Source: Chitinophagales bacterium
GTDB taxonomy: Bacteria; Bacteroidota; Bacteroidia; Chitinophagales; CAIODY01
Assembly (NCBI GenBank): GCA_947452995.1
Contig: CANGEV010000020.1
Span: forward strand, 1 to 41,501
Length of the DNA: 41,501 nt
Direction of reading: 5' to 3'
The translations under genes and the position numbers were made by a program. Positions 1-41,501 of the stretch are shown here, piece by piece. The number at the start of each line of letters is the position of its first letter. The first letter of the stretch is position 1. The notes under the pieces were generated by a model. The model did not search any database. It was not told the origin of the DNA and saw only the letters and a list, made by a program, of their open reading frames with translations.

Positions 1-99
1 AAAGCAGTCGCACAGGCAGTGGAAAATTATAATAATAAACGTCCGCACTGGATGTTAAAACTTAAAGTGCCTGCTGAAATTTATGCAGCTGCTTCGTAA
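1..99 (+). CDS. IS3-family transposase (OrfB, DDE integrase core), C-terminal fragment
   Basis: The window opens inside an open frame of 32 codons ending in TAA at 97-99. The tail contains NYNNKRPHWML followed by KVPAEIYA, which resembles the conserved end of IS3-family OrfB integrases (usually a YNxxRPH block followed by a TPxxxY/H block). The rest of the gene, including the DDE residues, lies upstream, so it is unclear whether the element is intact. Just downstream, 116-135 looks like the right terminal end of the same element. The assignment rests on 32 residues; the family is likely, the subgroup unknown. Confidence 0.7.
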   Translation, partial: KAVAQAVENYNNKRPHWMLKLKVPAEIYAAAS

Positions 100-115
100 A
101 TAAATCCTAAACCAC

Positions 116-135
116 TGTCCACTTTTTTCAGGACA
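116..135 (+). mobile_element. Candidate right end of the IS3-type element
   Basis: TGTCC at 116-120 and GGACA at 131-135 are separated by a T-rich core and lie 16 bases after the transposase stop. IS3-family ends commonly begin with TGT/TGA and sit this close to the orfB stop. The left end is outside the window, so the terminal repeat and any target duplication could not be compared. This is an inference from position and base pattern. Confidence 0.4.
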
Positions 136-143
136 AGACACCA

Positions 144-227
144 TTCACTCTTCACTCTTCACTCTTCACCCTTCACCCTTCACCCTTCACCCTTCACCCT
201 TCACTCTTCACTCTTCACTCTTCACTC
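144..227. repeat. Tandem heptamer repeat, 12 units of TTCACYC
   Basis: Twelve head-to-tail heptamers: three TTCACTC, five TTCACCC, then four TTCACTC. The array is uninterrupted and every unit is exact apart from the C/T choice at position 6. Short CATTCAC/TTCACTC-like runs occur in intergenic DNA of other Bacteroidota. The unit number is probably variable through slippage. No ORF runs usefully through it. Confidence 0.9.
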
Positions 228-285
228 CCGATAGCTTCGCATCGGGATCACCATTCACTATGCACTCCCTCCCGACTTGTCGGGA
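227..285. repeat. Two small GC-rich palindromes after the heptamer array
   Basis: The first hairpin pairs CCCGAT (227-232) with ATCGGG (241-246) around an 8-base loop. The second pairs TCCCGAC (270-276) with GTCGGGA (279-285) around TT. Between them (251-267) the text returns to a CATTCAC/GCACTC pattern like the heptamers, so the palindromes and the array look like parts of one composite intergenic repeat. No U-tract suited to a terminator follows the first; a short T-run (291-295) follows the second at a distance. Confidence 0.75.
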
Positions 286-307
286 AAGAATTTTTATTTA
301 CCCACGT

Positions 308-415
308 GAATCTATCCAGTAAGGTTCGCTTGCGTGTCTCACGCAAGCTAACTAAGCGTTTTCGCTTAGAATAGGTGTGTCGTTCGTGATACACGAACGA
401 GCGCATTGTAGATTC
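308..415. other. Cloverleaf-like cluster: one outer stem enclosing three perfect hairpins
   Basis: An outer 7-bp stem pairs GAATCTA (308-314) with TAGATTC (409-415). Inside are three perfect hairpins: GCTTGCGTG/CACGCAAGC (328-336 with 340-348, loop TCT), CTAAGCG/CGCTTAG (352-358 with 363-369, loop TTTT), and TCGTTCGTG/CACGAACGA (380-388 with 392-400, loop ATA). It lies 11 bases beyond the stop of the minus-strand glutathione peroxidase gene, so that transcript's 3' UTR would contain it. No poly-U follows. It is not a tRNA: length and loops do not fit. A dispersed palindromic repeat, a structured 3' UTR and an RNA gene are all possible. Confidence 0.6.
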
Positions 416-426
416 TTAATTACTTT

Positions 427-1014
427 CTATTTTTTCAAAAGCGCTTCTATCGTTTCTACAAAACCCTTGTCCGTCACTTTCACGCCGCTGTCGAAATGAC
501 CCACCAAACGGCCATTCTTGTCGATGACATATTTTTGGAAATTCCACTTTACGCGACTGTCCTCCACGCCGTTTTCAGATTTTGTAGTAAGGAATTTATA
601 CAAAGGATGAATATCGCTTCCTTCTACCGAAATCTTAGAAAACATCGGGAAGCTCACCCCATAGTTACGCGTACAAAACTCGCGGATCTCTTTGTTAGAT
701 CCTGGCTCTTGTGCACCGAAGTTATTCGCAGGGAATCCTAAAATTACCACGCCACGATCTTTATTTGCCTCATAGAATTTTTCCAACTCACCGTACTGCG
801 GCGTATAACCACATTTGCTCGCCACATTGATAATCACCACTACCTTTCCTTTATAAGTAGATAATGGCACCGACTGCCCCTCGAGACTAGTCATGGTAAA
901 ATCATATAAATTTTTAGTAGTCGGCATAGGTTCTGTTGCGGTGTTTAAAGCCTTATTGCGATTCACAAATAAAGCACTGAAGATATAAGAGATGATGAGA
1001 AAAATGCTGCGCAT
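427..1014 (-). CDS. Glutathione peroxidase family (thioredoxin-dependent type), membrane-anchored or secreted
   Basis: This 195-residue thiol peroxidase should reduce hydroperoxides. The peroxidatic cysteine is Cys68 in NVASKCGYTPQY. Gln102 (GFPANNFGAQEPG) and Trp157-Asn158 (WNFQKYVID) complete the usual catalytic set. Cys114 in EFCTRNYG matches the resolving cysteine of the 2-Cys, thioredoxin-using members, so glutathione is probably not the physiological reductant (family knowledge). Residues 4-17 form a hydrophobic N-terminal segment without a lysine-rich MKK start, suggesting export or membrane anchoring. It is divergent from dsbD, which makes a periplasmic role plausible. The stop is TAG, followed at once by the cloverleaf cluster. 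Confidence 0.93.
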   Translation of the reverse strand: MRSIFLIISYIFSALFVNRNKALNTATEPMPTTKNLYDFTMTSLEGQSVPLSTYKGKVVVIINVASKCGYTPQYGELEKFYEANKDRGVVILGFPANNFGAQEPGSNKEIREFCTRNYGVSFPMFSKISVEGSDIHPLYKFLTTKSENGVEDSRVKWNFQKYVIDKNGRLVGHFDSGVKVTDKGFVETIEALLKK

Positions 1015-1108
1015 AGGAATAATTTTAGAGATTTAACAATTGTAAACAAAAATGGTTGTAAAGATGTCCATAATTTTTCCGAAATTAACGAGTTCAAACA
1101 AACTTATT

Positions 1109-3136
1109 ATGCGCCGGATTACGTCGATTTTTGTGTTTTTAGCATTGCTGATACCGTTTAGCAACTTCGCACAGGTATTGAAACCTATTCATATCAGCAC
1201 CTCTACCAAAGACTTAGGCAATGGAACCTATGTGCTGAGCCTTGATTTTAAAATCGACCCGCCCTTCCACGTATATGCCCAAAAGCCGGGTAGCGATGAC
1301 GATGTATTACCAACCGCACTTACGTTCACCCCAAATGCCGACTATGAACTAATCGGAACTGTTCAGGAGGTGGGCAATTTAAAAAACGAGAAAGATCCCA
1401 ACTTCGGTATCTCCCTTCGTTATTACGAAAACAAACTTTCCCTACAGCAAAAGGTAAAGCTGAAAAAGCCGAAAGCAAGCATCGTTGCCGACTTGCAATA
1501 CATGACTTGCGACGACCATCAATGTCTGCCGCCCAAATATGAAAGCTATACCTTCAATCTAAGCGGAGCTGTTGCACCCAGCGATAGCAAAGAAGCCACT
1601 GCAACTCCTATTGACACCATTAGTAAAGCACCGATAGACACCACTAAACCAACGAACGCCGACACAGCTAAAACTCCTCCGGTAGCCACTCCTACTGACG
1701 ATACAGGCGCCAACGACCCTTGGTGGAAGATTTTGCTGAACGGGATGTTAGCCGGATTAATCGCCATCTTTATGCCATGTGTATTTCCGATGATTCCGCT
1801 CACCGTGAGCTTCTTCACGAAGCGTAGTGCCACAAAATCACAAGGTATTCGTAACGCCTTACTTTATGGAGGAAGTATGATCTTCCTTTTTGTATCACTT
1901 GGCTTTTTAGTGGGCAACTCCCTCAACGCATGGGCTTCTAGCGCCTTCTTCAACCTCATCTTCTTTGTTGTATTCATCATTTTCGCCATCTCCTTCCTTG
2001 GCGCCTTTGAAATCGTTTTACCTAACTGGATTGTACAAAAATCAAGCAATAACGAATCAAAAGGCGGTATCATCGGCGTTTTCTTCATGGCCTTCACCAT
2101 GGTGCTCGTTTCCTTCTCTTGCACCGGTCCTTTCATCACCTGGGCCATCAACGTAAAATCGGCCTCTCCTTTCGCTGCGGCTATCGCGATGTTTGGCTTC
2201 GGCTTCATGTTCTCCTTACCATTTATGTTCTTCGCCTTCTTCCCAGGCTGGTTGCAAAGCTTGCCGAAGTCTGGAAGTTGGTTGAACTCTATCAAAGTGG
2301 CCTTCGGCTTTATCGAGTTAGCTGCTGCTTTCAAATTCTTGTCGAACGTCGACCAGGCCTATCATTGGCAGATTCTACCGCGTGAAGTGTTTTTAGTAAT
2401 CTGGATTGTCATCTTCGCACTGCTCGGCTTCTACCTCTTGGGAAAAATTCGCTTGCATGCCGACGACGACCTTCCTTTAAACGACTATGGAAAGCCTTAT
2501 TTAACAGTAACACGTTTATTGTTCTCTATCCTTGCGTTCTGCTTTACAATTTATTTAGTACCTGGTTTGTGGGGTGCTCCGTTAAAAATTATCTCTGGCT
2601 TCCCTCCTCCTGTGACTTATACAGAGGGCAAATGGATCAATACCGTTGGGGCCGCTAATACTAACAGCGATACTAAAGTTGGCGGCTTCGAAACAGAAGA
2701 AGGTCCACATGGCCTTCGCGTCTTCCGCGACTATGCCACTGCACTCAAAGCGTCGAAAGTCGTACACAAGCCTATCTTCGTCGATTTCACCGGCTATAGC
2801 TGCGTAAACTGTCGTAAGATGGAAGAATCGGTATGGAGTGAAGATGCAGTATTAAAGCAGTTGCAGAACGACTATGTAGTGGTTTCTCTTTTTGTTGACG
2901 ACCGCGAAAAATTACCTGCTGATCAACAAGCGAAAGATGCGGATGGTAATATGATGACTACTAAGGGTCAATTATATACGAATCTTCAAATCACGCGTTT
3001 CAACAAAAATGCGCAGCCATATTATGTGTTAATGGATGAAAATGAAAATGTCTTGAACACGCCTTCGCCAGCGAATTTCAAGGTGGCGGAGTTTGCTCAA
3101 TTTTTGACAGACGGCGTATCGAAGTATAAAAAATAA
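1109..3136 (+). CDS. dsbD: DsbD-type thiol:disulfide interchange protein
   Basis: This protein carries electrons from cytoplasmic thioredoxin across the inner membrane to periplasmic thiol proteins. I chose the internal ATG at 1109 (675 residues) because it begins a clean signal peptide (MRRITSIFVFLALLIPF), whereas the longer frame from 1052 adds 19 unconvincing residues. The N-terminal alpha-type domain carries the pair Cys134/Cys139 (TCDDHQCLPP). A Thr/Pro/Ala-rich linker follows. The central membrane domain has its redox cysteines in MPCVFPMIP (Cys224) and FSCTGPF (Cys338). The C-terminal thioredoxin-like domain has Cys565-VN-Cys568. All three electron-relay modules are present. It is the likely first gene ahead of recJ. 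Confidence 0.93.
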   Translation: MRRITSIFVFLALLIPFSNFAQVLKPIHISTSTKDLGNGTYVLSLDFKIDPPFHVYAQKPGSDDDVLPTALTFTPNADYELIGTVQEVGNLKNEKDPNFGISLRYYENKLSLQQKVKLKKPKASIVADLQYMTCDDHQCLPPKYESYTFNLSGAVAPSDSKEATATPIDTISKAPIDTTKPTNADTAKTPPVATPTDDTGANDPWWKILLNGMLAGLIAIFMPCVFPMIPLTVSFFTKRSATKSQGIRNALLYGGSMIFLFVSLGFLVGNSLNAWASSAFFNLIFFVVFIIFAISFLGAFEIVLPNWIVQKSSNNESKGGIIGVFFMAFTMVLVSFSCTGPFITWAINVKSASPFAAAIAMFGFGFMFSLPFMFFAFFPGWLQSLPKSGSWLNSIKVAFGFIELAAAFKFLSNVDQAYHWQILPREVFLVIWIVIFALLGFYLLGKIRLHADDDLPLNDYGKPYLTVTRLLFSILAFCFTIYLVPGLWGAPLKIISGFPPPVTYTEGKWINTVGAANTNSDTKVGGFETEEGPHGLRVFRDYATALKASKVVHKPIFVDFTGYSCVNCRKMEESVWSEDAVLKQLQNDYVVVSLFVDDREKLPADQQAKDADGNMMTTKGQLYTNLQITRFNKNAQPYYVLMDENENVLNTPSPANFKVAEFAQFLTDGVSKYKK

Positions 3137-3189
3137 GCGTATTGTATACGTAAATACAGCGCTTAGGCGTTATTAAACAAAACAAAAGC

Positions 3190-4914
3190 ATGTTAGCGAA
3201 ACGATGGACCATAATACCTGCTGATGAACAGCGCGTACTTGCGTTGCAGGAGGAGTATCGCTCCATAGGAAAGAATGTACATGCGATTGTATGTCGATTA
3301 CTTGTTCAGCGCGGGATTTATACGGTAGAGGAGGCAAAGAAATTTTTCATCCCAGACTTAACGCATTTACACGATCCGTTTAAGTTTCGTCAGATGCAGA
3401 CGGCGGTCGATCGCATCGCTTCGGCCATGGCAAACAACGAAGCGATCATGGTGTATGGCGACTATGATGTCGATGGCACCACCGCCGTTGCCCTCACCTA
3501 CGGCTTTTTAAAAGATCATTATCCAAACGTATCCTATTATATCCCTTGTAGATATAAAGAGGGCTACGGCGTTTCGATGCTCGGCATCGAGAGCGCTGCA
3601 GCGCGTGGTGCCAAGCTCATCATCGCCCTCGACTGCGGTATCACCGCAATCGACCAAGTGAAGCGAGCCAAAGAACTCGGCATGGATTTCATCATCTGTG
3701 ATCACCACAAACCCGGCGATCACCTGCCCGAAGCACTCGCTATCCTCAACCCTAAAGTGCCCGGTGACACCTATCCTTACGACGAACTGAGCGGCTGCGG
3801 CATCGGATTTAAACTAGCACAAGCACTCTGTCAGCATTTCAACTGGCCAAGCGAAGACTGGGAGAAACTGCTCGACCTCGTCGTGGTAAGCATCGCCTCC
3901 GACCTTGTGCCTGTTACGGGTGAAAACCGTATTCTCGCCTACTACGGCCTGAAACGCATCAACCAACGTCCAAGAGCTGGTATCAAGGCGCTGATGGAGA
4001 TGTCGAAAATACAAGGTGAAGTCAATATCAACTCACTCGTCTTCGTTATTGGCCCGCGTATCAACGCTGCTGGTCGTATCGAACACGGCAACGACGCAGT
4101 AAAGCTATTGCTCGCACATAGCGCTGATGAAGCCTATGAGGCAGCACAAACACTCAATACACATAATAACGAACGGAAAGATCACGATAGGAACATCACA
4201 GAAGAGGCACTACAAATCCTCAACGATACCCCTTCCCTGCAAACTAAAAAAACAACGGTCCTCGTCAACGAGGGTTGGCACAAAGGCGTTATCGGCATTG
4301 TCGCTTCGCGATTAATGGACCATTACTATCGTCCAACCATTATCATGACCCAAAGCAATGGCTCCATGACCGGCTCCGTAAGAAGTGTCAAAGACTTCGA
4401 CGTATACGAAGCCCTCAAAGCATGTAGTCATTTACTCGAAAAATTCGGTGGACATAAATACGCCGCCGGACTTTCACTGCCGGAGGAAAATTTCGAAGCC
4501 TTCTGTCATCTCTTTGAACAAGTGGTGAGCGAGAGAATCCTTCCAGAACAACTTATTCCAGAAGTAAGTATCGACGCTGAAATTGAAATCAGCGACTGCA
4601 ACCTGAACTTCTATACCATCATCGAACACTTTGGTCCCTTTGGGCCTGGAAACCTACAGCCTACCTTCGTCACTCGTAATGTCGCAGATACAGGTCGTAG
4701 CGCCTTGTTGAATGAAAAACATTTAAAGCTCAACGTCGATAAAAACAAACAAGGTCCGATTGGAGGTATCATTTTTGAACGTCCCGACCTAATGAATATC
4801 GTACAACGAGAATTACGATTCGACGTGGCTTATCACCTGGTCATTAACGAATGGAAAGGCAATAAAAATGTAGAATGGCGAATCAAGGATATCAAAGCAA
4901 CTGAAACGAATTAA
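3190..4914 (+). CDS. recJ: Single-stranded-DNA-specific exonuclease RecJ
   Basis: RecJ degrades single-stranded DNA 5' to 3' in recombination and mismatch repair. At 574 residues the protein has the normal length. The DHH phosphoesterase core is visible: GDYDVDGTTA with Asp91, LDCGIT, and CDHHKPGD with Asp171-His172-His173, which bind the metal ions. The DHHA1 half follows with EGWHKGVIGIVASR and GSVRSVKDFD, then the GGHKYAAG block, and a C-terminal OB-like region ending near EWRIKDI. It starts 53 bases after dsbD and ends 14 bases before the M16 peptidase gene, so cotranscription is likely. The start ATG at 3190 gives the standard RecJ N-terminus. Confidence 0.96.
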   Translation: MLAKRWTIIPADEQRVLALQEEYRSIGKNVHAIVCRLLVQRGIYTVEEAKKFFIPDLTHLHDPFKFRQMQTAVDRIASAMANNEAIMVYGDYDVDGTTAVALTYGFLKDHYPNVSYYIPCRYKEGYGVSMLGIESAAARGAKLIIALDCGITAIDQVKRAKELGMDFIICDHHKPGDHLPEALAILNPKVPGDTYPYDELSGCGIGFKLAQALCQHFNWPSEDWEKLLDLVVVSIASDLVPVTGENRILAYYGLKRINQRPRAGIKALMEMSKIQGEVNINSLVFVIGPRINAAGRIEHGNDAVKLLLAHSADEAYEAAQTLNTHNNERKDHDRNITEEALQILNDTPSLQTKKTTVLVNEGWHKGVIGIVASRLMDHYYRPTIIMTQSNGSMTGSVRSVKDFDVYEALKACSHLLEKFGGHKYAAGLSLPEENFEAFCHLFEQVVSERILPEQLIPEVSIDAEIEISDCNLNFYTIIEHFGPFGPGNLQPTFVTRNVADTGRSALLNEKHLKLNVDKNKQGPIGGIIFERPDLMNIVQRELRFDVAYHLVINEWKGNKNVEWRIKDIKATETN

Positions 4915-4928
4915 ACCACACGCACCAT

Positions 4929-7900
4929 ATGAAAAAAATCTTCAGAAACGCACTTTTTATCGGCATGCTAGCCGTAGGAACTGTGAATGCGCAGACACAA
5001 CCTCAACAGGTAAATCCAAGAAAACTACCTCAGACAACCACCCAACCCGCTCCTAATGTCGGACCTAATCGGAAGCAAGCAGAAATGCAAGAACAGCGCA
5101 ACATCGCTATGGGTGTTTCTCCTGCACTTCGCCCCATGACGTATGCAAACGATGATTTAAACATGAAAATGTATCATCTAAAAAATGGTTTGAGCGTATG
5201 GATTACAGTCAATAAAGCTGAACCACGCATTCAGACAATGATTGCAGTGAAGGCTGGTAGTAAAAATGATCCTGCAACACATACTGGTCTTGCCCACTAT
5301 CTCGAACATATGCTCTTCAAAGGCACCGATAAATACGGCACGAAAGACTATGCTAAAGAAAAAGAACAACTCGATATCATCGAACAATTGTATGAGCAAT
5401 ACGGCGCAGAAAAAGATGAAGCAAAACGTGCACATATCTACCATTTAATCGATAGCGTGAGCGGTGTCGCAGCAAACTTTGCAATTGCAAACGAATATGA
5501 TAAAATGGTCAGCAATCTCGGTGCGAAAGGAACGAATGCCTTTACGTCTACCGATATGACAGTCTATGTAAACGATATCCCTTCCAACCAACTAGACAAG
5601 TGGCTTACTTTAGAGTCAGAACGTTTTCGTAACCCTGTTCTACGCTTGTTCCACACGGAGTTAGAAGCCGTTTACGAAGAAAAGAATCGCGCCTTAGATA
5701 ATGATCCGCGTAAAATGTACGAAGCTGTTCTCGCTTCCCTTTTCCAACATCATGCTTATGGTACGCAAACAACAATTGGTACGATCGAACATTTGAAATC
5801 ACCTTCAATTACAGAAATCAAAAAATACTTCAATGCGAATTATGTACCGAACAATATGTGTATCATCTTGAGCGGCGACCTCGACCCAGACGCTACCGTA
5901 TCCAAGATTAATGAACTATGGGGTAATTTTATGCCGAAGACAGTAGCACCCTATACCTATGAAGCAGAAACACCTCGCACCGCTCCGGAAGAAATCTCCG
6001 TTTATGGCCCAGATAAAGAACAAGTAATCATCGGCTACCGCTGGCCTGGTTGCAAAAGCAATGAATACTTCACACAACAAATGGTCGACGCCGTTATAAG
6101 CAACGGAACAGCTGGCTTAATTCAACTCAACCTAGTCATGTCTCAAAAAGTATTACGTGCCGAAGCAGGACTAGATGAAAATACTGACTATAACGTTTAC
6201 GAACTGATGGCGAATCCACGCGAAGGCCAGAAACTAGAAGAATGCCGCGATCTACTCTTGCAACAAATAGAGAAATTGAAGAACGGAGAATTTGATGAAA
6301 GTATGTTGGCTGCTATCATCGCTAATATGAAAGTAGACGACATGAAACGTCTAGAAAGCAATCAGGGACGAGCTTACGCGATGGAAAACATTTTCGTTCA
6401 TAGTATCAATCCTGCAAACTATGTGGCACGTTATGAAATCATGGGTCGCCTCACAAAGCAAGATATTATCAACTTCGCTAAAACACATTTCACCAACGAC
6501 TATACCGTAGTATACAAACGAATTGGCGAAGACAAAACAACCAAGAAAGTTGTTAAGCCTGCCATCACACCAGTAAGTATCAACCGTGTCGACCAATCAG
6601 ATTTCCTAAAGAAAATCAATGGCATGACCGTTACAGAGGTTAGTCCAGAGTTCATTCAGTTCGACCGCGCGATTCAAAAGGACAAAATGAGCAATGGAAC
6701 GCCGTTCTGGTATATTAAAAATAATGACAATCAGTTGTTCAACCTCTACTACCTCTTCGATATGGGCAGTCTTTCTGATAAAGCACTATCCCCTGCGATG
6801 AGCTATTTGCAATTACTCGGTACCGACAAACAAAGCGCAGAACAAGTTCAGAAAGCATTCTTCAAGCTTGCTTGCGAATTCGGCGTGAATGTAACAGATG
6901 ATCAAACCTACATCACTTTAAGCGGTGCGCAAGAGCACTTCGACGAAGCAGTTACACTTTTAGAAAATGTATTAAACCACTGCGCTGCCGATGAAACAGC
7001 CCTCAACAAAATGGTTGAAGGTATTATCAAAGACCGTGCAGATGCGATGAAAAACAAAAATGCGATTCGTAGTCGTCTGACAGCCTATGCTGTTTATGGA
7101 GAAAACAGCCCTGCAACCTTCATTTTGAAAAATGAAGAAATGAAGGCGCTAAAAGCCAGCGACCTGGTTGCTAAAATTCATGGCCTAGAAAACTATCAAC
7201 ACAAGATTTGTTATGTAGGTCCGGCAGATATGAATACCGCAAAAGCGAGTATCCAAAAATTACATACGATGCCGGCAACGCCACAAGCGGTGCCTGCGGC
7301 CTTTAAGCCAGTACGTTTGCCAACTACGCAACAAGTATTATTCGTCGACTATCCAATGGTACAAGCTGAGGTTGTTTGGGTAAACAAAAATATGGACTGG
7401 TCAGAAAAGTCAATTCCAACCGTGCGCTTGTTCAACGAATATTTTGGTGGTAGCATGAGTGGTGTAGTTTTCCAAACGATCCGTGAATCGAAAGCACTCG
7501 CCTACTCTTGTAACGCGAATTATGCGACGCCATCTAAAAAAGAAGATCCGTTCTACATGAACGCATACGTTGGGACGCAAGCAGATAAATTGAATGAAGC
7601 CATTCCTGCCATGAATGAATTATTCACTAATATGCCTTATTCTGAAAAAGCATTTACAGATGCTAAAGAAGCGATGAAAAATAAAATTGAATCAGAACGT
7701 ATTCGTCGTAACAATATCTTATTCACGTACCTCTCCGCACAAAAATTAGGTTTGGATAAAGATATTCGTCAAGAAGTGTACCGCTCTTTAAATGTTCTTG
7801 ATTTCAACGCTATCCGTGCCTTTGAAGAAGAACACATCAAAAATGCACCTTATACCTATTGTGTATTAGCTTCTTCGAAAAAAGTGAAGATGGAAGATCT

Positions 7901-7955
7901 TGCTAAATACGGCCCGGTAACAACACTTACCTTGAGTCAGATTTTTGGATATTAA
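4929..7955 (+). CDS. Secreted M16 (pitrilysin/insulinase) family zinc metallopeptidase, two-domain
   Basis: The 1008-residue protein has a signal peptide (MKKIFRNALFIGMLAVGTVNAQ) and a Gln/Pro-rich spacer. The first M16 domain has the inverted zinc motif HYLEH (His123, Glu126, His127), with the third ligand expected in VYEEKNR (Glu250/251). The gap between these is about 45 residues longer than the classical 76, filled by a charged helical insertion (about 140-185). The second M16 domain, from about residue 560, lacks a zinc motif, as is usual for the inactive partner that closes the chamber. Such proteins degrade peptides in the periplasm; the substrate is unknown. It follows recJ by 14 bases and ends at a long hairpin. 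Confidence 0.93.
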   Translation: MKKIFRNALFIGMLAVGTVNAQTQPQQVNPRKLPQTTTQPAPNVGPNRKQAEMQEQRNIAMGVSPALRPMTYANDDLNMKMYHLKNGLSVWITVNKAEPRIQTMIAVKAGSKNDPATHTGLAHYLEHMLFKGTDKYGTKDYAKEKEQLDIIEQLYEQYGAEKDEAKRAHIYHLIDSVSGVAANFAIANEYDKMVSNLGAKGTNAFTSTDMTVYVNDIPSNQLDKWLTLESERFRNPVLRLFHTELEAVYEEKNRALDNDPRKMYEAVLASLFQHHAYGTQTTIGTIEHLKSPSITEIKKYFNANYVPNNMCIILSGDLDPDATVSKINELWGNFMPKTVAPYTYEAETPRTAPEEISVYGPDKEQVIIGYRWPGCKSNEYFTQQMVDAVISNGTAGLIQLNLVMSQKVLRAEAGLDENTDYNVYELMANPREGQKLEECRDLLLQQIEKLKNGEFDESMLAAIIANMKVDDMKRLESNQGRAYAMENIFVHSINPANYVARYEIMGRLTKQDIINFAKTHFTNDYTVVYKRIGEDKTTKKVVKPAITPVSINRVDQSDFLKKINGMTVTEVSPEFIQFDRAIQKDKMSNGTPFWYIKNNDNQLFNLYYLFDMGSLSDKALSPAMSYLQLLGTDKQSAEQVQKAFFKLACEFGVNVTDDQTYITLSGAQEHFDEAVTLLENVLNHCAADETALNKMVEGIIKDRADAMKNKNAIRSRLTAYAVYGENSPATFILKNEEMKALKASDLVAKIHGLENYQHKICYVGPADMNTAKASIQKLHTMPATPQAVPAAFKPVRLPTTQQVLFVDYPMVQAEVVWVNKNMDWSEKSIPTVRLFNEYFGGSMSGVVFQTIRESKALAYSCNANYATPSKKEDPFYMNAYVGTQADKLNEAIPAMNELFTNMPYSEKAFTDAKEAMKNKIESERIRRNNILFTYLSAQKLGLDKDIRQEVYRSLNVLDFNAIRAFEEEHIKNAPYTYCVLASSKKVKMEDLAKYGPVTTLTLSQIFGY

Positions 7956-7968
7956 TCCTATTACCGAA

Positions 7969-8023
7969 AGACATCATAAAGCGACTTAGTACATAATAAG
8001 TATTAAGTTAATTTATGATGTCT
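7969..8023 (+). terminator. Long nested hairpin after the M16 peptidase gene
   Basis: AGACATCATAAA (7969-7980) pairs perfectly with TTTATGATGTCT (8012-8023). Inside, ACTTAGTAC (7984-7992) pairs with GTATTAAGT (8000-8008) with one G-U wobble. A T/A-rich tract follows but not a clean U-run. It lies 14 bases beyond the peptidase stop and marks the edge of the AT-rich islet. It may be a terminator or the end of an inserted segment. Confidence 0.55.
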
Positions 8024-8053
8024 TATTTATAACCCTAAATGAGATAATTATAG

Positions 8054-8093
8054 ATAAAATAGTTCCGCATTATCAAGTGTTATTCTATTTTAT
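8054..8093 (+). promoter_or_regulatory. Inverted repeat ending at the DUF6934 start codon
   Basis: ATAAAATAG (8054-8062) and CTATTTTAT (8085-8093) form a perfect 9-bp inverted repeat, and the right arm stops exactly one base before the ATG at 8094. In RNA it would fold over the ribosome landing zone with a 22-base loop. In DNA it could be an operator. No function is shown; the placement is the argument. Confidence 0.45.
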
Positions 8094-8543
8094 ATGAAAT
8101 TATCTGCATACGATTTACGACATAGTGAATCATTTCAAACATTCGAATTTGTTAGTTTAGGAGCCCAAGGAAATATCAATAAAACAATTCAGTTTCAAAC
8201 CACTTCTCTGCCAAATGTTTATAATCTAGCATTTGGAGATATGAACAACAGCACAGGGACAATTGATGATACAATTGTTTCTAATAATGGTGATAGTTTA
8301 AAAATACTTGCAACAATTGCTAAAAGTGTGTACCTATTCACAAGCCTATACCCGGAGGCCTGGGTTTTTGCAACAGGTACTACCCACTCCAGAAATAGAT
8401 TGTACAGAATGGGAATATCTGCACACCTTCATTATATAATAATTGATTTCGAAATATTCGGTGAACTTAATGATACTTGGGAACCATTCTCTAACAACAG
8501 AGATTATTCAGGTTTTTTAGTTAAAAAGAAAATTCCCCAATAA
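8094..8543 (+). CDS. DUF6934-family protein
   Basis: This 149-residue cytoplasmic protein has no signal peptide or membrane segment. The blocks PNVYNLAFGD, VSNNGDSLKILATIAKSVY, PEAWVFATGTTHSRNRLYRMG and FEIFGELN match my memory of the Bacteroidota family DUF6934, whose function is unknown. The coding DNA is clearly AT-richer than its neighbours: two 60-base lines count at about 28% and 35% GC, against about 53% in a line of the B12 gene. This points to recent acquisition. A 49-codon gene follows 21 bases later and an inverted repeat abuts its start. The pair has a toxin-antitoxin-like layout, but no toxin fold is recognised. Confidence 0.8.
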   Translation: MKLSAYDLRHSESFQTFEFVSLGAQGNINKTIQFQTTSLPNVYNLAFGDMNNSTGTIDDTIVSNNGDSLKILATIAKSVYLFTSLYPEAWVFATGTTHSRNRLYRMGISAHLHYIIIDFEIFGELNDTWEPFSNNRDYSGFLVKKKIPQ

Positions 8544-8564
8544 AAATTCTTTAATTTTATAAGT

Positions 8565-8714
8565 ATGAAGTCAAGTAGAAAATTACTTAAACCGAAGTCA
8601 GCATCCATTCAATTAGATACAAGATTGAATAAGCTAGAGAATCAGATTTTATTTCCTGAAAAGTTACAAAAGGCGAACGAAAAATTAAAAAGAATTGGCC
8701 TTCCATTAAAATAA
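8565..8714 (+). CDS. Small basic protein (49 aa) paired with the DUF6934 gene
   Basis: An ATG at 8565 opens 49 codons ending in TAA at 8712-8714. The protein is lysine-rich, starts MKSSRKLLKPK, then forms a likely amphipathic helix (LDTRLNKLENQ, FPEKLQKANEKLKRIGLP). It has no signal peptide. The segment FPEKLQKANEKL resembles short proteins I associate with DUF6934 genes in other Bacteroidota, but that is memory rather than a search. It lies 21 bases downstream of the DUF6934 stop, in the same AT-rich islet, and is probably cotranscribed. It could be a partner, antitoxin-like or DNA-binding peptide; the function is not known. Confidence 0.6.
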   Translation: MKSSRKLLKPKSASIQLDTRLNKLENQILFPEKLQKANEKLKRIGLPLK

Positions 8715-8798
8715 ATCGAGCACTTCAGATCAAAAGCCTGCCTTTCAGTTAAACGATATGCAGCCCTTTTTGCTATTAAAAAGCTCTCTAAAATTTGC

Positions 8799-8806
8799 TA
8801 CCTTTA
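8799..8806 (+). promoter_or_regulatory. Bacteroidota -7 box candidate (TACCTTTA)
   Basis: TACCTTTA differs from TAnnTTTG at the last base and lies 26 bases before the ATG of the B12-binding protein. No well-spaced -33 TTG was found. It would drive the B12-domain/hydratase pair separately from the DUF6934 islet. Confidence 0.4.
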
Positions 8807-8831
8807 CCCTGGTTTTAAAGCCAAAAACACT

Positions 8832-9245
8832 ATGCAAAAACCTATTCGTGTTTTAGTTGCTAAAGTTGGTTTAGATGGTCATGATCGTGGGGCAAAAGTA
8901 ATTGCCGCCGCCTTGCGGGATGCAGGGATGGAAGTCATTTATACCGGCCTCCGTCAGACACCCGAAATGGTTGTCAACGCTGCCATGCAAGAGGATGTCG
9001 ACGCCATCGGCGTTAGCATTCTAAGCGGTGCCCACAATACCGTATTCCCCAAGCTAATCACCCTCATGAAGGAAAGAGAAATGAATGATGTACTCCTAAC
9101 CGGTGGTGGTATCATCCCGGAAGAAGATGCGCAAAAGCTAATGGAAATGGGCGTCGGACAATTATTCCAGCCAGGCACCGACACACGCAATATCGCAGAA
9201 TACATTAAAACATGGGTGAGCACACACCGTGCACACTTAAAATAA
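8832..9245 (+). CDS. Stand-alone cobalamin-binding domain of methylmalonyl-CoA mutase type
   Basis: At 137 residues this is only the B12-binding Rossmann-like domain of an acyl-CoA mutase. The DxHxxG motif is Asp15-x-His17-xx-Gly20 in [10 protein letters not shown]; His17 would be the lower axial cobalt ligand. The supporting motifs GVSILSGAH and LLTGGGIIP also fit. Split mutases use such a separate small subunit with a catalytic TIM-barrel subunit encoded elsewhere; no barrel subunit, GTPase chaperone or epimerase is in this window. The gene is 7 bases upstream of an enoyl-CoA hydratase gene, suggesting a joint role in acyl-CoA metabolism such as propionate, odd-chain or branched-chain breakdown. 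Confidence 0.9.
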
Positions 9246-9252
9246 GCTCAAG

Positions 9253-10026
9253 ATGGAAACTCTATTGACTAGCCTAGAAAACAATATTTATACGATCACC
9301 ATCAACCGTCCGGATAAGATGAACGCGTTGAATGCACAAGTAATCGCTGATCTGCGTACCGCGATGCAACATGTATATGACAGTGAAGAAGTGCGTGGCG
9401 TCATCATCACCGGTGCAGGCGCTAAAGCATTTATCGCAGGCGCTGATATCGCTGAGTTCGCCGACTTCAACGCGAAGGAAGGTCGATTAATGGCTGCGAA
9501 CGGTCATGCAGTTTTTAACATGATTGAAAACTGCCCGAAGCCTGTCATCGCCGCTGTAAACGGCTTTGCCTTAGGTGGTGGTTGCGAACTAGCCATGGCG
9601 TGTCATGTACGTATCGCTGCTGAAAACGCGAAATTCGGTCAGCCGGAAGTAAACCTCGGTATTATCCCAGGTTATGGTGGAACACAACGTTTTGTACAAT
9701 ATATCGGGAAAGGAAAAGCACTTGAGTTGATGATGACCACCGATATGATCTCCGCAACAGAAGCGCATACACTCGGCCTGGTGAATCATGTAGTGGCGCC
9801 AGAAGCACTAATGACAAAGGCTGCTGATATGCTTGCAAAAATATTTACGAAAGGACCATTGGCCATCGCACGCGTGATCGCTTGCGTGAATGCCCATTTC
9901 GAAGCACAACAAGGCGGCTTCGAAAGAGAAATCAAAGAATTCGCCAATAGCTTCGATAGTACCGACTTCAAAGAAGGTACCACCGCTTTCGTTGAAAAAC
10001 GTAAAGCCAATTTTACCGGTAAATAA
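9253..10026 (+). CDS. Enoyl-CoA hydratase/isomerase (crotonase) family
   Basis: This 257-residue crotonase-fold enzyme is the usual size for a hydratase. The CoA/oxyanion-hole segments are GAGAKAFIAGADIAEF and VNGFALGGGCELA. Glu112 and Glu132 (GQPEVNLGIIPGYGG) are 20 residues apart, the spacing of the two catalytic glutamates in classical enoyl-CoA hydratase, so hydration of 2-enoyl-CoA is likely. The exact chain length or short-chain substrate cannot be read. It is coupled to the B12-domain gene (7-base gap) and followed by a strong terminator, giving a two-gene unit. Confidence 0.92.
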   Translation: METLLTSLENNIYTITINRPDKMNALNAQVIADLRTAMQHVYDSEEVRGVIITGAGAKAFIAGADIAEFADFNAKEGRLMAANGHAVFNMIENCPKPVIAAVNGFALGGGCELAMACHVRIAAENAKFGQPEVNLGIIPGYGGTQRFVQYIGKGKALELMMTTDMISATEAHTLGLVNHVVAPEALMTKAADMLAKIFTKGPLAIARVIACVNAHFEAQQGGFEREIKEFANSFDSTDFKEGTTAFVEKRKANFTGK

Positions 10027-10042
10027 AAAAGATCTTATTCGC

Positions 10043-10080
10043 AAAAGCCCTTCCAGATTAGTTCTCGAAGGGCTTTTTTT
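10043..10080. terminator. Bidirectional terminator
   Basis: AAAAGCCCTTC (10043-10053) pairs perfectly with GAAGGGCTTTT (10067-10077), followed by more T. It separates the convergent hydratase (+) and DUF423 (-) genes and has an A-run before and a T-run after, so it can work both ways. Confidence 0.9.
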
Positions 10081-10105
10081 ATGGATGCTGCATACGAATC
10101 TCTCC

Positions 10106-10483
10106 TTATTTATGCACAGTAAACATTTTCCATGCCATCCAAAGCCATCCTAAGATAAAGCCTACTCCTCCGATTGGTGTCACCGCCCCCCAAAGCTTTA
10201 CCTGCGTCGCCGTCAACATATACAAAGAGCCGCTAAAGAATACGATGCCGGCAACAAAAAACCAAGCCGCCATACCCAAGCCCGCTTCGGGATAACGATC
10301 CATCAAAACCGCTACTAGCCCTAATGCCATTACATGATAAAACTGATATTTCACCGCCTTATCCATGATATCCAAATAATACGGCGACAAAATATCTTTC
10401 AATTTATGCGCCGCAAAAGCACCGATTCCCACGGCAATGGCGCCGAATATTCCTGTTAGTAAAAATGCTAAACGTACACTCAT
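10106..10483 (-). CDS. DUF423 family small inner-membrane protein
   Basis: This 125-residue protein has four hydrophobic segments (about 4-24, 45-62, 68-90 and 95-118). The opening FLLTGIFGAIAVGIGAFAAH with a following LKDILSPYY, and YQFYHVMALG, are characteristic of the DUF423/YgdD family of integral membrane proteins. The function is unknown. It lies 19 bases downstream of ung on the same strand and is probably the last gene of that transcript. Confidence 0.9.
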   Translation of the reverse strand: MSVRLAFLLTGIFGAIAVGIGAFAAHKLKDILSPYYLDIMDKAVKYQFYHVMALGLVAVLMDRYPEAGLGMAAWFFVAGIVFFSGSLYMLTATQVKLWGAVTPIGGVGFILGWLWMAWKMFTVHK

Positions 10484-10502
10484 ATCGTTTATTTTTAATT
10501 TA

Positions 10503-11183
10503 TTAGTTTATCTGCCAATCGATTTCACCCTTGCCATGCTTCGCCAAATAAGCATTGCATTGCAAGAAATGCCTATTTCCAAAAAACTGTTTATGACTCG
10601 CTGCAAAGCTCGGATGCCCTGCTGTTAAAATCAAATGTTTTTTTTCATCAATCAAATTTACCTTACTCTTCGCAAAAGCACCCCATAGGATGAAGACAAG
10701 ATTTTCTCGTTCATTGGAAAGTTTATGAATGACTGCGTCTGTAAACTGCTCCCAGCCTATCTTCGCATGCGATGCCGGCTCGTTAGCTCGTACCGTCAAT
10801 ATTGCGTTTAACAAAAACACACCTTGCGTTGCCCACGCTAGCAAACAGCCGTGAGTAGGAACTTTATAAGTAGGATAGCAGGCCTGTAACTCCCGATAAA
10901 TATTCTTCAAGGAAGGCGGAAGCTTAACACCTTTGGGAACGCTAAAACATAAGCCATGTGCTTGTCCTTCGCCATGATAAGGATCCTGACCTAATATTAC
11001 CACTTTCACTTCATCGAACAGCGTTAAGTTAAACGCTTGAAATATGCATTCAGAAGGAGGATAGACAATAGCTCCTTGCTCACTTTCCTGCAATAAATAC
11101 TTTGTAATCTCGCGAAAATAAGGCGCTGCCAATTCTTCTTTAAGAACCCTATACCAGCTAGTTTCACGCAAGCTCAACTCCAT
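10503..11183 (-). CDS. ung: Uracil-DNA glycosylase, family 1
   Basis: Ung removes uracil from DNA to start base-excision repair. Of 226 residues, the water-activating motif GQDPYH sits at 65-70 (Asp67). GLCFSVP lines the uracil pocket, NAILTV supplies the uracil-specific asparagine, and HPSFAASHK (from His190) is the leucine-loop motif. Here the usual HPSPLS leucine-loop sequence reads HPSFAAS, a mild departure also found in other Bacteroidota-like Ungs as far as I recall. Its ATG shares one base with the stop of the upstream lipoprotein gene (TAATG), implying translational coupling. Confidence 0.95.
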   Translation of the reverse strand: MELSLRETSWYRVLKEELAAPYFREITKYLLQESEQGAIVYPPSECIFQAFNLTLFDEVKVVILGQDPYHGEGQAHGLCFSVPKGVKLPPSLKNIYRELQACYPTYKVPTHGCLLAWATQGVFLLNAILTVRANEPASHAKIGWEQFTDAVIHKLSNERENLVFILWGAFAKSKVNLIDEKKHLILTAGHPSFAASHKQFFGNRHFLQCNAYLAKHGKGEIDWQIN

Positions 11184-12220
11184 TATTCCACGAATCCTAA
11201 AGCTGCTGTTTTGGTACCACGACGCAAGCTATCTAATGAAACAGGATTTAATTTATAGCCACGTCTAACTTTCACATGGCGCGAAGCAAATAAGCCTAAA
11301 CCGCCAGTTATGTTTGTATACTCCGGTTGAACGCTGCCACTCGTAAAGCCCGACTGCGCATAGGCTACTTGCATATACGTATTAAAAAAGCCATTCCCTG
11401 AATACAACATCAAATCTAAATTACGCGTATGTCGTTCGATATTCGCATCTGCTTTCAACTTGGTGCGTAAAAAACTATAAAAATTCATCCCATCGAAAGT
11501 GGCATCTAGAGTCTCCCCATAACGATTCAACTCATTCGAAGAAACAATCCCTGAAGCAGGGGTCCAGTCGATAAATTTATACGTGGTGTCCTTACTAACT
11601 TTATTCACTTCATAATAATTCAAACGAACCACCACATCATATACTTTTCCATAAAGCGCAGAATTGAATTTATACACGATTTGATTCGCCGGAACGGTAC
11701 TTGGCTTGATAAAACTTAACGTAACATTTGTTTGCACCTCATTCGGCTGAATGAAGGTTGGTTTTTTGGTAATCCCGGTTGTCGCACTCGCAATAAGCGT
11801 TCCATCCGCCTTGCGCACCTCTAATTTATAAATACTGTCTGTCAACTTCCCTTTATAACGGTAGAACAAATTCGGACTTGTTGCAAAAACTCCTGCCTCC
11901 TTTTGAAAGCCGGGTATCGTATCGCCATTCACTAATTCAAAAGTAATCGTGCTATGTAAATTGTTATACGAATCATATCCAAGAATGGTCACCTTCGTAT
12001 CTTTTGGATAATAAAGTGAATCAGGATTCTGAGACATCGTGTAAGCACTTAATTTCTGGTCAACGAATACCTTTTCTAATTTGATGTATTGAATGCTACT
12101 GTCACCATTCAACAAACCATACACAACTGGAATCGACTTCCAATCTGCTGTCACTTGAAAATCATTTTTACAAGCTGCAAAAAGGGCTACTAACAAAAGG
12201 GCAAACAACCAATTTTTCAT
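11183..12220 (-). CDS. Outer-membrane/periplasmic lipoprotein, DUF4249-like
   Basis: The 345-residue protein starts with a lipoprotein signal (MKNWLFALLLVALFAAC, lipid Cys17). The rest looks like beta-rich Ig/transthyretin-type domains: YGLLNGDSSIQYIKLEKVF early, a central KYKLEVRKADGT-type strand region near GKLTDSIYKLEVRKADG, and a C-terminal ITGGLGLFASR motif. That layout resembles DUF4249 lipoproteins, which often accompany TonB-dependent receptors in Bacteroidota, but no receptor gene is nearby. The family call is tentative. It is the first gene of the lipoprotein-ung-DUF423 run and overlaps ung by one base. Confidence 0.7.
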   Translation of the reverse strand: MKNWLFALLLVALFAACKNDFQVTADWKSIPVVYGLLNGDSSIQYIKLEKVFVDQKLSAYTMSQNPDSLYYPKDTKVTILGYDSYNNLHSTITFELVNGDTIPGFQKEAGVFATSPNLFYRYKGKLTDSIYKLEVRKADGTLIASATTGITKKPTFIQPNEVQTNVTLSFIKPSTVPANQIVYKFNSALYGKVYDVVVRLNYYEVNKVSKDTTYKFIDWTPASGIVSSNELNRYGETLDATFDGMNFYSFLRTKLKADANIERHTRNLDLMLYSGNGFFNTYMQVAYAQSGFTSGSVQPEYTNITGGLGLFASRHVKVRRGYKLNPVSLDSLRRGTKTAALGFVE

Positions 12221-12277
12221 ACTGCTAAAATAGGCTTTGATAAGCGAGATTCCAATTTACTCCTCATCATTATTTCG

Positions 12278-12285
12278 TAATTTTA
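12278..12285 (+). promoter_or_regulatory. -7 box candidate (TAATTTTA) for the beta-flower gene
   Basis: TAATTTTA lies 17 bases upstream of the ATG at 12302 in the 81-base gap between divergent genes. It differs from TAnnTTTG at the last base. No convincing -33 element was seen. Confidence 0.3.
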
Positions 12286-12301
12286 GTTAAACAAATTCTA
12301 T

Positions 12302-12697
12302 ATGCATAAACTGTTATTTACCCTTAGCTTATTCATTATTTGTATACTTACGGCCTTCAGTCAAACCCTTAAAAACGGCTCCTACAGCACCATTGGCTAT
12401 ATTGATAACGGTACCGTTAAAGATGGAAATTATCGAATCATAGGCCATTTTGACAATGGTACCGTTAAGGACGCTAATTACCGAACACTAGGCTATTATG
12501 AAAACGGCACAGTCAAAGACGGAAGCTATCGTATCATCGGTTATTTTGAAAATGGCACCGTAAAAGACGGCAATTATCGCATCATGGGCTATTACGATAA
12601 TGGAACAGTTAAAGATGGCAGTTACCGGGTTATTGGCCATTACGAAGGCGTTCGACCAACATTCGCCGTATTGTTCTACTTTTTCTTTTTTACCTAG
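12302..12697 (+). CDS. Exported 5-fold beta-flower repeat protein
   Basis: The 131-residue protein has a signal peptide (MHKLLFTLSLFIICILTAFSQ), then a partial repeat and five consecutive 16-residue repeats of consensus NGTVKDGNYRIIGYFE. It ends in an aromatic tail LFYFFFFT. The repeat pattern and the Phe-rich end match the Bacteroidota 5-fold beta-flower family, known structurally but not functionally. Five repeats fit the five blades of the name. Periplasmic or surface location is inferred from the signal peptide. It is 84 bases upstream of the lutB-like gene, with an inverted repeat in between, so it may be a separate unit. Confidence 0.8.
   Translation: MHKLLFTLSLFIICILTAFSQTLKNGSYSTIGYIDNGTVKDGNYRIIGHFDNGTVKDANYRTLGYYENGTVKDGSYRIIGYFENGTVKDGNYRIMGYYDNGTVKDGSYRVIGHYEGVRPTFAVLFYFFFFT
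12407..12646 (+). repeat. Five 48-bp in-frame coding repeats
   Basis: Units begin at 12407, 12455, 12503, 12551 and 12599, each encoding 16 residues that start with NGTVKD. The protein units are nearly identical while many third positions differ, which indicates an old, selected repeat rather than a recent expansion. Confidence 0.95.
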
Positions 12698-12709
12698 CAA
12701 CTAAGACAA

Positions 12710-12758
12710 AGACGGAAAATCATTACTAATTATTCTCCATTAATTAGTAATTTCGTCT
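12710..12758 (+). promoter_or_regulatory. Inverted repeat overlapping the lutB-like promoter
   Basis: ATTACTAATTA (12722-12732) pairs perfectly with TAATTAGTAAT (12741-12751), with an 8-base spacer. Outside this, AGACG (12710-12714) matches CGTCT (12754-12758). The right arm overlaps TAATTTCG (12748-12755), a -7-like box 26 bases before the lutB ATG. It may be an operator, or a weak terminator of the beta-flower gene. Confidence 0.45.
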
Positions 12759-12781
12759 AACCTTTAGCCAAACTGTTTCCA

Positions 12782-14167
12782 ATGAGCGAAACCACAGAGA
12801 AATTCTTCGAGATGGCTGCGACGAAAGCCGCAGATAAAGAACATCGCCGTAAACTATTGTTCAACATCGGCAAGTATAACGACGCCGTTGTGAAGGGCAA
12901 AACACAATATGCCAATTTAGAGCTTGCACGTCAACGTGCTAAAAATATCAAATGGAAAGCCATCGAGCAACTCGATAAAATGTTGGTCCAGTTTGAAAGC
13001 AATTTCACCAATAATGGTGGAACGGTTATCTGGGCGCAGACAGGAGAAGAAGCGATTGAAGAAATTTATAAAATTGCCGAAGCCGCTGGTGCAAAGCAAG
13101 TAGTGAAAAGTAAGTCGATGGTGACGGAAGAAATCCATCTCAACGACGCACTCAAAGCAAAAAATATTGAATCAGTTGAAACCGATCTTGGCGAATACAT
13201 TCAACAATTAGATGGCGAAGCGCCGTACCATATCGTTACGCCAGCGATGCACAAGAGCAAAGAAGACGTAGCCCGTGTATTCCACGAACACCTCGGTACT
13301 CCGATCGACTATACGCCAGAACAACTGACGCTCGAAGCACGTGCCCGCCTCCGTGAGAAATACCTCACTTCGGACATCGGCGTTACCGGTGCCAACTTCA
13401 TCATTGCAGATACCGGCAGTATCCTCGTTTTAGAAAATGAAGGAAACGCTCGTCTTACTACCAGCTTCCCAAAAATACATATTGCAATCGTTGGTATTGA
13501 AAAGATGATTCCTTCTATCAATGATCTAGCACTATTCCTACCACTACTCGCTACCTACGGAACCGGCCAAAAAGTTTCTGTTTATAATAGCATTTTCAGC
13601 GGACCAAAACGCGCGGAAGAAGTCGATGGTCCGGAGCAAATGTATGTGATCTTATTAGATAATGGCCGCACCAATTTGCTTGCGCAAGCCGAACAACGTG
13701 AAGCACTCTACTGCATCCGTTGTGGCTCTTGCTTGAATGCGTGCCCGGTTTATAAAAATATTGGCGGACATACCTACGGGACAACCTATAGCGGACCTAT
13801 CGGCTCCGTTATCACCCCGCACTTCAAAGGAATGGAAGATTTCAAGCATTTGAGTCATGCCTCTTCCCTATGCGGCAACTGTACCGAAGTTTGTCCGATG
13901 AAAATCAACCTACATGAATTATTGCTTTTGAATCGTCGCGATGCGGTGCGTGAAGGGCATGTGAAAGGAACGGAGAAAACAGGCTGGATGGCCTGGAAAT
14001 GGGGCATGAGCAATCGTTTATTCATGAATACCGGAAGCGCTAAAATGCGTAACTATATTCTTACACGTTACTTCAGCAACTCATGGGGTAAACATCACGA
14101 CATGTTGAAGTTCCCTAAAAAATCGTTCAACCAAATGTGGAAAGACAAAAAGAAAGGAGCTGAATAA
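12782..14167 (+). CDS. lutB: LutB-like lactate utilisation iron-sulfur protein (LUD domain plus ferredoxin domain)
   Basis: The protein (461 residues) has an N-terminal LUD domain (DUF162; TGEEAIEEIYKIAEAAGAK, TGANFIIADTGSI) and a ferredoxin-type domain with CIRCGSCLNACP (Cys311, 314, 317, 321) and CGNCTEVCP (Cys364, 367, 371), enough for two 4Fe-4S clusters. In LutABC the complex oxidises L-lactate to pyruvate in the cytoplasm. Neither lutA (CCG domain) nor lutC is adjacent, so the partners must be elsewhere or the role differs. The length is the usual LutB/YkgF length. A bidirectional terminator follows directly. Confidence 0.9.
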   Translation: MSETTEKFFEMAATKAADKEHRRKLLFNIGKYNDAVVKGKTQYANLELARQRAKNIKWKAIEQLDKMLVQFESNFTNNGGTVIWAQTGEEAIEEIYKIAEAAGAKQVVKSKSMVTEEIHLNDALKAKNIESVETDLGEYIQQLDGEAPYHIVTPAMHKSKEDVARVFHEHLGTPIDYTPEQLTLEARARLREKYLTSDIGVTGANFIIADTGSILVLENEGNARLTTSFPKIHIAIVGIEKMIPSINDLALFLPLLATYGTGQKVSVYNSIFSGPKRAEEVDGPEQMYVILLDNGRTNLLAQAEQREALYCIRCGSCLNACPVYKNIGGHTYGTTYSGPIGSVITPHFKGMEDFKHLSHASSLCGNCTEVCPMKINLHELLLLNRRDAVREGHVKGTEKTGWMAWKWGMSNRLFMNTGSAKMRNYILTRYFSNSWGKHHDMLKFPKKSFNQMWKDKKKGAE

Positions 14168-14183
14168 AATCAGGCCTACACAT

Positions 14184-14219
14184 AAAAAAAGCGCGAAGCA
14201 TTTGCTCCGCGCTTTTTTT
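14184..14219. terminator. Bidirectional terminator
   Basis: An A-run plus GCGCGAAGCA (14184-14200) pairs with TGCTCCGCGC plus a T-run (to 14219), with one A-C mismatch and a short loop. It separates the convergent lutB-like (+) and DUF5777 (-) genes. Confidence 0.9.
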
Positions 14220-14237
14220 ATTATAGCCCCTATACGA

Positions 14238-15176
14238 TTAATAAATCGTGAAAGGACGACTGATATTAAATCCTAATCGTAAGCCTAAATATTTAGCTGG
14301 ATTATCCATACTCTTAATCAATGGCGTATTGCTATTCACTAAGAAATCTTGTTCTGTCAAACCACCCGTATTTACTATCGTTAAGTGAAATACGTGGCCG
14401 CCTGTTTCAATTTCATAGCCAATACCTAGTGGATTATAATAATTTCCAGCTTGACGCATATTGTCAAAATATTCAGAGAACGGCATGAAGTAATCTACGA
14501 TAATCGCACTACGCTTCGAAAACTTATAACGTGCTGCAAAGCCCATCGCGAATAAGTCGTTATTGTCGCCATAAGCTACATAGTTACGATGTAAATAAGT
14601 TGGCATCAATTGCACAGAGAAGTTAGAATTAAACTTACGAGCGATTAATGCTTGAGCACAATATTGCAAACGTTGCGCGCCATTTTGGAAGGATACCGGA
14701 GAAGTAGAATCTGTAGAAGCTGCCATCGAAGTAGTAGTTACAGAACCGAATAGTGTAACACTAACAGGATGCTTTTTATCCGTCATTTGACGTATCAAGC
14801 GATACTTTAAATAGCCATCCCACATTTCGTGTTGCTGCCCAAAACCTTTACTACGACCAACGGCTGCAGTAAGGCGTGAGTTAATACCGTATTCAAACGC
14901 GATACGGATATTAGCAATTTGATCGAAGCCGTACATATTGTGAATACCTCCACCGTAGTTAGAACCTACTGATCCGAAAACGTGCGAAATACGAACATCT
15001 AAGTCGTGTGCGCCTACCGTTTCAATACTATGACCCATATTCAAACGAGTCGTTTTAAACGTCGCCTTAACAAGCTCTGGTGCGTCATTCGACATCATGG
15101 CTGCAAGGTCGTCTTGAGCTTTCGTAACGCCGCTAAAACAAAACGCGAAAGCGAATAGTGCAAAATATTTTTTCAT
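14238..15176 (-). CDS. DUF5777 family outer-membrane beta-barrel protein
   Basis: This 312-residue exported protein has a signal peptide ending near VTKAQ. The body alternates short hydrophobic strands with loops and ends in NISRPFTIY, as in outer-membrane barrels. The segments LNMGHSIETVGAHDLDVRISHVFG-type opening and NIRIAFEYGINSRLTAAVG fit DUF5777. Its function is not established. It is the last of three tightly spaced genes (4- and 2-base gaps with YceI and cytochrome), a combination I recognise as recurrent in Bacteroidota and likely to work in an envelope electron-transfer or lipid-quinone process (inference). Confidence 0.85.
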   Translation of the reverse strand: MKKYFALFAFAFCFSGVTKAQDDLAAMMSNDAPELVKATFKTTRLNMGHSIETVGAHDLDVRISHVFGSVGSNYGGGIHNMYGFDQIANIRIAFEYGINSRLTAAVGRSKGFGQQHEMWDGYLKYRLIRQMTDKKHPVSVTLFGSVTTTSMAASTDSTSPVSFQNGAQRLQYCAQALIARKFNSNFSVQLMPTYLHRNYVAYGDNNDLFAMGFAARYKFSKRSAIIVDYFMPFSEYFDNMRQAGNYYNPLGIGYEIETGGHVFHLTIVNTGGLTEQDFLVNSNTPLIKSMDNPAKYLGLRLGFNISRPFTIY

Positions 15177-15180
15177 GAAA

Positions 15181-15744
15181 TTATTTCTTTGGATTTTCTG
15201 TCATTAAGCAATCAACTGTTACGTCCACAAAATCAGCTAGAGTAGCTGATAATACACTTGGCTTCTCGATTTTAAAGTCAGCCATGTATACGCGAAACTT
15301 CGCTGTACCATGAATCGTTCCTCCTTTAACAATAACTGTAATTGGTGCTTTGAAATCTTTGTCGACACCATGCATATTCATTTTACCAACCACTGACATT
15401 TGGTAAGTACCTTCTTTATGCAAATCAACTTTTTCATTATTATTTGGCACAATAGTACCATTGAAAGAAGCCCATGGATACTTTTCAGACTCCATATAGT
15501 TTTCGTTGTAATGCTCTTGCATCAAGGATTTAGGAAAGATAAAAGTCGACTGCTTTACACGGAAAGCAATTTTCAAGGCATCGATATTCATCAACATTTC
15601 AGCCGCTGTCGACTTAGCATCGATATCTTCCACGGAAGTAGAAGAGAAGAAACTGATCGTTCCTTTTTTAGTACCATAGATTTGTGCGTCAGCAAATTGA
15701 AGGCTCAAAAGTCCTACAAATAGGAAAGAAAGAATGTATTTCAT
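15181..15744 (-). CDS. YceI family periplasmic lipid/isoprenoid-binding protein
   Basis: Of 187 residues, a signal peptide ends at about residue 20 (FADAQ). The YceI lipocalin-like barrel follows: GTISFFSSTSVEDIDAKS, FRVKQSTFIFPKSLMQEHYN, YPWASFNGTI, and MHGVDKDFKAPITV. YceI proteins bind long isoprenoid or amphipathic ligands in a hydrophobic channel; several bind quinone-like molecules. The spacing of 2 bases to the upstream cytochrome gene and 4 bases to DUF5777 suggests a single operon. The ligand cannot be predicted. Confidence 0.92.
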   Translation of the reverse strand: MKYILSFLFVGLLSLQFADAQIYGTKKGTISFFSSTSVEDIDAKSTAAEMLMNIDALKIAFRVKQSTFIFPKSLMQEHYNENYMESEKYPWASFNGTIVPNNNEKVDLHKEGTYQMSVVGKMNMHGVDKDFKAPITVIVKGGTIHGTAKFRVYMADFKIEKPSVLSATLADFVDVTVDCLMTENPKK

Positions 15745-15746
15745 GA

Positions 15747-16100
15747 TTATTGTTTTTTACCATTATCTAACCAACAACGTAGTTGTTGTAATTCAGTTGC
15801 AGTCATGGTTCCTCCCATTGGCATATCTTGAATTGTGAACACATGATTATCTATAGAGGAAGCATGCAATGATACTTCCGTATAGGTCGTTAACGGAACA
15901 CGGGGTGATTGGTTAGCGGAATGACAGCTAGAACCTTGGCAATAGGTAGTCATAATTGGCTGAATATGCTTTGTGTAGGTGATGGTGTCACAAGCGCCCG
16001 GTTGCGTGACAACAGTTTTTACTTGCGCCGCTTTATCCTTCAAACAACCAACAGCTACGATAGATATTACAGTTGCTGCTAATAAAATATACTTTTTCAT
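15747..16100 (-). CDS. Small c-type cytochrome lipoprotein with CX4CH haem motif
   Basis: I chose the ATG at 16100 (117 residues) because it starts a lipoprotein signal (MKKYILLAATVISIVAVGC, Cys19); the longer frame from 16139 is poorer. The mature part has HIQPIMTTYCQGSSCH, a CX4CH haem-attachment site rather than CXXCH, and MPMGG further on, which offers a methionine ligand. It ends in QQLRCWLDNG, as in small cytochromes fused to membrane carriers. Spacers of four residues between the cysteines are known in cytochromes c3. Haem export genes ccmB and ccmC lie about 5-6 kb away on the same strand. Confidence 0.85.
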   Translation of the reverse strand: MKKYILLAATVISIVAVGCLKDKAAQVKTVVTQPGACDTITYTKHIQPIMTTYCQGSSCHSANQSPRVPLTTYTEVSLHASSIDNHVFTIQDMPMGGTMTATELQQLRCWLDNGKKQ

Positions 16101-16219
16101 ACGTTTAATTATACTAGCAAAATAACAATAATAAAACAACTTAAAATTTAAAATCCTGTTAAAGAAAGACGAATATAGGCGAATGAAAGATTTTAGAGGA
16201 TTTACTTAAAAATCAAGAA

Positions 16220-16227
16220 TAAGTTTG
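16220..16227 (+). promoter_or_regulatory. -7 box candidate (TAAGTTTG) for the phosphatase gene
   Basis: TAAGTTTG fits TAnnTTTG exactly and lies 11 bases before the ATG at 16239. If used, the transcript would have a leader of only a few bases. No well-spaced -33 TTG was found. Confidence 0.4.
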
Positions 16228-16238
16228 AAATTTGCGCT

Positions 16239-17447
16239 ATGAGCATTTCCCAAATATTGAATGCAAGAAAACGACAAATTGATTCATTGCTTCAACTTAC
16301 TAGAGCGATTAATAGCAATAGTAAGGAGGCTGAGCTATTTCAACTATTTGGTACGCTTATGGAAGAGCAGATGGGTGCTAAAGAACTGGTACTTTTTTAT
16401 AAAAGAGATAAATGGATCAATGCATTTCAATTCGGAGACGGGATTCATCTCGCTCCCGAAATTGTATTACAGGAATTAATTTATCATAAGCAAAATGCGG
16501 ACCTCCGAGGATGTGAAATTCCGGGTTTAGAAAAATATTCTTTCCTCATTCCAATTCTGCACAAAGAACAAGCCTTAGCCTTCTTACTGATAGATCCGAT
16601 CAAACCGAGTGTATTTGGCACAAGAGATGAAAAATTGCATTTCATAGAAACACTTGCAAATATTATCGTCACTGCAATTGAAAACAAACGTTTATTCAAA
16701 CAACAGCTACATCAAGTAGGCTTGCGTGAGCAATTGCATCTCGCTGGTCAACTACAAGCACAATTAGTTCCGAAAGTATTACCGTACACAAAAGAATTAC
16801 AAATCGATTCAATCTATCTACCTCATGATGAAGTTGGTGGCGACTATTTCGATTATTTTTTAAGTCATCATAATCACCATGTATTTTGCGTAGCGGATGT
16901 CAGTGGAAAAGGTATTTCCGCAGCCTTGCTGATGAGCAATTTACAAGCTTCTTTAAGAGCCTTGATGTTACAAGATCTTTCCTTGAAAGAAATCATACAG
17001 GAATTAAACACACGTATCTTAGCAGTCACTAAACAAGAAAAATTTATCACACTATTTCTTGCGGTATTTAATGAAACTACCAAAGAATTGCATTACGTCA
17101 ATGCGGGTCATGTGGCACCCTATTTATACAACAAGGGCGAAAGTATTCGACTACACTCTAACACAAATATGCTCGGCATACTCGATCACTTAAAACCATT
17201 TGAAGCAAAGCATCTGATATTAGAAAAGGATGCGTTGTTACTTTTATTTACAGATGGTTTAAGCGAACTACAAAATGAAAAGGAAGCCTATTTTGAGGAT
17301 ACTTCGTTTGATACATTCCTTGCACTATTTCATTCTATGCAACCCAAACACCTGAATGAAAAGTTAGTGGAACAAATACAGAGTTACCGCGGACAAATGC
17401 CTATCGGAGACGATATTACGGTAATGACGATTCGTTTAAATTTCTAA
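16239..17447 (+). CDS. GAF-SpoIIE (PP2C-type) serine/threonine phosphatase, RsbU-like
   Basis: The 402-residue cytoplasmic protein has an N-terminal GAF-like sensor region (about 20-150) and a short coiled linker (HQVGLREQLHLAGQLQAQL). A C-terminal SpoIIE phosphatase domain follows, with metal-binding motifs DEVGGDYFDYF, VADVSGKGISAALLMS, LLFTDGLSE and GDDITVMTI. Such enzymes dephosphorylate anti-sigma-factor antagonists in partner-switching networks. No STAS or HPK partner is adjacent, so the target is distal or unknown. It converges on DUF4294 with only 5 bases between the stops and no visible terminator. Confidence 0.9.
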   Translation: MSISQILNARKRQIDSLLQLTRAINSNSKEAELFQLFGTLMEEQMGAKELVLFYKRDKWINAFQFGDGIHLAPEIVLQELIYHKQNADLRGCEIPGLEKYSFLIPILHKEQALAFLLIDPIKPSVFGTRDEKLHFIETLANIIVTAIENKRLFKQQLHQVGLREQLHLAGQLQAQLVPKVLPYTKELQIDSIYLPHDEVGGDYFDYFLSHHNHHVFCVADVSGKGISAALLMSNLQASLRALMLQDLSLKEIIQELNTRILAVTKQEKFITLFLAVFNETTKELHYVNAGHVAPYLYNKGESIRLHSNTNMLGILDHLKPFEAKHLILEKDALLLLFTDGLSELQNEKEAYFEDTSFDTFLALFHSMQPKHLNEKLVEQIQSYRGQMPIGDDITVMTIRLNF

Positions 17448-17452
17448 GCCTG

Positions 17453-18052
17453 CTATTTAATTTCAGCCACTTTAAGCTTACCCGTTTCAATCTCCCAAAG
17501 TATGTGATCGATAAGAGGATATTGCGCAGCGTCATAGGTTCGTTTCATATTCAAGTCTTCATCATATACATTCATCATCGTATGATAAGTCCAAGCTAAA
17601 AAACCGCCCCGAAATTCTTTAACTAACTCGTAGCAGGTCTGCCCTGTTTGACGATCGATTAACAACATCAACAATCGTCCTTGATAAGTAGACATTCCTT
17701 TCAGGCGATCTTCAAAATTTTCCTTCAGCACCCTTTCCTTTGATTTTATATAACGCTTGCGTGCCAGATTACCATCGATATGCGAAAGCTCTTCATTCAT
17801 ATCTAACAGAATCTTGGCCGCTTTTATAGCATAAGGATACACAATAACTAAGTTTCGTTTAAGCCGTAAATACTCGAGTCGATCCGCATCTGATTTCCAC
17901 TTTACCGCCGACCAAATATTAACCTGAGGCAAGAACCCCATGGGGATGGTATCACCCTTGTAAATGCGAACGTAGGCCAATACAGAATCTCCTGTTGAAG
18001 AAGGAACTGTAGCAGTATACGAATAAAACAGACTCAATAAAGCGAGTAACAT
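17453..18052 (-). CDS. DUF4294 domain protein, exported
   Basis: The 199-residue protein starts with a short hydrophobic signal (MLLALLSLFYSYTA). The block GDTIPMGFLPQVNIWSAV, the Arg/Lys-rich middle (EYLRLKRNLVIVYPYA), and YQGRLLMLLIDRQTGQTCYELV plus FRGGFLAWTYH are the recognisable DUF4294 features. This family is Bacteroidota-restricted and functionally uncharacterised; some members sit near cell-envelope genes. Here it is divergent from a flippase gene. The start at 18052 gives the signal peptide directly. Confidence 0.88.
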   Translation of the reverse strand: MLLALLSLFYSYTATVPSSTGDSVLAYVRIYKGDTIPMGFLPQVNIWSAVKWKSDADRLEYLRLKRNLVIVYPYAIKAAKILLDMNEELSHIDGNLARKRYIKSKERVLKENFEDRLKGMSTYQGRLLMLLIDRQTGQTCYELVKEFRGGFLAWTYHTMMNVYDEDLNMKRTYDAAQYPLIDHILWEIETGKLKVAEIK

Positions 18053-18114
18053 AGTTTAAAAATACAAAATAATTAGTACGTGTATTTAGCGAAAATGTTA
18101 CACCTAAGAAATTG

Positions 18115-18122
18115 TATCTTCG
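18115..18122 (+). promoter_or_regulatory. -7 box candidate (TATCTTCG) for the flippase gene
   Basis: TATCTTCG differs from TAnnTTTG at one base and lies only 9 bases before the ATG at 18132, so a nearly leaderless transcript would result. A TTG at 18112-18114 is too close to serve as the -33. Weak candidate. Confidence 0.25.
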
Positions 18123-18131
18123 TACTAGCGC

Positions 18132-19439
18132 ATGTGGTCGAATATTCTTCAGCGGTGGAACAAACTATCGGCATTTACCTTTTATCAGATAATAAGGTAT
18201 GCCAGTTTATTATTTATCAGCGTACTACTAACGAAAGTAGGATTAAGTAAAAATGAAATCGGCTATTACGAAAGCTTTTTTTTACTGAGCAGTGTGAGTT
18301 CTTTTTTTTGGATAGGTGGCGTGATGAATGCGCTCGTAAGTTTTAGTGCGGGGGCCGATAAAGACAAAATCAAGCAATATTTTTTCAATGCATTTGTCGT
18401 AATCGTTGGCTTGAATTTATTAAGCAATACTGCTTTACTCTTTCTTTTCCCAATCTTTACTAAGCTGAGCATTATGATGGATGCACAACGCATGTTGCTA
18501 CTCGTCATTTTCAACTTATTCAATCATAGCGCTTATCTTGTAGAACACTACTATCTAATTACAAAACGATCAAAGGCTCTAGTGGCTTTTAGTATCCTGA
18601 GTGTTAGTTTGACAGTCGGCTTAAGTAGTCTAACCTTATTGACTCACGCGAGCATCGACTACTTATTATTCGCACTTGTTCTTGCGGCTATATTCCGTTT
18701 TATATGGCTTTTAGCTATCCTGATTCGGAATAATAGTTACAGCATCGACTACCCTTTTCTAAAGCCTTTTATGTGGCAAAGCGCCTTATTGGCTTTGAGT
18801 ATACTGTTAGGCAGCGTAGCCGATTATTTCGACGAGATGCTCGTTAATTTAAAATATTCAAAACAATGGTTTGCTATCTTCAAATATGGGGCTAAGGAAT
18901 TTCCGCTTTTACTACTTATTTCAAATGCGCTTAACACTGTTTTTATCCGTGAAATAAGTGAAGACAAGGCAGCAGGATTAACCACCATAAAACGCTTCTC
19001 TAAACGATTTATGTGGGTATTATATCCAATCATTATTCTAGTGCTTTTAACTAGTCCGAAATGGTATCCCATTGTATTCGACCCTGGGTTTTTGCCGAGC
19101 TCCCCTATCTTCAACCTTTACCTTCTGCTAGTTATTTCTAGAATGTTATTTCCACAATCTGTGTTGAGTGGCTTAGGTCAAAATCAATACCTCGTTTATT
19201 CTGCCCTTATCGAAGTGTTCATTCATATTGGACTAAGTTTAATCCTACAGCCAATTTGGGGACTGAATGGACTCGCAATCGCAACAGTTACCGCTTATAC
19301 AATGGACAAACTGTTTTTGATAGGCATTTGTAAAATAAAATTTAACGTTTCGCTTCAAGATTACTTGCCGGTTAAAACCTACCTTACGCTTAACAGTCTA
19401 TTACTATTTGTTTTTATTGCCCTTTACTATTGGCGATAA
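18132..19439 (+). CDS. Polysaccharide/lipid-linked oligosaccharide flippase (Wzx/MATE-like)
   Basis: This 435-residue polytopic membrane protein has about 12-14 hydrophobic helices from start to end. The N-terminus has the helix YASLLFISVLLTKVGLSKNE with the typical kink before IGYYESFFLL. The C-terminal repeat LSGLGQNQYLVYSALIEV plus GLNGLAIATVTAY matches oligosaccharide flippases of the MOP superfamily. It likely flips undecaprenyl-linked sugars or teichuronic-like units across the inner membrane. It overlaps the convergent GT39-like gene by 13 bases. No polymerase or transferase locus adjoins it except that GT. Confidence 0.87.
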   Translation: MWSNILQRWNKLSAFTFYQIIRYASLLFISVLLTKVGLSKNEIGYYESFFLLSSVSSFFWIGGVMNALVSFSAGADKDKIKQYFFNAFVVIVGLNLLSNTALLFLFPIFTKLSIMMDAQRMLLLVIFNLFNHSAYLVEHYYLITKRSKALVAFSILSVSLTVGLSSLTLLTHASIDYLLFALVLAAIFRFIWLLAILIRNNSYSIDYPFLKPFMWQSALLALSILLGSVADYFDEMLVNLKYSKQWFAIFKYGAKEFPLLLLISNALNTVFIREISEDKAAGLTTIKRFSKRFMWVLYPIIILVLLTSPKWYPIVFDPGFLPSSPIFNLYLLLVISRMLFPQSVLSGLGQNQYLVYSALIEVFIHIGLSLILQPIWGLNGLAIATVTAYTMDKLFLIGICKIKFNVSLQDYLPVKTYLTLNSLLLFVFIALYYWR

Positions 19440-21037
19440 ATAATGAAATATTTTCCTTCGTTATAGATGATACTTTGTTTAGTGAGCAAGTGTAAAATAC
19501 TTTGCTGCATACTATCCTTTCGTGTTTGAATCGGCATTAAAGTATCACTGATTTCAGCACTACAATATTTTTGAACGATCCAATAGCGATTATTTCCAGT
19601 TAATAAATGTTTACAAAGACTATCCTGCAGACGTTTTGATGGAAACTCCTCTTTCGTAAGCCAATCACCCTCCGTTGGAAGCGTCTCTTTTTCATAAATG
19701 CGACAAGCGGCAAAATCAAACAAAACCAAATGCTGCCCTTTTAGATGTGTTTTCCATAAATACAATTCATTCAACTCTTCAGCAGTATGCTTATCCATCC
19801 AAATACCTTGTAAGCCGGGATGCTTTGTCTTGTATTGCAATTGCTCTGAATGCGGCTCGCGATAAATATGATTTAAGCGTACAAAGCCTGCTAAAACAAG
19901 TATTATGACAAGGCTTATCCATGACATTGCATTTAAGGAAATAAGTGGCGTGAAGCGCTTTAGTGCCCAAAGTAGTACAACTAACCAAGGCCAAGCCATG
20001 ATTAAAGCAGGCGAAGGATAGCCGATTGAAACGGCCGTCATTCCAGTGATGAAAAGCACTAAAACCCCAATCGCATAATGTCGTGAAGCTCTATGAAAAC
20101 GCATCTCAGAACCTATCATAGGAATCAGCGCAATCCACAATGCCGTCGGCAAATAGCGATACGAATTACTACGTAGCAGTAGCAACATGGTGCCAATAGC
20201 GAGTCCAAAACACAGTACCGACACACCACGACTCATCCATTCGTTCTGTCGATGCTTTTGCCATTGCCAAGCGATGACAAACGAAGCACCAACTAACAGC
20301 CCTAGATATGCGCCTTTGTAGTGAAAGAGCACTTTTAATACCGGAACTATAGCGGTTCCAGAAATAGTCATCTGCTGTAAACCTACAGCTATACTATTAT
20401 TCCACCACAAATAGGAAAGAAATAGAACATAAGGAATAACAATTCCTAAATATGCTTTCCAATTTCGTAGATCTTGAAAAAACCAAATGCTTAAAATGCC
20501 TACAGGCAAGAAGGTCTGTCTACAAAGGGCAGCAAGACTTAAAAGTGCATACGCTGCGATATTCCACCATGAACCCGAGTCTAATTTCGAACGGAGATAC
20601 AAGCCTGCACTCACTAAAAAAACAGCATCAATACTTGTCCATGCCATTAAAGGAAAACTATGAACATTCAAGGCAAAAGAGATACCGGCCAAAGACCAAA
20701 AAACTAAGTCGCTTAGTTCGATGCGCATTTTCTTTACAGTGAAACTCAACAGCGCATAAGAATAAAATCCTATTTCAAAAACGCATAAATAGCGTGAAGC
20801 AAGCAGTCGGAAATCTCCAAAAAACAAAGCGGGCCAATGTAGCAATACACTGCCAAATGGGCGAATACTGACGAAGTCGATGAAAGGAATTTGCCCCGAC
20901 CAAAAGCGCGCAGTTTGCGCTAGTACGACTCCATCATCGGTGGGGTTAAATCCTAAAGGAGCGAACAGAAGGGCGAAGACGAATAAAAACGTCGCATATA
21001 AAAGCGGGTAAAATAAACGTCTAAAAGCGACCGGCAT
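19427..21037 (-). CDS. GT-C membrane glycosyltransferase, GT39/ArnT-like
   Basis: The 536-residue protein has roughly ten membrane segments. Early on, NPTDDGVVLAQTARFWSG places two acidic residues in the first extracytoplasmic loop, the hallmark of GT-C enzymes that use lipid-phosphate sugar donors. IPFIDFVSIRPFGS follows. The C-terminal 130 residues are hydrophilic (about 405-536). The donor and acceptor are unknown: protein O-glycosylation or lipid A modification are both possible. It is the last gene of the ccmB-ccmC run (11 bases after ccmC), and its 3' end overlaps the flippase gene, so both may serve envelope glycans. Confidence 0.82.
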   Translation of the reverse strand: MPVAFRRLFYPLLYATFLFVFALLFAPLGFNPTDDGVVLAQTARFWSGQIPFIDFVSIRPFGSVLLHWPALFFGDFRLLASRYLCVFEIGFYSYALLSFTVKKMRIELSDLVFWSLAGISFALNVHSFPLMAWTSIDAVFLVSAGLYLRSKLDSGSWWNIAAYALLSLAALCRQTFLPVGILSIWFFQDLRNWKAYLGIVIPYVLFLSYLWWNNSIAVGLQQMTISGTAIVPVLKVLFHYKGAYLGLLVGASFVIAWQWQKHRQNEWMSRGVSVLCFGLAIGTMLLLLRSNSYRYLPTALWIALIPMIGSEMRFHRASRHYAIGVLVLFITGMTAVSIGYPSPALIMAWPWLVVLLWALKRFTPLISLNAMSWISLVIILVLAGFVRLNHIYREPHSEQLQYKTKHPGLQGIWMDKHTAEELNELYLWKTHLKGQHLVLFDFAACRIYEKETLPTEGDWLTKEEFPSKRLQDSLCKHLLTGNNRYWIVQKYCSAEISDTLMPIQTRKDSMQQSILHLLTKQSIIYNEGKYFIIYRQ

Positions 21038-21048
21038 TAAGATTGGTA

Positions 21049-21753
21049 TTAGTCTTGCAAAGACTTAAAAAACACTATTTCGCGGTATTTGCGGAGTAGG
21101 TCCCACATCCAAACAGCTAAACAAATCCAACCAATTACTGCTGGATAGAATACTAAACGCATATAACTGTCAAGGTCGTACTTCGCAAAAGCCGGATTGC
21201 CGCCATTGCCTGGATGAACAGAAAACTCTTTCATTCGGGGGATGACAAAAATTAGTACCACAAACAAAACATAACAGAACACATTATAGATTGCGGCGAA
21301 ACGCGATTGTTTTTCTTCATCGGTGAAGGAGGCACGCAACACGAAATAAGCAAGGTACATAAGCATTCCGATAGCCGTACAATTAAGCTTTACATCAGAG
21401 CTCCAAGGGGCACCCCAGGTAAAGTTTGCCCACATCATTCCCGTCAACAAACCAAGTACTCCGAATAACATGCCGACAGAAACCGCGCTATAGGCCGCAA
21501 GATCGATCTTTTGCTTTTCTACCAAAGAGATTTTGGGATTGCCTTGCGCGTTTAAGTAACGGAGCGAATGGTAAAGTGCAACACTAAAAATTGCAATTTG
21601 AGCAAACCACATCGGCACGTGAAAATAAAGATTCCGTATCGTCTCGTTTAATATATTCAATCGAGGAACTGGCATTAACAAGCCAGCCACCACTGTATAA
21701 GAAAGCAATACAACCGCTGCAACTTTCACTAAACTCATAAAACTTATTCGCAT
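21049..21753 (-). CDS. ccmC: Haem exporter/cytochrome c biogenesis protein CcmC (CcsA-like)
   Basis: The 234-residue protein has six hydrophobic helices. The tryptophan-rich haem-handling motif is TWGAPWSSDVKL, between helices 3 and 4. A conserved His sits in NLYFHVPMWF near the N-terminus and another in FSVHPGNGGNP in the later periplasmic loop. CcmC presents haem to the CcmE chaperone in system I maturation. It starts 10 bases after ccmB. ccmE and ccmF are not in the window. Confidence 0.92.
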   Translation of the reverse strand: MRISFMSLVKVAAVVLLSYTVVAGLLMPVPRLNILNETIRNLYFHVPMWFAQIAIFSVALYHSLRYLNAQGNPKISLVEKQKIDLAAYSAVSVGMLFGVLGLLTGMMWANFTWGAPWSSDVKLNCTAIGMLMYLAYFVLRASFTDEEKQSRFAAIYNVFCYVLFVVLIFVIPRMKEFSVHPGNGGNPAFAKYDLDSYMRLVFYPAVIGWICLAVWMWDLLRKYREIVFFKSLQD

Positions 21754-21763
21754 ATCAATAGAA

Positions 21764-22420
21764 TTAATCTTGCCATGTAAATTTAAAAAGAATAACGGCC
21801 AACGCTAACAATAAAATATTTAAAGCACTCAAAAATAAAAGGTCGTTTACATATTCCGTAAATGCATGAGCAAGCATCGTTTTTTGAGTGGATGAAATGA
21901 TGATCGCCAACAAGGGTATAGCTATCGGCAAAGTTAGTATGCTCACCAAAGTTGTACTCTTTCCACTACGTGCTGCTAATACCGACATGAAGGTAAAAAG
22001 GATGGTAAAACAAATCATTCCTCCTATTAAAATGCAGCCAAACGCAAGCACATCCACCACTGGAAAACCAAGAAACAACACAAATAACAATAACGTAAAG
22101 AGGCCTAATACCAACATCAATACGATATTATATATCAACTTAGCCACTAAAAATTCAATGGGCCCTATCAAGGTATAATAATAAAAGTGTCGATCGCGAC
22201 CTTCCTGTAAAAAGCCCTTGGAGAGCGCGTCTACAGAACCAAACAATAATGCAAGCCATAATAAACCCGACCATAAAATCGGTTCAACATGACGAAAGGA
22301 GAAATAAATTAAAAAAACAGTCAAGACTGCATACAATAGTAATGCGCCTAATATCGAACGCTGTCGCCATTCACTCCGACCTTCTTTTTGTGCTAAAACG
22401 AATGCGTCTCGCCAATTCAC
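21764..22420 (-). CDS. ccmB: Haem exporter membrane subunit CcmB
   Basis: The 218-residue protein has six hydrophobic helices. The start NWRDAFVLAQKEGRSEWRQR followed by GALLLYAVLTVFLIYFSF and the segment DALSKGFLQEGRDRHFYYY are typical of CcmB, the membrane part of the CcmAB transporter. ccmA (the ATPase) is not adjacent, as often in Bacteroidota. It lies 4 bases after a lipoprotein gene and 10 before ccmC. Confidence 0.93.
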   Translation of the reverse strand: MNWRDAFVLAQKEGRSEWRQRSILGALLLYAVLTVFLIYFSFRHVEPILWSGLLWLALLFGSVDALSKGFLQEGRDRHFYYYTLIGPIEFLVAKLIYNIVLMLVLGLFTLLLFVLFLGFPVVDVLAFGCILIGGMICFTILFTFMSVLAARSGKSTTLVSILTLPIAIPLLAIIISSTQKTMLAHAFTEYVNDLLFLSALNILLLALAVILFKFTWQD

Positions 22421-22424
22421 CTAC

Positions 22425-22826
22425 TTAGTTTTTAGATCCTACTAAATGATGACGTCCCCACTTAATCGTATCATTAAGGTTGTCCAATGTGATGTGTAAT
22501 GTGTCGTTCACGAAATACATACCAGCACCTTTTTTAGAGCAATAGCCATCTTTATCTACATCCATCAAAAAAGCCCCATCCATTTTTACGACGAACTTAT
22601 CTGCATAGTCACTCTTTGTCAATTGCACATTATGATTAGTGAGTAATGTATCTTGAACAAGCTGATAAGATATCACCTGCCCTGTCGTAAAGTTCTTCAC
22701 AGGAATTTCATAAGATTGTTGCATAGTATAACTTCCAACATGGACTTCTCTCCAATCGGTAGTTTTCTTACAAGCAAAAACAAGCGTTGCTGATAAAATG
22801 AAAACGAGTAAACGAGTAATACGCAT
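22425..22826 (-). CDS. Small lipoprotein of unknown function
   Basis: I place the start at the ATG at 22826 (133 residues) because it opens a lipoprotein signal (MRITRLLVFILSATLVFAC, Cys19). The longer reading begins with TTG at 22853 overlapping the upstream stop and adds nine charged/hydrophobic residues. The mature part, about 110 residues, is beta-rich with YADKFVVKMDGAFLMDVDKDGY and a terminal KWGRHHLVGSKN. No family was recognised. Its position between DUF4293 and ccmB suggests cotranscription but does not prove a haem role. Confidence 0.75.
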   Translation of the reverse strand: MRITRLLVFILSATLVFACKKTTDWREVHVGSYTMQQSYEIPVKNFTTGQVISYQLVQDTLLTNHNVQLTKSDYADKFVVKMDGAFLMDVDKDGYCSKKGAGMYFVNDTLHITLDNLNDTIKWGRHHLVGSKN

Positions 22827-22849
22827 TATTTCTATTTTGACTATTAAAT

Positions 22850-23302
22850 TCAAATTTTATTCTGAGTGGCTGCAATTTCTTCATCTTCCTTCTTCCAAAA
22901 CTCATTGACGCTCAAAATTAATAAAACAATTGCGGCCAATGGCAGCAATAAGGTCAATTTATATTCCTGTTGAAAATTTTGATTAGGGGCTAACGGTCCC
23001 TTTAAATTATGAATGACGTATAACGAACTCAAACCAAATACGACCAATGAAACCAAACAAGCTTTAATCATCCTTAGCTGCAATTTAGGTTTGGCAACCA
23101 AAAAGATCGCAATTACGGCTAAGACAACCGCCAATAACAAAGGTATATCTAATGATAAATGTTGCTTCACAATCAAAACAGTCGAATCGTAATTATCGTC
23201 TGTGATATGATCAAAGCTAGCCGACCAAATACTTAAAAAATGCACAGGCACTAGTAATAGTGCAACTGCTGCTAAGTATAAGTTTTGAACTTTTTGAAAC
23301 AT
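22850..23302 (-). CDS. DUF4293 family membrane protein
   Basis: The 150-residue protein has four membrane helices (about 8-26, 58-76, 84-102, 118-136). The start MFQKVQNLYLAAVALLL is the typical DUF4293 opening, and an acidic tail (EFWKKEDEEIAAT) ends it. The family is Bacteroidota-specific and of unknown function. The ATG at 23302 is one base after the stop of the propeller gene, so it is translated from the same mRNA in all likelihood. Confidence 0.9.
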   Translation of the reverse strand: MFQKVQNLYLAAVALLLVPVHFLSIWSASFDHITDDNYDSTVLIVKQHLSLDIPLLLAVVLAVIAIFLVAKPKLQLRMIKACLVSLVVFGLSSLYVIHNLKGPLAPNQNFQQEYKLTLLLPLAAIVLLILSVNEFWKKEDEEIAATQNKI

Positions 23303-23303
23303 A

Positions 23304-25874
23304 TTAATCTTTTGTTATAGGTTTTACTTCTTTGCCGATTTGAATATAATATTGCCCACTGCTCAAATGGCTTAAATCATTTACAGTTTCTGGACGTGTT
23401 AAGACACCATTATAGACACACTTTCCAGCATTATCATATACACTGAAGCTGTTTTCAATAGATTGTTCAGGAACTCGAATATGAATTACATCGTGAAAAG
23501 GAATCGGATAACATTCAAAACTTACTTGCGTAATCGTACGAATACCCACATTATCCGGGACATTACTGTAGTTATGCTTTACAAATGGATAAGGAGCCGA
23601 CTTCCATGCACCTCTACCATAAGTAGAACAAAAAACAGCATTAGCAGAACGGTTATATTCTACCTCTGTGCAATGTACGGGTGGCATTCCTTGATTGAAC
23701 GGTACCCAATCATGTACAAGCGTATCATAGGCCCAGATTCCAATTTCAGTACTTGCATATAAACCATCCTGTGTGCTATCTTGGTAATACAAGGAGTTAA
23801 CCGGAACATTCGGAAGTGTGCCGGAAAAATTACTGAAGGTTATACCACCATTATCGGAGTACCAAACTTTCTTACCCGCTGCATAACCAGAAACAGATAC
23901 CCAGATGCGCGTTGAATCCCAAGGGCAAATAGCTATACTCGTTTTATTGCCGGTCATGCCTGCAGCAACACAACTAGTCCAGGTAGTACCTCCATCTGCA
24001 GTTGTGTACAAACTAGCGCCACGTAGCGCATACATAATTTTGCTATTCTTCTTATAAATATCAAATGCACTAACATTGCCACTAGTCCAATTAGAAATTT
24101 TAGTCCATGAAGTTCCTGAATTAGTCGATTTAAACATATTGGTATAGCCAATATACATTGTGGTAGGAGTGATAGGGTCTAACATAAATGGCGTATTCCA
24201 TAATCCCTGTTCAGTAGAAGAGATAGCGCCCGAGATATCCGAAAAACTAGCACCACTATTCGTTGACCGAGCTAGTCCACCATACTGCGATTCACCAAAC
24301 ATAATTGTATTATTGCTTGGATTTATAGCCACTTCAAAGCCATCTGCATTCAAGGCCTGGCCATCCCAGTTACCATTATACCAGACATTCACATCATTAT
24401 CTTGCGCACCATACAAAAAGACATTCGGGATAGTTTGAGACACTCCCAAATGATATTGTTGCGTAGCCATAATTCCATGAGAAAGGTTATTCCAAGAAGA
24501 AGCAGCAGCGGTTGTTTGATAAATACCGCCATCACACCCTAAAAACAATTTGCTTCCATTGCTAGTAAACTGCAAATCATGATCATCTACGTGAACAGTA
24601 TTGGGATTCGTTTTCGACCAACTCACGCCTCCGTTAGCAGAACGGTACACTTGCAGTCCGCCCACGAAAACCAAATTTGAATCTATAGGAGATGCTGCGA
24701 TTGGTAAGGCATACCATCCTTGTGTTCCAATTAAAGAAGTTGGCGTTGTTGCCTTCACTGCCCAATGCTGTCCGGCATCTGACGACTTATAAAAACCAAG
24801 AAGACTATAACTGTTATTCGCATAAATGGCATACACAATATTCGGATTTGCAGCCGTAACTGCAATCGAAATACGTGCGAAGCCAGAAGCAGGCAAACCA
24901 GTTCCAGAAACAATAGTAAACGTTGCTCCTGTATCTATCGAACGATAGATGCCTGCACCCGTCGCACAATAAACTATAGCGGGGTTCGATGGATTAATTT
25001 TTACGTCACGCGCACTACCACCACATACCGACTTCCACGTTGTACCACCATTCACAGTACGCATCAAACCTCCGTCTGTGGCGCAAAATAAACGTTGCGT
25101 GTTCGTCTTGTCCATAATAATACGAGACATGTTAAAGCCCGCAGAACTATTATACGTTAAACCTGTAGGTGTCCATGTAACACCACCATCTACTGATTTA
25201 TAAACTCCGATGGTAGCTTGATCCTGACGTGCTTCGCCGTCACCCGTTGCGATATAAATTTCATTCGAATTGTTTGGATTAACAGCAATGCCGCTAATGC
25301 CAATAGCACCCATCGACTCGTTCATGATTGCCCATGTACCACCTCCATCAGTGGAATGCCAAAGGCCACCAGAAGGAGATCCTGCCCAAATATTTGTACC
25401 TGCTGCATCTACAATAAACACGCGATCTATTCGTCCAACACCTGCACTTCCTTGCGGCGTAGGTAAAACTTGATTTACCCAGTTGGCAGTAGCGCTCTTC
25501 GTTGAAGCACCCTTTGATAAGGTGTTTTTCAATTCCTGAATTGCATTTAAATTTGCATCTGGTGCAGGAAAAGCGCCTGTCTCGCTTACGCGTGGAGCCC
25601 AATACCAATGCCAGCGTGCTAACATATTATCATTTGCTGCCTCTTCTTCCTCTTCGTGATGAAATAAATGAATGCCTTTCTTTTCCTTCACAGGGACAGG
25701 ATACATTTCTAATAGGTCGTAATAACTATACTGACGCCAATTCGGAATCAAAAAAGGCAAGCTATACTGTTGCTTAAACGCTTGCTTTTCGCTTGAAGTC
25801 AGAATGGTCTGGCCATAAGAAAAGTTACCGGCTATTAAAAACAATAGCACTACGAATGAAAGTATTTTTTTCAT
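23304..25874 (-). CDS. Secreted Asp-box beta-propeller (sortilin/VPS10-like) with T9SS type A sorting domain
   Basis: The 856-residue protein has a signal peptide (MKKILSFVVLLFLIAGNFSYGQ). Between about 150 and 770 there are many Asp-box repeats of pattern SxDxGxTW, e.g. HSTDGGGTW, KSVDGGVTW, RTVNGGTTW, KSSDAGQHW, RSANGGVSW, KSTNSGTSW, TTADGGTTW. They should fold into one or two large beta-propellers resembling sortilin-type domains. The C-terminal ~75 residues (CYPIPFHDVIHIRVPEQ, FSVYDNAGKCVY, LSSGQYYIQIG) are a T9SS type A sorting signal, so it crosses the outer membrane and may be anchored. The ligand is unknown. Confidence 0.92.
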   Translation of the reverse strand: MKKILSFVVLLFLIAGNFSYGQTILTSSEKQAFKQQYSLPFLIPNWRQYSYYDLLEMYPVPVKEKKGIHLFHHEEEEEAANDNMLARWHWYWAPRVSETGAFPAPDANLNAIQELKNTLSKGASTKSATANWVNQVLPTPQGSAGVGRIDRVFIVDAAGTNIWAGSPSGGLWHSTDGGGTWAIMNESMGAIGISGIAVNPNNSNEIYIATGDGEARQDQATIGVYKSVDGGVTWTPTGLTYNSSAGFNMSRIIMDKTNTQRLFCATDGGLMRTVNGGTTWKSVCGGSARDVKINPSNPAIVYCATGAGIYRSIDTGATFTIVSGTGLPASGFARISIAVTAANPNIVYAIYANNSYSLLGFYKSSDAGQHWAVKATTPTSLIGTQGWYALPIAASPIDSNLVFVGGLQVYRSANGGVSWSKTNPNTVHVDDHDLQFTSNGSKLFLGCDGGIYQTTAAASSWNNLSHGIMATQQYHLGVSQTIPNVFLYGAQDNDVNVWYNGNWDGQALNADGFEVAINPSNNTIMFGESQYGGLARSTNSGASFSDISGAISSTEQGLWNTPFMLDPITPTTMYIGYTNMFKSTNSGTSWTKISNWTSGNVSAFDIYKKNSKIMYALRGASLYTTADGGTTWTSCVAAGMTGNKTSIAICPWDSTRIWVSVSGYAAGKKVWYSDNGGITFSNFSGTLPNVPVNSLYYQDSTQDGLYASTEIGIWAYDTLVHDWVPFNQGMPPVHCTEVEYNRSANAVFCSTYGRGAWKSAPYPFVKHNYSNVPDNVGIRTITQVSFECYPIPFHDVIHIRVPEQSIENSFSVYDNAGKCVYNGVLTRPETVNDLSHLSSGQYYIQIGKEVKPITKD

Positions 25875-25898
25875 AACAATACAGAATGGTTCTATGGG

Positions 25899-25906
25899 TA
25901 AATATA
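25899..25906 (-). promoter_or_regulatory. -7 box candidate for the propeller gene
   Basis: On the minus strand TATATTTA lies 24 bases before the ATG at 25874, differing from TAnnTTTG at one base. It would start the run propeller-DUF4293-lipoprotein-ccmB-ccmC-GT. Weak support. Confidence 0.3.
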
Positions 25907-25947
25907 CTAAATTTCACCTTAAAAGTCCATACCTAAAATCCGAGGTA

Positions 25948-26916
25948 TTATAGGTCGAGTGAATGAATGCCGCCATGATCTGAAACCATCCACAAGCGGT
26001 GTGCGTCAGCGCTTAACCATAAGCGATTCACCGTCAAATCAGTAAAAGGAACCGCCTTTCTCCACGATTTACCCGCGTCAGTAGATTCCAATAAAATTCC
26101 ATTACTTCCAGCTACAAAAAGATGATTTTCATCTAAGAGACATATTGTATTAAAATGCCAATTCGCGTTAAACAAACTATTACCATTCCTAAGTCGCTTC
26201 CAAGTACGTCCCGAATCGCTCGTTCTTAAAATTGTACCAGCATACCCTACTGCATAGCCGACATGAGCGTTCGCAAACCGGATCGACTTAAAAAAGTCGC
26301 CTGTGGCATTTAACAATAGCCATGATTTACCTGCATCTTCACTGCGATAAATAGCGCCATAGCCACACGCAAAAGCCAAGGTATCATTCAAAATTGTAAC
26401 GTCCGTTAACAACTGCTTCATCGGCATACGATCCCAATCTCCACTGCCATCTGTTTTTTGACGATACATCACTCCTGCACCATAACTATTTCCTCCTACC
26501 ATCAAACGCAAGGTATCCTTCACATCAACAGCGTAAAGCTCTTCCCAACCCGATGTCTGCCCGATAGCAAAACTGTCTTTCGCTCCATATGAATACACTA
26601 CTTTACCTGTATGTCCTACACTTATAATTGAATTACCAATCGATTTAATCCCATTTAAAACATACAAACTAACGCTATCGTGGATCTTCCAAGAACTTCC
26701 TCCATCCGTAGTATATAATACCACTCCGTTAGAAAATCGGCTTCCACCGCATATAAAGCCTGTATCCTTATTCACAAAAGTGATACCGTATAAATTTTCA
26801 CCTGTGATAATAGTCTGATTATTGACGAGCAAACTGTTATTCACCTTGGTGCAAGAGCTGTAGATCAGAACTAGGCCTAGCAGATTGAATAGACAATATT
26901 TTGTATATTTTAACAT
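25948..26916 (-). CDS. Asp-box/YCF48-like beta-propeller lipoprotein
   Basis: The 322-residue protein begins with a lipoprotein signal (lipid Cys22 in LIYSSC). It carries Asp-box repeats in a single-propeller size: YTTDGGSSW, RSEDAGKSW, RTSDSGRTW and ESTDAGKSW, each with FVNKDTGFICGG- or ANAHVGYAVGY-type strands between. YCF48-like proteins assist photosystem II assembly in cyanobacteria, but in non-photosynthetic bacteria the family is only a structural label. Its start overlaps the stop of the aminotransferase gene by 7 bases, and it ends 73 bases before the start of the larger Asp-box protein. Confidence 0.87.
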   Translation of the reverse strand: MLKYTKYCLFNLLGLVLIYSSCTKVNNSLLVNNQTIITGENLYGITFVNKDTGFICGGSRFSNGVVLYTTDGGSSWKIHDSVSLYVLNGIKSIGNSIISVGHTGKVVYSYGAKDSFAIGQTSGWEELYAVDVKDTLRLMVGGNSYGAGVMYRQKTDGSGDWDRMPMKQLLTDVTILNDTLAFACGYGAIYRSEDAGKSWLLLNATGDFFKSIRFANAHVGYAVGYAGTILRTSDSGRTWKRLRNGNSLFNANWHFNTICLLDENHLFVAGSNGILLESTDAGKSWRKAVPFTDLTVNRLWLSADAHRLWMVSDHGGIHSLDL

Positions 26917-28091
26917 GCGTCTAAACTAGTTAAGAGTATATGTATGGCGTCATTTAATTCATCCTCCGTAATACAAAGCGGTGGTGCAATGCGAATACAG
27001 TTTTCAGCAAATAAAAACCAATCCACCAAAACGCCCTTAGACATTGCTATATTCATCAATTGAACGCAGGTATCAAAACCATCTAACTCCAGCGCCATTA
27101 AAAATCCAAAGCTTCGAATCGACTTAATCTTGGGATGTACCAATTTCGTTCGAAGGAGTGTCTCCCGATGACAAACATCCATCCACTGCTTATTTTCAAG
27201 CAATACCTCCATCCCCGCCTTTGCTGCTGCACAACAAAGCGGATTACCTCCGAAAGTAGTGATATGCCCCAACACCGGCTGATAACTCAACTGATGCATG
27301 AACGCTTTATCGGCTATAAATGCGGCGAGCGGAAGTCCCGCACCCAAGGCCTTTCCAAGTAATAAAATATCCGGTACAATATTCCAATGCTCGAAGGAGA
27401 ACAGTTTTCCTGTTCGTCCGAGTCCGGTTTGAATTTCATCCAACACCAACAAGGCACCCACCTCAGAACAACGATTGCGTAAGGCTTTAAAATAGGCTCG
27501 ATCGATTATCTGCACACCAGCTTCTGCTTTTATGGTCTCACAAAAAACTGCCGCAGTACGTTCTGTTATATGTTCTAAATCTTCAAAATTATTAAAACGA
27601 ATTTGGCGGGTGTCGGGTAATAAAGGACGAAACGCTTGTTTAAAATATTCCCCACCCATTAGGCTCAAAGCGCCTTGCGTACTGCCGTGATAGGCCTTTT
27701 CAAACGACACAAACTCCGTTCTACCTGTCACGCGCTTCGCCAATTTCATCGCACCCTCTGTCGCCTCACTGCCGGAGTTGGTAAAATAAACGCTGTTTAG
27801 ATTTTCAGGTAATAAGCCAACTAATAGTTCCGCTAATTTTACTTGCGGCGACTGGATATGTTCGCCATAAACCATCGTATGCAAATACGCATCTGCTTGC
27901 TCTTTTATTGCTGTAACAACCTTTGGATGTCGATGACCAATATTCGCCACACTAATCCCTGAAATAAGGTCGAGATGAGCCTTCCCGGCTTCGTCATATA
28001 AATAACAAGCCTCTGCTCGTGCCACTTCGAAGCCTAAAGGAGCTTGCGAAGTAGGCGCTACGAAAGATTGAAACAACTGACGATTCGTCAT
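26910..28091 (-). CDS. Class III PLP aminotransferase (acetylornithine/4-aminobutyrate type)
   Basis: The 393-residue enzyme has the class III features: FTNSGSEATEGAMKLAKRVTG for phosphate binding, the LVLDEIQTGLGRTGKLF block with the PLP-contacting aspartate, and LLLGKALGAGLPLAAF containing the PLP lysine. Substrate choice within the class (ornithine, GABA, diaminopelargonate or other) is not readable. No biotin or arginine genes are nearby. It shares one base with the upstream YkgJ gene (TAATG) and overlaps the following lipoprotein by 7 bases, so all three are translationally coupled. Confidence 0.9.
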   Translation of the reverse strand: MTNRQLFQSFVAPTSQAPLGFEVARAEACYLYDEAGKAHLDLISGISVANIGHRHPKVVTAIKEQADAYLHTMVYGEHIQSPQVKLAELLVGLLPENLNSVYFTNSGSEATEGAMKLAKRVTGRTEFVSFEKAYHGSTQGALSLMGGEYFKQAFRPLLPDTRQIRFNNFEDLEHITERTAAVFCETIKAEAGVQIIDRAYFKALRNRCSEVGALLVLDEIQTGLGRTGKLFSFEHWNIVPDILLLGKALGAGLPLAAFIADKAFMHQLSYQPVLGHITTFGGNPLCCAAAKAGMEVLLENKQWMDVCHRETLLRTKLVHPKIKSIRSFGFLMALELDGFDTCVQLMNIAMSKGVLVDWFLFAENCIRIAPPLCITEDELNDAIHILLTSLDAC

Positions 28092-28615
28092 TACTTTTTC
28101 TTTTTAACAGGAACCCATTCTTCCCCCTTTGCGATCGACTCCATTTTTTCAACCCAACGTAAGGTAGCAGGACAGCGATGTAAATTTTCTGCGAAGACAT
28201 GCGTATAGTCGACAATCTCTTTTTTATTCAAATGGGGAAAGCCCGCACAGTCTGCAGGACGAACTTCATAGATGCTACACATGTTCGACTTCAAATCTAA
28301 AAACTGACAAGGCGTTTGGGTGTTCATCAAATCGCCAGTCCCTTTTTCTTTATACAACCACTTTTCGTAAAACTCGTCTCGCGTAATACCCAAATGCTTT
28401 GAAATACGCTTCAAATCGGCTTCGGTATAAGTAGGCGTCATCGTTCTACAACAATTAGAACAGGCCAAACAATCAATCTCAGCAAATACCTCTTTATTCA
28501 ACTTCACCGCAGTTTTATCTGCAGCAGCCGGACTTGCCTTTTGCCATGCTTTCAAAAACTTTTTCAACGCAGCGCGCTTACGATAGGCTCTCGCCTTAAA
28601 ACTCTTTAAATTCAT
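28091..28615 (-). CDS. YkgJ-family cysteine-cluster protein
   Basis: At 174 residues it has a basic N-terminal region (FKARAYRKRAALKKF) and a cysteine set DCLACSNCCRTMTPTY, then TPCQFLDLKSNMCSIYE and RPADCAGFP. This arrangement is the zinc- or iron-sulfur-binding CxCxxCC family (UPF0153/YkgJ). The biochemical role is unknown. It starts the overlapping three-gene run YkgJ-aminotransferase-propeller lipoprotein and is divergent from the hybrid kinase; the 150-base gap between them (28616-28765) holds no clear gene. Confidence 0.88.
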   Translation of the reverse strand: MNLKSFKARAYRKRAALKKFLKAWQKASPAAADKTAVKLNKEVFAEIDCLACSNCCRTMTPTYTEADLKRISKHLGITRDEFYEKWLYKEKGTGDLMNTQTPCQFLDLKSNMCSIYEVRPADCAGFPHLNKKEIVDYTHVFAENLHRCPATLRWVEKMESIAKGEEWVPVKKKK

Positions 28616-28765
28616 ACTGCTCTAAGATACAACCTTCAAATCAAGCGCACAAAAATGTATTGTACTATTTAGCGTCTAACAAACAAAAGCCTGTGTTAAT
28701 AGATTCTGTAAAATGCTTTTAGCTATTAAAAAACATTCGTTGCTTTATTTAGCGAAACCTCCGCG

Positions 28766-30936
28766 ATGCGTTTAACCACACGTCTTGCCATTGTCATCAC
28801 AGCCTTGCTGCTCATCTTCTTGAGTGGAACCATCTTCTTCCAGCGTTCTGTTTTCAAAAACGCAGACCGCCTACGAGATGAATGGGTAGAAGCATCCAAA
28901 GACAATCTATTACAGGTTTTAAATAACGAAGCGCAGGTTCAACAAGCCTATCTGAAAATTCAAGCATCCGCCTTGCAGTTGCGTTTGCAAGAGGATCCAA
29001 GACGACTAGTCGAGCAACTCAACGCCAGCAAACTGAAGGCGATCGACCGAGTAGATCTATACGACTGTATTCGTCAATCTTGGGTGTTTCACATGGAACA
29101 AGATTCCCTAGAATTACCTATCGAAGCACTCCACAACCAATTTCACTATAATCGCTTTTTCATTCTTCAAAGGGGAAGTCCCGCAGAAATTGCACTTCAA
29201 GCTATCGTCGACCCTAATACGCAACAGCCTAGATATATCCTTGTTTGTACGCACCTTTTCTCAAATGCCTTCTGTAACGAAGTCGCGAATCAAATCGATA
29301 AGAGTGAATGTAAAATAGTACGCACTGCTACTAAAGATAATTTCAATCGGCAAAATGGAGAATTACTACTCTCTCTTCCCTTGACAGGCTATCAAAACCA
29401 AGTGGTTGCCTATTTTGAATTGAAGCGCCACTTTCCCTTATACGCGACATTCACGCATTATCAAATCCTCAACAACTACTTCTTTATCTTTTTTAGTCTA
29501 GGGCTTTTATTACTGCTCGTAGGATTTGTGCTCTGGTACATCAATCGCCCATTGATAGCGCTTTTGAACGCCATTTACCATAGAAATGAAGCACCACTTG
29601 CCAAACTAAAATCACGCCGTGATGAGTTCGCACAACTTGCTACGCTCATCACTCTCTTTTTTCAACAGCGCAGAAGACTGCTGTCAGAAATTGACAGCCG
29701 AAAGCAATCCGAACAACAATTGAAAGAAGCAATTGAACACGTTGAAAACAGTACCATAGAAAAAATTAAAGCCGAAAAAGCCGACGAAGCAAAACGCGTA
29801 TTTATCTCCAATATCAGTCATGAACTACGGACGCCCATGAATGCCGTAGTCGCTATTTCAGAGATGTTACTCACCGAGCCCGCTAAAGAAGAACAGGAAA
29901 AATTAGTCAAAGTACTCGGATATTCTGCCAAACAGCTTACTACACTTGTAACCGATATCCTCGACTTTTCTAAAATAGAATCCAATAGCCTTGAGCTCAT
30001 CCCACAAAGCTTTTCATTAGATAAGATGTGTAATGATTTGGTGCAGATGTTTACCTTCACCGCGCATGCAAAAAACATTCGCGTGACCTTAGAGGGCGAC
30101 ACTCGTCTCCGGCAGCAAATTATCGGAGACCCACATCGTCTCAATCAAATCTTTATCAATTTGCTGGGCAACGCTGTTAAGTTCACCGACCATGGCGAAA
30201 TCATCCTAGCCTATCGACTCGTACAACATACCAGCGATCAGAAAGTGCAAGTGCTGTTTGAAGTAAAAGATACAGGCATTGGAATCTCAACGGAAGATCT
30301 GCCACATATCTTCGAACGCTTCTATCAGGCGAACGCAGCGCCAGATAAGAAAAACCCAGGAACAGGATTAGGGCTCAGTTTAAGTTCGAAACTAGTAGAA
30401 TTAATGGGCGGCAAACTAGCTGTAGAAAGCACTTTAGGAAAGGGTACCCAATTTTTCTTCACCTTACAATTCCAACTCGACAAGCAAGGACCGGTGATGT
30501 CGAACCCAGAGTCCGCTTTCCCGCAAGGTAAGCTCAGCGGACTAAACGTCTTGGTCGCGGAAGACCATGAAATCAATGCTTTTGTCTTAAAGCAGTTTTT
30601 TGCAAAATGGGAAGTGAAAGCCACTTTCGTTGGCAACGGACAGTTAGCCCTAGATGCCTTACGCGAGCAGAGTTTTGATTTGGTATTGATGGACCTTCAG
30701 ATGCCCGTTATGGATGGCTACCAAACCGTTCAGGCGATTCGTTCGTGGCCAGAGAAAAAGTTCCAAAGCCTGCCAGTGGTTGCAGTCACTGCCGACGCTT
30801 CGAAAGAAACGCGCGACTTACTATTGAAAAACGGTTTTGATCTGTTTATCTCCAAACCATTCGATCCTGCAGCGCTGCACCATACCTTACAAACGGTACG
30901 CCAGCATCGCTTTATCGCACGGCCAGATGTCAGCGA

Positions 30937-30940
<4 letters not shown>
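28766..30940 (+). CDS. Hybrid sensor histidine kinase/response regulator
   Basis: This 724-residue membrane sensor has TM1 at about 7-27, an extracytoplasmic sensor region at about 28-238, TM2 at about 240-262, and a HAMP-like/coiled linker. HisKA has the phosphorylated His352 in FISNISHELRTPMN. HATPase_c carries the N box LLGNAVKFT, the G1 box DTGIGIS and the G2 box GTGLGLSLSS. A C-terminal receiver has Asp643 in LVLMDLQMPVMDG and Lys in FISKPFD. There is no DNA-binding output or Hpt domain, so a distal partner is needed. Its stop overlaps the convergent ArsC-like gene by 4 bases. Confidence 0.95.
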
Positions 30941-32646
<1,706 letters not shown>

Positions 32647-32649
32647 GTT

Positions 32650-33621
32650 ATGGCGCAAAGCTCCCTCCGTAAGCTGTTCAGCAGTCAGCGTGTTTATGTA
32701 ATTGGTGATGTGATGCTCGATCATTATATCCTAGGAAAGGTAGATCGTATCTCTCCCGAAGCACCCGTGCCTGTTGTAGCGGTAGCAGCCTACGATGATC
32801 GTGCGGGAGGCGCCGCCAACGTGGCTTTAAACATTAAAGCATGCGGAGCCGAAACAGCTATCTTTAGCGTGATTGGTGACGATACCACCGCTAAGAAACT
32901 ACGTGCTGTGCTTACGAAGGCGAAAGTAGATCATAAAGGAATGATCGCTTCGAAGGAGAGAATGACTACTATGAAAGCGCGTGTAATTGGAAATAACCAT
33001 CAGCTATTACGCTACGATCAAGAAGACACGCATGCCCTTAGCAACAAAGAAGAAATAGCCCTCTTCAAAGCTTTCAGCGCTGCGTGCACCAAGAAAAAAC
33101 CAAACGCCGTGGTACTAGAAGATTATGATAAAGGCGTATTGACACCCACACTTATCAAACAAGTCATAACGTTTTGTAATAAGCATAAAATCCCCACACT
33201 CGTCGATCCGAAGAAGAAACACTTCTTTGATTATAGTGGCTGTACCGTTTTTAAGCCGAATTTGAAAGAGATGCGTGAAGGATTGGGAGAAACTATCGAA
33301 CCGAACCCTCCTGCTCTTAAAAAGGCTGTAGAGGCCTTGAATAAAAAGATGCCGCACGAGGCTACGCTGATTACCCTTGCGGAGCACGGGGTATTCTACA
33401 GTGATGCGAATAACGAAGGCGTAATCCCAGCGCATCTGCGTCGTATCGCCGATGTAAGCGGAGCTGGCGATACAGTCGTAGCCGTCGCTGCCCTAGCCGT
33501 CGCTGCCAAATTCCCGATGCATGAAGTAGCTGCACTTAGCAACCTTGCTGGTGGATTGGTTTGCGAACATCCTGGCGTTGTAAGTATCGATATCAAAAAA
33601 TTGGAAGAAGAATACGCCTAA
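32650..33621 (+). CDS. hldA: D-glycero-beta-D-manno-heptose-7-phosphate kinase (HldE domain I/RfaE1)
   Basis: This 323-residue PfkB-family kinase makes the heptose bisphosphate needed for LPS inner-core heptose. Its opening VIGDVMLDHYILGKVDRISPEAPVP is typical of RfaE domain I, AGGAANVALNIKACG is the first PfkB motif, and ADVSGAGDTVVA holds the catalytic aspartate. It lacks the C-terminal nucleotidyltransferase domain of fused HldE, so HldC-type activity must be encoded elsewhere. It lies 3 bases after eno with a terminator following, indicating an eno-hldA unit. Confidence 0.9.
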   Translation: MAQSSLRKLFSSQRVYVIGDVMLDHYILGKVDRISPEAPVPVVAVAAYDDRAGGAANVALNIKACGAETAIFSVIGDDTTAKKLRAVLTKAKVDHKGMIASKERMTTMKARVIGNNHQLLRYDQEDTHALSNKEEIALFKAFSAACTKKKPNAVVLEDYDKGVLTPTLIKQVITFCNKHKIPTLVDPKKKHFFDYSGCTVFKPNLKEMREGLGETIEPNPPALKKAVEALNKKMPHEATLITLAEHGVFYSDANNEGVIPAHLRRIADVSGAGDTVVAVAALAVAAKFPMHEVAALSNLAGGLVCEHPGVVSIDIKKLEEEYA

Positions 33622-33644
33622 TCCTTAGCCTTTCTTCAACACAT

Positions 33645-33683
33645 AAAAAAAACGCGAAGCTCTAAGGAACTTCGCGTTTTTCA
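33645..33683. terminator. Bidirectional terminator
   Basis: AAAAACGCGAAG (33648-33659) pairs with CTTCGCGTTTTT (33670-33681) around a 10-base loop, with an A-run before and T after. It separates convergent hldA (+) and the M13 peptidase (-). Confidence 0.9.
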
Positions 33684-33701
33684 TTTATACAATACTAGGA
33701 A

Positions 33702-35744
33702 TTACCAAATCTTTGTGCGAGTTGCATCGTCACGATACATCTTGTCGCCGGCATGAATACCCCAAGCCTTATAGAATGGCTCGAAATTGCTCAACGGTCC
33801 GTTGATACGGAAATGCGCTGGTGAATGCGGATCCACGTTCACCATCATACGCATACTTTGCTCACGACGAACTACACGCCAAACTTGCGCTAAGCCCAAG
33901 AAGAAACGTTGATCAGGCGTGAAACCATCGATCGTTTGATTCGACTGACCTTGCTTCGTCATTTTGAAAGCGTCATAGGCAATAGCCACACCACCTAAGT
34001 CAGCGATGTTCTCTCCTAATGTCAAAGCTCCTTTAACATGTACAGAATCTAAAATAGTATAGCCATCATATTGTGCCACCAAGTTAGAAGTCTTCGCTTC
34101 AAACTTCTTCATATCTTCTTCTGTCCACCAATTGTTCATATTACCCGCTGCATCGTATTGTGCACCTTGATCGTCAAAGCCATGCGTCATTTCATGACCG
34201 ATAACCATACCAATAGCACCATAGTTAATGGCATCATCCGCATTCGGATCGAAGAATGGGAATTGTAAGATACCTGCAGGGAAAACGATTTCGTTGAAAG
34301 AAGGATTGTAGTACGCATTAACCGTAGCAGGTGTCATACCCCACTCTGATTTATCTACAGCCTTTCCTAACTTCTTCACCATTTCATTCCATCCATGCAC
34401 AGAAACACTTTGCATGTTACCGAAATAATCACCACGCGTGATAGTCACGTCGTCATAGTTCTTCCATTTATCAGGATAACCAATCTTCTTAGTAATCGCG
34501 AACAATTTCGTTCTTGCCTTCACTTTCGTTTCAGCACTCATCCAATCCAAATGATCGATACGATTTGCAAAAGCCTTTTGTAAGTTGTTCACTAATTCAT
34601 CCATACGCATCTTCGCTTCTGGCGTGAAATACTTCGCAACATACAACTGACCTAATAATTCTCCTAAGCTATGATCGGTAGCGTCTGTTACTTGCTTCCA
34701 ACGAACTTCTTGCACTTTTTGTCCGCTCAAACGTTTTCCTTTAAAAGCGAAAGAAGCATCACGGAAATCCTTCGACAATAAGCCTGCGGCTCCGTTAATA
34801 AAGTCGAACTTCAACTTGCTCTTCCATACATTCACTGAATAACGGTTGAACATCGTTCCTAATTGCTTGTAGTAATCAGGCTGTGCTACGTTCAAAGAAT
34901 CAACCTTCACACCCATACGACGGAAGATATCACTCCAATTAAGATCCGGCGACAAGGCTTGCAATTCAGCAAACTTCATCATGTTATAATTCGCTTGCGG
35001 ATCACGCAATTCAATCGCAGAACGATGTGTCTTTGCAATCTCCGTTTCCAAAGCTAAGATGTCTTCTGCCATGTGCTTTGCCTTCGCCTCGCTATTGCCT
35101 GTCAAGACAAACAACTTCGTGATATAAGCCACATAAGCCTCGCGAATTGATTTTTTATCAGCCTCATTCGACAAATAATAATCTTTCTCTGGTAAGGTAG
35201 TACCTGTTTGACCCAAAGCTGCTACGTTCATGTTAGAGTTCTTGTCGTCTGGACCAACCCAGAAGCCAATCATATCACCATTACCTTCTTTAAATCCATC
35301 TGCACAATAGTGAATGATATCCTCTACGCTATTCAATGCGTCGATACGCTTTAATTCCGATGCAATCGGCGTCCAACCTAATTTTTCAATTTGCAAAGTA
35401 TCCATACCTGAAGCATAGAAGTCGCCCAATTTTTGTTCGTTACTTCCTTTTGCCCAAGTTGTTTTACTTGAAACATCTACCAAGATGTCATGTAAATGCG
35501 CTTTGTTTTGCTGCGCCAACATGACGAAAGAACCCCATTGTGATTTATCATCCGGGATCTTCGCATCACGTACCCAAGCGCCATTGGCGTATAGGAAGAA
35601 GTCTTCCCCTGGTTTTACGTTTTTGTCCATGCCGCTCACATCAAAAAATGAGCTGCGCTTGTCGCTTGTTTTTTTTGCCGCAACAAAGGCCTGTAGCGTG
35701 ATAGCGCCGCCGATGATTGCTGTCGCAAGTATCCATTTTTTCAT
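33702..35744 (-). CDS. M13 (neprilysin/PepO) family zinc endopeptidase
   Basis: The 680-residue exported peptidase has a short signal sequence (MKKWILATAIIGGAITLQAF). The PepO/neprilysin N-lobe follows. The catalytic block is NAYYNPSFNEIVFPAG, then VIGHEMTHGFDDQG with HExxH at His517-Glu518-His521, and ENIADLGG with the third ligand Glu578 and Asp582. The C-terminus is canonical too (HSPAHFRINGPLSNFEPFYKAW region; tail RTKIW). The signal peptide suggests a periplasmic or surface oligopeptidase. Unlike Neprilysin, it has no membrane anchor. It is transcribed alone, with terminators on both sides. Confidence 0.95.
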   Translation of the reverse strand: MKKWILATAIIGGAITLQAFVAAKKTSDKRSSFFDVSGMDKNVKPGEDFFLYANGAWVRDAKIPDDKSQWGSFVMLAQQNKAHLHDILVDVSSKTTWAKGSNEQKLGDFYASGMDTLQIEKLGWTPIASELKRIDALNSVEDIIHYCADGFKEGNGDMIGFWVGPDDKNSNMNVAALGQTGTTLPEKDYYLSNEADKKSIREAYVAYITKLFVLTGNSEAKAKHMAEDILALETEIAKTHRSAIELRDPQANYNMMKFAELQALSPDLNWSDIFRRMGVKVDSLNVAQPDYYKQLGTMFNRYSVNVWKSKLKFDFINGAAGLLSKDFRDASFAFKGKRLSGQKVQEVRWKQVTDATDHSLGELLGQLYVAKYFTPEAKMRMDELVNNLQKAFANRIDHLDWMSAETKVKARTKLFAITKKIGYPDKWKNYDDVTITRGDYFGNMQSVSVHGWNEMVKKLGKAVDKSEWGMTPATVNAYYNPSFNEIVFPAGILQFPFFDPNADDAINYGAIGMVIGHEMTHGFDDQGAQYDAAGNMNNWWTEEDMKKFEAKTSNLVAQYDGYTILDSVHVKGALTLGENIADLGGVAIAYDAFKMTKQGQSNQTIDGFTPDQRFFLGLAQVWRVVRREQSMRMMVNVDPHSPAHFRINGPLSNFEPFYKAWGIHAGDKMYRDDATRTKIW

Positions 35745-35770
35745 AAAAAGGTATATGTGTTTTAGATGCC

Positions 35771-35778
35771 CGAAGTTA
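35771..35778 (-). promoter_or_regulatory. -7 box candidate (TAACTTCG) for the M13 gene
   Basis: On the minus strand TAACTTCG lies 26 bases before the ATG at 35744. It differs from TAnnTTTG by one base. The -33 element is unclear. Confidence 0.4.
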
Positions 35779-35804
35779 AACTATATTCCTCGTTTTTAAA
35801 AACA

Positions 35805-35842
35805 AAAACGCCTCTCCTTCATAGAAGGAAAGGCGTTTTATT
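35805..35842 (-). terminator. Terminator of the tandem lipoprotein genes
   Basis: AAAACGCCTCTCCTTC (35805-35820) pairs with GAAGGAAAGGCGTTTT (35824-35839) around a 3-base loop with one mismatch. It lies just beyond the stop of the minus-strand gene at 35860; T-runs on both sides allow bidirectional use. Confidence 0.85.
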
Positions 35843-35859
35843 AATTATTCTTATACAGA

Positions 35860-36513
35860 TTATTGCGCCGTATACGTACGTGTTGAAGTAGCAGTTGAAG
35901 AACTTGTGCTACCGCCAGTTACAGTTTCATTGTAATTGATTGTAAACTTCAACTCTTTATTACTTAAACGTGTCATATACAATGAGTAATCAAATGTATT
36001 AGACGTGTATACATTAGTGTTAGTTGTTGTAGTTGTTCCTGAAGTAGAACTGCTTGTTTCTGCAACCTCAACAGATTTTGTTGGATGAATCAACACTTTT
36101 GTTTTTGCTTTTTCATCACCTATACCGCTGTTAAAGTCCCATGTACCATCTTCAGTAGTGGTAGTGGTTGTGGTAGAGGTAATACCCCAAAAAGAAAAAA
36201 TTGAAGTAGTAACAGTTACACTTTGATACGTACCATCGCCATTAAACGTATACGTATTCGTATAGCCAGTAGTATCGCTCTGACTATTACTAGCTGTAAT
36301 CTCGTTTGTTCCATCATAAGTGATTATAGAAACACTACCGTTTTGTGCTTGCTCAGTAGTTCCGGCTGTCAACTTCCAGTCGCCTACCAAACGTGCTTTA
36401 CGAGAGCGTAAAGAAATTGCTGGATCCTCTTCACCTTTACGGCATGAATTCAAAGAAACACTAGTTGTAATTGCTGTGATCGCCATTGCAGCGAATAAAA
36501 AATATTTTTTCAT
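35860..36513 (-). CDS. Lipocalin-like lipoprotein, Ser/Thr-rich, paralogue A
   Basis: The 217-residue protein has a lipoprotein signal with Cys24 (SLNSC), then the shared block RKGEEDPAISLRSRKARLVG, and W-K-L as in lipocalin-like domains (GDWKLTAGT). YTFNGDGTYQSV, GTWDFNSGIGDEKAK and LIHPTKSVEV follow, interspersed with Ser/Thr-rich stretches, and it ends in TYTAQ. The lipocalin-like reading comes from the GxW and NGDGTY motifs. It is a tandem duplicate of the 209-residue upstream gene, 21 bases apart. The function is unknown; an outer-membrane lipoprotein is likely. Confidence 0.82.
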   Translation of the reverse strand: MKKYFLFAAMAITAITTSVSLNSCRKGEEDPAISLRSRKARLVGDWKLTAGTTEQAQNGSVSIITYDGTNEITASNSQSDTTGYTNTYTFNGDGTYQSVTVTTSIFSFWGITSTTTTTTTEDGTWDFNSGIGDEKAKTKVLIHPTKSVEVAETSSSTSGTTTTTNTNVYTSNTFDYSLYMTRLSNKELKFTINYNETVTGGSTSSSTATSTRTYTAQ

Positions 36514-36534
36514 GGTATTAATTTAAGATTTTGA

Positions 36535-37164
36535 TTATTGAGCTGTATATGTCTTGTGAGATACATAAGTATTTGTAGATGTAGATGTACCAGTACTCAA
36601 AGTATTACTGATAGAATAAATCTTCAACTCCTTATTGCTTAAACGAACCAAATCCAATGTATAAATCATTGCATTGTTTACATAAGCGTAGTTTGTAGTG
36701 TTGACAGAAGAACCATTTGTAGATTTTTCTTCTACATTAGTCGGTGTTAAAATCACCTTTTCTTTTTTCGTTTCATCACCTATACCTGAGTTGAAATCCC
36801 AAGTTCCTTTTGTTGTTGTTTCATTATAAGAACCTGAAGAAGCATTCGTCGTTTTTGTATACATTTCAAAAGTACCATCTCCGTTGAACGTCATCTTTTC
36901 TTCATAAGGATTAGTTGTAGAATTACCAGATGATCCACTGGAAGAATTCGTTTGATTAGTAGCCGTATAAGCAGTATACGAAGAACTAGAATTATACGTG
37001 CTTGTGTCGTTTCCTTCAGAAAGCTTCCACTCTCCTACCAAACGAGCCTTGCGAGAACGCAAAGAAATTGCAGGATCTTCAGCACCTTTACGGCATGAAT
37101 CAAAAGTAACTACTGTAGTAGCCATCATTACGGCCATTCCAGCCAAAAGCATGATTTTTTTCAT
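36535..37164 (-). CDS. Lipocalin-like lipoprotein, Ser/Thr-rich, paralogue B
   Basis: The 209-residue protein has a lipoprotein signal with Cys24 (TFDSC), the same offset as paralogue A. The segments RKGAEDPAISLRSRKARLVG, GEWKLSEGND, MTFNGDGTFEMY, GTWDFNSGIGDETKK and the tail TYTAQ align with A. The Ser/Thr-rich insertions differ in length and sequence, so the pair has diverged mostly in exposed loops. Both genes run in the same direction with a 21-base gap and no terminator between, so B-A cotranscription is expected. No other family was recognised. Confidence 0.82.
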   Translation of the reverse strand: MKKIMLLAGMAVMMATTVVTFDSCRKGAEDPAISLRSRKARLVGEWKLSEGNDTSTYNSSSSYTAYTATNQTNSSSGSSGNSTTNPYEEKMTFNGDGTFEMYTKTTNASSGSYNETTTKGTWDFNSGIGDETKKEKVILTPTNVEEKSTNGSSVNTTNYAYVNNAMIYTLDLVRLSNKELKIYSISNTLSTGTSTSTNTYVSHKTYTAQ

Positions 37165-37212
37165 AATTTAATTTAATTGATTTGATGTTGGACTATAATA
37201 AATCGTAAAAGT

Positions 37213-38817
37213 TTAAATCTTTGGAGCTGCCGACATAATTTCTTCGTTCGCTTCAGAAGCATATTTGCTAAAGTTGTTCACGAATTGTTTTGCCAATTCA
37301 CCCGCTTTTGCATCGTAAGCAGCACCTTCCGCCCATGTATTACGTGGGTTTAGGATTTCTGCAGGTACGTTCGGACAAGAAGTAGGCATCGCCAAGTGGA
37401 ACACAGGATGATTCTCAAAACTTACGCTATCCAACTCCCCTTTCAAGGCAGCAGTGATCATCGCACGTGTATAAGAAAGCTTCATACGGTTACCAACGCC
37501 ATAAGCGCCGCCGCTCCATCCTGTATTGATCAACCATACATTCGCTCCGGTAGCACGCATACGCTCGCCCAACATCTCTGCATAACGCGTTGGATGTAAT
37601 GGCAAGAAAGGCGCTCCGAAACATGCGGAGAACGTCGTAGTCGGATCTTTAATACCCGCTTCTGTTCCAGCAACCTTAGCGGTATAACCAGAAATGAAGT
37701 GATACATGGCCTGACCCGGTGTCAATTTTGAAATTGGAGGTAATACCCCAAACGCATCACAAGTCAAGAAGAAAATATTTTTAGGCACACCACCTACACT
37801 CGGATTCACCGCGTTGTCGATATGTGTCATCGGATAAGCCGCGCGTGTGTTCTCTGTCTTAGAGATATTAGCATAGTCCGGAGTCGTTGTTCCAGGATAG
37901 AATTGTACATTCTCCAAAACAGTTCCGTGCTTAATCGCTTTGAAAATTTGAGGTTCTTTCTCTTCTGTTAAATCAACACACTTCGCATAACAACCACCTT
38001 CAAAGTTGAAGACGCCGTCATCCGCCCAGCCATGCTCGTCATCGCCAATCAAATCACGATTCGGATCCGCTGAAAGCGTCGTTTTACCTGTACCTGACAA
38101 ACCAAAGAATACAGCTGTATCGCCGTCTTTACCGATGTTTGCAGAACAGTGCATCGGTAATACATTACGATTCACTGGTAAAATAAAGTTCAATACAGAG
38201 AAGATAGATTTCTTCATCTCGCCTGCATAACCCGTTCCCGCAATCAATACCATTTTCTTGGTAAAGTTTACGATTACGAAGTTGCCCTGACGAACACCAT
38301 GCTTCGCAGCATTCGACGTTTTATAACTAGGAGCGCACAAAATCGTCCAGTCAGGTGTCATGCCCGTTTGCTCTGCAGCAGTCGGACGCATGAACATATT
38401 GTCTACAAATAAGTTGTGATAAGGGATTTCATTGATCGTACGTACATTCAAACGATAGTTCGGATTCGCACAAACAAAATTATCACGTACATAAATCTCT
38501 TTACCTTCAAAATAGGCAGTCACCTCTTGATGCAATGCGTCAAACGCATCAGGCGTCACACCCACATTCACATCGCCCCAATTCACGTGGTTCTCCGTGA
38601 TAGCATCACGCACAATAAAACGATCCTTTGGAGAACGTCCGCTAAACTCGCCACTGTCGAAAACAATCGCACCATTGTCAGCATAAACGCCCTGCCCTAA
38701 CTCAATCGCCTTGTCCATCAATTGCTGCGGGGTTAAGTTCCAATGGCATATCGCTACATTGTGTAGGCCGGCAGCATCCAATCCTACTACGGTGTTTTTT
38801 AATCCAAATTCCTGCAT
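37213..38817 (-). CDS. pckA: Phosphoenolpyruvate carboxykinase (ATP)
   Basis: PckA converts oxaloacetate and ATP to phosphoenolpyruvate, or the reverse in anaplerotic use. The 534-residue protein has SGRSPKDRF (substrate arginine), the P-loop GLSGTGKTTLSADP, the metal-binding GDDEHGW, and GCYAKCVDL. The GTP-type signature is absent; the P-loop and the length fit the ATP type. A TACCTTCG box lies 21 bases upstream. It stops 48 bases before paralogue B's ATG with no visible strong terminator in between. Confidence 0.96.
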   Translation of the reverse strand: MQEFGLKNTVVGLDAAGLHNVAICHWNLTPQQLMDKAIELGQGVYADNGAIVFDSGEFSGRSPKDRFIVRDAITENHVNWGDVNVGVTPDAFDALHQEVTAYFEGKEIYVRDNFVCANPNYRLNVRTINEIPYHNLFVDNMFMRPTAAEQTGMTPDWTILCAPSYKTSNAAKHGVRQGNFVIVNFTKKMVLIAGTGYAGEMKKSIFSVLNFILPVNRNVLPMHCSANIGKDGDTAVFFGLSGTGKTTLSADPNRDLIGDDEHGWADDGVFNFEGGCYAKCVDLTEEKEPQIFKAIKHGTVLENVQFYPGTTTPDYANISKTENTRAAYPMTHIDNAVNPSVGGVPKNIFFLTCDAFGVLPPISKLTPGQAMYHFISGYTAKVAGTEAGIKDPTTTFSACFGAPFLPLHPTRYAEMLGERMRATGANVWLINTGWSGGAYGVGNRMKLSYTRAMITAALKGELDSVSFENHPVFHLAMPTSCPNVPAEILNPRNTWAEGAAYDAKAGELAKQFVNNFSKYASEANEEIMSAAPKI

Positions 38818-38838
38818 AATTAGGTAAAATTAGAAGCA

Positions 38839-38846
38839 CGAAGGTA
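38839..38846 (-). promoter_or_regulatory. -7 box candidate (TACCTTCG) for pckA
   Basis: On the minus strand TACCTTCG lies 21 bases before the pckA start. It differs from TAnnTTTG at one base. It is the more convincing of the minus-strand boxes by position. Confidence 0.45.
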
Positions 38847-38985
38847 GGAAAACTCTCGGTAAAAAGGAAGCCCATTCTCATGCAATCTGACCCCTAAAAT
38901 TAGGCATCTCGTCCCTTCACTAAAATTTAACGCTGAGTTTAAAAAAAATACCTCCATTCATCAACAATTATTCCTTTCCAGGTGT

Positions 38986-38993
38986 TACCTTTG
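38986..38993 (+). promoter_or_regulatory. -7 box (TACCTTTG) for the isc operon
   Basis: TACCTTTG fits TAnnTTTG exactly and lies 58 bases before the iscS ATG, the long leader leaving room for a hairpin at 39005-39029. No clear -33 TTG at normal spacing. It is the best -7 box in the window. Confidence 0.55.
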
Positions 38994-39004
38994 TAGTCCG
39001 GAGA

Positions 39005-39029
39005 AAAAACCTGATAAAAATCAGTTTTT
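39005..39029 (+). promoter_or_regulatory. Leader hairpin upstream of iscS
   Basis: CTGAT (39011-39015) pairs with ATCAG (39020-39024). AAAAA (39005-39009) continues with TTTTT (39025-39029), with a single bulged C. It falls at the very 5' end of the expected transcript and 22 bases before the ATG. It could stabilise the mRNA or act as a weak attenuator. No IscR site is recognised. Confidence 0.4.
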
Positions 39030-39051
39030 GTGCGGAAGAAAATAAAATCTT

Positions 39052-40266
39052 ATGAAATTCCCTATTTACCTCGATCACAACGCCACAACGCCCTGCGACC
39101 CACGCGTCGTAGAGACGATGATCCCGTACTTCACCGAGAAATTCGGTAACGCAGCTAGCCGTAACCACTCCTTTGGATGGGTAGCGGAAGAAGCAGTCGA
39201 CTATGCACGCGAACAAATCGCAACGCTAATCGGCGCCGATCCGAAAGAAATCATCTTCACAAGTGGTGCTACCGAAGCCGACAACCTCGCTATTAAAGGC
39301 GTGTATGAAATGTATGCCCAAAAAGGTAATCATATCATCACCGCAACGACTGAGCACAAAGCGGTTTTGGATGCTTGTCACCACTTAGAGCAATTGGGCG
39401 CTCAAATCACTTACTTGCCAGTAAATGCTGAAGGTATGATCGATTTGAAGCAATTGGAAGAAGCAATTACAGATAAGACCATCTTGGTGGCTATCATGTA
39501 CGCCAACAACGAGGTAGGAACCATTCAGCCAGTACGTGAAATCAGCGAAATCTGTCACCGTAAAGGCACATTATTCTTTACCGATGGCACGCAAGCTGTG
39601 GGTAAAATCCCTGTGGATGTAAACAAAGATGGTATCGACCTTATGGCCTTTACCGCACATAAAATGTACGGCCCGAAAGGTGTTGGCGCTCTTTACGTTC
39701 GTCGTAAAAACCCGCGTGTTAAAGTTACTGCCCAAATGGACGGTGGCGGTCACGAACGTGGCATGCGCTCTGGTACCTTAAACGTAACAGGTATCGTAGG
39801 TTTCGGTAAAGCTGCTGAAATCTGTCGCTTAGAAATGGAATCTGACAACGCACGTATCATTAAAATGCGTGATCGCTTAGAAACTGAATTGATGAAATTG
39901 GATGAAGCTTATGTAAACGGCTCCCGCGAACATCGCCTACCGCAAGTTTGTAATATCTCTTTCAAATTTGTAGAAGGTGAAGGCTTGATGATGGGCTTTA
40001 ACAAAAACATCGCCCTTAGCTCTGGATCCGCTTGTACATCGGCTTCTCTAGAACCTTCTTATGTTTTGAAAGCTTTAGGATTGGGTGACGATTTGGCACA
40101 CTCTTCTTTGCGTTTCGGACTAGGACGTTATACAACGGATGAAGAAATCGACTTTACGATTGAAGCCGTTAGCAAAACAGTGACTCGTCTTCGTGAAGTA
40201 AGTCCTCTTTGGGAAATGTTCAAAGAAGGCATCGACTTGAATACCATTAAATGGGAACATCATTAA
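39052..40266 (+). CDS. iscS: Cysteine desulfurase IscS
   Basis: IscS releases sulfur from cysteine for Fe-S clusters, with PLP. The 404-residue protein starts [17 protein letters not shown]. The PLP lysine is Lys204 in AHKMYGPKG, the His/Asp neighbours are in [11 protein letters not shown], and the persulfide cysteine is Cys328 in [13 protein letters not shown], the same position as in E. coli Isc[15 protein letters not shown] closes the core. It is the first gene of iscS-iscU-iscA (19-base gap to iscU). No iscR, hscA/hscB or fdx gene is adjacent in the window. Confidence 0.97.
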
Positions 40267-40284
40267 TCTTTAAAAAAAATTACC

Positions 40285-40692
40285 ATGGCATACTCTGATA
40301 AAGTTATCGATCATTACGAAAATCCTAAAAACGTAGGAACACTTGACAAATCTTCAAACACCGTAGGAACAGGCCTTGTAGGCGCTCCTGAGTGTGGCGA
40401 CGTGATGCGTTTGCAAATTGAAGTAGATCCTGCTACGCAAGTAATCACGGATGCTAAATTCAAAACATTTGGCTGCGGCTCTGCTATCGCCTCTTCTTCT
40501 TTGGCTACAGAATGGTTGAAAGGAAAAACAGTCGACCAAGCCCTAGCAATCGACAATATGGACATCGTAGAGGAATTGGCTTTGCCGCCAGTAAAAATCC
40601 ACTGCTCTGTATTGGCGGAAGATGCTATCAAAGCGGCTATCAACGATTACCGCACAAAAAATGGTCTAGAACCAATCGCGGATAACCACTAA
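40285..40692 (+). CDS. iscU: Fe-S cluster scaffold IscU
   Basis: IscU assembles 2Fe-2S and 4Fe-4S clusters using sulfur from IscS. The 135-residue protein has the cluster ligands Cys37 (APECGD, with Asp39), Cys64 (FGCGSAIASSS), and Cys107 with His106 (KIHCSVLAED). These match the E. coli scaffold residues C37, C63, C106 and H105. The LPPVK chaperone-recognition motif is also visible, implying an HscA-like partner elsewhere. It follows iscS by 19 bases, and a 14-bp palindrome separates it from iscA. Confidence 0.97.
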   Translation: MAYSDKVIDHYENPKNVGTLDKSSNTVGTGLVGAPECGDVMRLQIEVDPATQVITDAKFKTFGCGSAIASSSLATEWLKGKTVDQALAIDNMDIVEELALPPVKIHCSVLAEDAIKAAINDYRTKNGLEPIADNH

Positions 40693-40701
40693 AAAATAAA
40701 T

Positions 40702-40740
40702 GTCGATGGTAAGTAAGTGTAACCCCTACTTACCATCGAC
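40702..40740 (+). repeat. 14-bp perfect inverted repeat between iscU and iscA
   Basis: GTCGATGGTAAGTA (40702-40715) pairs perfectly with TACTTACCATCGAC (40727-40740) around an 11-base loop. No U-run follows; the next bases are C-rich. It lies 9 bases after the iscU stop and 14 before the iscA start, so it is an intra-operon structure: mRNA processing/stability element, partial terminator, or dispersed repeat. Confidence 0.75.
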
Positions 40741-40754
40741 CCACCCCCTTTCGT

Positions 40755-41081
40755 ATGTTATTCATTTCAGATAAAGCAAAAGCACATCTAGTAGAACTAA
40801 AGCAGGAAGCTGGCTTGGATGAAAGCTATTTCTTGCGTGTCTCTGTTGTGGGTGGCGGCTGTAGCGGTCTTACGTATAAAATGGACTTCGACAATGAAAG
40901 TCAACCCAAAGACCAAGTCTTTGAAGACAAAGGCGTAAAGCTCGTAACCGACATGAAGAGCTTCCTCTATTTGATGGATAGTGAGTTGGATTATTCCGAT
41001 GGCTTGAATGGAAAAGGATTCCACTTCAGCAACCCGAATTCCTCTCGCTCTTGCGGCTGTGGCGAAAGCTTCGCTGTATAA
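40755..41081 (+). CDS. iscA: A-type Fe-S carrier IscA/ErpA
   Basis: This 108-residue HesB/IscA-family protein delivers iron-sulfur clusters to apoproteins. The three conserved cysteines are Cys36 (GGGCSGLTYKM), Cys100 and Cys102 (SCGCGESFAV). It is normal length. IscA and ErpA cannot be separated by the sequence alone; position in the isc operon favours IscA. It is followed by a perfect palindromic terminator. Confidence 0.93.
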   Translation: MLFISDKAKAHLVELKQEAGLDESYFLRVSVVGGGCSGLTYKMDFDNESQPKDQVFEDKGVKLVTDMKSFLYLMDSELDYSDGLNGKGFHFSNPNSSRSCGCGESFAV

Positions 41082-41102
41082 GATATTTCTTCCTAGAAAA
41101 GC

Positions 41103-41132
41103 AAAGGCTCGTAATATTACGAGCCTTTTTTG
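41103..41132. terminator. Bidirectional terminator after iscA
   Basis: AAAGGCTCGTAAT (41103-41115) and ATTACGAGCCTTT (41116-41128) form a perfect 26-base palindrome followed by T-rich sequence. It separates convergent iscA (+) and the T9SS cargo gene (-). Confidence 0.9.
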
Positions 41133-41158
41133 TTTTACCAACGAAGGTATTATACGTT

Positions 41159-41501
41159 TTATTCTTTTACAAAAGTGCGAGCGTAGAAAACCGCTTCCTC
41201 TCGATGCTCACTCTTTTCCATTCCCTTAACTCGGACAAAATAAGTGCCTGCACTTAAGGATTTAATATCAAGTATTTGAAGTGTAGTCCCAACATTTATA
41301 TCCGACTTCTTCGACGCTACCTGACGTCCATAGATATCAAAAAGTTCGATGCTAACACTAACCTGCTGTGGTATTTGAACATATAAGTTATCCTTAGCAG
41401 GATTGGGGTAAAGCCTTATTGAGCTGTTCATCAATTGCGATGGTAACCCATCAGGCTTCGCCTCGACAAAAACGCTGACCGTATCTTCACTCACTTCCCC
41501 A
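41159..41501 (-). CDS. T9SS-exported protein, C-terminal part with type A sorting domain (partial)
   Basis: The frame is still open at the window edge; the GTG at 41494 is not credible as a real start because coding continues upstream. The last ~85 residues have IRLYPNPAKDNLYVQIPQQ, ELFDIYGRQVASKKS and LSAGTYFVRVKG, the classic T9SS type A sorting domain, followed by an unusually long tail (EKSEHREEAVFYARTFVKE). The preceding DTVSVFVEAKPDG resembles the end of a beta-sandwich or cleaved linker. The functional part lies outside the window. Confidence 0.9.
   Translation of the reverse strand, partial: GEVSEDTVSVFVEAKPDGLPSQLMNSSIRLYPNPAKDNLYVQIPQQVSVSIELFDIYGRQVASKKSDINVGTTLQILDIKSLSAGTYFVRVKGMEKSEHREEAVFYARTFVKE

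What the first reader, a model, noticed from the sequence alone, without database searches (positions are those of the whole stretch)
8094..8714. DUF6934 gene paired with an unlisted 49-codon basic gene in an AT-rich islet
A DUF6934 gene and a 49-aa lysine-rich ORF, 21 bases apart, sit in DNA much AT-richer than the flanks (about 28-35% versus about 53% GC in sampled 60-base lines). Two short cotranscribed genes of unknown function in foreign-looking DNA resemble a toxin-antitoxin or regulator-peptide module. No such function is described for DUF6934 as far as I know.
Basis: partly seen in the sequence, partly recalled or inferred. Interest (0 to 1): 0.6.

Follow-up and report, generated by a model that had tools for sequence, protein, structure and literature searches.

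The report
Likely new two-gene toxin–antitoxin module
A 149-residue protein of unknown function (DUF6934) and a 49-residue basic protein form a gene pair conserved across Bacteroidota, found also on antibiotic-resistance plasmids, that looks like an undescribed toxin–antitoxin system whose toxin has an acetyltransferase-like fold and whose antitoxin lacks a DNA-binding part; growth inhibition has not been tested.

Summary
Window 8094-8543 is a full-length DUF6934 gene (PF22028, E 2.5e-53); 8565-8714 is a real gene: a profile built from other species' partners hits it at 2.9e-14. All 79 best DUF6934 loci of a genome-wide scan carry the homologous small gene directly downstream, often overlapping by 4 nt, under purifying selection. 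The 31% GC islet is an insertion: a same-genus genome has the flanking genes adjacent. (Flanks are about 42% GC, not 53%.) An identical pair sits among resistance genes on plasmids of two genera. Decay is one-sided: four broken DUF6934 genes keep an intact partner, and partners occur alone; the one intact DUF6934 with a decayed partner has lost invariant residues. This points to DUF6934 as toxin and the small protein as antitoxin. AlphaFold gives DUF6934 a GNAT-like fold (pLDDT 92), without the GNAT acetyl-CoA signature, and a tethered model places the partner on it confidently (pTM 0.86). Structural matches to GNATs are moderate (Z up to 6.6). No toxicity has been tested; chemistry and target are unknown. 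Best reading: a new type II-like toxin–antitoxin family.

The parts
8094..8543 (+). DUF6934 protein, 149 aa, proposed toxin with GNAT-like fold
   Evidence: PF22028 E 2.5e-53; AF2 pLDDT 92.3, pTM 0.85; invariant or near-invariant Y6 F19 S21 K30 N44 L45 G48 D49 N65 D67 T74 G95 R102 Y104 over 98 sequences
8565..8714 (+). 49-aa basic partner, proposed antitoxin; conserved core is residues 13-49 (consensus PIVxIDKSLNKYxxxVLFPEKLxKANEMLKxxGLP)
   Evidence: Homologue of the partner found in 79/79 loci, profile E 2.9e-14; alignment A4; residues 14-49 pLDDT 91-96 in the tethered model
7956..8780 (.). inserted AT-rich segment (approximate limits)
   Evidence: Homology to same-genus genome G399 stops at about 7935-7955 and resumes at about 8780; there the M16 peptidase and B12-binding genes are about 110 bp apart
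7968..8024 (+). strong hairpin just upstream of the pair, inside the inserted segment; possibly the terminator of the M16 gene
   Evidence: 28-nt arms 82% complementary; -27.3 kcal/mol, z -8.7; one copy in the genome
8042..8105 (+). inverted repeat whose 3' arm contains the DUF6934 start codon; could sequester the start in the mRNA
   Evidence: 21-nt arms 86% complementary; -18 kcal/mol, z -4.5; inverted repeats are not enriched upstream of the pair in other loci

Best explanation
The two genes are a mobile, type II-like toxin-antitoxin operon. DUF6934 is the toxin, a small enzyme of GNAT-like fold; the 49-aa protein is a minimal antitoxin that binds it through its conserved C-terminal two thirds (a short strand and two helices), without the DNA-binding domain that type II antitoxins usually carry. 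Loss of the antitoxin would free the toxin. Shown here: obligate gene pairing, selection on both genes, insertion at this site, plasmid carriage, one-sided decay. Predicted: the fold and the direct binding. Inferred only: growth inhibition, and that the toxin modifies a molecule (possibly of the translation machinery, by analogy with GNAT toxins).
For: Pairing 79/79 with short gaps or 4-nt overlaps (15 overlaps; 74 of 75 measured gaps at most 50 nt). Window partner matched by an independent profile at 2.9e-14. Purifying selection on the partner. Broken DUF6934 with intact partner: L044 in-frame TAG, G099:C20 = L028, first copy in L065, G734:C27 = L246. Partner alone: G292:C3 between glpK and glpD, two in tandem in G190:C12, G696:C53, second copy in L091. 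The single intact DUF6934 with a decayed partner (L244) has R102K, Y104C and a changed G95. Islet absent at the same site in same-genus G399; patchy 18-19/395 in the phylum, up to 8 copies per genome, tandem pairs. Identical pair accessions on Riemerella and Myroides resistance plasmids; another on a Spirosoma plasmid beside a ParA gene. Partner core fused to a LuxR-type HTH in L112. Neighbours in some loci are known TA genes (YoeB, HigB, Gp49-like). Tethered model: pTM 0.86, partner core pLDDT 91-96. GNAT-like fold with TA toxins AtaT, KacT, GmvT, TacT3 among the matches.
Against: No toxicity or neutralisation data. GNAT matches are only moderate (best Z 6.6, Foldseek TM about 0.37, best E 3e-3), no sequence link to GNATs (hhalign probability 0.1%) and no canonical acetyl-CoA motif. 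The complex model is of a read-through fusion, so tethering may help docking, and no contacts could be read. The broken copies are few, mostly from draft genomes, and some could be sequencing errors. Known TA neighbours are a small minority. An obligate two-subunit enzyme would show the same pairing.
Confidence: 0.72

Rival explanations
1. Obligate two-subunit enzyme or accessory factor: the small protein is a required subunit or chaperone of DUF6934, and the pair does something useful to the host (defence, metabolism), with no toxin.
For: Constant pairing, predicted direct contact; the partner could complete the GNAT-like fold, which lacks the usual first helices.
Against: Patchy presence, multicopy tandem pairs, plasmid carriage among resistance genes, and stand-alone partners fit a selfish or addiction module better; a subunit would not be kept when the enzyme is broken.
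Confidence: 0.15
2. Reversed roles: the 49-aa basic protein is the toxin and DUF6934 neutralises it.
For: Toxin-second order is common in type II systems, and small basic proteins can be toxic (general knowledge).
Against: Partners occur alone and beside broken DUF6934 genes; DUF6934 has the invariant polar, enzyme-like residues; the fold search for DUF6934 returns toxins of GNAT type, not antitoxins.
Confidence: 0.06
3. Modifying enzyme with its peptide substrate (RiPP-like), or a regulator with a peptide.
For: Small basic protein next to a transferase-like fold.
Against: The partner's conserved core is a folded, docking-like segment, not a leader plus variable core; the immediate-neighbour scan shows no exporter, peptidase or further tailoring gene recurring beside the pair; stand-alone partners without the enzyme.
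Confidence: 0.05

Closest known systems
GNAT-RHH type II toxin-antitoxin systems (TacAT, AtaRT, KacAT, GmvAT)
   Same: Two small co-transcribed genes, mobile and plasmid-borne, predicted GNAT-like toxin; AtaT, KacT, GmvT and TacT3 structures appear among the best structural matches.
   Different: Toxin gene comes first; partner has no ribbon-helix-helix domain (no Pfam match); DUF6934 lacks detectable GNAT sequence homology and the usual first helices.
Phage Mu Mom (GNAT-fold DNA-modifying enzyme)
   Same: Top Foldseek match of DUF6934 in the PDB, E 3.1e-3, probability 0.94.
   Different: TM only 0.36; no sequence link; Mom is not paired with a small protein of this family.
Single-copy Bacteroidia protein (about 145 aa, e.g. 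L248-L253) and phrog_16075
   Same: Weak DUF6934 profile matches (E 1e-5 to 1e-3 in about 45 genomes; best 8.9e-6) and hhalign 91.5% to DUF6934; shares N-x-G-[DE]...T and R..LY..R motifs.
   Different: One copy per genome, no partner gene seen downstream in the examples read; function unknown.

Membership tests
Pfam DUF6934 (PF22028) | profile score over the curated cut-off | tested here: met
   180 bits, cut-off 27, full length
Type II toxin-antitoxin system | two adjacent co-directional genes, constantly paired | tested here: met
   79/79 loci
Type II toxin-antitoxin system | mobile, patchy distribution including plasmids | tested here: met
Type II toxin-antitoxin system | toxin never kept without its antitoxin, antitoxin dispensable partner of a broken toxin | tested here: met
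   four broken DUF6934 genes with intact partners; the one exception in the other direction has lost invariant residues; small numbers
Type II toxin-antitoxin system | antitoxin protein binds toxin protein | tested here: inconclusive
   tethered AF2 model pTM 0.86; prediction only
Type II toxin-antitoxin system | toxin inhibits growth, antitoxin relieves it | not testable with these tools
   needs an experiment
GNAT acetyltransferases | GNAT fold (b2-b3-b4-a3-b5-a4-b6-b7 core) | tested here: inconclusive
   predicted order of elements fits and nearly all listed structural matches are GNATs, but Z at most 6.6 and Foldseek E at best 3e-3
GNAT acetyltransferases | detectable sequence homology and Q/R-x-x-G-x-G/A acetyl-CoA motif | tested here: not met
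   no GNAT family in Pfam scan, hhalign probability 0.1%, segment before the long helix is invariantly NNGDS-like
GNAT-RHH (DUF1778) toxin-antitoxin family | antitoxin with ribbon-helix-helix domain | tested here: not met
   no Pfam, NCBIfam, PADLOC or PDB-sequence match for the partner
DUF4197 (PF13852), the name given to the plasmid partner by NCBI | profile score over the cut-off | tested here: not met
   12.5 bits against 24.9, E 0.12, 25 residues; name seen

The most novel reading that the evidence does not exclude
DUF6934 founds a toxin family of GNAT-like fold that does not use the canonical acetyl-CoA site (conserved NNGD-S and G-S-T-x-x-R-T-R-L-Y instead), so its chemistry or target differs from known GNAT toxins, and it is held by an antitoxin reduced to the neutralising segment, which supplies in trans the strand and helices missing from the start of the GNAT fold.
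Probability: 0.25. Interest if true: 0.8.

Novelty: new variant of a known kind. Interest (0 to 1): 0.62.

Why it matters
Toxin-antitoxin systems of Bacteroidota are poorly charted. This pair is in roughly one in twenty Bacteroidota genomes sampled, in up to eight copies, and travels on multi-resistance plasmids of animal-associated Riemerella and Myroides, so it may help to keep those plasmids. It gives two families of unknown function a testable role, and ties the DUF6934 fold to a conserved single-copy Bacteroidia protein and to phage proteins whose roles are unknown.

Tried and rejected
Viral contigs and phage records: no relatives of the window protein, so no phage carriage found; the second viral scan was a repeat. 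PHROGs, PADLOC and NCBIfam: nothing for either protein. Papers: none holds DUF6934, PF22028 or the plasmid protein accessions; open-licence PMC only. GNAT homology by profile comparison: none. PDB by sequence: nothing for either family. Shared operator palindromes upstream of the pair: not enriched (mean best arm 5.7 against 5.3 in shuffles). Neighbour scan for a defence-island signal: PADLOC hits are scattered single matches, mostly generic E1-E2 or methyltransferase-like models; not convincing. The small plasmid L031 was not used as decay evidence because both genes, and the hydrolase next door, carry frameshifts. Search of A1 in genome contigs failed for lack of conserved stretches; A3 worked.

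Full report
1. The observation. Window 8094-8543 (+) encodes a 149-aa DUF6934 protein (PF22028, E 2.5e-53, 180 bits, full length). Window 8565-8714 (+) encodes a 49-aa lysine-rich protein starting 21 nt later, in the same frame. The stretch 8094-8714 has 31.6% GC against 41.7% for the window, within the lowest 0.4% of stretches of that length.

2. The small ORF is a gene and belongs to the pair. A scan of GTDB contigs with an alignment of close DUF6934 proteins found 354 relatives, of which the best 79 loci were read. All 79 have a homologous 48-80 aa gene directly downstream on the same strand; one is cut by the contig end (L039) and one is fused to a C-terminal LuxR-type helix-turn-helix (L112; GerE E 4.2e-13). 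Gaps run from -8 to +49 nt with one of 135; 15 of 75 overlap, mostly the 4-nt ATGA type. A profile of 75 of these partners, window not included, hits the window's 49-aa protein at E 2.9e-14. Comparing pairs of loci, the partner shows far fewer non-synonymous than synonymous changes (pooled pN/pS 0.20 although synonymous sites are near saturation; dN/dS about 0.03-0.15 in most measurable pairs). The 79 loci were chosen by DUF6934 similarity, so I also tallied a less selected sample: of 43 clear DUF6934 genes in 395 genomes of the class, 32 have a profile-recognised partner. Ten of the other 11 have a divergent small ORF downstream, and the eleventh (G696:C7) a decayed one.

3. It is a mobile insertion. 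Only this copy exists in the window's genome, and five other genomes of its family lack it. In same-genus genome G399 the flanking M16 peptidase and B12-binding genes are about 110 bp apart with no DUF6934; homology to the window stops near 7935-7955 and resumes near 8780. The family occurs in 19 of 395 phylum genomes at E 1e-3 or better, up to eight copies in one, sometimes as tandem pairs. In 71 of 79 loci the pair is AT-richer than its surroundings. On plasmids, the pair WP_041321170.1 + WP_141113035.1 occurs with identical accessions in Riemerella anatipestifer and Myroides albus, between ere(D)/erm(F) and beta-lactamase genes, and another pair lies beside a ParA gene on a Spirosoma plasmid.

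4. Which is the toxin. Four DUF6934 copies are broken while the partner is intact: L044 (in-frame TAG), G099:C20, the first copy in L065 and G734:C27. Intact partners occur without any DUF6934: G292:C3 between glpK and glpD and two in tandem in G190:C12, G696:C53, and an extra copy in L091; two more solitary hits (G651, G518) look degenerate. In the opposite direction I found one case, G696:C7, where the partner has decayed; its DUF6934 has lost R102 and Y104 and changed around G95, residues otherwise 99-100% conserved. This is the pattern expected if free DUF6934 is harmful and the partner is harmless. The numbers are small and some breaks may be draft-genome errors.

5. Structure. DUF6934 is predicted with high confidence (pLDDT 92.3, pTM 0.85). 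Its order of elements, three antiparallel strands, a long helix, a strand, a helix, two strands, is that of the GNAT core without the first two helices. In the PDB the best Foldseek match is phage Mu Mom (E 3.1e-3), followed by GNATs; VIA-align gives nearly only GNATs at Z 5.8-6.6, including the toxins AtaT, KacT, GmvT and TacT3. Viral predicted structures give E 4e-6 and TM about 0.6 with uncharacterised phage proteins. These are moderate scores, and there is no sequence link: hhalign against 14 Acetyltransf_1 proteins gives 0.1%. The signature for acetyl-CoA is absent; the matching place holds NNGDS. So GNAT-like fold is likely, GNAT membership is not established.

6. Binding. Because the two genes are in frame I predicted their read-through translation (stops read as glycine) with an alignment of 16 such fusions plus unpaired rows. 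The model has pLDDT 89.6 and pTM 0.86 over 206 residues; partner residues 14-49, exactly the conserved core, have pLDDT 91-96 and form a short strand and two helices. If the partner were placed at random, pTM should fall to roughly 0.6 (149/206 of 0.85), so the docking appears confident; this step is inference, since no contact map was available and the tether may help.

7. Interpretation. The best explanation is a type II-like toxin-antitoxin module (confidence 0.72). Toxicity, neutralisation, chemistry and target are not shown. The antitoxin resembles the toxin-binding part of an antitoxin without DNA-binding domain; L112 shows that such a domain can be joined to it. A two-subunit enzyme is the main rival. 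Against the nearest known group, GNAT-RHH systems (for example PMC9431474, PMC9177977), the partner lacks the ribbon-helix-helix domain and the gene order is reversed.

8. Wider family. In the class survey about 45 genomes gave one weak DUF6934 match each (E 1e-5 to 1e-3). Those read are a conserved, about 145-aa protein with no partner gene, related to DUF6934 by profile comparison (hhalign 91.5%) and weakly to phrog_16075. The mobile pair may thus have arisen from a resident or phage protein.

Noticed in passing
window 7968-8024: Very stable AT-rich hairpin (z -8.7) between the M16 peptidase gene and the pair, single copy in the genome; G399 has a G+C-rich terminator-like hairpin at the corresponding place.
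   Followed up: partly
window 8042-8105: 21-nt inverted repeat that folds the DUF6934 start codon into a stem (z -4.5); not a general feature of other loci.
   Followed up: partly
L112:5454-5870: Partner core fused to a LuxR/GerE-type helix-turn-helix domain in a Bacteroidetes MAG.
   Followed up: partly
L248-L253: Conserved single-copy Bacteroidia family of about 145 aa, distantly related to DUF6934 and to phrog_16075; function unknown, below Pfam cut-off.
   Followed up: partly
L032:3481-3642 and L033:4481-4642: NCBI names the partner 'DUF4197 domain-containing protein'; the window partner matches DUF4197 only at E 0.12, so the name looks wrong.
   Followed up: yes
L111:1658-3112: RelE/HigB-like toxin with HTH antitoxin, then a second HigA-like gene, directly beside a DUF6934 pair.
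   Followed up: no
L154 4729-4902: Stand-alone partner gene between glycerol kinase and glycerol-3-phosphate dehydrogenase genes.
   Followed up: partly
L010, L013, L022, L245: A second partner type (K-G-x-Y-x-S-V-E-x-A pattern, 54-70 aa) follows a divergent DUF6934 branch and is not recognised by the main partner profile.
   Followed up: no
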